A stretch of 39,599 nt of DNA from Armatimonadota bacterium (GTDB lineage: Bacteria > Armatimonadota > Hebobacteria > GCA-020354555 > CP070648), in the NCBI GenBank assembly GCA_020354555.1, contig CP070648.1, forward strand, positions 3,473,519 through 3,513,117. Direction: 5' to 3'. The notes under the pieces are model-generated. The model made no database searches. It was not told the DNA's origin and saw only the letters and a program-made list of their open reading frames with translations. Both the position numbers and the translations under genes were made by a program. This document shows positions 1 to 39,599 of this stretch, in pieces (the first letter of the stretch is position 1; every line of letters starts with the position of its first letter).

Positions 1-1
1 C

Positions 2-1213
2 TGGGGGCTGCTGATACTGCTTGCCTTGGAGTTTGTGCGGCCCCAGCAAATAATCCCCGCGCTCGCGCCACTGCATTTGCCTCGTCTTCTGACCATGTGG
101 GTCGCGCTTGCGTGGGTGCTGCAAGCTGTCGTGGCCCGGAGATCGGGACTCATGCGGGACCGACAGAATGCTGTGATGATCGGGGTGCTGGTGGTCGCCG
201 CCATCTCCGTGCCCGGCGCCTATTGGCCGGGGCAGGCAACTGGGGCCCTTGTCGATCTCGCCAAGAAGATTGTCGCGTTCTTTCTGATCATCAACCTCGC
301 GACCGACCGCCGAAGGGTCGGTATGCTCGTCTGGACCCTGGTCTTGCTCAACGCCTGGCTCGCGGCTAACCAGATTGCGGCATACGCTGCCGCAACGCCA
401 GACACGCCTCTCGCACGACTCGGAGGGGGCACTGACTCGTTCCTGGGCAACACGATAGACTTCGCGGTGGCGATCGCGGTCGTGCTTCCGTACGCCGCGT
501 TCCTCACCTTCGCCGAGAAGCGGACGGCGACGGTTGTGGCTGCGGCGCTTTTCACCGGTCTGTTCGTGGTCTCGATGGTGGCGACCGGGGCGCGGTCAGG
601 GGCCGTTGCGTTGGTGGTTCTGGCCGTCGTCGTGTGGGCCAAGAGTCCGCGCAAGGTGGTGGGGCTTGCGGTCATCGGCGCGCTGCTCGCGGGATGCTGG
701 ATTCTGTCGCCGACTGCGTATCGTGAACGAGTACTCTCCATCAGGGAGTACCGGCAGGACGCGTCGGCGATGGGCAGGATCGAGAACTGGGGCGTCGCAT
801 ACCGAATGCTGCGCGATCGTCCCTTTATCGGCGTCGGCATTGACAACTTCGCCATCGCCTATGGTGTACGTTACAGCCCGGCCGGAGAACAGAGATGGGC
901 CGCGGTACACAACGTGGTGCTGCAAGCGGCGGCCGAACTGGGCGTCGTTGGGCTCACCATGTACCTTTTGCTCTTGTTCTTCGTCCTCGGCGACAACCGC
1001 CGCACGAGGGCCCTCGCGGCACATATGGTCAGCGACCAGGGCCGGTGGTATCGCAACTTGGCTCATGGCGTGGACGCCAGCCTGATCGGATTCCTCGTCA
1101 CCAGCCTATTCGCCACGACCCTCTACTATCCGCACCTCTACCTCATCGCCGGATTGGCGGTGGCGCTCAAGCACGCCGCTCTCGCCGATGCCCCCGCGGA
1201 GGCTGCGCCATGA
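2..1213 (+). CDS. O-antigen ligase / polymerase family membrane protein (5' partial)
   Basis: A polytopic inner-membrane protein with about ten hydrophobic segments. It should join undecaprenyl-linked glycan units or transfer them to an acceptor in the periplasm. The frame is open to the left edge: the residues before the first possible start (TTG at 26) are already hydrophobic and lead into a typical FVRPQQ motif, so the true start lies outside the window. The Wzy_C signature is clear: a TGARSG stretch after a membrane helix, a long loop with GRxxxW, then RPFIGVGIDNF and an HNxxLQ-type histidine (VHNVVLQ). The stop overlaps the next start (ATGA), so it is co-translated with the glycosyltransferase. 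Family is firm. Whether it acts as polymerase, ligase or O-glycosylation ligase cannot be told from sequence. Confidence 0.85.
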   Translation, partial: WGLLILLALEFVRPQQIIPALAPLHLPRLLTMWVALAWVLQAVVARRSGLMRDRQNAVMIGVLVVAAISVPGAYWPGQATGALVDLAKKIVAFFLIINLATDRRRVGMLVWTLVLLNAWLAANQIAAYAAATPDTPLARLGGGTDSFLGNTIDFAVAIAVVLPYAAFLTFAEKRTATVVAAALFTGLFVVSMVATGARSGAVALVVLAVVVWAKSPRKVVGLAVIGALLAGCWILSPTAYRERVLSIREYRQDASAMGRIENWGVAYRMLRDRPFIGVGIDNFAIAYGVRYSPAGEQRWAAVHNVVLQAAAELGVVGLTMYLLLLFFVLGDNRRTRALAAHMVSDQGRWYRNLAHGVDASLIGFLVTSLFATTLYYPHLYLIAGLAVALKHAALADAPAEAAP

Positions 1214-3474
1214 CCGTGGAGACGACCATATTCTGGGTCGCCGTGGCCTTGGTGGCGTACGCCTACGTCGGCTATCCGCTTCTGCTGGCGGCGCTCGGCG
1301 CTGTCTTCGGTCGGCCGTGGCGGAAGGATACGTGTGGCGCCGACCCCGACGTTACCTTGATCGTCCCGGCGCACAACGAGGAGTCCGTCATCGGTCAGAA
1401 GATTCGGAACTGCCTCGATCTGGACTATCCCCGCGACAAGTTCGAGATCATCGTGGTCTGCGACGGCTGCACCGACGCTACGGCCGACGTCGTGCGCCGC
1501 GAGCGCGATCCGCGCGTGCGGTTGATCGAGTACTCGCCGCGCCGAGGTAAGCCGGCGGCGTTGAACGCGGCGTGCGCGGCCGCGCGTGGCGACATCCTGG
1601 TGTTCTCCGACGCGGACGTGCGGCTGCACGCCGCCGCGCTGAAGCATCTCGTCGCGAACTTCGCCGACGAGCATGTAGGCTGTGTCTCGGGGCGAACGCT
1701 CGTCGAGACCCGTGCCGAGAGCACGGCCCAGGGCGAACGGCTGAAGTACACGTTCGATCGCCTGGTGCGCCTGGCGCAAAGCCGGCTGTGGACACTGGCA
1801 GGCGCCGACGGCGGGCTGTACGCCATCCGGCGAGCGCTGTACCGGCCGCCGGCGCTCAACGCCGTGGCAGATGACCTGGCGATACCGGCGGCGATAGTCG
1901 AACAGGGATATCGCATCGTCTACGATCCGCTCGCCGCGGCCATCGAACCCGCGGCGGGGACCTTCAGCGACGAAATGCGCCGCAAGGCGCGCATCGTAGC
2001 TGGGGCGGCTCCGATCAGCGTCCGGTGGCTTGCTCCGCGGCGGCTGTTTCGCCGCGACCTGATGGGATTCCATCTGCTGTCGGGCAAGCTGCTCAAGTAC
2101 GTGGTGCCGCTGTCGCTGATCGCGATACTGGCGTGCAGCGTCGCGCTCCGATCTCAGCCCTTATATGCCGCGCTGCTGTACTCACAACTCGCCTTCTATG
2201 CCATCGCCGCTGCGGGGTTGGCGGTGCATCGGCGATATGGCACTCGCCTGCCCCGCGCGTTCTGGCTTCCCGCGTACTTCTGCGGCGTCAACGGCGCCGC
2301 TTTGGTCGGCCTGTACCGCGCGCTGCGCCGCCGGCAGAGCGTCAAGTGGGAGCGGCCGCCCCGCGCGCCGGAGACGAAAACGAGTGAACTGGAGCGTGTC
2401 TCCACCGGTCAGACCCCTCAGATGAATGCAGCCACCGACAACAGCACATTGCGTATCGGCCCGTTCGAGGGAGCGGCGGCCGAATGGAACGAGTTCGTCG
2501 CGGCCGCGGAGGACGGCACGGTATTTCACGACCTGCGCTGGCGGACGGTAATCGAAGACGTGTTCGGCTACAAGAGTCACTACCTGGAGGCGCGGGACGA
2601 CGGCAGGCTCGTGGGGATCTTGCCCTTGTTCCGCGCGCGCCATGCGCTGACGGGCCCGGCCCTGGTCTCCATGCCGTTCCTCAACTACGGGGGCCCTGTC
2701 GCGGAAACTGACGCGGTCCGAGAGGCGCTGCTGTCCGCAGGGACGGCTCTCGCGCAGCGCGCGGACGCGACATATCTAGAGGTGCGCAGTCGGGAGCCTC
2801 TGGGCCCGCTGTTCATGAGTTCGACCCAGAAGGAGACCTACGAGCTGTCGCTCGAGGGCGGCCCCGAGGCCGCCTGGCGCGGCCTCAAGTCCAGCGTTCG
2901 CAACAAGGTGCGCAAGGCGGTCAAGCTCGGGGTCACGGTACGCATGGGGCTGCATTTCCTGCCGCAGTTCTACCGCTGCTTTGCACACAACATGCGTGAC
3001 CTCGGCACGCCGGTGCTCAGCCGCGCGTTCTTCGAGCGCGCGGCGGAGGCGTTCCCGGAGGAGTGCGAAGTCATGGTGGCGCAGCATGGCGAGCGATTCA
3101 TCGGCGGCAAGTTCGTCATGATGTGGGGCGGCGTCATGTATTTCGTGTGGGCGTCATCACTGCGCCCTGCCCTGCGCCTCGCCCCCAACGACCTGCTCAA
3201 CTGGCGGGCGATCGAGTATGCATGCACGCGTGGTCTGAGCTGGTGCGACTTCGGCCGTTCCACCGTGGGCTCGCCCCACGCGGCGTACAAGCGACAGTGG
3301 GGAGCACAGCCCCGACAGTTGTACTGGGAGTACTGCGCGCCCAACGGCTACACAATCCCCGGGCCGACGCGGGACCGTGGATTGGCATATCGGTACGCCA
3401 GCCTGCTGTGGCGGCGGCTGCCCATGCCCATCGCGAATCGCGTCGGGCCGCTGCTGGCGAGGTACCTGCCCTGA
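1210..3474 (+). CDS. Fusion: GT2 glycosyltransferase + FemAB/GNAT-like acyltransferase (XrtA-associated type)
   Basis: One 754-codon frame holds two proteins that are normally separate. Residues 1-390 are a processive-type GT2: an N-terminal membrane helix, VPAHNEE, a CDGCTD nucleotide-sugar motif, SDADV as the DxD, an ADDLA acid motif, an RRKARIV basic motif, then three C-terminal membrane helices. Residues about 405-754 are a FemAB-like double-GNAT protein with an FLNYGGP motif, an SSVRNKVRKA stretch and a WCDFGRS motif, close to the FemAB proteins of exosortase A loci. The start is ATG 1210, overlapping the previous stop; open frame upstream of it is only a shadow of the ligase gene. An internal ATG at 2422 could start a separate FemAB protein, but no stop precedes it and its ribosome site is poor. 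A lost stop or indel near 2380 is the alternative (a TGA lies in another frame at 2385-2387). Confidence 0.8.
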   Translation: MTVETTIFWVAVALVAYAYVGYPLLLAALGAVFGRPWRKDTCGADPDVTLIVPAHNEESVIGQKIRNCLDLDYPRDKFEIIVVCDGCTDATADVVRRERDPRVRLIEYSPRRGKPAALNAACAAARGDILVFSDADVRLHAAALKHLVANFADEHVGCVSGRTLVETRAESTAQGERLKYTFDRLVRLAQSRLWTLAGADGGLYAIRRALYRPPALNAVADDLAIPAAIVEQGYRIVYDPLAAAIEPAAGTFSDEMRRKARIVAGAAPISVRWLAPRRLFRRDLMGFHLLSGKLLKYVVPLSLIAILACSVALRSQPLYAALLYSQLAFYAIAAAGLAVHRRYGTRLPRAFWLPAYFCGVNGAALVGLYRALRRRQSVKWERPPRAPETKTSELERVSTGQTPQMNAATDNSTLRIGPFEGAAAEWNEFVAAAEDGTVFHDLRWRTVIEDVFGYKSHYLEARDDGRLVGILPLFRARHALTGPALVSMPFLNYGGPVAETDAVREALLSAGTALAQRADATYLEVRSREPLGPLFMSSTQKETYELSLEGGPEAAWRGLKSSVRNKVRKAVKLGVTVRMGLHFLPQFYRCFAHNMRDLGTPVLSRAFFERAAEAFPEECEVMVAQHGERFIGGKFVMMWGGVMYFVWASSLRPALRLAPNDLLNWRAIEYACTRGLSWCDFGRSTVGSPHAAYKRQWGAQPRQLYWEYCAPNGYTIPGPTRDRGLAYRYASLLWRRLPMPIANRVGPLLARYLP

Positions 3475-3489
3475 GGGCGGGCGGTCATC

Positions 3490-4644
3490 ATGGTCACACT
3501 ACGCGAGACAGTGAAGACGGCGATTGCCGGTCTCGGTTACTATACCGGCGCGCTGGGCGTCGTGGGCTGGATCGGCGAGCGCTTGCACGGTCGGGGCTGC
3601 GCGATCCTCACGTATCACCGCGTGCTGTGCCGCGAGGAGGCCGCTGCGGAGCCCGACCCCGGGTTGGTGACTACAGTCGAGACATTCAGGGCACACATGG
3701 AGTGCATTGCCGAGCGCTACACACCGGTGCCGCTCAGCGAAGCTGTCGCGCGGCTCGGTCGAGGTGCGCCTCTTCCCCGCCGAGCCTGCGCGGTCACCTT
3801 CGACGACGGCTGGCGTGATAACTTCAGGAATGCATATCCGATCCTGCGTGAGATCGGCATCCCGGCAACCATCTTCGTCGCCACAAGCTATGTCGGCACC
3901 GAGCGACCGTTGTGGACGCGACGGGCCGCCCACGTCATCGGCGAGGCGCTGCGCCGAGGCGAGGCGCGGCTCGTGCAAGATGCGCTTGACCAAGACGGGC
4001 CGGGGCTGTCGTCTCCAGCGATAGGGACATCCCACGGGGTCAAGCCCATCGTTTCGCTCCTCAAGCGCCTGCCCGCCGGTCGGCGCGAGCGGATCGTGTC
4101 CGGCATCGCGGCGGCGCTCGGCTGTGCGTCGGTCGGCGACTCGTGGCTGACATGGGACGAGCTTCGTCACATGAGCGAACGCGGGGTCGCGGTCGGATCT
4201 CATACCCGGACGCATGCAATCCTCATCGCGGAGTCGCCCGAGCGCGTGCGCGATGAACTCGCCGGCTCTCGGGCCGACATCGAAACACACGTCGGCGCAG
4301 CGCCTGTTGCGTTCTGCTATCCCGACGGCGCGTGGGACGAGCGCGTCGAGGCAATGGTGCGCGACACTGGATATGCTTGTGCGTGCTCCACCGATCCCGG
4401 CATGGCGCGCGCCGGAGGCAATCCCTATCATCTCCCACGGATCGCCGCCGACGAGCGGATGGCGCAGGGCGTCGGCCGCGGATTCTCACCGGCGATGCTT
4501 ACTCTTCAGGCGATGGGCGGATTCCGGACCGTGGCGGGATTGCGGCGTGACCGACATCAAGTAGTCGAGCCGGAGCGAAGGGGAGCTACCGGCGAGGGCG
4601 ACGAGCCCGCCGACACTCTGGCGGCAATGGAACGACACCGATGA
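3490..4644 (+). CDS. Polysaccharide deacetylase (carbohydrate esterase 4 / NodB-like)
   Basis: A 384-residue metal-dependent deacetylase, probably acting on N- or O-acetyl groups of the glycan being assembled. The NodB motifs are in order: TYHRV near residue 41, the metal-binding TFDDGW near residue 100, SHTRTH (the HxxxH zinc histidines) near 237, and FCYPDG further on. There is no obvious signal peptide; the N-terminus (LGYYTGALGVVGW) is only weakly hydrophobic. It lies 15 bases after the GT2-FemAB gene and its stop overlaps a tiny ORF. The last 30 or so residues are low-complexity and charged and may not belong to the fold. The family is certain; the substrate is unknown. Confidence 0.88.
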   Translation: MVTLRETVKTAIAGLGYYTGALGVVGWIGERLHGRGCAILTYHRVLCREEAAAEPDPGLVTTVETFRAHMECIAERYTPVPLSEAVARLGRGAPLPRRACAVTFDDGWRDNFRNAYPILREIGIPATIFVATSYVGTERPLWTRRAAHVIGEALRRGEARLVQDALDQDGPGLSSPAIGTSHGVKPIVSLLKRLPAGRRERIVSGIAAALGCASVGDSWLTWDELRHMSERGVAVGSHTRTHAILIAESPERVRDELAGSRADIETHVGAAPVAFCYPDGAWDERVEAMVRDTGYACACSTDPGMARAGGNPYHLPRIAADERMAQGVGRGFSPAMLTLQAMGGFRTVAGLRRDRHQVVEPERRGATGEGDEPADTLAAMERHR

Positions 4645-4736
4645 CGCAGGAGAACAAAGCATCGGTTCTCGTGGTTGACGGCGACACGCGAACGAAACCA
4701 GACGCTTGCGTCACCAGTGAGGCGGTAATGCAGTGA
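4641..4736 (+). CDS. Small 31-residue ORF between deacetylase and glycosyltransferase (hypothetical)
   Basis: ATG 4641 overlaps the deacetylase stop as ATGA, and the TGA at 4734-4736 overlaps the GTG start of the next gene as GTGA. The ORF therefore fills the whole gap with both junctions in coupling geometry. The peptide is hydrophilic, with one hydrophobic stretch (SVLVVDGD). I recognise no family. It may be a short coupling ORF that carries ribosomes to the next gene, a real small protein, or chance. The SVLVVDGDTRT run looks superficially like the first strand of a response-regulator receiver, but nothing else of that domain is present. Confidence 0.3.
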   Translation: MTQENKASVLVVDGDTRTKPDACVTSEAVMQ

Positions 4737-5854
4737 GCCATCCGATCCGCGTTCTGCAGGCGATCGAAACCGGCGGTTACGGTGGTGCCGAAATGGTGCT
4801 GCTGCAGCTCGCGACGCATCTCTCGCGGGGCCGGTATGCCGTGATCGCCGGAGTTGGGAGAGACGACTGGTTGGCGCAGAATCTCAGAGCAGCGGGCGTC
4901 CGTGTCTTCATCCTCGGGCGTGCGCGTGGGTTGGACGTGCGTCTAGTGGCCAACCTTGTACGAGTGATAAGACGTGAACGGGTGAGCCTAGTGCACAGCC
5001 ACATGTTCAGAATCGGTCTCAACAGCTGCCTTGCGGCCCGCGTCGCGGGGATTCCGGCGATTGTTACGGTGCACGGATTATCTGACTTCGAGACTGGACG
5101 TCGACGGCTTGCGATCTGGTTCCTCTCGCAACTGGCCAGCAGGATAGTGACTGTGTCCCGCTACCTGCGACGCCAACTGATGGGATCCTGTCGCGTGAGG
5201 GCGAGTCGAATTGCCACGATCCATAACGGTGTGCCACTAGGCCATTTCCCGGCTGACCACCACGAATCACGGCGACAAGTTCGAGCGGAACTCGATCTGG
5301 AGGGCGCGTTCGCGGTGGGGACGGTAGGCCGTCTGAGCCCTGTGAAGGGCCATCAGCATCTCATTGATGCGATTGCTGGGTTGGCCGATGAAACGCCAGT
5401 GGTGCGACTGCTGATCGTCGGGCCTGGACCGTTGCGCTCTGCGCTGGCGGCGCGGTCGGAAGCCCTTGGGCTAGCCGACCGGGTTCGATTCCTGGGCTTC
5501 AGGGATGATATCCCACGGCTGCTCAGCGCGTTGGATTGCTTTGTGCTGCCGTCGTTGTCCGAGGGGCTCTCGATCGCGACCATGGAGGCGATGGCGGCGG
5601 GACTGCCTGTAGTTGTCACCGACAGCGGGGGGCCGTCCGATCTGGTGGAGCACGGCGAGACGGGTCTGGTGGTTCCGCCGGGCGACGCCTCCGCGCTATC
5701 GGCGGCCATCGCGACCGTCCTGCGCGAGCCGGAGTTGGCGCGGCGATTGGGGGCCGCGGCCCGCCGGAGAGCCCAGGCGTTCGATATGCGAGACATGGTA
5801 GACAGGTACGAGATGCTGTACCGGGAGGTGCTGAGTGACCGCAAGCGGGCTTGA
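4733..5854 (+). CDS. Glycosyltransferase family 4 (GT-B fold)
   Basis: A 373-residue cytoplasmic GT4 enzyme, probably using a nucleotide-activated sugar to extend a lipid-linked oligosaccharide. The N-terminal domain has the GGYGGAEMVLL loop typical of GT4. The C-terminal donor domain shows GRLSPVKGH, then the EX7E motif in SEGLSIATMEAMAAG followed by LPVVVTDSGG. The start is GTG 4733; an ATG at 4728 runs straight into a stop, and GAGGCGG at about 4719 is a suitable ribosome site. Its end overlaps the next gene by 20 bases. The sugar and linkage cannot be predicted. Confidence 0.9.
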   Translation: MSHPIRVLQAIETGGYGGAEMVLLQLATHLSRGRYAVIAGVGRDDWLAQNLRAAGVRVFILGRARGLDVRLVANLVRVIRRERVSLVHSHMFRIGLNSCLAARVAGIPAIVTVHGLSDFETGRRRLAIWFLSQLASRIVTVSRYLRRQLMGSCRVRASRIATIHNGVPLGHFPADHHESRRQVRAELDLEGAFAVGTVGRLSPVKGHQHLIDAIAGLADETPVVRLLIVGPGPLRSALAARSEALGLADRVRFLGFRDDIPRLLSALDCFVLPSLSEGLSIATMEAMAAGLPVVVTDSGGPSDLVEHGETGLVVPPGDASALSAAIATVLREPELARRLGAAARRRAQAFDMRDMVDRYEMLYREVLSDRKRA

Positions 5855-6956
5855 GCTTGCGCTCGGCGGCGCCTCGACGCCCGGCCTGACGGCGCGAGAG
5901 ATGGGCGCGGAGGGCCGCGCCGCGTGGGACGCGTTCGTCGCGGGCCATCCCTTGGGCCATTACATGCAGAGTTACGAATGGGGTGAAATCCGGGCAGCGA
6001 GCGGATGGACGCCGATTCGCGTCGCGGTGCTCGTCGGCGATGAGATTCGGGCGTGCGCGCAAGTGCTCGAGAAGAAGTTGGTGCTGGGCCATCGGTGCGT
6101 TCACTATGCGCCGCGGGGCCCCATCGTTGACTACCACGACGCCCGGTTGCTCGCCGACACCGTCAACGCGTTGCGCGCCGTCGGCCGTCGTCGAGGCGCG
6201 ACTATGCTCAGGACCGACCCCGCGGTCGGCGAAGAGGACGCCGCGGCTCGCGAGGCGCTGGACGCGCTCGGATTCAGACACAGCGAGCGCGGCACGTATT
6301 GGAACGCGCCGCGCCACGTCTTCCGGCTCGACCTATCGCCCGACGAAGATGCGCTGTTCCGGTCGTTTCGACAGACCACGCGCAACGAGATACGACAAGC
6401 CGCTCGAAAAGGCGTCGTCATCGAGAACAGCGGGACGCCGGGGGATCTCGCGGAGTTTCACCAACTGATGATGGTGCTCGGGAGCCGCAAGGGCTTTCCG
6501 GTGCGCGCGTACGCGCATTATCGGAAGCTGTACGACGAACTTCTGCCGCGCGGGCTCGGGAAGCTGTTCGTGGCACGCCACGACGGCACGCTGATCGGCG
6601 GAGCGTTCATGGCGACGATGGGTGACGCGAGTTGGTGGCTGCACGGCGCGACGAGTTCGGAACATCGCAAGCTGATGCCGAGCAAAGCGTTGGCATGGGC
6701 GATGATCACGTGGTCAAAGAGCGTGGGGCGACGGTGGTTTGACTTCCTCGGCTCGCGCTTGCCGGGCGTGGCCGATTTCAAGCGAGGCTTCAGACCAACC
6801 GAGGCGTCGTTCATCGGCTGCTACGACTTGCCGTTGCGGCCAACCACATATGCCCTGTGGCGTGCCGCCGAGAGCCGCGGGGTGCCGGCGGCGGTGGCGG
6901 TTTATCGGGCGGTGATGCCCCGGCTGGGATTCCTGCGGCGAGGGGCGTCAACGTGA
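5835..6956 (+). CDS. FemAB-family aminoacyl/acyltransferase-like protein (peptidoglycan-bridge type)
   Basis: A 373-residue double-GNAT protein of the FemA/FemB/lipid II aminoacyltransferase superfamily. Family marks include an HYMQSYEWGE segment near the start (substrate entry in this family), a FRLDLS...RQTTRNEIRQA region, a KGFPVR segment and a FDFLGS motif near the end. Some relatives use aminoacyl-tRNA to add amino acids to lipid II; the XrtA-associated group has no demonstrated reaction. Placement between glycosyltransferases suggests it decorates the glycan or lipid-linked precursor. The start is GTG 5835, inside the end of the previous gene, and the stop overlaps the next start. With the fused copy at 2422-3474 it makes two divergent FemAB-like domains in one cluster. 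Confidence 0.82.
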   Translation: MTASGLELALGGASTPGLTAREMGAEGRAAWDAFVAGHPLGHYMQSYEWGEIRAASGWTPIRVAVLVGDEIRACAQVLEKKLVLGHRCVHYAPRGPIVDYHDARLLADTVNALRAVGRRRGATMLRTDPAVGEEDAAAREALDALGFRHSERGTYWNAPRHVFRLDLSPDEDALFRSFRQTTRNEIRQAARKGVVIENSGTPGDLAEFHQLMMVLGSRKGFPVRAYAHYRKLYDELLPRGLGKLFVARHDGTLIGGAFMATMGDASWWLHGATSSEHRKLMPSKALAWAMITWSKSVGRRWFDFLGSRLPGVADFKRGFRPTEASFIGCYDLPLRPTTYALWRAAESRGVPAAVAVYRAVMPRLGFLRRGAST

Positions 6957-8236
6957 ACGTGCTCAAGGTATTCTTCAGTCCCTACCCGTGGGACGTCAGA
7001 GTGGAGAAGATATGCCGCGGCCTTGTCGCGGGCGGGCATGAGGTGACGCTCCTGTGCCGCAACGAGCGTCTTCAGCCAGCGGACGAAGTGATCGATGGGT
7101 TTCGCGTGACGCGCATTCGGCCGCCGCGGATCGGCGCTCCCGCCTTCAACCAATGGTGGAACGCGCCGCTGCCCGTCAATCCGGTGTGGTGGGCGCACAT
7201 CGCCGCGGCTCTCGCCCGCGAGCGACCCGACGTCGTGCTGATACGGGACATCCCGCTCGCCGTGCCGAGCGCCGCGCTGGCGCGCGCCTGCGGCATTCCG
7301 ACGGTGCTCGACATGGCCGAGAACTACCCCGCAGCGATGGCGGAGTGGCGCCGCTGGGAGCGCGGCGGAGCAACCCGCGCCCTGACGCGAAACGTGGTCG
7401 CCGCGCGCGCGCTGGAGAGAGCGTCGGTGAGAGCCGTGAACCACGTCGTCGTCGTCGCCGAGGAACAGCGGAGCCGCCTGGTGGCGATGAAGGTTCCCCC
7501 GCGCCGCGTCTGGCTCGCGAGCAATACCCCTGAGCTGGACCGGGCGAGTCGCATCGATCGCGGCCTACAACAGGAGCTGCGGCAGCGCTTTCGTGGGCGG
7601 ACGGTCGTGCTTTACGTGGGGGAGCTCCACCTCCACCGTGGCATAGACACGGCCATACGTGCGGTGAGTCGCGCCCGCGCGCAGCTCGGTGATCCGCTGC
7701 TCCTACTCGTCGGCAAGGGGATCCACGAACGACTTCTGAGACGGATCGCGGCGGCGCAGGGCGGACAGGAGCTGGTGCATTTCGAGGGATGGGTCCGACC
7801 CGAGTTGGTGGCGAGTTATGTGGCGAGCTGTGACATCGCGCTCGTGCCGCACCGTGCCAGCGAGCACACGAACACCACGTTGCCGAACAAACTGTTCGAC
7901 TACATGGCGCACGGCAAGCCGGTGGTGGTGTCCGACGCCGCGCCGATGGCACGGATCGTAAACGCCGAGGGATGCGGCACGGTGTTCCGCTCCGGCGACG
8001 GCGATTCGCTGGCACGGGCCATCCTCCACGCGGCGGACCCGACGCGCGGCCCTCGCATGGGGCTGCGCGGGCGGCAAGCGGTGCTCCGCGAGTACAACTG
8101 GGACGTGGATTTTCGTCGGCTCTGCTCGGCGCTGGAGACAGCCGCCGGCGGCGCGCGCAAGCGCTGCGGACGCGCATCGCGCGCCGGGCCGGGCGTTGGG
8201 CGCGCTGGAAGGTCGGGGGCCCATGCCGACAGCTAG
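6953..8236 (+). CDS. Glycosyltransferase family 4
   Basis: A 427-residue GT-B enzyme. The N-terminus has the FSPYPWDVRVEK segment seen in many GT4 proteins (strand plus the loop that begins acceptor binding), followed by GHEVTLLC. The donor half has VLYVGELHLHRG, an HFEGWVRPE strand, and LPNKLFDYMAHGKPVVVSD, the variant of the GT4 donor motif without the first Glu of EX7E. I place the start at GTG 6953, overlapping the previous stop, because upstream in-frame codons repeat the end of the FemAB gene in another frame and have no ribosome site. It ends 14 bases inside the next gene. Confidence 0.87.
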   Translation: MNVLKVFFSPYPWDVRVEKICRGLVAGGHEVTLLCRNERLQPADEVIDGFRVTRIRPPRIGAPAFNQWWNAPLPVNPVWWAHIAAALARERPDVVLIRDIPLAVPSAALARACGIPTVLDMAENYPAAMAEWRRWERGGATRALTRNVVAARALERASVRAVNHVVVVAEEQRSRLVAMKVPPRRVWLASNTPELDRASRIDRGLQQELRQRFRGRTVVLYVGELHLHRGIDTAIRAVSRARAQLGDPLLLLVGKGIHERLLRRIAAAQGGQELVHFEGWVRPELVASYVASCDIALVPHRASEHTNTTLPNKLFDYMAHGKPVVVSDAAPMARIVNAEGCGTVFRSGDGDSLARAILHAADPTRGPRMGLRGRQAVLREYNWDVDFRRLCSALETAAGGARKRCGRASRAGPGVGRAGRSGAHADS

Positions 8237-9416
8237 CCCAGCACGCGCGAGGAACGAGGACCCCACTGGGCTCCGAGACACGGCGGCCCGCGTCGCGTAC
8301 CTTGTGGCCACACGATCCCACGGCGGGCCCGAGCGCCAGATACTCGGGGTCGCGACCCGACACGAGCGGTCGCGTTTCCGTCCTCTCATCGTGTCGTTCG
8401 TGTCTTATCACGGCGAACGGCGCCCAGTGCTCGACGAAGCAAACCGCGCGGGGTTGCCCACCGCCGCCGTCCGCATGACGGCGACGCTTGATCCCCGCGG
8501 CGTCTCCGGCTTGGCCCGTATGCTGCGTCAGGAAGCGATCTCGCTGGTGGCAACCTACGGGTACAAAGCGGATATCCTGGGCTTGATGGCGGGGCGATTG
8601 GTCGGCGTGCCCGTTGTTGCGACATGCGGCGGTTGGACCGGACACACGCGGCTGGTGTGCCTCTACGAGGCGCTCGACAAGCTCGCGCTTCGCTTGGCGG
8701 ACCGCGTGATCGCGGTTTCTGAGGCGACGCGAAGCGCGCTGCTCCAGTCCGGCGTTGACCCGCGGCGAATAGCCGTCGTGCCTAATGCCGTTGACGGCGA
8801 ACGCTTCCGGCCGGGCGACGGCTCGAGGCTGCGCGCCGAGCTCGGCGTCGCGCCCGACACGGCGGTCATCGTCTCCGTTGGGCGACTCAGCCGTGAGAAG
8901 GGACATCGCTACCTTATTGACGCCGCGGCGCAACTCCGATCGCCCCAGCGAATTCATCTCCTGTTCGTCGGGGACGGACCTGAGAAGCCCGCGCTCGAGA
9001 GGCTCGTCGCTTCGCACGACATGACGGCCATGACGACGTTCGCCGGCTGGCGTACCGACGTTGTGCCGTTTTACCGGGCGGCCGACATCGTGGTCCTGCC
9101 TTCGCTCACCGAGGGACTACCTGTCGCCCTACTCGAAGCGATGGCCTGCGGCAAGCCGGTCGTCGCGAGCGATGTCGGCGGCGTGGCCGAGGTGCTGGGC
9201 GCAAGCGCGTACGGGCTCGTCGTTCCCCCCGCGAACCCGAGCGCTCTCACGAACGCGCTCGCATGCCTGGTGGAGAGACGCCACTTCGCGCACGCCCTGG
9301 CGGAGCGAGCGAGAGAGCGTGCGACTCAGATGACCTTCGACACGAGTGTGCGGCTGCTGGAGCATCTGTACGCGGATGTCCTTCGTGTACGCGGTCCGGG
9401 ACGACGGCACCGGTGA
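8223..9416 (+). CDS. Glycosyltransferase family 4
   Basis: A 397-residue GT4 enzyme and the last gene of the uninterrupted left block. The N-terminal half has the HGGPERQ loop (equivalent to the GGxER acceptor loop) and VVATCGGWTGHTR. The donor half has VGRLSREKGHRYLIDA, FVGDGPEK and the EX7E motif in TEGLPVALLEAMACGKPVV. ATG 8223 is preferred: a GGAAGG stretch lies about ten bases upstream, while the earlier TTG at 8196 only adds residues with no family resemblance. A 627-base gap follows, so this is the likely end of the operon. Donor and linkage are unknown. Confidence 0.88.
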   Translation: MPTASPARARNEDPTGLRDTAARVAYLVATRSHGGPERQILGVATRHERSRFRPLIVSFVSYHGERRPVLDEANRAGLPTAAVRMTATLDPRGVSGLARMLRQEAISLVATYGYKADILGLMAGRLVGVPVVATCGGWTGHTRLVCLYEALDKLALRLADRVIAVSEATRSALLQSGVDPRRIAVVPNAVDGERFRPGDGSRLRAELGVAPDTAVIVSVGRLSREKGHRYLIDAAAQLRSPQRIHLLFVGDGPEKPALERLVASHDMTAMTTFAGWRTDVVPFYRAADIVVLPSLTEGLPVALLEAMACGKPVVASDVGGVAEVLGASAYGLVVPPANPSALTNALACLVERRHFAHALAERARERATQMTFDTSVRLLEHLYADVLRVRGPGRRHR

Positions 9417-9764
9417 CTGCCGTTACGGACTGCGCAGACACGCCACGCGGAGCTCGTCTGCCGCCGAGGAGTGTTCGGGCTCCCGGATGACTCGCGCGGA
9501 ATGCGGAGCCTCCGGTATGGGGGATCCCGCGGAATGGCGCTGGGCCCCACTGACGTAGCGTCCTCCCCTCTTCACTGCCCACAGCAGCGGGCTGACCAGC
9601 CAAACGGACCATGCTCAGTGATCTGCCCTCGTATCGGCTCACCACTGGTCTCCGCGGCCCAGTAGGACAGCCGTCTCGTCATGTGGCCGCAGGAATCGCG
9701 GGCCTAAATGTGGAACACATTGGACAGGTGAAGATCCCGTGCGAGTGTCCCCCAGGGGTGGCTG

Positions 9765-9780
9765 TGGCGTCACGCTTGCT
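9765..9780 (+). promoter_or_regulatory. Possible sigma-54 (-24/-12) promoter
   Basis: TGGCGT-N5-TTGCT keeps the invariant GG-N10-GC spacing. The -12 element matches fully; the -24 element differs from TGGCAC at its last two bases. It points toward the glycosidase gene at 10044 and would leave a leader of roughly 250 bases. It is weaker than the two perfect matches at 21867 and 27739. Confidence 0.4.
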
Positions 9781-9832
9781 TGACGCGGCGTGCCCCGTGG
9801 AGACGCGGAAGCGCTTGGTGCGGCCTCGCTGA

Positions 9833-9914
9833 CCGGAGCTTCTGTCCTCCGGCAAGGCGCCGCCTTGGGTAAACTGAGCACAAGAGCCCCGTCTGGACTG
9901 GTATTGGCCGGACG
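9833..9914 (+). promoter_or_regulatory. Tandem hairpins in putative leader RNA
   Basis: Three inverted repeats follow one another: CCGGAG/CTCCGG with an 8-base loop (9833-9852), immediately abutting CAAGGC/GCCTTG with a 3-base loop (9853-9867), then CGTCTGG/CCGGACG with an 11-base loop and one G-U pair (9890-9914). No T-run follows, so they are not classic terminators. They could form a structured leader, but hairpins are common in GC-rich DNA and I recognise no known riboswitch. Confidence 0.3.
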
Positions 9915-9987
9915 CGGCTGGGCCGTGTTTTGGCGCTTCGCAACGGCGAATTGACGATGCTTCGCAGATCGGCACCGGAGCGGCACT

Positions 9988-10007
9988 GGCGCCGTCCCGG
10001 CGGCGCC
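9988..10007 (+). promoter_or_regulatory. Strong GC hairpin upstream of the glycosidase gene
   Basis: GGCGCCG and CGGCGCC form a perfect 7-bp stem with a 6-base loop, 36 bases before ATG 10044. There is no T-run after it. It may belong to the same leader structure as the hairpins at 9833-9914, or mark the 5' end of a processed message. Confidence 0.3.
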
Positions 10008-10043
10008 CAAGACCCTGAAGATCAAAGGGCAATTCACTAGGCG

Positions 10044-12200
10044 ATGAAGATGAAAAGACACTCCTCTCTACGACTGATGGCGGGAGCGCTACTGGGCCTG
10101 GCTATCCTGGGCCCCGCGGCCGAGAGTTCCTCTTTCAGCCACATCAAGACGTTTGAGAATATCTGGACGGGGACGGAGGCCGATATTCCGTTCCTCAAAG
10201 CTCATTATGACTGGCTGACGCTGAATGATTCGCTAGCGGTGGCGTATCGGAACGCCGGCGGCACGGCGTGGCTCTGGGTGTACCGGACCTACAACTACAT
10301 TCCGTGGGACGCGCCCGACGAGTGGGCTCATATCAGACAGTGGGCGGCGACGCAGGGCCTGACTCCTTCACAGTGGGAGGACATGTTCGTCCACTTCTCC
10401 ACGGACACGGTGTACCGGCCCAACCAGGAGAGTTCGACCTCCGACGCGAGCCGAGAGGATAGCTTCGAGTCGGTCTTCGTGTATAACGGAGTCGGCTACA
10501 CCGACCGCACCGCCGACGCCTACAGCGGTAGCTCCTTCCGCATCGGTGACAACCTGGGCTGGATACTGTATGTCGGGTACGAGGAACCGTTCAAAGAGGT
10601 CAACTTCACCATCTCAACGCCGGCCAGTGCCGATTGGGCGGGCGTGTGGGAGTACTGGAACGGCAGCGCGTGGGCGCCGCTGAACCCAACAGACGGCACC
10701 AACGATATGACTCGAAGCGGCAAAGTGGAGCGACTGCCGCCGCCGATGGCGTCGTGGACCCGCTGCGCGGTCAACGGTTCGACGAAGTGGTGGTGGCGGC
10801 TGCGCACCACGGCGGCGGGGACGACGCGGCCGGTGGTAGCAGGCGGCGGGCTCAAGGGCCAGAACTACGTCACCTTCGGCGGCGGGTATTACCGCGTTCC
10901 CGGATGGGATAGCGCCAATGACGCCAACGGCGATGGCGTCCGTGACACCAACAGTAACCCGGGTGCAACCGCGATCTTCCGCTACCAGTCGCGAGTGAGC
11001 GTGTACTGGCTGAAGACCTATTACCCCTACATGGGCGACGCCAACTACCGGTCATGGTTTGCCAGCTATGCGAAAGAAGTGGTCGAGGCCGGGATCGGCG
11101 GGTCAGCCCATCACTATGACTCGCTGTTCCTCGACGACGCCTTTGAGTACTTCTGGCTGCACAACGTGCAGAGCGGCAGCTCGACGATCGAGAACGCGGC
11201 TGCAACCTGGGTGGACGACTCCATTGCGCTGTTGACCGCGGTCAAGGCAACCGTAGGCCCGGACAAGATCGTCTTCCTCAACACCAGCGAGCGCACGAGC
11301 GAAACCACTGAGCGTTTCATAGACGCGGTGGACGGCTTTCTCGGAGAGAGTTACATCAATTTCGGAGCGTGTCCCCGGCGGCGTCTTGATGCCGTGGTGG
11401 ACAGGGATGCGCGCGGTAAGCACTCCCTCGTTCATGCCTCCCACAGCCTCATAAACGACGATGCAGAGCGCACTATGATGTTCTCGCTGGCGGCGTTCTA
11501 TCTGATGAAGGGAGAGCGCACGCACTACAGATTCGGCATGGATGGTCGGGGCCCCGAGCCCAACCATTTCCACGACCATTTCTACGGCGCGATCGAGTAC
11601 GATGTGGGCCAGCCGAAGGGCCCCTACTACGTCCTTCACCAGGAGGATGATCCGAGCAGCAATGACCCGTGGGGCATCGCCTACATGTACGCGCGGGAGT
11701 ACGACAACATCCTGGCGGTGACGGTGCCGATGCCGTCCTGGGACTCGACGTTTATCCCTTCCTACACCGCCGCGCTGCCGTCCTATGCGACCGGACAAGG
11801 GACGTCGAACCGCTACCAGCGGATGCGAAGCGACGCGACGATCGAGGCAACGGCCATCGCCCAGATCACTCTGCGCAACGGAGAGGGTGCGCTACTCGTC
11901 AAATCCGACCTCAGCCCGCCGGCAGTTGCGGTGAGCAAGGCCCCGGACCGCGCCACAGCGGCGCCGAGTGACGTCATCACGTACACGATCACGTACCGCA
12001 ATGACTCGTCAGAGACGATCCGGAACGCGGTGTTGACGGATGCGATCCCCGAGCACACCGCGTACGTGCCGAACAGCACGAAGCTCAACGGTGCTACCGT
12101 CACCCCGGATCCGTACGCGAACGGGCAGATTACCGTGCCAATCGGGGCAGTGGCTGCCGGGGATTCCGGTACCGTCATGTTTCAGGTGATCGTCCAATAG
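10044..12200 (+). CDS. Secreted GHL15-like putative glycoside hydrolase with inserted beta module and DUF11 tail
   Basis: A 718-residue exported protein. Residues 1-27 form a signal peptide (basic start, then LMAGALLGLAILG). A TIM-barrel-like domain resembling hypothetical glycosidase family GHL15 is split by an insert. Barrel marks are YDSLFLDDAF (D359, D364, D365) and DGFLGESYINF (E435), positions where this group keeps its acidic residues. The insert, residues about 140-268, is tryptophan-rich with a WEYWNGSAWAPL motif and a following SGKVERLPPP strand, as in beta-sandwich modules of surface proteins. Residues about 632-718 form a DUF11-type repeat (VITYTITYRN, then VLTDAIPEHTAYV). It probably cuts or remodels the cluster's own polysaccharide outside the cell. 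No PEP-CTERM or LPXTG anchor is visible. Hydrolase activity is inferred, not shown. Confidence 0.7.
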   Translation: MKMKRHSSLRLMAGALLGLAILGPAAESSSFSHIKTFENIWTGTEADIPFLKAHYDWLTLNDSLAVAYRNAGGTAWLWVYRTYNYIPWDAPDEWAHIRQWAATQGLTPSQWEDMFVHFSTDTVYRPNQESSTSDASREDSFESVFVYNGVGYTDRTADAYSGSSFRIGDNLGWILYVGYEEPFKEVNFTISTPASADWAGVWEYWNGSAWAPLNPTDGTNDMTRSGKVERLPPPMASWTRCAVNGSTKWWWRLRTTAAGTTRPVVAGGGLKGQNYVTFGGGYYRVPGWDSANDANGDGVRDTNSNPGATAIFRYQSRVSVYWLKTYYPYMGDANYRSWFASYAKEVVEAGIGGSAHHYDSLFLDDAFEYFWLHNVQSGSSTIENAAATWVDDSIALLTAVKATVGPDKIVFLNTSERTSETTERFIDAVDGFLGESYINFGACPRRRLDAVVDRDARGKHSLVHASHSLINDDAERTMMFSLAAFYLMKGERTHYRFGMDGRGPEPNHFHDHFYGAIEYDVGQPKGPYYVLHQEDDPSSNDPWGIAYMYAREYDNILAVTVPMPSWDSTFIPSYTAALPSYATGQGTSNRYQRMRSDATIEATAIAQITLRNGEGALLVKSDLSPPAVAVSKAPDRATAAPSDVITYTITYRNDSSETIRNAVLTDAIPEHTAYVPNSTKLNGATVTPDPYANGQITVPIGAVAAGDSGTVMFQVIVQ

Positions 12201-12384
12201 CGCCCGCGGGCGCCCATCCCGTATCGTCCTCTGTGCCACTCGGGCCGCCCCGAGCAGCACCGGTCGATCACGCCGGTCGATGCGAAGACCTGCGGTTCGC
12301 GCTGCTTGCCGTCGCCGATCTCGCGGGCCTGGTCTCCGGTAGCGTTGCGAAGGCTGCAGCCAATCCACGGTGGAGCCTCAGTCT

Positions 12385-13914
12385 ATGGCCGACGCCGGGC
12401 CGATGAACCGACACGAGAGGGCGCAACTCGCGGCCGTCTCGCTTGGCGCTCTGCTGCTCTATGCGAGCACCGCAACGCGGGCTGTACACACCGGGGACGC
12501 GGCGATATACGTCTTCAATGCCACCAGCGGAAACCTGTCCAATGTCGCCATTCATATGGGTCACTACCTGCTGGGCGCGGTGTTCGTGCGCGCACTCGCC
12601 GTCATAGGCATCGCGCCCGACACGGCAATGAGCATCATGGCCGCCGGTTTTGGATCCGCCGGGGTGGCGGCGATCTACCTGCTGACTCGCCGATTGGTGC
12701 CGACAAGCTCGGCGGCGGTGTTCGCCGCGCTCAGCCTTGGGGTGGCTTTCAATTACTGGTATTACTCAACGTTCCCAGAGATGTACGCTGTTCAAGCCAG
12801 TCTGATCTTCTGGGCCATGTACCTGACCCTTGGTCGCCGCGACTGGTGGGCGGGGATCATCTATGGATTGGCGATTCTCGTCTCGCCGCTCAGCCTCGCC
12901 GCCCTGCCGGCGATCGTGGTGCTCTCGCGCATTACGGGGCGCCGAGCGCCCTGGCTTACGCTGCGCTTCGTGATTGCCGCCGCCGCCGTCACGCTGCCCT
13001 TTCTCGCCGCCCTGCATCATGAGTACCTGTGGGGCCGCAGAGGACTTCTCGCCTCTGGTCAAGCCCTGCCGTGGCGCCCGCTGGCGACGATAGTCAAGGA
13101 GGACAGCTACGAACTGGCGAAGGCGTTTGGCGTGTTGATGGTGCCGGTCTGCGCGGGCGTTGTGCTGGTGGCGATCAGGAATCGGCAGTTGCTGTTCGTC
13201 ATCGCCGTCCTCGTAGCGGCCCACATTCCGGTGCTCGCCAAACCTGGGGATGCAGGTGCCTTCCTGCTGCCGGCATACGGCTTCATCGGCATGATTTCCG
13301 GCGTGGGGCTGTCCCGCATCAGCGCATGGCGACGGCCGGTGGGCGATGTCATCGCCGCATGTCTCCTGATAGCCACGTTCGCGACCTCCCTGAGCATGCT
13401 GTGGCCGAGGAAGCAAGAGGCGGAATCGTTCAAGCGGCTGTGCCCCCACATAGCGCGGGTGGTCGGGAGGAACGGTGTGCTGATTGCGGATTGGTCTGAC
13501 GGCGTGGTCTATTCGTACTATGCCGCGCCTCAGCGGCACCGTCCCCCGGATCGGCGTCCCGGTTGGGCCAATGCCGAGGAATGGGCCTTGACCGCCGAGC
13601 GAATGGACGCTCTCTATCGAAGCGGACGCCCGCTGTACGTCCTGGAGGAGCGCTACCGCCCGGTGTGGCTCGCGCGAGTTCTGCTCTCGCCGGAGACTAT
13701 TCGGCAAAGAACCGTGGCGAAATCCATATTGCGTCGTGCCCAGCGGCTGGGCCTCCCTCTGTCGCCGAACCTGAAACTCACCGCGCGCGATGTCTCATTG
13801 TTCTCTCTCATCCGAGAACATGGGGGCGAGTGGGCCCCGGAGACTCGGACGGGCGCGTCCATACGTCCCGAAAAAGAAGTTGCGCCACGATCTGAGCGGT
13901 TCTCTGCTGAGTAA
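12385..13914 (+). CDS. Polytopic GT-C-like membrane glycosyltransferase (DUF2723-like)
   Basis: A protein of about 509 residues with roughly ten membrane helices in the first 350 residues and a soluble C-terminal tail. The HTGDAAIYVFNAT segment after the first helix, followed by an extracytoplasmic histidine (IHMGHYLLG), matches the acidic first loop of GT-C enzymes and DUF2723 proteins. These use polyprenyl-phosphate sugars on the outer face of the inner membrane. It may add a side sugar to the exported glycan or glycosylate proteins. ATG 12385 is chosen because GGAG lies nine bases upstream; GTG 12370 and ATG 12403 are alternatives. The family assignment rests on topology and the first-loop motif, so it is moderate. 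Confidence 0.65.
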   Translation: MADAGPMNRHERAQLAAVSLGALLLYASTATRAVHTGDAAIYVFNATSGNLSNVAIHMGHYLLGAVFVRALAVIGIAPDTAMSIMAAGFGSAGVAAIYLLTRRLVPTSSAAVFAALSLGVAFNYWYYSTFPEMYAVQASLIFWAMYLTLGRRDWWAGIIYGLAILVSPLSLAALPAIVVLSRITGRRAPWLTLRFVIAAAAVTLPFLAALHHEYLWGRRGLLASGQALPWRPLATIVKEDSYELAKAFGVLMVPVCAGVVLVAIRNRQLLFVIAVLVAAHIPVLAKPGDAGAFLLPAYGFIGMISGVGLSRISAWRRPVGDVIAACLLIATFATSLSMLWPRKQEAESFKRLCPHIARVVGRNGVLIADWSDGVVYSYYAAPQRHRPPDRRPGWANAEEWALTAERMDALYRSGRPLYVLEERYRPVWLARVLLSPETIRQRTVAKSILRRAQRLGLPLSPNLKLTARDVSLFSLIREHGGEWAPETRTGASIRPEKEVAPRSERFSAE

Positions 13915-13991
13915 CTTGAGGCCACTCCGCCTACGTTGCGGGGGCAGCGAACCAGACGAGCCTATCGCGTCAGAGTCAGAGGCACCGTAAA

Positions 13992-15317
13992 GTGAAAGAC
14001 AGGGCACCACGGAGGACGATGCGAGACATCGCGGCTCAATGTCGTGGCTTCCGCAAGGCAGAAACGCTTCTGAGAGCGTCCAGCAAACCTGTGGCTGTCG
14101 TAGTCCCGTTGGGCGTTAACGGCATCTGCTTCACCCGCGCCCTCGCCGCCGCTCGCATCCCCGCCGTGGCCGTCACGGACGATCTGCAGCAGCCCACTTC
14201 ACGCACTCGGCTCAGCGCGGTCGTGGGGCATCCGGAGATCCACACGCCGGCGCTAGTTGACGTTCTGGCGCAACTCGGGGCCACGGCCAAGGCACGACCC
14301 GTGTTGTTCGTGCTCGCGGACGTTCAGGCTCTCCTTGTCTCTGAGCATCGCGAGTATCTACGCACGTGGTATGACTTCGCGCTGCCATCGCACGAAGTGA
14401 TGCAGTTGCTCCTCGACAAGCTCCTTTTCTCACAGTGGGCTGTCGAGCGAAACTTGCCCGTCGCCGCGACGTGGTGCGTGCGCGAGGCGCAGCAGATCGA
14501 GGATATCGCTGCCGCAATCAGCTACCCCTGCATCCTTAAGCCTCGCTACCGAGACCACCGATGGGCAAGTGAGCGATTGCCGAAAGGAATCAAGATCAGT
14601 GATGCGAGTGGGCTACGCTCGTGCTATCGGTTCGTCTCTCGCTGGCAACGGCAAGTTGTGATATCCGAATGGGTAGAGGGCCCAGACTCCAACCTGTACA
14701 TCGGCCATATCTACGTTGGCCGAGGAGGGTCCGAGTCGGTCGTGTTTCTGACGCGCAAGCTACGTCAGTATCCGCCGAGCATCGGCACCACTACACTGGC
14801 AGTCGCTTGGCGCGATGACAGGCTGACCGCTCTCACTGCGAACGTATACAGTAACCTCGACGACTATCACGGCTTCGGCGCCGTGGAGATCAAGATAGAC
14901 GCGCGCAGCGGCGAGCCTCGCATTCTCGAACCGATGGCCGGGCGTTGCAGCATGATCTGGTACCCGGCTCTGCTGCAGGGCCTTAACCTGGCTTATCTTG
15001 CCTACTGTGACGTCTTGGGGCAGCCCGCGCCGCCCTGGCGCCTTTCTGATAATCCCGCGAAGTGGCTGGACGAGCGTCCAGACTTGGCATCTGCGTGGCA
15101 CTACATCCGGCGCGGCGAGTTGACCGTCGCGGACTACCTGCGATCCATTGGTGGTCGGAAGGTATGCGTCCATGTGAACTGGCGCGATCCAATGCCTGGC
15201 GTGGGACTCATGCTGGAGACCCTCGCGCTAAGCGCGCAGAAGGCGTTGTCGCGCCGCAGTGCGCGGGAGTCGCGCCGCACGCGGACAACCTGGGAAGAGC
15301 CGCCACCCGCGCACTGA
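13992..15317 (+). CDS. ATP-grasp family ligase
   Basis: A 441-residue cytoplasmic protein of the carboxylate-amine ligase type. Visible marks are an N-terminal pre-ATP-grasp domain (VAVVVPLGVNGICF), a DKLLFSQWA segment, the ATP-binding lysine in CILKPRYRD, the adenine-side VVISEWVEGPDSN strand, and metal-ligand strands FGAVEIKID and ILEPMAGR. The last replaces the usual E-x-N pattern, so metal binding may differ. Such enzymes occur in glycan clusters, where they may attach amino acids or other carboxylates to sugars; the substrate here is unknown. The start is GTG 13992, with GAGG about nine bases upstream; ATG 14019 is the alternative. It converges on the acetyltransferase gene. Confidence 0.75.
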   Translation: MKDRAPRRTMRDIAAQCRGFRKAETLLRASSKPVAVVVPLGVNGICFTRALAAARIPAVAVTDDLQQPTSRTRLSAVVGHPEIHTPALVDVLAQLGATAKARPVLFVLADVQALLVSEHREYLRTWYDFALPSHEVMQLLLDKLLFSQWAVERNLPVAATWCVREAQQIEDIAAAISYPCILKPRYRDHRWASERLPKGIKISDASGLRSCYRFVSRWQRQVVISEWVEGPDSNLYIGHIYVGRGGSESVVFLTRKLRQYPPSIGTTTLAVAWRDDRLTALTANVYSNLDDYHGFGAVEIKIDARSGEPRILEPMAGRCSMIWYPALLQGLNLAYLAYCDVLGQPAPPWRLSDNPAKWLDERPDLASAWHYIRRGELTVADYLRSIGGRKVCVHVNWRDPMPGVGLMLETLALSAQKALSRRSARESRRTRTTWEEPPPAH

Positions 15318-15320
15318 GTG

Positions 15321-15337
15321 CGGCGGATACCCCGCCG
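15321..15337. terminator. GC-rich hairpin between convergent genes
   Basis: CGGCGG and CCGCCG form a 6-bp stem with a 5-base loop just after the ATP-grasp stop; a shorter CGCAC/GTGCG hairpin overlaps it at 15310-15322. There is no T-run, so intrinsic termination is uncertain, but the position between converging genes fits a transcription end for either strand. Confidence 0.3.
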
Positions 15338-15397
15338 TGAGCCGAACTGCCAAACATACGGCATGCGCGACGGCGCGCGGCCGGGGCGAGAGGCCGA

Positions 15398-15958
15398 CTA
15401 CAGGTTGCCCGCGACCTCTCGTTCTGTCTGCCACTGCAACGGGTCTAGCGTCCGCAGCACCCGCGCCGGCGTCCCCGCGACTACGGTGTACGGCGGCACG
15501 TCTTTGGTGACGACGGCGTTCGCGCCGATCACCGCATGATCGCCTATGGTGACCCCTTCCCTGATGAAAGCGCAGGTGCCGATCCACACATGATCCCCGA
15601 TCACGATGTCCTTCTCCACGAACTGCATCTCCGGGCCGGTGCCGTTGAGCAGGTCATGAGTCATCGCGCGAATGCAGACGAAACGCGCAATCGCGCAATT
15701 GCGACCGATGCGCACCTCGCTGTTCGGGCCGGACTCGATTTCGCTGTACGGATTGATATAGGTCCCGTCGCCGATACGGACGTTGCCTTCAACGCGAATC
15801 GGATAGCGCAGCGCCACGGTGCGAGGAATGCCCAGGCGCTTGTGAATGGCGTCGAGCTCCCGCCGCTTGTAGCGCTCGAACAAGACGGCAAAGATCGTGT
15901 CGAGCGGAAGACACCGCAGAGCCACACGTTCAATCAGCTTCTTCAGTCGAACCGGCAA
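15398..15958 (-). CDS. Hexapeptide-repeat sugar O-acetyltransferase
   Basis: A left-handed beta-helix acyltransferase of the LacA/NodL/CysE group, expected to move an acetyl group from acetyl-CoA to a sugar hydroxyl. Imperfect hexapeptide rungs run through the protein (IRVEGNVRIGDGTYI, VRIGRNCAI, IVIGDHVWIGT, VTIGDHAVIGA). The catalytic-type histidine is in MTHD, and the end VPPYTVVAGTPARV is typical. I prefer TTG 15958 (MPVRLKKLIERV in translation), with GAGGG six bases upstream, because family likeness begins there; an ATG at 16096 is possible but would add 46 residues without recognisable features. It is the last gene of the - strand export operon and probably acetylates the polymer. Confidence 0.82.
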   Translation of the reverse strand: MPVRLKKLIERVALRCLPLDTIFAVLFERYKRRELDAIHKRLGIPRTVALRYPIRVEGNVRIGDGTYINPYSEIESGPNSEVRIGRNCAIARFVCIRAMTHDLLNGTGPEMQFVEKDIVIGDHVWIGTCAFIREGVTIGDHAVIGANAVVTKDVPPYTVVAGTPARVLRTLDPLQWQTEREVAGNL

Positions 15959-16138
15959 CAGCGACCCTCGCGTTTCGCCCGTGTGAACGCCGACGCGCGC
16001 CGATGGCACGACGCCTGCAACTGGCAATGCTTGCCACGGCCCCGGGGATGACGCGCCACCCTTCGCGAGCCCTCGCCGCAGCGGCCTCGAACGCAACCAC
16101 GACCGTCTTCCGAAACCGACTCGGCGAGCCCCTCGCCG

Positions 16139-17299
16139 CTACTGCCCCGCGCGGAGCAGCACCACGCGCACGGTTTCGAGCAGTATTCGCAGATCGAGCC
16201 AGACCGACTGCCGATAGACGTACAGCCAATCGTACTTGAGCTTGTTATGAACGTCGGTATCGTAGCGGCCTCGCACTTGCCCGAGGCCGGTGATGCCCGG
16301 CTTGACGATGAGGCGCTTGCGGTAGCCGGGGATCTCGCGCAGGTAACGCCGCGCGAACTCGGGGCGCTCGGGCCTGGGCCCGACCATGCTCATGTCGCCG
16401 CGCAGCACGTTGAACAACTGCGGCAGTTCGTCGAGCCGCGTGATGCGCAGGATGCGGCCCAGCGGCGTGACGCGAGCATCGTAGGGGTCCGCGAGGACCG
16501 GTCCCGTGTCGCGTTCCGCGTCGACAATCATCGTGCGCAGCTTGTAGATCGTGAACTCCCCGCCGTGCAGCCCGACCCGCTGCTGGCAGAAGAAGGCCGG
16601 GCCGCGCGACGTGCACTTGACCAGCGCCGCCATGAGCGCGATCGCGGGCGCGCTGACGATAAGGCCAGCGAGGCTGAACGCGATGTCGAAGCAGCGCTTC
16701 GCGGTGTGGTAGGCGCGGCACGCGTGCCGGTCATTGAGGGCGACGAGCGGAATATCCGCGATCGAGCGCAGGCGCAACTCGACAGTCATCGCGTCGCGCA
16801 TGGCGACGGTCGAAGAGACACGAACCCGTTCGTCGGCGCCCGACGCCGCCAGTTGATGCACGAGGAGGTCCTGCCAGCTCGGGGCGTGCGCGACGATGAT
16901 CTCGTCAATCGCGTGACGGTCGACCAGTGACGCTATCTCGCGGGTGCCGCCGAGGATCGGTATCCCGGCGACGCCGGGCAGATCGAGCTCGTCGTCAACG
17001 AAGCCGACGATCTGGCGGCGCAGCTCCGGGTGGTCGAGGATCGCTTCCGCCAACTCGCGCCCGCGGGCGCCGGCACCGACGATCAGGACGCGCGAGCCGG
17101 CGACGTCGCGAGCATCGTCGGACGAGATCGGTGCCGCGCGTGAGGCATCAACGGTGCTGCGCCACGGCGCGACGCGGGTGCGGGCTAGAGTCGCGAAGAC
17201 GAGCAAGCCGGCCGCGACCAGGGCGGCCGCGAAGGCGACTGCGAGGAGATGAACGACACCATTCGCCAGCAGCGCGTACATCGCGGTTGTCCCCGTCAT
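16139..17299 (-). CDS. Undecaprenyl-phosphate sugar phosphotransferase (initiating transferase)
   Basis: Transfers a sugar-1-phosphate from its UDP-sugar to undecaprenyl phosphate, the first committed step of the repeat unit. Of 386 residues, 1-45 contain one or two membrane helices, about 70-165 form a CoA-binding-like Rossmann domain (VLIVGAGARGREL, IVGFVDDE), and about 200-386 the bacterial sugar transferase domain: KRCFDIAFSLAGL helix, RVGLHGGEFTIYKLRTM, TPLGRILRITRLDELPQL, MSMVGPRPERPE and KPGITGLGQVRGR. Most relatives with the Rossmann domain have four or five N-terminal helices, so this membrane part is short. The start overlaps the deacetylase stop (ATGA). Confidence 0.92.
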   Translation of the reverse strand: MTGTTAMYALLANGVVHLLAVAFAAALVAAGLLVFATLARTRVAPWRSTVDASRAAPISSDDARDVAGSRVLIVGAGARGRELAEAILDHPELRRQIVGFVDDELDLPGVAGIPILGGTREIASLVDRHAIDEIIVAHAPSWQDLLVHQLAASGADERVRVSSTVAMRDAMTVELRLRSIADIPLVALNDRHACRAYHTAKRCFDIAFSLAGLIVSAPAIALMAALVKCTSRGPAFFCQQRVGLHGGEFTIYKLRTMIVDAERDTGPVLADPYDARVTPLGRILRITRLDELPQLFNVLRGDMSMVGPRPERPEFARRYLREIPGYRKRLIVKPGITGLGQVRGRYDTDVHNKLKYDWLYVYRQSVWLDLRILLETVRVVLLRAGQ

Positions 17300-18228
17300 T
17301 GCTTGACGACCGTCTGCAGCCCGCCAGCGGCAAGCGCCGCGTCGTGCGACGGAAACTCCTGCGCCGACAATCGGTAGCAGGGCAGGGCCTCATGGCAACG
17401 GTCGAGTTGAGCTTCCACGGGGGCAAATTCGAAGTCGCGCAGCAGCCGACGCAGCTTGCCCTCCGTGCGCCCCAGGTTGCCGTAGCAGCGCAGTCGCAGC
17501 GACCACGGCAAGGGCAAGCGAGGATGATCGGGGTCGAGTTCCCACGGGTGCAGGTACACGACCGCCGAGTGACCGCGGGCGTTCAGCTGCCTGATCCCGC
17601 CCGCCACAACTCGGTACGGCAGCAACCTGAAGTACGCCCCCCCCGAGAAGCCTATCTGCCATCCCATCCAGCGCATCGTGGGGATCGGAAACTCGACGAA
17701 CGAGCTATGGCCGTTGATGGCAACGCGATAGGGGTGATCCGGCGAGCCGGGAATGCCATAGCGGTGGTGGCGGATCGGGAATATGCTGGAGTCGTACTCG
17801 AAGCCGTGCTCCTCCAGCAGTTCCAGCGCCCACAGGCTGCGGCGGACGACGGAGAACGACGCCGCGCGATATCCTCGCGCGGCGCGCCCGGTGATTGACC
17901 CGATCAGATCCTGGCAGTGCTGCAGCTCCCAAGCGAACTGCACCGGCGTCTGCTCGTAGATCAGCGCATGGTGATAGCCGTGGATGGCGATCTCGTGTCC
18001 GCGGCGCGCGATCTCGCGCACGAGCCGATGATTGCGCTCTGCGTTCCAGCCGAGCACGAAGAACGTCGCCTTGACTGCGGCCTCGTCCAGAATCGCTAGC
18101 AGGCGGTACGTGCTTGCTTCGAGGCGGCTCTCGCAGTCATCCCACAACTCGCGCCCAATAAGCCGATCGAGGTTGGAGACCTGGAACCAGTCCTCGAGAT
18201 CTATCGTCAGTATGTTGGTCACGTTCAT
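17296..18228 (-). CDS. XrtA/PEP-CTERM-type polysaccharide deacetylase (DUF3473 C-terminus)
   Basis: A 310-residue NodB-fold deacetylase. It begins with the NILTIDLEDWFQV signature of the exosortase-associated deacetylases, in which the metal-binding aspartates sit at the very N-terminus. It then shows ATFFVLGW, HEIAIHGYHH (HxxxH ligands), YRAASFSV, FEYDSSIFP and VVYLHPWELDP, with a DUF3473-like C-terminal region (LLRDFEFAP). No signal peptide is seen. ATG 18228 is chosen since the conserved domain starts within five residues of it; an earlier in-frame start at 18327 adds unrelated residues. It lies between the chain-length protein and the sugar transferase, as in many exopolysaccharide loci, and differs clearly from the deacetylase at 3490. 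Confidence 0.88.
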   Translation of the reverse strand: MNVTNILTIDLEDWFQVSNLDRLIGRELWDDCESRLEASTYRLLAILDEAAVKATFFVLGWNAERNHRLVREIARRGHEIAIHGYHHALIYEQTPVQFAWELQHCQDLIGSITGRAARGYRAASFSVVRRSLWALELLEEHGFEYDSSIFPIRHHRYGIPGSPDHPYRVAINGHSSFVEFPIPTMRWMGWQIGFSGGAYFRLLPYRVVAGGIRQLNARGHSAVVYLHPWELDPDHPRLPLPWSLRLRCYGNLGRTEGKLRRLLRDFEFAPVEAQLDRCHEALPCYRLSAQEFPSHDAALAAGGLQTVVKQ

Positions 18229-18349
18229 TCGCAAGCCGCCGCGCCGCGGCCCCGCCCACACCCGGCCGGTTTCGTCTCTCACGCGTGTGTACGGCGCAAT
18301 AACTGTGCCACGCCGCGTCGCCCCCACGCGTCCTTGTCACGCAGCGCGG

Positions 18350-20635
18350 TCATGCCGCGCCATTGGAGCTGCGCTGCGCATCATCTCCGAGCGGCCCGCC
18401 CTCCGCTTCGTCATCCGTGTCGGATACGTGCTCCTCGGCCCCGGCTGGCTCAGCCGGGTCGCCCGCGCCGGTGGCCTCGTCCTCCGTGTCCGCGGCGTCC
18501 GCGGCGCCGTTGCCCGGCAGAGCCGGCGGCGAAGAATCGGTCCCGGGGAGCTGGGGCGAGTAGTAATGCGAGTGGAAGTAGTACGTGTCTACCTCCTCGG
18601 GGGTGACGTCGTTGAGCACGGCGCCGATGATGTTGGCGCGCGCCTTGTTCAACAGCGCGGTGACCTGCAACTGGCTGCCGCGCAAGGGCTGATGCGCGCG
18701 CACGACCATGAGCGCCGCGTCGGTCATGGAGGCGATGATGGCTGCGTCGCTGAACGCAATCGCCGACGGCGTGTCGAGCAAGATCAGGTCGGCACGCTCC
18801 CTGAGCTCGGACATCAGGGCGCTCATGCGGTTGGAGCTGATCAGGTTCGACGGATTGCGGCCCGGCGGCCCGGCCGGAAGCAGCAGCAGATTGGGCACGT
18901 GAGTCTGATGCAGGGCCTCCGACAGGTCGGTGCCGTTGTTGAGCACGTTGGTCAAGCCCGGCTCGCTGGGGAGGCCGAAGATCCGGTGCAATGAGGGGCG
19001 GCGCAAGTCCGCGTCGACGAGGATGACGCGCCGGTCCGCTTCCGCGAGGGCGATCGCGAGGTTGGCGATGGTCGTGGTGCCGCCCTGGCCGGGCTTGGGG
19101 GTCACGATGCACAGAGTTTGCAGTGGCTGCTCGTCGCAGGTGAAGAGCAGGTCGGTGCGCAGGAACCGATAGGCCTCGGCATAGGGAGATGAAGGCAGGA
19201 CGTGGGTGATGAGAGGGAGATCGCGAGCGCGTACGCCCTCCATCGCCGGGATGATGCCGGTGACCGGAAGATTGAGCAGGCGCATGACGTCGTCGGTGGT
19301 CTTGACGCGATCGTCGAGGACGTCGAGCGTGATGGCGAGGCCCAGGGCAAGGGCGATGCTGAGGATCAGGCCTAGGGCCAGGAGTTGGATCGGGGACGGC
19401 CCCTTGGTGACCGGCCCTTGGGAGGTGCGTGCGAGGTCAACGATCTGGATCGCGCCTGCGTCATTTGTGACTTTCTCATCTATTCGTGCCTGGTCCACCG
19501 AGGCCTTGAGCCGGCTATACGTCTCCTCGGCGATGCGGTAATCCCTGGTCAGCGCCGCCAGCTCGACGCCGCGCGAAGAGGCCTGGGCGTATTGGCCGCG
19601 CTCGCGGGCGACCATCTGGTTCATCGCACCCAGCCGGGCCCCGAGCGCCGCCTTCTGTGATTCGAGGTCGGCGACCTGGCTTGCCAACTGGTCGTAGAGG
19701 GGATTGCGGGAGATCGTCTGGTGCTTGATAACGCGATCCATCTCCTCGGCGAGGCGTCGGCGCAGGTCTTCTATCTGCGCCCGCAGCGCCACAGCCGTCG
19801 GGTGCTTCTCGGTGTGGATCGCCAGTTCCGCCGCGAGCTTTCCCTCCAGGTCGAGCAGGTCGGTGCGCAGCTTGGTCACGGCCGGGTTGTCGGTCGTGCC
19901 CACCTCGCTGACGACGGTGGTGTCCTCCCGTGCCAGCCGGCTGCGCGCCGCGGCCAGGCGCGCGCTCGTCTCGCGCAGTTCGGCCTCGGTAGAATCGCGC
20001 TCGCGCTCAATCGGCGAGATGGCGGCCTCGCTACTTCCGATGTCCAGTCCAACCGCGCCGGCGACGGAGCGTTGCCGTGCGAGCTGCCCCTGGGCATCGT
20101 CCATATCGCGTTTCGCGGCGGCGAGTTCGCGCTCGAGGAAGACGCGGTTGTCCACCGCCTCGCGATGGCTCAGCTCGCGGTAGAACTCGGCGAAGACCTG
20201 AGCGACGGAGTTGGCGAGGCCGATGCTCCGCTGAGGATCCTTGTCGAGCACCGCGAGCCGCAGAATGGCGGTCTGAGGCAACGTGTCAACCGTGATGCGT
20301 TTCGCCAGCCGCTGAGGCGGCTCGGACAGGTTCATCGCCTTGGCGGCGCGTGTCATCACTACTTGGCTCTGCGCGAGGTAGATGAGGTTCGCCAGCCGCT
20401 CCTCGCGCACTCGCGGGTCGTAGCCTCGATCCACGGGGGCGGCACCGTTTGCCCCGATGATCGACCGCTGCAGCGCCATGTCGGACGGCATCACCAGCGC
20501 CGCGGCGCGGTAGTATCGCGGCATGACCAGGCATCCGACCCCGACCACCGCCATCGTGGAGCCCACCACCGCTGCGATGAGCCATCTGCGCCGCACCGCG
20601 GCGCGGTACAGTCTCCAGAAATCCCCAAGTGTCAT
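18350..20635 (-). CDS. Wzc-like chain-length / BY-kinase fusion with degenerate Walker A
   Basis: A 761-residue polysaccharide copolymerase. Residues 17-38 are the first membrane helix, about 40-410 a Wzz-type periplasmic domain with long coiled-coil stretches (150-350), about 416-438 the second helix, and about 480-680 the cytoplasmic BY-kinase-like domain. That domain keeps Walker A' (ILVDADLRRP, D541 and D543) and Walker B (DLILLDTP, D621), but the Walker A reads PGQGGTTT where PGxGKST/T is expected: G519 replaces the catalytic lysine. A tyrosine pair cluster remains (Y685, Y686, Y691, Y692), followed by a 60-residue acidic, proline/alanine-rich tail. The wild-type role is to set polymer length and drive export through phosphorylation cycles. 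Here kinase activity is doubtful. It lies 72 bases after the export gene. Confidence 0.85.
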   Translation of the reverse strand: MTLGDFWRLYRAAVRRRWLIAAVVGSTMAVVGVGCLVMPRYYRAAALVMPSDMALQRSIIGANGAAPVDRGYDPRVREERLANLIYLAQSQVVMTRAAKAMNLSEPPQRLAKRITVDTLPQTAILRLAVLDKDPQRSIGLANSVAQVFAEFYRELSHREAVDNRVFLERELAAAKRDMDDAQGQLARQRSVAGAVGLDIGSSEAAISPIERERDSTEAELRETSARLAAARSRLAREDTTVVSEVGTTDNPAVTKLRTDLLDLEGKLAAELAIHTEKHPTAVALRAQIEDLRRRLAEEMDRVIKHQTISRNPLYDQLASQVADLESQKAALGARLGAMNQMVARERGQYAQASSRGVELAALTRDYRIAEETYSRLKASVDQARIDEKVTNDAGAIQIVDLARTSQGPVTKGPSPIQLLALGLILSIALALGLAITLDVLDDRVKTTDDVMRLLNLPVTGIIPAMEGVRARDLPLITHVLPSSPYAEAYRFLRTDLLFTCDEQPLQTLCIVTPKPGQGGTTTIANLAIALAEADRRVILVDADLRRPSLHRIFGLPSEPGLTNVLNNGTDLSEALHQTHVPNLLLLPAGPPGRNPSNLISSNRMSALMSELRERADLILLDTPSAIAFSDAAIIASMTDAALMVVRAHQPLRGSQLQVTALLNKARANIIGAVLNDVTPEEVDTYYFHSHYYSPQLPGTDSSPPALPGNGAADAADTEDEATGAGDPAEPAGAEEHVSDTDDEAEGGPLGDDAQRSSNGAA

Positions 20636-20707
20636 ATCAGCGCAATCCTCGTCGTTCTTCTTGACGCCAAGTCAGGGCATCCTCGCCCCACCGAATGTCG
20701 CTTCGCC

Positions 20708-21832
20708 CTACCACAGCAGATACAGGAACGGCGCGAACAGCGACATGGCTTTCTCCAGGTCCGAGCGCCCCCGCGGCGAGCGCGCGGGCACATAGAGCGT
20801 GTCCCCCGCGTGCAGTTCAGCATTGCCAGATAGATCGCCGTCCACCAGCAGCGTGCGCAAGTTGACCGGCTGCTTCGACGCTGGCTCGGAGTCGCTCGCG
20901 GCGGAGCGCAGGACGTACGCCTTGTCGAGTTGTGCGGTCGGGGCGACCCCGCCCGCGACAGCTATGGCATCGAGCAGGCGTGCGTCGGCCGGCATGGAGT
21001 ACGGTCCCGGCCTCATCACCCCGCCGAGCACGTAGACCTGCATCGCCATGCCAGGGACGATGAGGGTATCGCCCGGGCGCAGGATGGGGGCACTTGCCAT
21101 CGCCTCGGGCTCCAGCATTGCGGTGAGGTCAAGCGTCTGGGGCGGCCCGTCCTTGGGCTTGAGCACCACCTCGCGCGGGTTGGCTCCGGGGACGAGTCCG
21201 CCGGCCTGTGCCACGAGATCCCACGGCGTTGGATCGCCAGCGAGTTCGTACGCGCCCGGCCGAACCACCTGGCCGAGGATGCGACACGTCCTCTCCGGCC
21301 GTTGGGCAACACCGACGTGGTCGCCGGAACTCACAACGGGGTTCTGCGCCTCGTCGCCTTCGTTCAGGAAGCGTTGGAAATCAATCATCTGCGGCTTCTC
21401 GCCGGCACGAGTATGGGATATGCGGGACAGATTCGCTTCAGGCGTAGGGCCGCCACCCGCGGCGAGCGCATCCGCCAGCCGGCTGTCACACGCGATGTAG
21501 AAGAGGCCGGGGCTGTTCACCGCCCCGCTGACGATGACCTTCAGAGGGGCGCGCTCAGAGATTTCCACGGTGACCTGCGGGTCCCTGATGTAATCGGACA
21601 AGCGCTCCGTTAGCAAGCGCGAGATGGCCGCCGCGGTCTGTCCCGCAACCTTGACATCGCCCGCCAGAGGCAAGGCAATGGCACCGTCGTCACTGACCGT
21701 GACTTGCCGGGACAGCGTGTCCTCTCCGAGCACGGAGATGCTCAATACGTCGCCCGGGCGAGCGACGATGTCCTGAGCCGTAACCGCGCCGGCTGCGACC
21801 AGCGCGACACACAGGTAGACGATACTCCTCAC
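20708..21832 (-). CDS. SLBB-domain polysaccharide export protein (Wza-like)
   Basis: The outer-membrane/periplasmic export channel subunit, partner of the Wzc-like protein. Of 374 residues, 1-19 are a signal peptide (cleavage probably after GAVTA). There is no lipobox cysteine, unlike Wza. The Poly_export domain begins at ARPGDVLSISV and includes VSDDGAIALPLAGDV. Three SLBB repeats follow, marked by VIVSGAVNSPGLF, RILGQVVRPGAY and VYVLGGVMRPGPY, each ending in a GDxxxVP/A-type turn. The last twelve residues are hydrophobic (MSLFAPFLYLLW) and could help insert in the outer membrane. The start is GTG 21832 with GAGGAG six bases upstream. It is the first gene of the - strand operon, 35 bases from a perfect sigma-54 -12 box. 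Confidence 0.9.
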   Translation of the reverse strand: MRSIVYLCVALVAAGAVTAQDIVARPGDVLSISVLGEDTLSRQVTVSDDGAIALPLAGDVKVAGQTAAAISRLLTERLSDYIRDPQVTVEISERAPLKVIVSGAVNSPGLFYIACDSRLADALAAGGGPTPEANLSRISHTRAGEKPQMIDFQRFLNEGDEAQNPVVSSGDHVGVAQRPERTCRILGQVVRPGAYELAGDPTPWDLVAQAGGLVPGANPREVVLKPKDGPPQTLDLTAMLEPEAMASAPILRPGDTLIVPGMAMQVYVLGGVMRPGPYSMPADARLLDAIAVAGGVAPTAQLDKAYVLRSAASDSEPASKQPVNLRTLLVDGDLSGNAELHAGDTLYVPARSPRGRSDLEKAMSLFAPFLYLLW

Positions 21833-21866
21833 GGCGACTCCTCCTCACGCACTACTGGTGAGAAAC

Positions 21867-21882
21867 AGCAAGAAATGTGCCA
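21867..21882 (-). promoter_or_regulatory. Sigma-54 (-24/-12) promoter of the polysaccharide export operon
   Basis: On the - strand TGGCAC-N5-TTGCT is a full match to the sigma-54 consensus with GG-N10-GC spacing. Transcription should begin near 21856, about 24 bases before the GTG at 21832, with the ribosome site in between. RpoN and an NtrC-type activator are encoded 4-9 kb away on the other strand. Confidence 0.85.
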
Positions 21883-22066
21883 ATTCATGTTTGGTGGGGA
21901 TGACGTGCATATCCGGCAGCCCTCGCAAGCACCACGAGGGCCTCAGCGCCGGGGGGATGCGCCAGGGATGGTCGCGCCGCTGGTCGAGCTGTCTCGCGAA
22001 CCCCACTTTATCCCCCGGATTGTCAATGAGGTGTGAAAATGTGGTGGAAAAACCGGCACAAGGCTG

Positions 22067-22094
22067 TTGACAACTCAAGAATGAGGGGTATAAT
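22067..22094 (+). promoter_or_regulatory. Consensus sigma-70 promoter
   Basis: TTGACA, 16 bases, TATAAT: both hexamers match consensus exactly, in an AT-richer patch of a GC-rich region. The start of transcription would be near 22101, giving a leader of about 390 bases before the histidine kinase or a separate small RNA. The -35 box lies inside TTGACAA, the right half of an inverted repeat whose left half is at 22020-22026. Confidence 0.75.
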
Positions 22095-22246
22095 TACCGA
22101 TGTAGTCTGGACAACTTATAGAATACGGCAGCTCTACTCCGAGCATTTATCGCAGAATCGTTCACACCCGGCCGCGATGCGCACAGTCACCAGGCTATCC
22201 GTCGCGGCCCACATTCTCCGCCCTTCAACCCGGCTCGTTACACTCA

Positions 22247-22267
22247 CCGAGCGCGTACTGCGCTCGG
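22247..22267 (+). promoter_or_regulatory. Perfect 8-bp hairpin in the kinase leader region
   Basis: CCGAGCGC and GCGCTCGG form a perfect 8-bp stem around a GTACT loop, about 150 bases after the consensus promoter. A nested structure follows: CATGCC (22303-22308) pairs with GGCATG (22330-22335) and encloses AAGC-TAG-GCTT (22309-22319). No T-run is present, so this looks more like leader or small-RNA structure than an intrinsic terminator. Confidence 0.4.
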
Positions 22268-22418
22268 ACTACGCAGCAAGAGCCGTGCCAGGGAAGCTGC
22301 CCCATGCCAAGCTAGGCTTCGGTCTTGTGGGCATGCCGGGAAGGGTGCGGCGCGGTATCATACTTTAGTCGTAGCTCCCCCTGCCCTCAGGCATCGCCCC
22401 AAGTAGACCATCGGGCAA

Positions 22419-22447
22419 TTGTTGGCGTCCCATGCCCGTGTTAGGAT
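22419..22447 (+). promoter_or_regulatory. Possible weak sigma-70 promoter nearer the kinase gene
   Basis: TTGTTG, 17 bases, TAGGAT. Three of six bases match at -35, and the key T1, A2, T6 match at -10. It would give a leader of about 40 bases. Support is weak; it is listed as the alternative to the promoter at 22067. Confidence 0.25.
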
Positions 22448-22491
22448 TAGCCTAGCGTGCTCGCGGCGCGGCACGCGAACGGCATGCAGGG

Positions 22492-25400
22492 ATGACGATG
22501 TCGGGCACAGATTCGGGCTATCGGACGACGGCAAGGACCGGGCGCGCGGAGCGCAGCCGGCCCCGACCGGGCGTCTCCTCCCGGCGGCGGGCGCCGACGC
22601 GCCTCGCCGACTTCGACGCAGCGCTTGAAGGTGGCAATCCAGCGTCGGCGCTCGCGCGAGCAAGCGAGGCACTGTCTCGGGAACTGGCGTGCGCCGTCGT
22701 CATCACCTCGCGCGACGAATCTGGGGAGGTGACGGCGCGGGCGCAGGCCCGGCCCGCCGGGTGCCGATACGCTCCCCCAACTGCCTTCTTGCGAGACGCA
22801 GCCGACCGCCTTGCGCGGCGCGCCCGCGCGTTGAGCCTGAATGGGGCGGCGCGCCTCGCTGAAGGGCAGTCCTACCTCGGCCTTCCAGCGCCGCTGAGGA
22901 TCGCGGCTGACCACGCGATTCACCTCTTCAGCGAGTCTCCGTTCAGCCGCAGCCAGCGCGAGATCGCGCGCCAGGCGGCGGAACGGCTCGGTGCCAAGCT
23001 GGCGCAGTTGAGTGCGTGTGGGGACGAGGGTGAGCCTGCGGCGCGCACCTTCGTGCCGCAGGCGCCAGCGGAGACGGGGCAGGTCGCGATCGAGCAGTTG
23101 CTCAGCGACGCCATGCGTGCCGCGGCCGAGACACTGACCGCCGACACTTGCTCGTTGATGGTGCTGGACGAGGCGAACGGCACGCTGGTTCTGGATGCCG
23201 CCTATGGGCTTCGCGACGGCGTGGTGCGGGGCCAGCGGCGCCCTGCGGGTGAAGGGATCGCCAGCTACGTCATGTCACTGGGCGAGCCGGTCATCCTGGA
23301 TGACCCGCTGAAGGATCCGCGCCTGCGCGGGCTTGCCGTCGAACGCCGGCCGGACATCAGTTGCTCGATATGCGTCCCGATCACTCCGCACGAGGGTTTC
23401 CGAGGCATGGTGAGCTTCAACCGCACGGGGAGCGCCGAGCCGTTTACGCAGGACGACCTGCGGCTGGCGACCACCGTGGCGTCCCAGCTCGGACCCTGTT
23501 TCGCGAACGCCCGCCGATACCAGCAGGCGGCGGAGCGGCTCGACGAGCTGGCGGTTATAAGCCGCGTGGCCGAATCCGTGACGCCGACGATGGACGTCGA
23601 ACGCGTGGCCGGACTTCTTGCCGACGGCATAGCGCAGGCGGCGGGAATTGAGCGATGCCGTCTCTACCTGGGACAGGGCGAGCAAATGAAGCTCGCCGCG
23701 GCGTGCGGCTACGCTGAGGGCAGCGCGCCCGCCTTGCAGACCCCGGCCGACGAAGCGGTCGTCCAGGCCGCGGCCGAGGCCCGCCCGGTCGTCGTGCACG
23801 GCGACCGTGCCAGCAGCGGAGACGAATCTCATCGCCACACCCCCGTGGGGGCGTTCGCGGCGCTGCCACTCATCTGCCGAGGGCGAGCGCTGGGCGTTTT
23901 CTGTGCCGACTGCGGAAGCGACGAGTCGCTGCGCCGGATCAACATCGAACTGATCGAGAACTTGCTGGGTCGAGCCGCGATCGCGCTGCACAACGCGACG
24001 ACGCACCAGCGTCTGCGCGAGGATCTGGATGACCTCTATCGCCTGTACGACAGCGTACAGCGCATCAATACGAGCTTCGAGCCCGAAGACATCCTGAACC
24101 AGACGGCGCACGAGGTGAAGCTGCTCACCGGCTGTCGGCGGGTCGGCTTCGCCTCCCTGGCACCTGAGTCGGACAGCCTCGGGGGACGATCGGCGTCGTT
24201 GGTGACGCTGCCGCTCGCGGCAGACGACGGGGCGATGGGTGAGGCACGGGCGATGTCCGCCCCGATGCTGCTCGACGGCGACACGCGCATGGTGTCGTCA
24301 GGGGCGGCCGATCTCGCCGCAGCGGTGCGGGAGCTGACCGGGGAGGGTCGCGCCCTGGTCATGCCTCTCACGCACGAGCTGGGCAGCCTGGGGCTCCTCG
24401 TGGGATGGAGCTTCGCGCGCGAGCCGCGGGCGCGGGAGGTGTCCTTGGCCGCCGGGCTATGTGCCCACGGCGCCGCGCTCCTGCGCAAGGCGATGGACTA
24501 TCGGGCGGCGATCAACGCGCGGTCGCTGGAGCTGTCGGCCCTGTACCAACTGTGCGAGGAGATCAGCGCGGCGACGAGCTTCGAGTCGGCGCTGCGCTCG
24601 GTGCTCGAGATAGCGCACTCCATGGTGCCCTATGACGAGGGGCTGGTCTTCATCTGGAGCGAGGAGAGCGGGCGCCTGGAGCTGGCGGCGAGCCGCGGCG
24701 TGGACTTCGAGGCGATCAACGCTCAGGCGCCGCAGGCGCAGCCGGGCAACATGTACCAGTGGGTGTACGCCGAGGGCAAGGCGTTCATCTCGACGGACAT
24801 TGGGCAAGTCGGCGGCGACAGCAGCTCGGCGGGGCCGCTGCTGCGGTCTTCCATGGCGGTGCCTCTCGTCATCGGCAACGAGACGATCGGCGTGCTCGCG
24901 ATCCACAACGCGCGATCGCGCGCCTACACCGAGGGGCACGTCAAAGTGCTGTCGATCGTGGCATCGCAGGCGGCGGCGATCTACCGGGCGCTGCAGTCCC
25001 TGGGCAGGCTGAGCCGGTACACCGACAACATCCTCGAAAGCATGGTCGCTGGTGTGATCGGTCTCGACCGCGCGGGGCGCGTCGTCATCTGGAGCCCTGC
25101 GGCGCGGGAAATACTCGGCATCAGCGCCAGCCATGCGGCAGGCACCGACTTCTCGGCCCTCGCTCATCAGATCGGTCGCGAGCACGGCGGCCCTGCTGGC
25201 CGGTCCGTCGAGTCCCTGGCGCTCATGGCGCGGCGGTTGCTCGTGCACGGGGAGCCGGTTCCGGAGCAGGAACTGCGACTGGAGCGCAACGGTGCGCCGC
25301 CGCGGGTGCTCATAGCGAACTGCACCCCCTTGCGGGGCGCCGATGGCGAACTCACGGGGGCGGTGCTGCTCATCGAGGACGTCACCGAACGCAAGCGCAT

Positions 25401-26247
25401 GGAGGAGCGCATGCGGCAGATGAGCCAACTCGCCGCCGTCGGTCACCTCGCCGCCAACGTCGCGCATGAGATTCGCAACCCGTTGAGCGCGATCAAGACC
25501 GCGGCTCAGTTTCTCAGCACCGAGTACCAGACTGAGGGACTGATCGCCCAATTCTCGGGCATCATCAACGAGGAATGCGATCGCCTGAGCAAGGTTGCGA
25601 CCGACTTCCTGACCTACGCGCGCCCAAACGAACCGAGCCTGGAGCGCACCGCCGTGATCGAGATTATCGAGAGCGCGGTTGCTGCCACCGCACGGGAGAT
25701 GACCGAGCGCAACATCCGGGTTGACGTGCGCGGCGCGAAGAGGGTGCCCAGGATCTCGGCGGATCCGGAGGCGATGCGGCAAGTATTCGTCAACTTGCTG
25801 ACGAATGCCGCCCAGGCGATCGGCAGCGACGGAGAGGTGAGGATCGCGCTCCGGGCGCGCAGCGCGGCGCACGACGGCCGCGCGGTGGAGGTTACCATCA
25901 GCGACACCGGGCCGGGCATCCCCGAGGAGGCCCTGGAGCGCGTGTGGACCCCGTTCTTCAGCACCAGGACCAAAGGCACAGGCCTCGGCCTTTCGATAGT
26001 ACGCAAGACGATTGAAGCACACGGCGGCCAGATATGGGCGGAACAACCGCGTGACGGGGGCGCGTGTTTCCGCATGCGGCTGCCGGTGCGGCGCCGCAAG
26101 CGCGCGCAGGCGGCTGCCGCGGCCGCCGTCGCCGGCGCCGACCAAACCCCACAGTGGCAACAACTTGACCTATTCGCTGACGAGACTCCGCGGCCCGCGG
26201 GCGATGGCAACGAGCGGACGAGCGATAGTCCAGGAGAGCAGAGATGA
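22492..26247 (+). CDS. Soluble multi-GAF/PAS sensor histidine kinase
   Basis: A 1251-residue cytoplasmic kinase without membrane segments, partner of the sigma-54 activator whose start overlaps its stop. Domains: a degenerate GAF-like region about 45-175, GAF domains at about 200-345, 351-505, 512-665 and 681-835, a PAS domain about 840-960 (VIGLDRAGRVVIWSPAAREILG), HisKA with H992 in VAHEIRNPLSAIKTA, and HATPase_c with NLLTNAAQAIG, DTGPGIP and GTGLGLSIV. A 45-residue alanine/proline-rich tail follows. GAF domains bind small ligands or cyclic nucleotides; the ligands here are unknown. In XrtA loci the equivalent kinase (PrsK) is membrane-bound, so this differs. Translation may begin at ATG 22498, which has AGGGA five bases upstream, rather than 22492. 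Confidence 0.9.
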   Translation: MTMSGTDSGYRTTARTGRAERSRPRPGVSSRRRAPTRLADFDAALEGGNPASALARASEALSRELACAVVITSRDESGEVTARAQARPAGCRYAPPTAFLRDAADRLARRARALSLNGAARLAEGQSYLGLPAPLRIAADHAIHLFSESPFSRSQREIARQAAERLGAKLAQLSACGDEGEPAARTFVPQAPAETGQVAIEQLLSDAMRAAAETLTADTCSLMVLDEANGTLVLDAAYGLRDGVVRGQRRPAGEGIASYVMSLGEPVILDDPLKDPRLRGLAVERRPDISCSICVPITPHEGFRGMVSFNRTGSAEPFTQDDLRLATTVASQLGPCFANARRYQQAAERLDELAVISRVAESVTPTMDVERVAGLLADGIAQAAGIERCRLYLGQGEQMKLAAACGYAEGSAPALQTPADEAVVQAAAEARPVVVHGDRASSGDESHRHTPVGAFAALPLICRGRALGVFCADCGSDESLRRINIELIENLLGRAAIALHNATTHQRLREDLDDLYRLYDSVQRINTSFEPEDILNQTAHEVKLLTGCRRVGFASLAPESDSLGGRSASLVTLPLAADDGAMGEARAMSAPMLLDGDTRMVSSGAADLAAAVRELTGEGRALVMPLTHELGSLGLLVGWSFAREPRAREVSLAAGLCAHGAALLRKAMDYRAAINARSLELSALYQLCEEISAATSFESALRSVLEIAHSMVPYDEGLVFIWSEESGRLELAASRGVDFEAINAQAPQAQPGNMYQWVYAEGKAFISTDIGQVGGDSSSAGPLLRSSMAVPLVIGNETIGVLAIHNARSRAYTEGHVKVLSIVASQAAAIYRALQSLGRLSRYTDNILESMVAGVIGLDRAGRVVIWSPAAREILGISASHAAGTDFSALAHQIGREHGGPAGRSVESLALMARRLLVHGEPVPEQELRLERNGAPPRVLIANCTPLRGADGELTGAVLLIEDVTERKRMEERMRQMSQLAAVGHLAANVAHEIRNPLSAIKTAAQFLSTEYQTEGLIAQFSGIINEECDRLSKVATDFLTYARPNEPSLERTAVIEIIESAVAATAREMTERNIRVDVRGAKRVPRISADPEAMRQVFVNLLTNAAQAIGSDGEVRIALRARSAAHDGRAVEVTISDTGPGIPEEALERVWTPFFSTRTKGTGLGLSIVRKTIEAHGGQIWAEQPRDGGACFRMRLPVRRRKRAQAAAAAAVAGADQTPQWQQLDLFADETPRPAGDGNERTSDSPGEQR

Positions 26248-27725
26248 AGGAACTAGCGCGTATCCTCGTGGTTGACGACGAGCCGAATATCTGCCAGGTG
26301 CTGTCAGCGGTCCTGCGCAAGGAGGGGTATGAAGTCGAGGTCAGTCGGGATGGCGAAGAGGCGCTGACGCTGCTGGAGAAGACCCCGGTTGATTTGCTGA
26401 TAACCGATGTCATTATGAATAACGTGAGCGGGGTGGAGCTTCTGCAGCGGGTACAGGCGGCGAGCCCGCAGACGCCGGTGGTGATGATGACGGCGTACGG
26501 CACGATCAAGAGTGCGGTGGATGCGATCAAGCTCGGCGCGTTCGACTACCTGGCCAAGCCGTTCGACATGGACCAGATGAAGTCGGTCGTGCGCAAGGCG
26601 CTGATGCAGCGCAGGGAGATGCGCGCTCGCGAGCCGCTACGTCTGGGGAACGCCGTCGCGGACGATGAGGGAGCGTTGGGCAATATCGTCGGGCGCGGCG
26701 AATGGCTTTCGCGCGTGCGCCACATGATAACCAAAGTGGCGCGCAGCCGCGCCAACGTGTTGCTGCGCGGCGAGAGCGGCACCGGCAAGGAACTGGTCGC
26801 CCGCGCCATACATGCGAACAGCAGTCGCGCCGATCGCCCATTCGTGCCCGTGGCCTGCGCGGCGCTCAGCTCGGACCTGCTTGAGAGCGAGTTGTTCGGC
26901 CACGAGAAGGGGGCGTTCACGGGCGCCATCGCGCAGAAGCCCGGGCGCTTCGAGCTTGCCGACGGGGGCACCCTCTTTCTCGACGAAATCGGCGACATCA
27001 GCATGAATCTGCAGCTCAAGCTGCTCCGCGCTATCCAGGAACGGGAATTCGAGCGCGTCGGCGGCACCAGAACGGTGCACGTCGATGTGCGCCTGATCGC
27101 CGCCACCAACCGCGACCTCGAGGCGGCCGTCAACTCCGGCGCGTTCCGCGAGGATCTGTATTATCGGCTTCAGGTGGTCGAGATTCACCTCCCGCCGCTG
27201 CGCGATCGCAACGAGGACGTGCCCGACCTGGTGCGCCATTTCCTGGACATCTATAACCACGAGAACGACAAGCGACTCACCGAGGTGCCGGAGGCCGTAG
27301 TCGAGATTCTTCAGGAGTACTCGTGGCCCGGCAATGTGCGTGAGTTGGAGAACGCCATCGAGCACGCGTGTGTGCTCGCCGATGACGAGATGCGGGAACT
27401 CACCCTCGAGCTGATGCCGCCGACGATCGTGAGGCGGAACGGCAAGCAGCCCGGCATCGCAGGCAAGGGCATCGCGGCTGAGCTGCACCACGCCCCGCAA
27501 GAGCGAGCGCAGGAGATGCTCTCTGCAGCGCTGGCCGCCCAAGGCGGCGATATCGGCGCAGCTGCAAAGGCGCTCGACCTGACCGAACGTGCGATGTCCT
27601 ACTACCTGGCGAAGCACGCGGTGGGCACGAAGGGGGGGCGACGCGGGCGCACGGGCAAGCGCCAACCCACGCGCCGTCGAGCGGCAGCTCAGCGGCCGGG
27701 CAAAATTAGCGCATCTGCCAAGTAA
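26244..27725 (+). CDS. NtrC-family sigma-54-dependent response regulator
   Basis: A 493-residue enhancer-binding activator. The receiver domain (1-120) has acidic D11/D12, phospho-acceptor D55 (LLITDVIM), T83 and K105. The AAA+ domain (about 145-385) has Walker A GESGTGKE (176-183), the sigma-54-contacting GAFTGA loop (223-228) and Walker B GGTLFLDEIGD (241-251). A Fis-type helix-turn-helix lies near 430-465 (DIGAAAKALDLTERAMSYY), followed by a basic Arg/Lys-rich tail. Phosphorylation by the upstream kinase should trigger oligomerisation and open-complex formation at -24/-12 promoters. The two perfect ones in this window are immediate candidates. It resembles PrsR of exosortase loci in type and context. 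ATG 26244 overlaps the kinase stop. Confidence 0.94.
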   Translation: MKELARILVVDDEPNICQVLSAVLRKEGYEVEVSRDGEEALTLLEKTPVDLLITDVIMNNVSGVELLQRVQAASPQTPVVMMTAYGTIKSAVDAIKLGAFDYLAKPFDMDQMKSVVRKALMQRREMRAREPLRLGNAVADDEGALGNIVGRGEWLSRVRHMITKVARSRANVLLRGESGTGKELVARAIHANSSRADRPFVPVACAALSSDLLESELFGHEKGAFTGAIAQKPGRFELADGGTLFLDEIGDISMNLQLKLLRAIQEREFERVGGTRTVHVDVRLIAATNRDLEAAVNSGAFREDLYYRLQVVEIHLPPLRDRNEDVPDLVRHFLDIYNHENDKRLTEVPEAVVEILQEYSWPGNVRELENAIEHACVLADDEMRELTLELMPPTIVRRNGKQPGIAGKGIAAELHHAPQERAQEMLSAALAAQGGDIGAAAKALDLTERAMSYYLAKHAVGTKGGRRGRTGKRQPTRRRAAAQRPGKISASAK

Positions 27726-27738
27726 GAGCACTGGATCT

Positions 27739-27754
27739 TGGCACGATTCTTGCA
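27739..27754 (+). promoter_or_regulatory. Sigma-54 (-24/-12) promoter of the receiver-PilZ gene
   Basis: TGGCAC-N5-TTGCA is a full consensus match, with G as the base after TGGCAC. It lies 13 bases after the activator's stop. Transcription should begin near 27766, so the ATG at 27758 cannot be used from this promoter and the pair of ATGs at 27797/27800 becomes the likely start. Confidence 0.85.
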
Positions 27755-27796
27755 GGTATGACAGTCTGGTACCAGCTGGATTACTGGAATTGTGCC

Positions 27797-28873
27797 ATGA
27801 TGAAGACGCCGCGCCGGGTTCTGGTTGCGGATTCTGACTACGCGTTTGCGCGACGCCTGCGGATTGAGTTGGAGGCGCGAGGACACGCCGTCGAGATCGT
27901 GAGTGACGGCGCGAGCGCCGTCAACGTCGTCAAGGCGCGCCCGTTCGATGGCGCGGTGGTGGACACGGATCTCGCCGGGGCGGACGCCATTGAGGTGCTG
28001 CACGCGCTGAGCGACCTCGACCGCGCGCTGCCCGTCGTCATGACGGGCAGGCGCAACCGGCCGGAGGTCGAGCGCCAGGCCAGAGAAGCGGGGGCGCTCG
28101 GATACGTTGCGAAGCCATGCCCGGCGGTGCGAATCATTGACGTCCTGCTGGGCGGGCCCGACCACGACGGCGAAGTCAGGCCGCGCAAGCGGCCGCCGCT
28201 CGCCCTGGCGTCGCTGGAGCCGGGGCAGGTGTTGGTGATCGAATGCCCGGGGGGGCAGGTGCAGGGGAGGCTGTCAAGTAGGGTGATGGTCAAACACCCG
28301 ACGTCGCTGGCAGCGACCGTGCCCTGCCGCGAGGGCAGGGACGTGACACTGCCGTTCGGCACGCGGGTGACGGTGGGCTTTCCGATGCCCGATGGATGGT
28401 ATCAATTTGAGACGTACGTGATGGGGGCGACCAGCTACCGAGGACACGAAGCCGTTCTCCTGGCGCAGCCCAAACTGGTGAGCCGCGTCCAGCGGCGGCG
28501 GTATGCCCGCGCGCGCGCGACGTTCAATGTCGAACTGGAGAAGCAGCGGCAAGTCGTTGCGGGCAAGGGGCAGGACGCGTGTGAAGGCGGCATACGAGTG
28601 CTGACGGAAGGCGCCTTGCAGGTGGGCTCCCACGTCTTGTGTCATATCCACCAAGGAGCCGAGCAGGGACCGATTGTCCTCCCGGGGACGGTCGTGTGGA
28701 CTGAGGAGTTGAGAGATAACGGACACCGGTATCGGACCGGCATCCGGTTCGCGGCGCCGGCTCGGGCGCAGCGCGACCGACTGCGGGAATGGGTCGAGCG
28801 ATTGAGCCGGAGCGAGGATCACGGCACCGGCGCAAACGGGAGGTTCGATCTCTCCTCGCCTCTATCGAGCTGA
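27797..28873 (+). CDS. Receiver-PilZ protein, probable c-di-GMP-binding effector
   Basis: A protein of 358 residues. Residues 5-115 are a receiver domain with RRVLVADSD, D56 in AVVDTDLAG as phospho-acceptor, T83 and K106. Residues about 140-225 form a YcgR-like PilZN-type beta domain (GQVLVIECPG, FETYVMGATSYRGHEAVLL). Residues about 230-350 form a PilZ domain with the QRRRYAR motif (R234 and R238) and DACEGG at 260-265, in which Cys replaces the usual Ser of DxSxxG. PilZ domains bind c-di-GMP and often control exopolysaccharide machinery or motility. The start is set at the tandem ATGs 27797/27800 because the sigma-54 promoter makes the upstream ATG at 27758 unusable. There is no DNA-binding domain, so output is by protein contact. 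Confidence 0.85.
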   Translation: MMKTPRRVLVADSDYAFARRLRIELEARGHAVEIVSDGASAVNVVKARPFDGAVVDTDLAGADAIEVLHALSDLDRALPVVMTGRRNRPEVERQAREAGALGYVAKPCPAVRIIDVLLGGPDHDGEVRPRKRPPLALASLEPGQVLVIECPGGQVQGRLSSRVMVKHPTSLAATVPCREGRDVTLPFGTRVTVGFPMPDGWYQFETYVMGATSYRGHEAVLLAQPKLVSRVQRRRYARARATFNVELEKQRQVVAGKGQDACEGGIRVLTEGALQVGSHVLCHIHQGAEQGPIVLPGTVVWTEELRDNGHRYRTGIRFAAPARAQRDRLREWVERLSRSEDHGTGANGRFDLSSPLSS

Positions 28874-28903
28874 TCGGCGCAGGTCCGCGTTTCGGTAACG
28901 CAG

Positions 28904-30337
28904 ATGAGATACGAGCAGCGAGGAAGGCAAGTCACGCGTCAGAAGATGGGCGCCAAGCTCATCGCGGCCGGACGCATTCTCGAGATGTCCTCGATGGAGC
29001 TTCTCGATCGCATTGATCAGGAGCTCGCGGCGAACCCGGCACTGGAGCTGTCGGAGGACAGTGTGTGCCCGGTGTGCCGCTGCTCCCTGCGGGGCGGCGT
29101 GTGCCTCAACTGCGGCCTCGGCCGCACCGACCGTCCGACCGCAGAGGCCATGGTGCGGTACCTGTCGGAGCCACCGCTGCCGCGACAGCGCCCGGAGGCC
29201 GCCGAGGAGGAACCCGAAGACCCCTACCTGCGCGCCGAAAGCCCGGTCACGCTCCAGGAGCACCTGCGCATGCAAGTGCGCGCGGCGATGCCGGCCGAGG
29301 ACTACGGTGTCGCCGATTATCTGGTCGCCAATATCAACGATCGCGGTCTGCTCGATTGCGATGCGGCGGAGGCGGCCCGCGATGTGGACGTCCCGCTGGA
29401 GCGCGTCAACAGCGTGCTTGCGACCATCCAGGGGTTCGAGCCTGCGGGCGTCGGCGCGCGTACTCCGCAGGAAGCGCTGCTGATACAGCTTCGTCAACTG
29501 CAGGAGGAAGACGGCAAGAACGACGGGTGTGCGGAGCGTCTCATCCGCGAGCACTGGCACGAGCTGGCGGCCCATGCCTACAGCAAGCTCGCCCGCTCGC
29601 TGAAAGTCGGCCTCGGCGATATCGAGGCGGCGGTGGAGTTCATCCGCTCCAACCTCGACCCCTATCCCGGCAGGCAGTTCCGCGTCTTCTGGCAGCACCA
29701 GCTCAAGAACCCCGAGGCGCTGCAGCGTGCTGATGTGATCATCAGCCGCAAGGTGGACGAGTACGTCGTGGAGATCGTCGAGTCGTCGGACTTCGTCCTG
29801 CGCATCAGCGAATCGTTCCGCGAACTCCAGCGGTACGTCGCGCGACGCCGACGGGGATGGATGTCATCTGACTGGAAGAGCGCCGTTGACAACCTCAAGC
29901 GCGCCGACTGGTTCATCCAGAGCATCAAGATGCGCAGGCGCACGCTGCAAGCGATCACCGAGGCCTTAGTGGAAAAGCAACGCGCCTTCCTCGACACGGG
30001 GCAGGAGGAGAAGCTGCAACCGCTGACTCAGGCGAAGCTGGCGAGCATCGTCAACAAACACGAGTCAACGGTTAGCCGAGCGGTGTCCGACAAGTTCGTC
30101 CTCTTGCCGCCGCCCGCCAATCGGATCGTGGGCTTCGACTACTTCTTCACCCCCTCCCTCAGCGTCAAGAGCGTGATCAGCCAACTGGTTCAGCGCGAGA
30201 GTCCCTATCGCCCGCTGACCGATCGCCAGATCTGCCAAATCCTCGCGACGCGCGGGTTCAAGGTCGCGCGGCGCACCGTCGCCAAGTACCGCCTGGCGCT
30301 GAACATCCCCTCCTCGGAGCAGCGCGGGCGGCGGTAA
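28904..30337 (+). CDS. rpoN: RNA polymerase sigma-54 factor (RpoN) with zinc-ribbon insert
   Basis: A 477-residue alternative sigma factor that recognises -24/-12 promoters and needs an AAA+ activator. Region I (1-50) keeps the leucine/methionine pattern and ends in the typical ELAANPALEL, but has few glutamines. Residues 55-70 hold CPVC (C55, C58) and CLNC (C67, C70), a zinc-ribbon-like knuckle where region II is usually just acidic and variable. The core-binding region follows (LQEHLRMQV, DRGLLD, GFEPAGVGAR), then the DNA-binding part with HESTVSRAVSDKF and the RpoN box ARRTVAKYR at 455-463, whose usual final Glu is Leu. It starts 30 bases after the receiver-PilZ gene, so both may share the sigma-54 promoter, which would create positive feedback. 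Confidence 0.93.
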   Translation: MRYEQRGRQVTRQKMGAKLIAAGRILEMSSMELLDRIDQELAANPALELSEDSVCPVCRCSLRGGVCLNCGLGRTDRPTAEAMVRYLSEPPLPRQRPEAAEEEPEDPYLRAESPVTLQEHLRMQVRAAMPAEDYGVADYLVANINDRGLLDCDAAEAARDVDVPLERVNSVLATIQGFEPAGVGARTPQEALLIQLRQLQEEDGKNDGCAERLIREHWHELAAHAYSKLARSLKVGLGDIEAAVEFIRSNLDPYPGRQFRVFWQHQLKNPEALQRADVIISRKVDEYVVEIVESSDFVLRISESFRELQRYVARRRRGWMSSDWKSAVDNLKRADWFIQSIKMRRRTLQAITEALVEKQRAFLDTGQEEKLQPLTQAKLASIVNKHESTVSRAVSDKFVLLPPPANRIVGFDYFFTPSLSVKSVISQLVQRESPYRPLTDRQICQILATRGFKVARRTVAKYRLALNIPSSEQRGRR

Positions 30338-30384
30338 CGCTCCTGAGGGCGTCCACCGTCTGGCGCAACCGCGCCCACCGTCTG

Positions 30385-32391
30385 CTACTTGACCGCCGTG
30401 CGATAGCGGCAGGCCAGTCCTCCGTGCGTAGTGTAGGCAAGCCCTATCTCCGGCGGCACGACGGCCTCCGGCGGCAGCATCATGCGCGCCGCGCCGTGCG
30501 GCGCGATGTCGCCCAACAGCACGGGCGACTCGCCGGGCGCCAGCGTCACTGTCACATCGCGAAGCGCGTAGGGGCGGCGGCTGCGGAGTTCAATCCTCTC
30601 CCCTACAGCGATCGCGTCCACGTCGCTGTATAGCGCCTTGATGCCAGCGCAGAAATCATCGTGCACCTCGTCCGGGCCCGCGCGGAAGCCAGGGTGTCGG
30701 TCAACGTAGTCCTCCAAGCCGGAGTAGTAGTACGCCCCTGCCCAGCCCAAGCGCAGCACGCCCTCGCGCCACGTGACGGCTAGGTGGGAGAGCGTGCCAT
30801 CGTAGTCCGTTTCGCTGGTGAACATTCCCCACTCGGTCAGCATCGCCGGCTTGGGCGAGGCGAAGCCAACATGATGCGCGTAATCATCCGGCTCCACGCC
30901 GTAGAGGTTCCACGCCACGACGTCCTGGCCCGCGACCATGTCCTGTCCGCCCAGATTCGAGTAGACGCACGGCCGCCCTACCGGGTCGAGCCGATGCAGC
31001 GCGGCTCGCCGGGCGTCGAGGAAGCCCGCGAATGCGGCGCGCTGTTCATCGCTGTACGTGACCTCGTTCGCCGTATTCCAGAACAGGACATTCGGATAGT
31101 CGCGCGCGGCGAGGGCCATGATTTCCGCATCAGCGATCCAGGCGGGGTGGTCGGGCGGAAAGCCGTCGGCGGTCATTTCGGCCACGCTGGAGCAGCTTGG
31201 CCCGAACACGCCGAAGTTGACCGTGATGCCGTACCTGGTGGCGCGCTCAATGACCTGCGGCGGATACTGGAACCCGCGGATGGAATTGACGCCCAATGAC
31301 TGCATCAGGGCCAAATCACGCTCGGCAAGCGCCCAGTCCACAATCCCGCCGTCCCGCCAGTAGTGGCCCGGGAATCCGTTCGCGCCCTTGATGAGAAACG
31401 GCTCGCCGTTGACGCAGAGCTGCCGTCCTCGGGCCTCGATGACGGTGCCGACTAAGGTCATCCCGCACTGATCCCGGCCCCCCGCACCGTCGGCAACGAG
31501 CGTGACTTCCGCCTCGTAGCGCTCGAACCGGGGCGCAGTCGCCCACTGGAAGCTGATCTCCGATGCACCTTCCGGGATCACGACACTCCTGCGCTCGCGC
31601 CAGATGACCCGACCATCGGCCACACGTCGAATGGCGAGCGCGACCTGGCCGCGCCGCGCGCGGCGATCGTTCTCGATGCTCACAGCGAAGCGATGCTCGG
31701 CGAGGCCGTCCGGCGTCACAACCCGCGGGTGCTCGTGGGCAATGTCCGCGATTCGCAGTGCTTGCGGGACGCAGATGAGATAGACAGGGGCGAGGATCCC
31801 CGCGGCGCCTCGGTTCGTCGGATCGGGTGTGCGCGAGAAAATCCAATAGGATGTCGTCGGGTCATTGCAGACGCGCACGGCGAGGACGTTCTTGCCCGGT
31901 CTGACGATCTCGCCCACATCGAAGGCGAGCGGCCAGCGAAATGACCACAGGTGGCGATAGCGGCAGGGCAAGTCGCCGGCCGGGCCCCAGAACGCGCCGA
32001 CCTGGTATCCTGCGAGTTCGTCCGACAGTCCGGGGTTGACGAGCTTGACGCCGTTGAGCCAGACCTCGGCGCGATCGAGAATGTGATCGAACCGAAGGTA
32101 GCGTGGGTGGCTGCCCTTGGGAAACGCGAAGGTCAGGCGGTACCATCCGTAGCCGGTGTGATCCCAGCCCTGACTCGTCCAATCGCCGGGAACGGTGATC
32201 CATGACCATGAGCGGTCGTCGAGATCCGGGCGGGCGAACTCGGGCCTGTCGGCGGTGTTGAATCGCCACCTGCCGTCGAGCGAGACATGGGGACGCGCCG
32301 TCGTCGGGCGAAAGACCGGCGAGTCGGCGCCGGCGGGACTTGTCAAGGCAGCCAGCCCTACCAACGCGCAGGCAACGTGCCGCAGCGACAT
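30385..32391 (-). CDS. Secreted glycoside hydrolase family 2 protein
   Basis: A 668-residue beta-galactosidase/glucuronidase-type retaining glycosidase. Residues 1-22 are a signal peptide (ALVGLAALTSPAGA). The GH2 sugar-binding sandwich follows (SLDGRWRFNTADR, VPGDWTSQGWDHTGYGWYR, AEVWLNGVKL), then an immunoglobulin-like domain (about 215-330) and a TIM barrel from about 340 with FLIKGANGFPGHYW. The acid/base Glu is E443 in FWNTANEV and the nucleophile E520 in MLTEWGMF. ATG 32391 has GGAGGTGG directly upstream. It is convergent with rpoN and divergent from the radical SAM gene. It could process the cluster's glycan or scavenge external ones; the sequence does not decide. Confidence 0.88.
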   Translation of the reverse strand: MSLRHVACALVGLAALTSPAGADSPVFRPTTARPHVSLDGRWRFNTADRPEFARPDLDDRSWSWITVPGDWTSQGWDHTGYGWYRLTFAFPKGSHPRYLRFDHILDRAEVWLNGVKLVNPGLSDELAGYQVGAFWGPAGDLPCRYRHLWSFRWPLAFDVGEIVRPGKNVLAVRVCNDPTTSYWIFSRTPDPTNRGAAGILAPVYLICVPQALRIADIAHEHPRVVTPDGLAEHRFAVSIENDRRARRGQVALAIRRVADGRVIWRERRSVVIPEGASEISFQWATAPRFERYEAEVTLVADGAGGRDQCGMTLVGTVIEARGRQLCVNGEPFLIKGANGFPGHYWRDGGIVDWALAERDLALMQSLGVNSIRGFQYPPQVIERATRYGITVNFGVFGPSCSSVAEMTADGFPPDHPAWIADAEIMALAARDYPNVLFWNTANEVTYSDEQRAAFAGFLDARRAALHRLDPVGRPCVYSNLGGQDMVAGQDVVAWNLYGVEPDDYAHHVGFASPKPAMLTEWGMFTSETDYDGTLSHLAVTWREGVLRLGWAGAYYYSGLEDYVDRHPGFRAGPDEVHDDFCAGIKALYSDVDAIAVGERIELRSRRPYALRDVTVTLAPGESPVLLGDIAPHGAARMMLPPEAVVPPEIGLAYTTHGGLACRYRTAVK

Positions 32392-32484
32392 GATCCACCT
32401 CCCAAGGCGACCCGGCTGTGGATCCACTTCGCCTGGGCGGCCCGCAACCCCTCCGTGGATGAACGCGCGCGAGGCACAGCGGCG

Positions 32485-32513
32485 TTGCGCTCGCGCGGCG
32501 CGCGCGGTATGAT
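32485..32513 (+). promoter_or_regulatory. Probable sigma-70 promoter of the radical SAM gene
   Basis: TTGCGC, 17 bases, TATGAT, with a predicted start near 32520. GGAG at 32520-32523 precedes the GTG start at 32533, so the message would be leaderless or carry a very short leader. The -10 TATGAT overlaps an in-frame ATG (32509), which argues against that ATG as the start. Confidence 0.5.
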
Positions 32514-32532
32514 AGCAGATGGAGCGTGCGCA

Positions 32533-33369
32533 GTGAGCAAGCAGCAACCGATTAGACTTAAAGAGGTGGCGTGCAAGTCAATCCTGAGCAAGTCCGGCCT
32601 ATCGGACTGGACGATCAACTGCTACGCCGGATGCGAGCACGGCTGCCGGTACTGCTATGCGCGGTACATGAAACGGTTCACTCATCACCCGGAACCATGG
32701 GGCACCTTCGTGGACGCGCGCATCAACGCGCCGGAGGTGCTGGAGCGTCAGATCAAGCGGGCGAAACGCGGACGCGTGATTCTAAGTTCCGTGTGCGATG
32801 GCTGGCAGCCGTTGGAGGAGAAGTACGGGCTGAGCAGGGAGTGCGTGCGCATCTTGCTCGAAAACGGCTGGCCGGTGGGGATCCTGACGAAAAGCGCTTT
32901 GGTCAGCCGCGATTTCGATCTGCTCGAATCCGGCGAGGTCGATCTCGGCGTGACCGTTTCCATCCGGGATGAGCGGGTGCGGCGCATTGTCGAACCGGAG
33001 GCGTCGCCGACGGAAGAGCGACTGGAGACCCTGGCTGAGGCGGCGCGGCGCGGCATCGAGATCTGGGCGTTCCTCGGGCCGTTTCTTCCGGGCGTGAACG
33101 ACGACGAGGGCAATCTCGCGTGGCTCATGCGCTGGATGGCCGAGCTTCCGGTGACGCATTTCTACGTTGACCGGCTGAACTTCCGGCCCGGGGTGGCGTC
33201 ATCCGTGCGCCGGATGCTGGAAGAGCATTTCCCTGACCTCGTCGAGGGCTACCGCGAGATCGAGACCGACGAGGAAGCGTCGGACGAGTTCGAGCGTGTG
33301 CTCTACGCACGCGTGCGCAAGATCGCGCGGCAGCACGGCGTCGAGTCGAAGGCGCGCGGCTGCGAGTGA
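32533..33369 (+). CDS. Radical SAM protein, spore-photolyase-like (SPL/Rv2578c) group
   Basis: A 278-residue protein that binds a 4Fe-4S cluster and cleaves S-adenosylmethionine to make a radical. The cluster cysteines are in CEHGCRYCYAR, giving Cx3-4CxxC spacing as in the SPL-like subfamily (usual form NPYxGCxHGCxYCYAR). Further family traits are SSVCDGWQPLEEKYGLSR, GWPVGILTKSALVSRDFDLL, VTVSIRDERVRRIVEP and the late FLGPFLPGVND. Many genomes carry these enzymes as stand-alone genes of unknown substrate. The start is GTG 32533, with GGAG nine bases upstream and a promoter just before it. Nothing around it suggests a link to glycan synthesis. Confidence 0.85.
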   Translation: MSKQQPIRLKEVACKSILSKSGLSDWTINCYAGCEHGCRYCYARYMKRFTHHPEPWGTFVDARINAPEVLERQIKRAKRGRVILSSVCDGWQPLEEKYGLSRECVRILLENGWPVGILTKSALVSRDFDLLESGEVDLGVTVSIRDERVRRIVEPEASPTEERLETLAEAARRGIEIWAFLGPFLPGVNDDEGNLAWLMRWMAELPVTHFYVDRLNFRPGVASSVRRMLEEHFPDLVEGYREIETDEEASDEFERVLYARVRKIARQHGVESKARGCE

Positions 33370-33435
33370 GCATCCCGTATCGCCCGCGACACGCGGCTCC
33401 CACGTCGGCCGAGCCCAACCGGCTCCAGGCCTCCC

Positions 33436-35424
33436 CTACTGCGGCGCGGTATAGACCGACACCGGCTTCCACACCCCGCCCAGAGTCGTCTCAGCGAACG
33501 CGCGGACCGCGAGCACGTTCGGCTCGCCAAAGCGCAGCCTGCCGGTGACGTCAATCTCGAACGGCTCGCGATGAGTGTCAACGCCGGCAGCGCGGTCGAG
33601 CAGCTTCTCGCCGTTGAGGTAGATCGTACCCCCTTCGTCGAGGGCGCCGACCCGCACGATGATGCGCCGCCCACTCCACTTCTCGTCAACGGTGAATCGC
33701 ACGCGTCCCCACGCGACCGCGTCGCTGAGACCGCGCAGCGGGCCGTCCTGCCTGTACCACGGGCTGTCGGTGCGCGCTTCGATCCATGCGCTGTCGTCGA
33801 AATCGGATGTGTGCCATCCCTCGGATTCGCCTTTCTCATCGGCGTCAACCGCAACGCGCCAGGGGATCGGCACGACCGTCACGAGTTCGGCGCCCGGCGG
33901 ATGACCTAGCCCCCGCGGCTCCAGCGCCTGCATCGCGCGGTCCTGAACCGCGGGCGACGAATCCCGCAGGGCCGCATCCAGCGTCTCAACCACGCCCGCT
34001 ACGTCGAGCCGACCCGCGGCGTCCACCGCAGTCATGCGCATCTGCTCGTCCCCGCTCGCCAGCACGCCGCGCAGCGCCGCGAGACCCCTCGGCCCGCCGA
34101 TCTCGCCGATCGCGCGGATCGCAGCTACGCGCAGGTCCTGGTCGTCGGCGGCGAGCACGCCGCGCAGCGGCTCGATCGCATCCGCAGCGCCGGTGTGGCC
34201 CAGGGCGTTGACCGCCGCCATTCGGAGTTCCCCATCCCCGCTGTCAAGCAGGTCGGCGAGAACCGCGATCGCGTCCGCACTGCCGGCGCGCCCGAGCGCT
34301 GCGGCCGCCGCGACGCGCAGCTCTGCATCGTCACTTCGCGCCAAGTCGCTGAGCCCCGGCACCAGCGCGGGCTGGCTCAGACGCTCGATGGTCGCGATGG
34401 CCAGCGGCCTGGCGTTGACGTCACCTGAAGCAGCCGTTTGGGCGAGTGCGTCAACCAGTCGCGTATCCTCCACGGCGCTGAGCGAATCCGCCATGAGTCC
34501 TCCCAGCCCAGGGATTTGCTTGTAATCCAGACGATTCACGAGACAGACTCGCTGCTCCGGGGGCCCAGCCAAGCAGTCGGTCGGCAGAACGTTCCCCGGG
34601 CGCACGACCGTCTCGTGCACCTCGTCGCCGCGGACGGAAACCAGCATGTAGTGGTGGAACGAGCCCCGGGTCGGGTCGTCGCCGATCTCCGCCCCGCCGC
34701 CGCCGCTGATGTAGTAGCGGATGCCGTCCACTTCGGGCAGCTCGCGATAAATGTGAGCATGGCCGGCGATGACCGCGCGCGTCGGATACCGCCGGAGCAG
34801 TTCGTGCACGCGCGTCCACTGGCGCGGGTTGCTAAACACCGGCTGGTGGAGGAAGACGAAGATGTGGCGCGCGTTGGTATTCGCCAAGTCCTTGCGCAGC
34901 CATTCGAAGTGCTCGTCGCTGATGAGCCCGCCGTAACCCGCCTGGTCTGAGTTCATGGCGATAAAGTGGCAGCCGCCGTAGTCGAACGAGAACCAGATTG
35001 GGCCGGCATATTCCAGCCACAGGCGCTCGTGCATGTCATTCGCGACGTCGTGGTTGCCGACGACCGGGAAGAACGGCACCTCGGACATGTTGACGACCTC
35101 GATGAACCCGTCCCACATGCGGCGCATTTCCGGCTCTTCGGCGTAGCCGGTGCTGAGGAGGTCGCCGACATCAATCAGAAACGCCACATCGAGCGCGTTG
35201 GCCTCGCGGACGATCTGGCGGAACGTCTCCGGCTGCTCGAACCGGATCCAGTGGCGCGTGTCGCCGACGACGAGGAATGTGAATCCGTTGACGTCCTGGT
35301 CGCGCGCGCTCAAATCCGCCAGTGCCTGGTCAATCAGCTTATCCGCGGCCGAAACGGGCAGGGCGCAAGCGGCAACCGCGGCAAGCGCGATCATGATGAC
35401 GATGCTCGTCGTGCGGCTCTTCAT
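33436..35424 (-). CDS. Secreted calcineurin-like phosphoesterase with HEAT repeats and C-terminal GH2-type beta-sandwich
   Basis: A protein of 662 residues. Residues 1-27 are a signal peptide (IALAAVAACALPVSA). The metallophosphoesterase domain (about 45-300) has all metal motifs: VVGDTRHW, DVGDLL, VVGNHD, FLHQP and IAGHAHIYR. Five or six HEAT/PBS-lyase-like repeats follow (about 340-520), each with a pattern like DDAELRVAAAAALG. The end (about 530-662) is a beta-sandwich with GRVRFTVDEKW, GTIYLNGEKL and LAVRAFAETTLGGVW, as in the N-terminal domain of GH2 enzymes. It is probably a periplasmic or extracellular phosphatase or phosphodiesterase with a carbohydrate-binding module. The substrate is unknown. 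ATG 35424 is chosen for the signal peptide it creates. Confidence 0.82.
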   Translation of the reverse strand: MKSRTTSIVIMIALAAVAACALPVSAADKLIDQALADLSARDQDVNGFTFLVVGDTRHWIRFEQPETFRQIVREANALDVAFLIDVGDLLSTGYAEEPEMRRMWDGFIEVVNMSEVPFFPVVGNHDVANDMHERLWLEYAGPIWFSFDYGGCHFIAMNSDQAGYGGLISDEHFEWLRKDLANTNARHIFVFLHQPVFSNPRQWTRVHELLRRYPTRAVIAGHAHIYRELPEVDGIRYYISGGGGAEIGDDPTRGSFHHYMLVSVRGDEVHETVVRPGNVLPTDCLAGPPEQRVCLVNRLDYKQIPGLGGLMADSLSAVEDTRLVDALAQTAASGDVNARPLAIATIERLSQPALVPGLSDLARSDDAELRVAAAAALGRAGSADAIAVLADLLDSGDGELRMAAVNALGHTGAADAIEPLRGVLAADDQDLRVAAIRAIGEIGGPRGLAALRGVLASGDEQMRMTAVDAAGRLDVAGVVETLDAALRDSSPAVQDRAMQALEPRGLGHPPGAELVTVVPIPWRVAVDADEKGESEGWHTSDFDDSAWIEARTDSPWYRQDGPLRGLSDAVAWGRVRFTVDEKWSGRRIIVRVGALDEGGTIYLNGEKLLDRAAGVDTHREPFEIDVTGRLRFGEPNVLAVRAFAETTLGGVWKPVSVYTAPQ

Positions 35425-35631
35425 AGCTCTCTCTCCGTTGGGGAACTGACGTACGGATGCCAATAGGGTTCGGCGTGGATCACGATCGGCCCTGCCCGAG
35501 TGCATGGGGCGTGGGGCGGCCTGCCTGGTGCTTCTCGCACGGATCGCATTCCGCGGCCGCCCACTTCAGGGAGCCCGCAGAAGAACTCCTCTACGACGAG
35601 AGCCTCTCGCTACCGGCGCGGCGAGACAGCT

Positions 35632-36342
35632 CTAGCCGCCGAACACGCGCAACCAGTCGTGGAGCAGGAAATCGAGGCGGTCTATGAGCAGGGACATGCG
35701 GCCCATCACGGTGTTGCCGAAGATGGCGCCGAAGGCGACCATGAGCAGCCAGCGACCGAGGCGCGCGCTGCCGCGGATCGCGGGATGCCGCTGCTCGAAG
35801 GAGAAGAAGAAGTAGCTCATCACGGTGATAAGCGTGATGAAGAACAGGAGGTTGTTGACCAGAACGTACGGGGGCCTAGACGTCCACAGGGGCTTGAATG
35901 AGGCGGCCATCTGAGGCGCGAGTTCGGTGATGAAGCCGACAATGCCGAGCCCGGCGCCGAGGCCCATGAAGACGCCCACGGCGAGGCGGTTCATCCAGGA
36001 GTAGCGCCTGGAGTACACGGTGTAGAACATCGTGCCCATGAGCAGGGCGAAGATGAAGTACCATCGCCCCTGCTCGACGAACGGCGTCCACCACTTGGGG
36101 TGCAGCACCTGGGTGATAACGATGTAGAACCCATAGCCGGTGGCAAGGCCGATGAAGACATGCTCAAAGAAGCGGAAGACGACATTCTCGCGATAGAGGA
36201 TGGAGTAAATGGCGAGGGTGCAGATCGCCGCGAGCCAGACGCCCAGGTTGGCCGCGAGCACATGATGGCGGACGCCGAGATACGCCGCTACCGCGAATGC
36301 CGCAAGCCAGATGAGCAGCCTCGTGATGACCCGCGCGTTCAT
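35632..36342 (-). CDS. Polytopic membrane protein of the DUF6754 block (about 7 TM)
   Basis: A 236-residue hydrophobic protein with about seven predicted helices, the first beginning TRLLIWLAAFAVAAYLGV. A conserved-looking loop NVVFRFFEHVFIGLATGYG follows helix 2, and an SYFFFSFEQRH segment precedes the last helix. I recognise no named transporter or enzyme family. Its start overlaps the upstream stop (ATGA) and it is the last gene of a six-gene - strand block, so it is probably a membrane subunit of the same complex. Confidence 0.75.
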   Translation of the reverse strand: MNARVITRLLIWLAAFAVAAYLGVRHHVLAANLGVWLAAICTLAIYSILYRENVVFRFFEHVFIGLATGYGFYIVITQVLHPKWWTPFVEQGRWYFIFALLMGTMFYTVYSRRYSWMNRLAVGVFMGLGAGLGIVGFITELAPQMAASFKPLWTSRPPYVLVNNLLFFITLITVMSYFFFSFEQRHPAIRGSARLGRWLLMVAFGAIFGNTVMGRMSLLIDRLDFLLHDWLRVFGG

Positions 36343-37184
36343 GAGGCGCCGAGCCTCCTGCCGGGCGCTTCACCGCGGCGGCGAGCCCGGAAGTAGAGGA
36401 TGTTGCCCAGCACGATCAGCGCGATCATCAACAGGTGAGCGGAGGACTGCGCGGGCATGCGCTTGAGGGCATCGCCTTCGTAGCCGACGAGCTGCTCGTA
36501 CTCCGCGGCGCCCGCCAAGCCCTTAAGCACGCCGACGATCTGGCCCGCGTCGTAGTAGGGAAACGCCTCCGGCGCCATGACGCCCGTCGGCGCGTAGCCG
36601 ATAGGCGTCCGATAAATGCCGTAGACGAAGCGGATGTACGTGGGTACCGTGAAGGAAGGCGTGATCTCCACCACGAGCCCGACGTCCCGAATGGTCTCGA
36701 TGCCGTTCATCACCGGGACTTGCCGGATCGGCGTGTGGAAGACGTCCTCGCCGATGGTTTTGGGGATGTTCTTGGTCAAGGCGCGGATCATGTTGGCCTG
36801 GCCGGTCTTGTAGCCCCAATTCACCCAGTCCTCGCCATAGCGGCAGCCGTACTCGTCTTGGATGCGCTCACCGATCTGCTGACCGAGCTGCGGGCCGGGA
36901 GGATAGGCCCAGCCGAGGATGGCGAAAGGCTTGCCCGCCTTGAAGCAGTGGCGCATGATGGCCTCGGTCTGCGGGCCGTTCTCGCCGCGGGTGCCCGGCT
37001 CCCAATTGCACGAGAGGACGATGATCTTGCCATCGGGCACGGCATCCACGGCGTGATAGAGATCGAGGGCCGGTTTGCTGACGTACATGACCGCCTTGAT
37101 TTTGGCCACGACGAATACGGCGGTGGCGACCGCGAGGAGCAGCCAGATGATGCGCCGCGACCAGAACTGACGATTCTGCTCCAC
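36339..37184 (-). CDS. Membrane-anchored protein of the DUF6754 block (TM - soluble domain - TM)
   Basis: A 281-residue protein. An N-terminal helix (residues about 12-32, RIIWLLLAVATAVFVVAKI) and a C-terminal helix (about 248-266, LLMIALIVLGNILYF) flank a soluble alpha/beta domain with KIIVLSCNWEPGTRGE, a HCFKAGKPFAILG strand and YDAGQIVGVLKGLAGAAEYE. The layout mirrors that of the DUF6754-like neighbour, suggesting paired subunits. The start is GTG 37184, sharing its G with the TAG stop of the preceding gene (TAGTG) and preceded by AGGAG. Longer in-frame starts only read through a shadow of the neighbour gene. Function unknown. Confidence 0.75.
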   Translation of the reverse strand: MEQNRQFWSRRIIWLLLAVATAVFVVAKIKAVMYVSKPALDLYHAVDAVPDGKIIVLSCNWEPGTRGENGPQTEAIMRHCFKAGKPFAILGWAYPPGPQLGQQIGERIQDEYGCRYGEDWVNWGYKTGQANMIRALTKNIPKTIGEDVFHTPIRQVPVMNGIETIRDVGLVVEITPSFTVPTYIRFVYGIYRTPIGYAPTGVMAPEAFPYYDAGQIVGVLKGLAGAAEYEQLVGYEGDALKRMPAQSSAHLLMIALIVLGNILYFRARRRGEAPGRRLGAS

Positions 37185-38134
37185 TACAGCTCCTGCTCGA
37201 AGAATGCGCCCCGCTCCAGGCTGAGCCAGATGCGAAGCGACATGGCGAGGTAGCCAACGAGGATGCCGAACAGTACAGCGCGCAGGCCGGCCATGCTGAT
37301 GACGCCGAGCGTCCAGTTGGCCATCGCCTCCATCCGCAGACTCGACAACGGGCCGCTCAATGGCAGGGCGCGGGTCAGCCACATCCCGAGCGGCACCTGC
37401 CCCAGCATGCAAATGAAGGCCGCGATCATCATGAAGGCCGCCTCCGCCGAGCGAATCCGAAAGGCTCTAAATGCGGCGGTAGCCATGTAGAACGCGAGCA
37501 CCGAGAACAGCGTGGAGTTGAGCGCGACGTACATGCTGTTGAAGAGGTAGTCGTGGAAAACCTGCTGGACGGTGAGGTCGTGTACCCACAGGAAGCGCCG
37601 GATGATGACGTTCGCCTCCGGCCCGTACGTCGCCCACAGCCCGAACACGGCCATTGCCAGGAATGCAATGAAGAAGGCGATGCTGTTGTAGTAGCCCGGC
37701 CGGCGCGCGGCGATGTTCTTGCCGTGCACCAGGCTCAGGCTAAACGCGGCGAGGAAGAAGGTGAACCCAGCGATGACCGAGACGGCGTTGCCCACGGTCA
37801 CCACCATGGGCGAGAATGGATTGCCGCGGCCGGCGCGCCAGAAAAAGATTGCGCTCCGTCCCGGCAGGTAGAACTCCAGCACGTAGAAGAGCCCGGCGGT
37901 GAAAGTGGCGATGATGACGACGCGCTTCTTGGCGGCCGGGGGCAGGCGGTGGATGCCGAACATCAGCGCGATCCAGAGCGCGACCGACGCCGCCACTGCG
38001 GCATAGAACGCTGCTCCGCGGGTTGGCTCGAACAGCGGTCGCAGTACCTGACTCAGCCGCCACAGCAGGACCGCGGCAGCCAGCCCCCCGCCGAGGTGAA
38101 CACCTATGACTATCGCCCACTTGCGCGCCCGCAT
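37184..38134 (-). CDS. Polytopic membrane protein of the DUF6754 block (about 8 TM)
   Basis: A 316-residue integral membrane protein with about eight helices spread evenly over its length. Recognisable stretches are VLEFYLPGRSAIFFW after helix 3, SLVHGKNIAARRPGYYNSI between helices 4 and 5, and FLWVHDLTVQQVFHDYLFNSMY before helix 6. No named family is recognised. The YNS and HD polar residues at membrane borders could be functional sites. It starts 20 bases after the DUF6754-like gene and its stop overlaps the next start, so co-translation is likely. Confidence 0.75.
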   Translation of the reverse strand: MRARKWAIVIGVHLGGGLAAAVLLWRLSQVLRPLFEPTRGAAFYAAVAASVALWIALMFGIHRLPPAAKKRVVIIATFTAGLFYVLEFYLPGRSAIFFWRAGRGNPFSPMVVTVGNAVSVIAGFTFFLAAFSLSLVHGKNIAARRPGYYNSIAFFIAFLAMAVFGLWATYGPEANVIIRRFLWVHDLTVQQVFHDYLFNSMYVALNSTLFSVLAFYMATAAFRAFRIRSAEAAFMMIAAFICMLGQVPLGMWLTRALPLSGPLSSLRMEAMANWTLGVISMAGLRAVLFGILVGYLAMSLRIWLSLERGAFFEQEL

Positions 38135-38154
38135 CTATCCTCTCTCTCGCGCCG

Positions 38155-38946
38155 CTAGGCCCCTGGGTTAAGCATCGAAACCAGCCACTTGCTGATGAAG
38201 TGAAGGGGCGTGCCGGGAGCCGCGGTCGCAGTTCCGCAGAGCACCAAGAGCACGAGCAGACCCTTGCTGATATCCTGGCCGACGAGGCTTCCGAGCAATG
38301 TCGGCTCACGCGTGAGGTACGCGCTGGCGGCATAGAACTCATCGCCGATAATGGTGTAATCGCACGCGGCAAGGAAGAACGGTATCTGCGTCGTCGCCGG
38401 AGTTCCCGCGATCTGAATGGCGCCGACCTCCTGACCGGTTTCGGCGAGCAGCAGCGATTCGGCGTAGAAATAGCCGAAGAAGAAAGTCGAGGCGACCTGC
38501 TCGCGGTTGATAATGCCCATGACGCCGGCCGCAAAGGCGAACTGCTGGTCGGATAGAAAGCGGACGTCATCGGAGCGGAACGCTTCCGGCTTCCCTTCCG
38601 ACGCATATGCTTCGCGCACCAGTTGCTCCGCGATGGCAAACACGACGGGGTCCACCGCCGGCACGATCAAGCGGTTGCCGTAGCGCGCAGCGAGCGCGGC
38701 CACGTACTGCGCGATGGCGAGTCCCTGAATGGTGTCTATGTCAACACCGCCGAGGCCGGTGGAGAACAACATCGGCCGGCCCATCTCGGTGGCGCGTCCG
38801 ACCGCCTCGTCTATCGCCGCCAGCCCCGGGATGCGGCGGATGAAGAGTTCCCTGCCTCCGCGCGCGGAGAGAATCGTGTACAGGATGACGACGCTGATGA
38901 TGCCTGTGATCGCGACGTGCAGATAGTTGGCGTGCTCCAAGCTCAT
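38155..38946 (-). CDS. DUF6754-like membrane protein
   Basis: A 263-residue protein: an N-terminal helix (about 8-26), a soluble alpha/beta domain, and a hydrophobic C-terminal segment (about 225-240, GLLVLLVLCG). The middle carries the features I associate with DUF6754: RRIPGLAAIDEAVGRATEMG, TGLGGVDIDTIQGLA, FLSDQQFAFAAGVMGI, FFFGYFYAESLLLAETG and PFFLAACDYTIIGDEFYAAS. The acidic and glycine residues in these stretches suggest a real active or binding site, but no biochemical role is known to me. It sits centrally in the six-gene block, 4 bases after the 101-residue gene. Confidence 0.82.
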   Translation of the reverse strand: MSLEHANYLHVAITGIISVVILYTILSARGGRELFIRRIPGLAAIDEAVGRATEMGRPMLFSTGLGGVDIDTIQGLAIAQYVAALAARYGNRLIVPAVDPVVFAIAEQLVREAYASEGKPEAFRSDDVRFLSDQQFAFAAGVMGIINREQVASTFFFGYFYAESLLLAETGQEVGAIQIAGTPATTQIPFFLAACDYTIIGDEFYAASAYLTREPTLLGSLVGQDISKGLLVLLVLCGTATAAPGTPLHFISKWLVSMLNPGA

Positions 38947-38950
38947 TGCA

Positions 38951-39256
38951 TCACTTGTCCGCGCGGCGCGCGTCGCGCTCCTGGGCCATGGTCTCGATGC
39001 GCGCGATCAGCATGTCGAGCGTCTCCTCGGAATCGAGGACGCGCGACAGCGCCTCGACATCCTTGGCGGGCATGAAGGCGCCGAGCACCGGCAGCGCGAA
39101 GAGCGCCCCCTGCCCCGCGAAGAACGTGAGCGGGCGGCTTGACTCCAGGAACACAACGGCCGGCGTCTCCAGGCGGCGCTCGGCGACGACGCGGGCGACG
39201 CGCTCAATGACGCGCTCGCGCAGTTCTTCTTCTTTCGGCTCCAACTGCGTCGCCAT
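38951..39256 (-). CDS. Small conserved-looking protein of the DUF6754 block
   Basis: A 101-residue protein. The first 30 residues form a charged helix (EPKEEELRERVIERVARVV), then an amphipathic segment with ESSRPLTFFAGQGALFALP, which could sit at a membrane surface, then a helical end (LDSEETLDMLIARIETM). ATG 39256 is used; it overlaps the upstream stop as TGATG, and longer starts only extend into the neighbour's frame. I know no name for the family. Its position directly before the DUF6754-like gene suggests an accessory or assembly factor. Confidence 0.65.
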   Translation of the reverse strand: MATQLEPKEEELRERVIERVARVVAERRLETPAVVFLESSRPLTFFAGQGALFALPVLGAFMPAKDVEALSRVLDSEETLDMLIARIETMAQERDARRADK

Positions 39257-39599
39257 CAGGTAACGCCGCACCCCCGGATATGATAACGAATCGCGTCGAG
39301 CACGGCCTCGCCATCCTCTCCCAACCATACGTATATGCCGCGATACGCCTCAAGGCGCGAGGGCCGAGCGAGCGGGCTCAACTTGACGCCGTGTGCATCG
39401 CGGTAACAGCGCTTAACGTCGGCCCACTTGAGGTGCCGCAGCGACAGGAAATTCCGAAACGAGACGCCCTCGGCGTCGATTCGGTAGGTAATGGGCAGCA
39501 GAAACTCGGCGACCGCCGCAAAGACCAAGAGGCCGGTGACGGCGGCCGCGAGGGGATGAAGCCAGAGGAAATAAGCGACGGCGGCGCTCGCTGCGATGA
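39256..39599 (-). CDS. Membrane-anchored PH-like domain protein (5' partial)
   Basis: The frame is open to the right edge of the window, so the N-terminus is missing. The visible part starts with a hydrophobic hairpin (AYFLWLHPLAAAVTGLLVF, then AAVAEFLLP) and continues as a bacterial PH-like domain: YRIDAEGVSFRNFL, HLKWADVKRCYRDAHGV and IYVWLGEDG. This order, two helices then strands with IDxxGVxF...WxDV, is typical of bPH-domain membrane proteins. It is the first visible gene of the block and couples to the 101-residue gene by TGATG. Its role in the complex is unknown. Confidence 0.6.
   Translation of the reverse strand, partial: IAASAAVAYFLWLHPLAAAVTGLLVFAAVAEFLLPITYRIDAEGVSFRNFLSLRHLKWADVKRCYRDAHGVKLSPLARPSRLEAYRGIYVWLGEDGEAVLDAIRYHIRGCGVT

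What the first reader, a model, noticed from the sequence alone, without database searches (positions are those of the whole stretch)
35632..39599. Six-gene DUF6754-centred membrane block, a candidate undescribed complex
Seen: a PH-like membrane protein, a 101-residue protein, a DUF6754-like protein, an 8-TM protein, a TM-soluble-TM protein and a 7-TM protein in one - strand run. TGATG, TAGTG and ATGA overlaps at three junctions and gaps of 4 and 20 bases at the others imply coupled, stoichiometric translation. No gene has a known function, and no typical transporter ATPase or regulator is in the visible part. Inference: a multi-subunit membrane machine, perhaps for transport, envelope maintenance or signalling.
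Basis: partly seen in the sequence, partly recalled or inferred. Interest (0 to 1): 0.7.

Follow-up and report, generated by a model that had tools for sequence, protein, structure and literature searches.

The report
Widespread undescribed eight-gene membrane system
Six genes at the end of this bacterial sequence encode the membrane part of an undescribed molecular machine that is inherited as one unit across several bacterial phyla, together with an ATP-using partner protein encoded elsewhere in the genome.

Summary
In detail: six coupled minus-strand genes, with DUF6754 at 1.6e-98. The window ends at an assembly gap. A 141-bp exact overlap leads to the missing start of the PH-like gene and to an upstream VanZ gene, an order also seen in a same-family relative. 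The order PH-like/S101/DUF6754/TM8/TMSOL/TM7 recurs through Armatimonadota, while its flanks are not conserved. In some Armatimonadota and in other phyla, two more genes sit inside the operon between S101 and DUF6754: a GlmL/MutL-type ASKHA ATPase (GLML) and a barrel-sandwich/KOW-like protein (LIP). In this genome those two form a separate locus. In 101 genomes of the phylum, the same eight lack GLML, LIP, DUF6754 and TMSOL together. In two other phyla the four-gene core DUF6754-TM8-TMSOL-TM7 has repeatedly been duplicated as a cassette. Good-confidence models give DUF6754 and TMSOL an alpha/beta domain between two TM helices, predicted on opposite membrane faces. No PDB, defence, phage or plasmid match was found, and no open-access paper mentions DUF6754. 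Best reading: an undescribed chromosomal membrane complex, with GLML/LIP as its cytosolic ATPase module. The system is well supported; its biochemical function is not known, and the ATP-driven mechanism is inference.

The parts
39256..39599 (-). PH-like two-TM membrane protein, cut by the window end; 154 aa when continued through the 141-bp overlap to C1:1572755 (L005). Possible bacterial PH fold, below cut-off.
   Evidence: homologues in the same place in 38 of 57 loci with enough upstream DNA
38951..39256 (-). S101, 101-aa protein with one hydrophobic stretch, no known family
   Evidence: same place in 48 of 57 loci
38155..38946 (-). DUF6754 (PF20539): TM 8-29, alpha/beta domain 40-212 predicted cytoplasmic, TM 215-242; many near-invariant polar residues (R51, E54, E169, Q187, C195, D196, E203, D225, K228)
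   Evidence: Pfam 1.6e-98; alignment A2; AlphaFold2 mean pLDDT 86; conservation
37184..38134 (-). TM8, eight-TM protein, predicted N-in/C-in
   Evidence: no Pfam or NCBIfam family; next to DUF6754 in 50 of 52 loci
36339..37184 (-). TMSOL: TM - alpha/beta domain predicted extracytoplasmic - TM
   Evidence: AlphaFold2 mean pLDDT 93.5; no recurrent Pfam family in 37 members
35632..36342 (-). TM7, polytopic protein with a strongly conserved C-terminal part (GRWxLM..FGAxFGxTVMxRMxLLIxR)
   Evidence: no recurrent Pfam family in 23 members

Best explanation
The block encodes the membrane part of a conserved, chromosomal, undescribed protein complex. The core is a four-protein module: DUF6754, TM8, TMSOL and TM7. 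S101 and the PH-like protein are accessory subunits. A cytosolic ATPase module, GLML (a GlmL/MutL-family ASKHA protein) plus LIP (a barrel-sandwich protein with a KOW-like end), acts with it and is encoded in the same operon or at a second locus. SHOWN: the gene unit, the shared presence and absence, the four-gene cassette duplications, and the ATP-site motifs kept in this genome's GLML. INFERRED: the products bind each other; GLML hydrolyses ATP and, through LIP, acts on the cytoplasmic alpha/beta domain of DUF6754; TM7 and TM8 carry that change across the membrane to the outer alpha/beta domain of TMSOL. I think the job is housekeeping at the cell envelope (an ATP-activated membrane enzyme or transporter) and not defence or a mobile trait. 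About 0.85 for the eight-component system, about 0.3 for this ATP-coupled mechanism; the confidence given below is for the system with GLML/LIP as its cytosolic module.
For: Order PH/S101/DUF6754/TM8/TMSOL/TM7 recurs across Armatimonadota; flanking genes are diverse, no family in more than 5 of 46 or 42 neighbours. GLML and LIP sit between S101 and DUF6754 in L088, L090, L092, L093, L094, L096, L098, and in L204, L205, L207. In this genome they are a separate pair at C1:4101206-4103523. Over the same 101 genomes DUF6754 is in 87, LIP 92, MutL 93, TMSOL 88, and the same eight lack all four; DUF6754 x LIP Fisher p=1.3e-7, eight shared absences p about 1.5e-8 or less. All 20 DUF6754 genomes tested by handle have LIP. 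Glutamate mutase is absent from 100 of the 101, so GLML is not there for that enzyme. Two DUF6754 genes 3.1-3.6 kb apart in 17 genomes outside Armatimonadota; in the four read, the whole cassette is duplicated. GLML motifs DCGSTTTK and VDIGGATTD present. Absent from phage and plasmid collections.
Against: No physical interaction was shown or modelled. Several sets lack parts: L095, L097, L099-L102 have only DUF6754-TM8 together, L094 and L098 have no TMSOL/TM7 after TM8, so not all eight are always required, or some lie elsewhere. In many Armatimonadota LIP is not next to GLML within 1.5 kb. PH is missing from most sets outside Armatimonadota. Relatedness of genomes inflates co-occurrence p-values; the eight absences are perhaps 3-4 independent losses. 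The topology is from hydropathy only.
Confidence: 0.7

Rival explanations
1. A membrane enzyme with an ASKHA reactivase. DUF6754 is the catalytic subunit (invariant Cys/Asp/Glu/Gln/Arg/Lys cluster), and GLML uses ATP only to repair or activate it, as the GlmL/MutL chaperone is said to do for glutamate mutase.
For: Near-invariant polar residues in the DUF6754 alpha/beta domain; MutL described as a chaperone that reactivates glutamate mutase (PMC4682846); GLML follows the block and not glutamate mutase.
Against: No enzyme fold is recognised: no PDB hit at E<=1e-3, best Foldseek query TM-scores about 0.35 or below; no substrate gene is consistently linked.
Confidence: 0.3
2. An ATP- or ion-driven transporter or export machine, with TM7 and TM8 as the path, DUF6754 as the inner and TMSOL as the outer domain.
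For: Two polytopic proteins with conserved polar residues; alpha/beta domains predicted on both faces; dedicated ATPase candidate.
Against: No transporter family matches; ASKHA proteins are not known to me as transport motors; no linked binding protein or substrate gene.
Confidence: 0.25
3. A six-gene complex on its own; GLML and LIP share its distribution only because both are ancient and are lost together in reduced lineages.
For: In most Armatimonadota the two loci are apart, and GLML and LIP often apart from each other.
Against: GLML and LIP lie inside the operon in several phyla; the lacking genomes are large and mostly complete (G007 99%, G057 96%, G004 and G019 93%), not reduced; all four families are missing in the same eight.
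Confidence: 0.15
4. Independent housekeeping genes kept together by chance or by shared expression, with no complex.
For: No interaction data exist; the operon alone does not prove binding.
Against: Order kept across phyla while flanks change; four genes duplicated as a cassette; shared losses.
Confidence: 0.07

Closest known systems
Pfam PF20539 (DUF6754), uncharacterised family
   Same: The central protein is a full member (1.6e-98).
   Different: The family names one domain only; no function, and no paper in the searched library names it. The eight-gene unit is not described there.
GlmL/MutL family (PF13941, NCBIfam NF040745 and TIGR01319), accessory protein of B12-dependent glutamate mutase
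   Same: The partner GLML is a MutL-family ASKHA protein (4.2e-126) with both phosphate motifs.
   Different: About 600 aa with a C-terminal extension; scores 226 against a cut-off of 475 for GlmL and 175 against 204 for the GlmL family model; no glutamate mutase in 100 of 101 genomes.
RnfC of the Rnf ion-translocating complex
   Same: LIP residues 73-183 weakly resemble RnfC 48-157 (E=0.028), a soluble part of a membrane complex; Pfam also sees a biotin/lipoyl-type fragment.
   Different: Weak match to one domain only; none of the six window proteins matched any recognised family above its Pfam cut-off except DUF6754; LIP has a KOW-like C-terminus instead.
SIS-domain sugar-phosphate proteins (MurR/RpiR) as fold neighbours of DUF6754
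   Same: Foldseek probability up to 0.99 for an alpha/beta sandwich.
   Different: E>=0.006, TM-score 0.30-0.35 by query and 0.46 at best by target; generic Rossmann-like resemblance, no family membership.

Membership tests
DUF6754 (PF20539) | Score above the curated cut-off over the domain | tested here: met
   329 bits against 27, profile positions 11-246 of 257
Undescribed DUF6754 membrane system (this report) | DUF6754, TM8, TMSOL, TM7 adjacent in that order | tested here: met
Undescribed DUF6754 membrane system (this report) | GLML and LIP encoded in the same genome | tested here: met
   C1:4101206-4102006, C1:4149731-4150696 and C1:4102381-4103523
GlmL, glutamate mutase accessory protein (for the partner GLML) | Score above the GlmL equivalog cut-off | tested here: not met
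   226 bits against 475 for the L092 homologue
GlmL, glutamate mutase accessory protein (for the partner GLML) | Glutamate mutase E subunit in the same genome | tested here: not met
   PF06368 absent from this genome and from 100 of 101
Bacterial PH domain protein | Score above the bPH_6 cut-off | tested here: inconclusive
   16.6 bits against 22; 4 of 32 members weakly
Rnf/Nqr complex | Recognisable Rnf/Nqr subunits next to the RnfC-like domain | tested here: not met
   No such family among the block proteins; only a weak RnfC match in LIP
ABC or other classical ATP-driven transporter | P-loop nucleotide-binding subunit in the unit | tested here: not met
   No such Pfam match in the six genes or in GLML/LIP
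Anti-phage defence system | Match to a PADLOC model | tested here: not met
   None for five block proteins (PH-like not scanned), LIP and GLML; near-universal presence in the phylum also argues against it
Single physical complex | Subunits bind each other | not testable with these tools
   Only single-chain models can be made

The most novel reading that the evidence does not exclude
A new class of ATP-driven membrane machine in which an ASKHA (actin/Hsp70-like) ATPase, not a P-loop ATPase, drives a membrane core with one alpha/beta domain on each face; an ancient housekeeping system of several little-studied phyla.
Probability: 0.25. Interest if true: 0.85.

Novelty: categorically new. Interest (0 to 1): 0.62.

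Why it matters
A gene set kept by 86% of the sampled genomes of one phylum and by most of another, lost only as a whole and duplicated as a cassette, is probably an important cell function that has no name. It gives a role to test for a large subfamily of GlmL/MutL proteins that occur without glutamate mutase. It also makes eight 'hypothetical' families testable together in place of one by one.

Tried and rejected
Literature: no paper for DUF6754 or PF20539, and searches on GlmL/ASKHA or on Armatimonadota operons gave nothing relevant beyond one legend. PDB by sequence: none for DUF6754, only noise for TMSOL; GLML none. PDB by fold: no hit at E<=1e-3 for either model. A common origin of DUF6754 and TMSOL was considered because their models have the same TM-alpha/beta-TM order; hhalign gives 4-7% probability, so it is not claimed. 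A first all-against-all hhalign run used a wrong option and is disregarded. Defence and phage families: none. Plasmids and phages: none. Lipoate link: LplA and glycine dehydrogenase flank the operon in L204/L205 and LplA is near LIP in L136, but LIP has no conserved lysine at the expected place in alignment A1 and the neighbours are not general, so a lipoyl function is rejected for now. Real GlmL function: rejected.

Full report
OBSERVATION. DUF6754 is certain (PF20539, E=1.6e-98). The PH assignment is weak: bPH_6 at E=0.0078, below cut-off, and 4 of 32 homologues at best 0.0022. The other four proteins have no Pfam or NCBIfam family above its cut-off, and scans of 23 TM7 and 37 TMSOL homologues found no recurrent family.

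THE WINDOW END. Base 39599 is the end of an assembled piece: 100 N follow it in the genome (L004 8119-8218). The last 141 bases recur exactly at C1:1572755-1572895, right after another 100-N gap, as overlapping assembly pieces do. That piece supplies the start of the PH-like gene (154 aa in all) and, upstream on the same strand, a VanZ-family gene. A genome of the same family (L018, G008) has VanZ directly before PH, S101 and DUF6754, so this continuation is right, and the sequence that follows across the N gap in the scaffold is not the true neighbour.

SYNTENY. I scanned 68 related loci from named genomes. By their titles they are mainly Armatimonadota, plus Cloacimonadota, WOR-3, Planctomycetaceae and 'Thermotogota' records. 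The order PH, S101, DUF6754, TM8, TMSOL, TM7 recurs. Where enough DNA is held, S101 is present in 48 of 57 loci, PH in 38 of 57, TM8 in 50 of 52, TMSOL and TM7 in 43 of 52 each, and most exceptions lie outside Armatimonadota. Most gaps are overlaps or under 30 bases. The neighbours on either side share no family in more than 5 of 46 upstream or 42 downstream genes, so the unit has clear edges.

MISSING PARTNERS. In L088, L090, L092, L093, L094, L096 and L098 two genes lie between S101 and DUF6754. One is a roughly 600-aa MutL/GlmL-family ASKHA protein (PF13941, 4.2e-126), called GLML here. The other is a roughly 372-aa protein with a biotin/lipoyl-type barrel-sandwich fragment, a weak RnfC resemblance and a KOW-like C-terminus, called LIP here. 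DUF6754 then has an N-terminal extension with an FN3 domain. In this genome GLML and LIP are a separate pair (C1:4101206-4103523, with the GLML start on another piece at 4149731-4150696), and GLML keeps DCGSTTTK and VDIGGATTD.

CO-OCCURRENCE. In the same 101 genomes of the phylum DUF6754 is in 87, LIP in 92, MutL in 93 and TMSOL in 88. The same eight genomes lack all four: G004, G007, G019, G033, G045, G057, G065, G097. They fall in four families (three in f8, two in f25, part of f11, one in f2), so probably three or four losses. The Fisher test gives p=1.3e-7 for DUF6754 x LIP, and the chance of nesting the eight absences is 1.5e-8 or less for each pair; relatedness makes these optimistic. 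Twenty of 20 genomes reached through DUF6754 loci carry LIP. The glutamate mutase E subunit is absent from 100 of 101, and GLML is far below the GlmL cut-off, so GLML belongs with this system and not with glutamate mutase.

BREADTH AND MODULES. DUF6754 is found in 41 of 149 genomes of the phylum of L094 (Planctomycetota by record title) and 54 of 60 of the phylum of L097 (WOR-3 by title), in none of 14 control genomes, and not in phages or plasmids. In L204 and L205 the operon is S101-GLML-LIP-[DUF6754-TM8-TMSOL-TM7]x2; L206 and L210 also carry two cassettes, the copies 32-58% identical. Two DUF6754 genes lie 3.1-3.6 kb apart in 17 genomes, the length of one cassette. Duplication as a cassette marks the four proteins as the membrane core.

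STRUCTURE. The DUF6754 model (mean pLDDT 86) is TM, alpha/beta domain, TM; TMSOL (93.5) has the same plan. Charge distribution puts the DUF6754 domain inside and the TMSOL domain outside, which is a prediction. Neither has a PDB match at E<=1e-3. Profile comparison gives only 4-7% probability that the two are homologous.

MECHANISM. Shown: unit, partners, co-loss, cassette, ATP-site motifs. Inferred: GLML binds and hydrolyses ATP, LIP links it to the inner domain of DUF6754, and TM7/TM8 transmit to TMSOL outside. Whether the output is catalysis, transport or upkeep of the envelope is open. The near-invariant residues of DUF6754 (R51, E54, E169, Q187, C195, D196, E203, D225, K228) point to a binding or active site.

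KNOWN OR NEW. No paper in the searched open library names DUF6754 or PF20539; subscription journals were not searched. I rate it categorically new as a system, because no known kind fits; one subunit belongs to a known protein family (MutL).

Noticed in passing
window 39459-39599; L004 8119-8218; L005 9656-9896: The window ends at an assembly gap; a 141-bp exact overlap identifies the true continuation at C1:1572755, where the next genes are VanZ (PF04892) and a 734-aa phosphodiesterase-family protein (PF01663). The genome is one scaffold made of pieces joined by 100 N.
   Followed up: yes
L107 5213-5554 and L108 6738-7079 (C1:4101206, C1:4149731): The GLML gene of this genome is split over two assembly pieces that overlap by 342 bp at 98% identity, probably strain variation.
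   Followed up: partly
window 33436-35505 (-): Secreted-looking metallophosphoesterase with HEAT repeats and a weak GH2-like sugar-binding domain, directly downstream of TM7; not conserved next to the block.
   Followed up: partly
L204 3144-3905 and 13933-15381; L205; L136 2743-3612: Lipoate ligase (LplA-type) and glycine dehydrogenase subunit genes flank the operon in two related genomes, and an LplA-type gene lies near LIP in another; a possible lipoate link.
   Followed up: partly
L086 and L087: Two DUF6754 proteins of roughly 940-1010 aa on either side of TM8-TMSOL-TM7 in Cloacimonadota; weak LIP-like stretches occur in 961- to 1071-aa frames of the same genomes, perhaps LIP-like domains inside large proteins.
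   Followed up: no
L095, L097, L099-L102: In one group of WOR-3/'Thermotogota' records only DUF6754-TM8 remain together, often followed by a gene starting MLR.DVEF...FTVSQKP; LIP is elsewhere and in three of the loci looked at next to a cation-antiporter-like gene.
   Followed up: no
L160 (G063), L161 (G055): Two genomes carry an additional, shorter MutL protein (467-483 aa frames) scoring much higher than the system's own GLML, probably true GlmL; only G063 has a glutamate mutase E match.
   Followed up: partly
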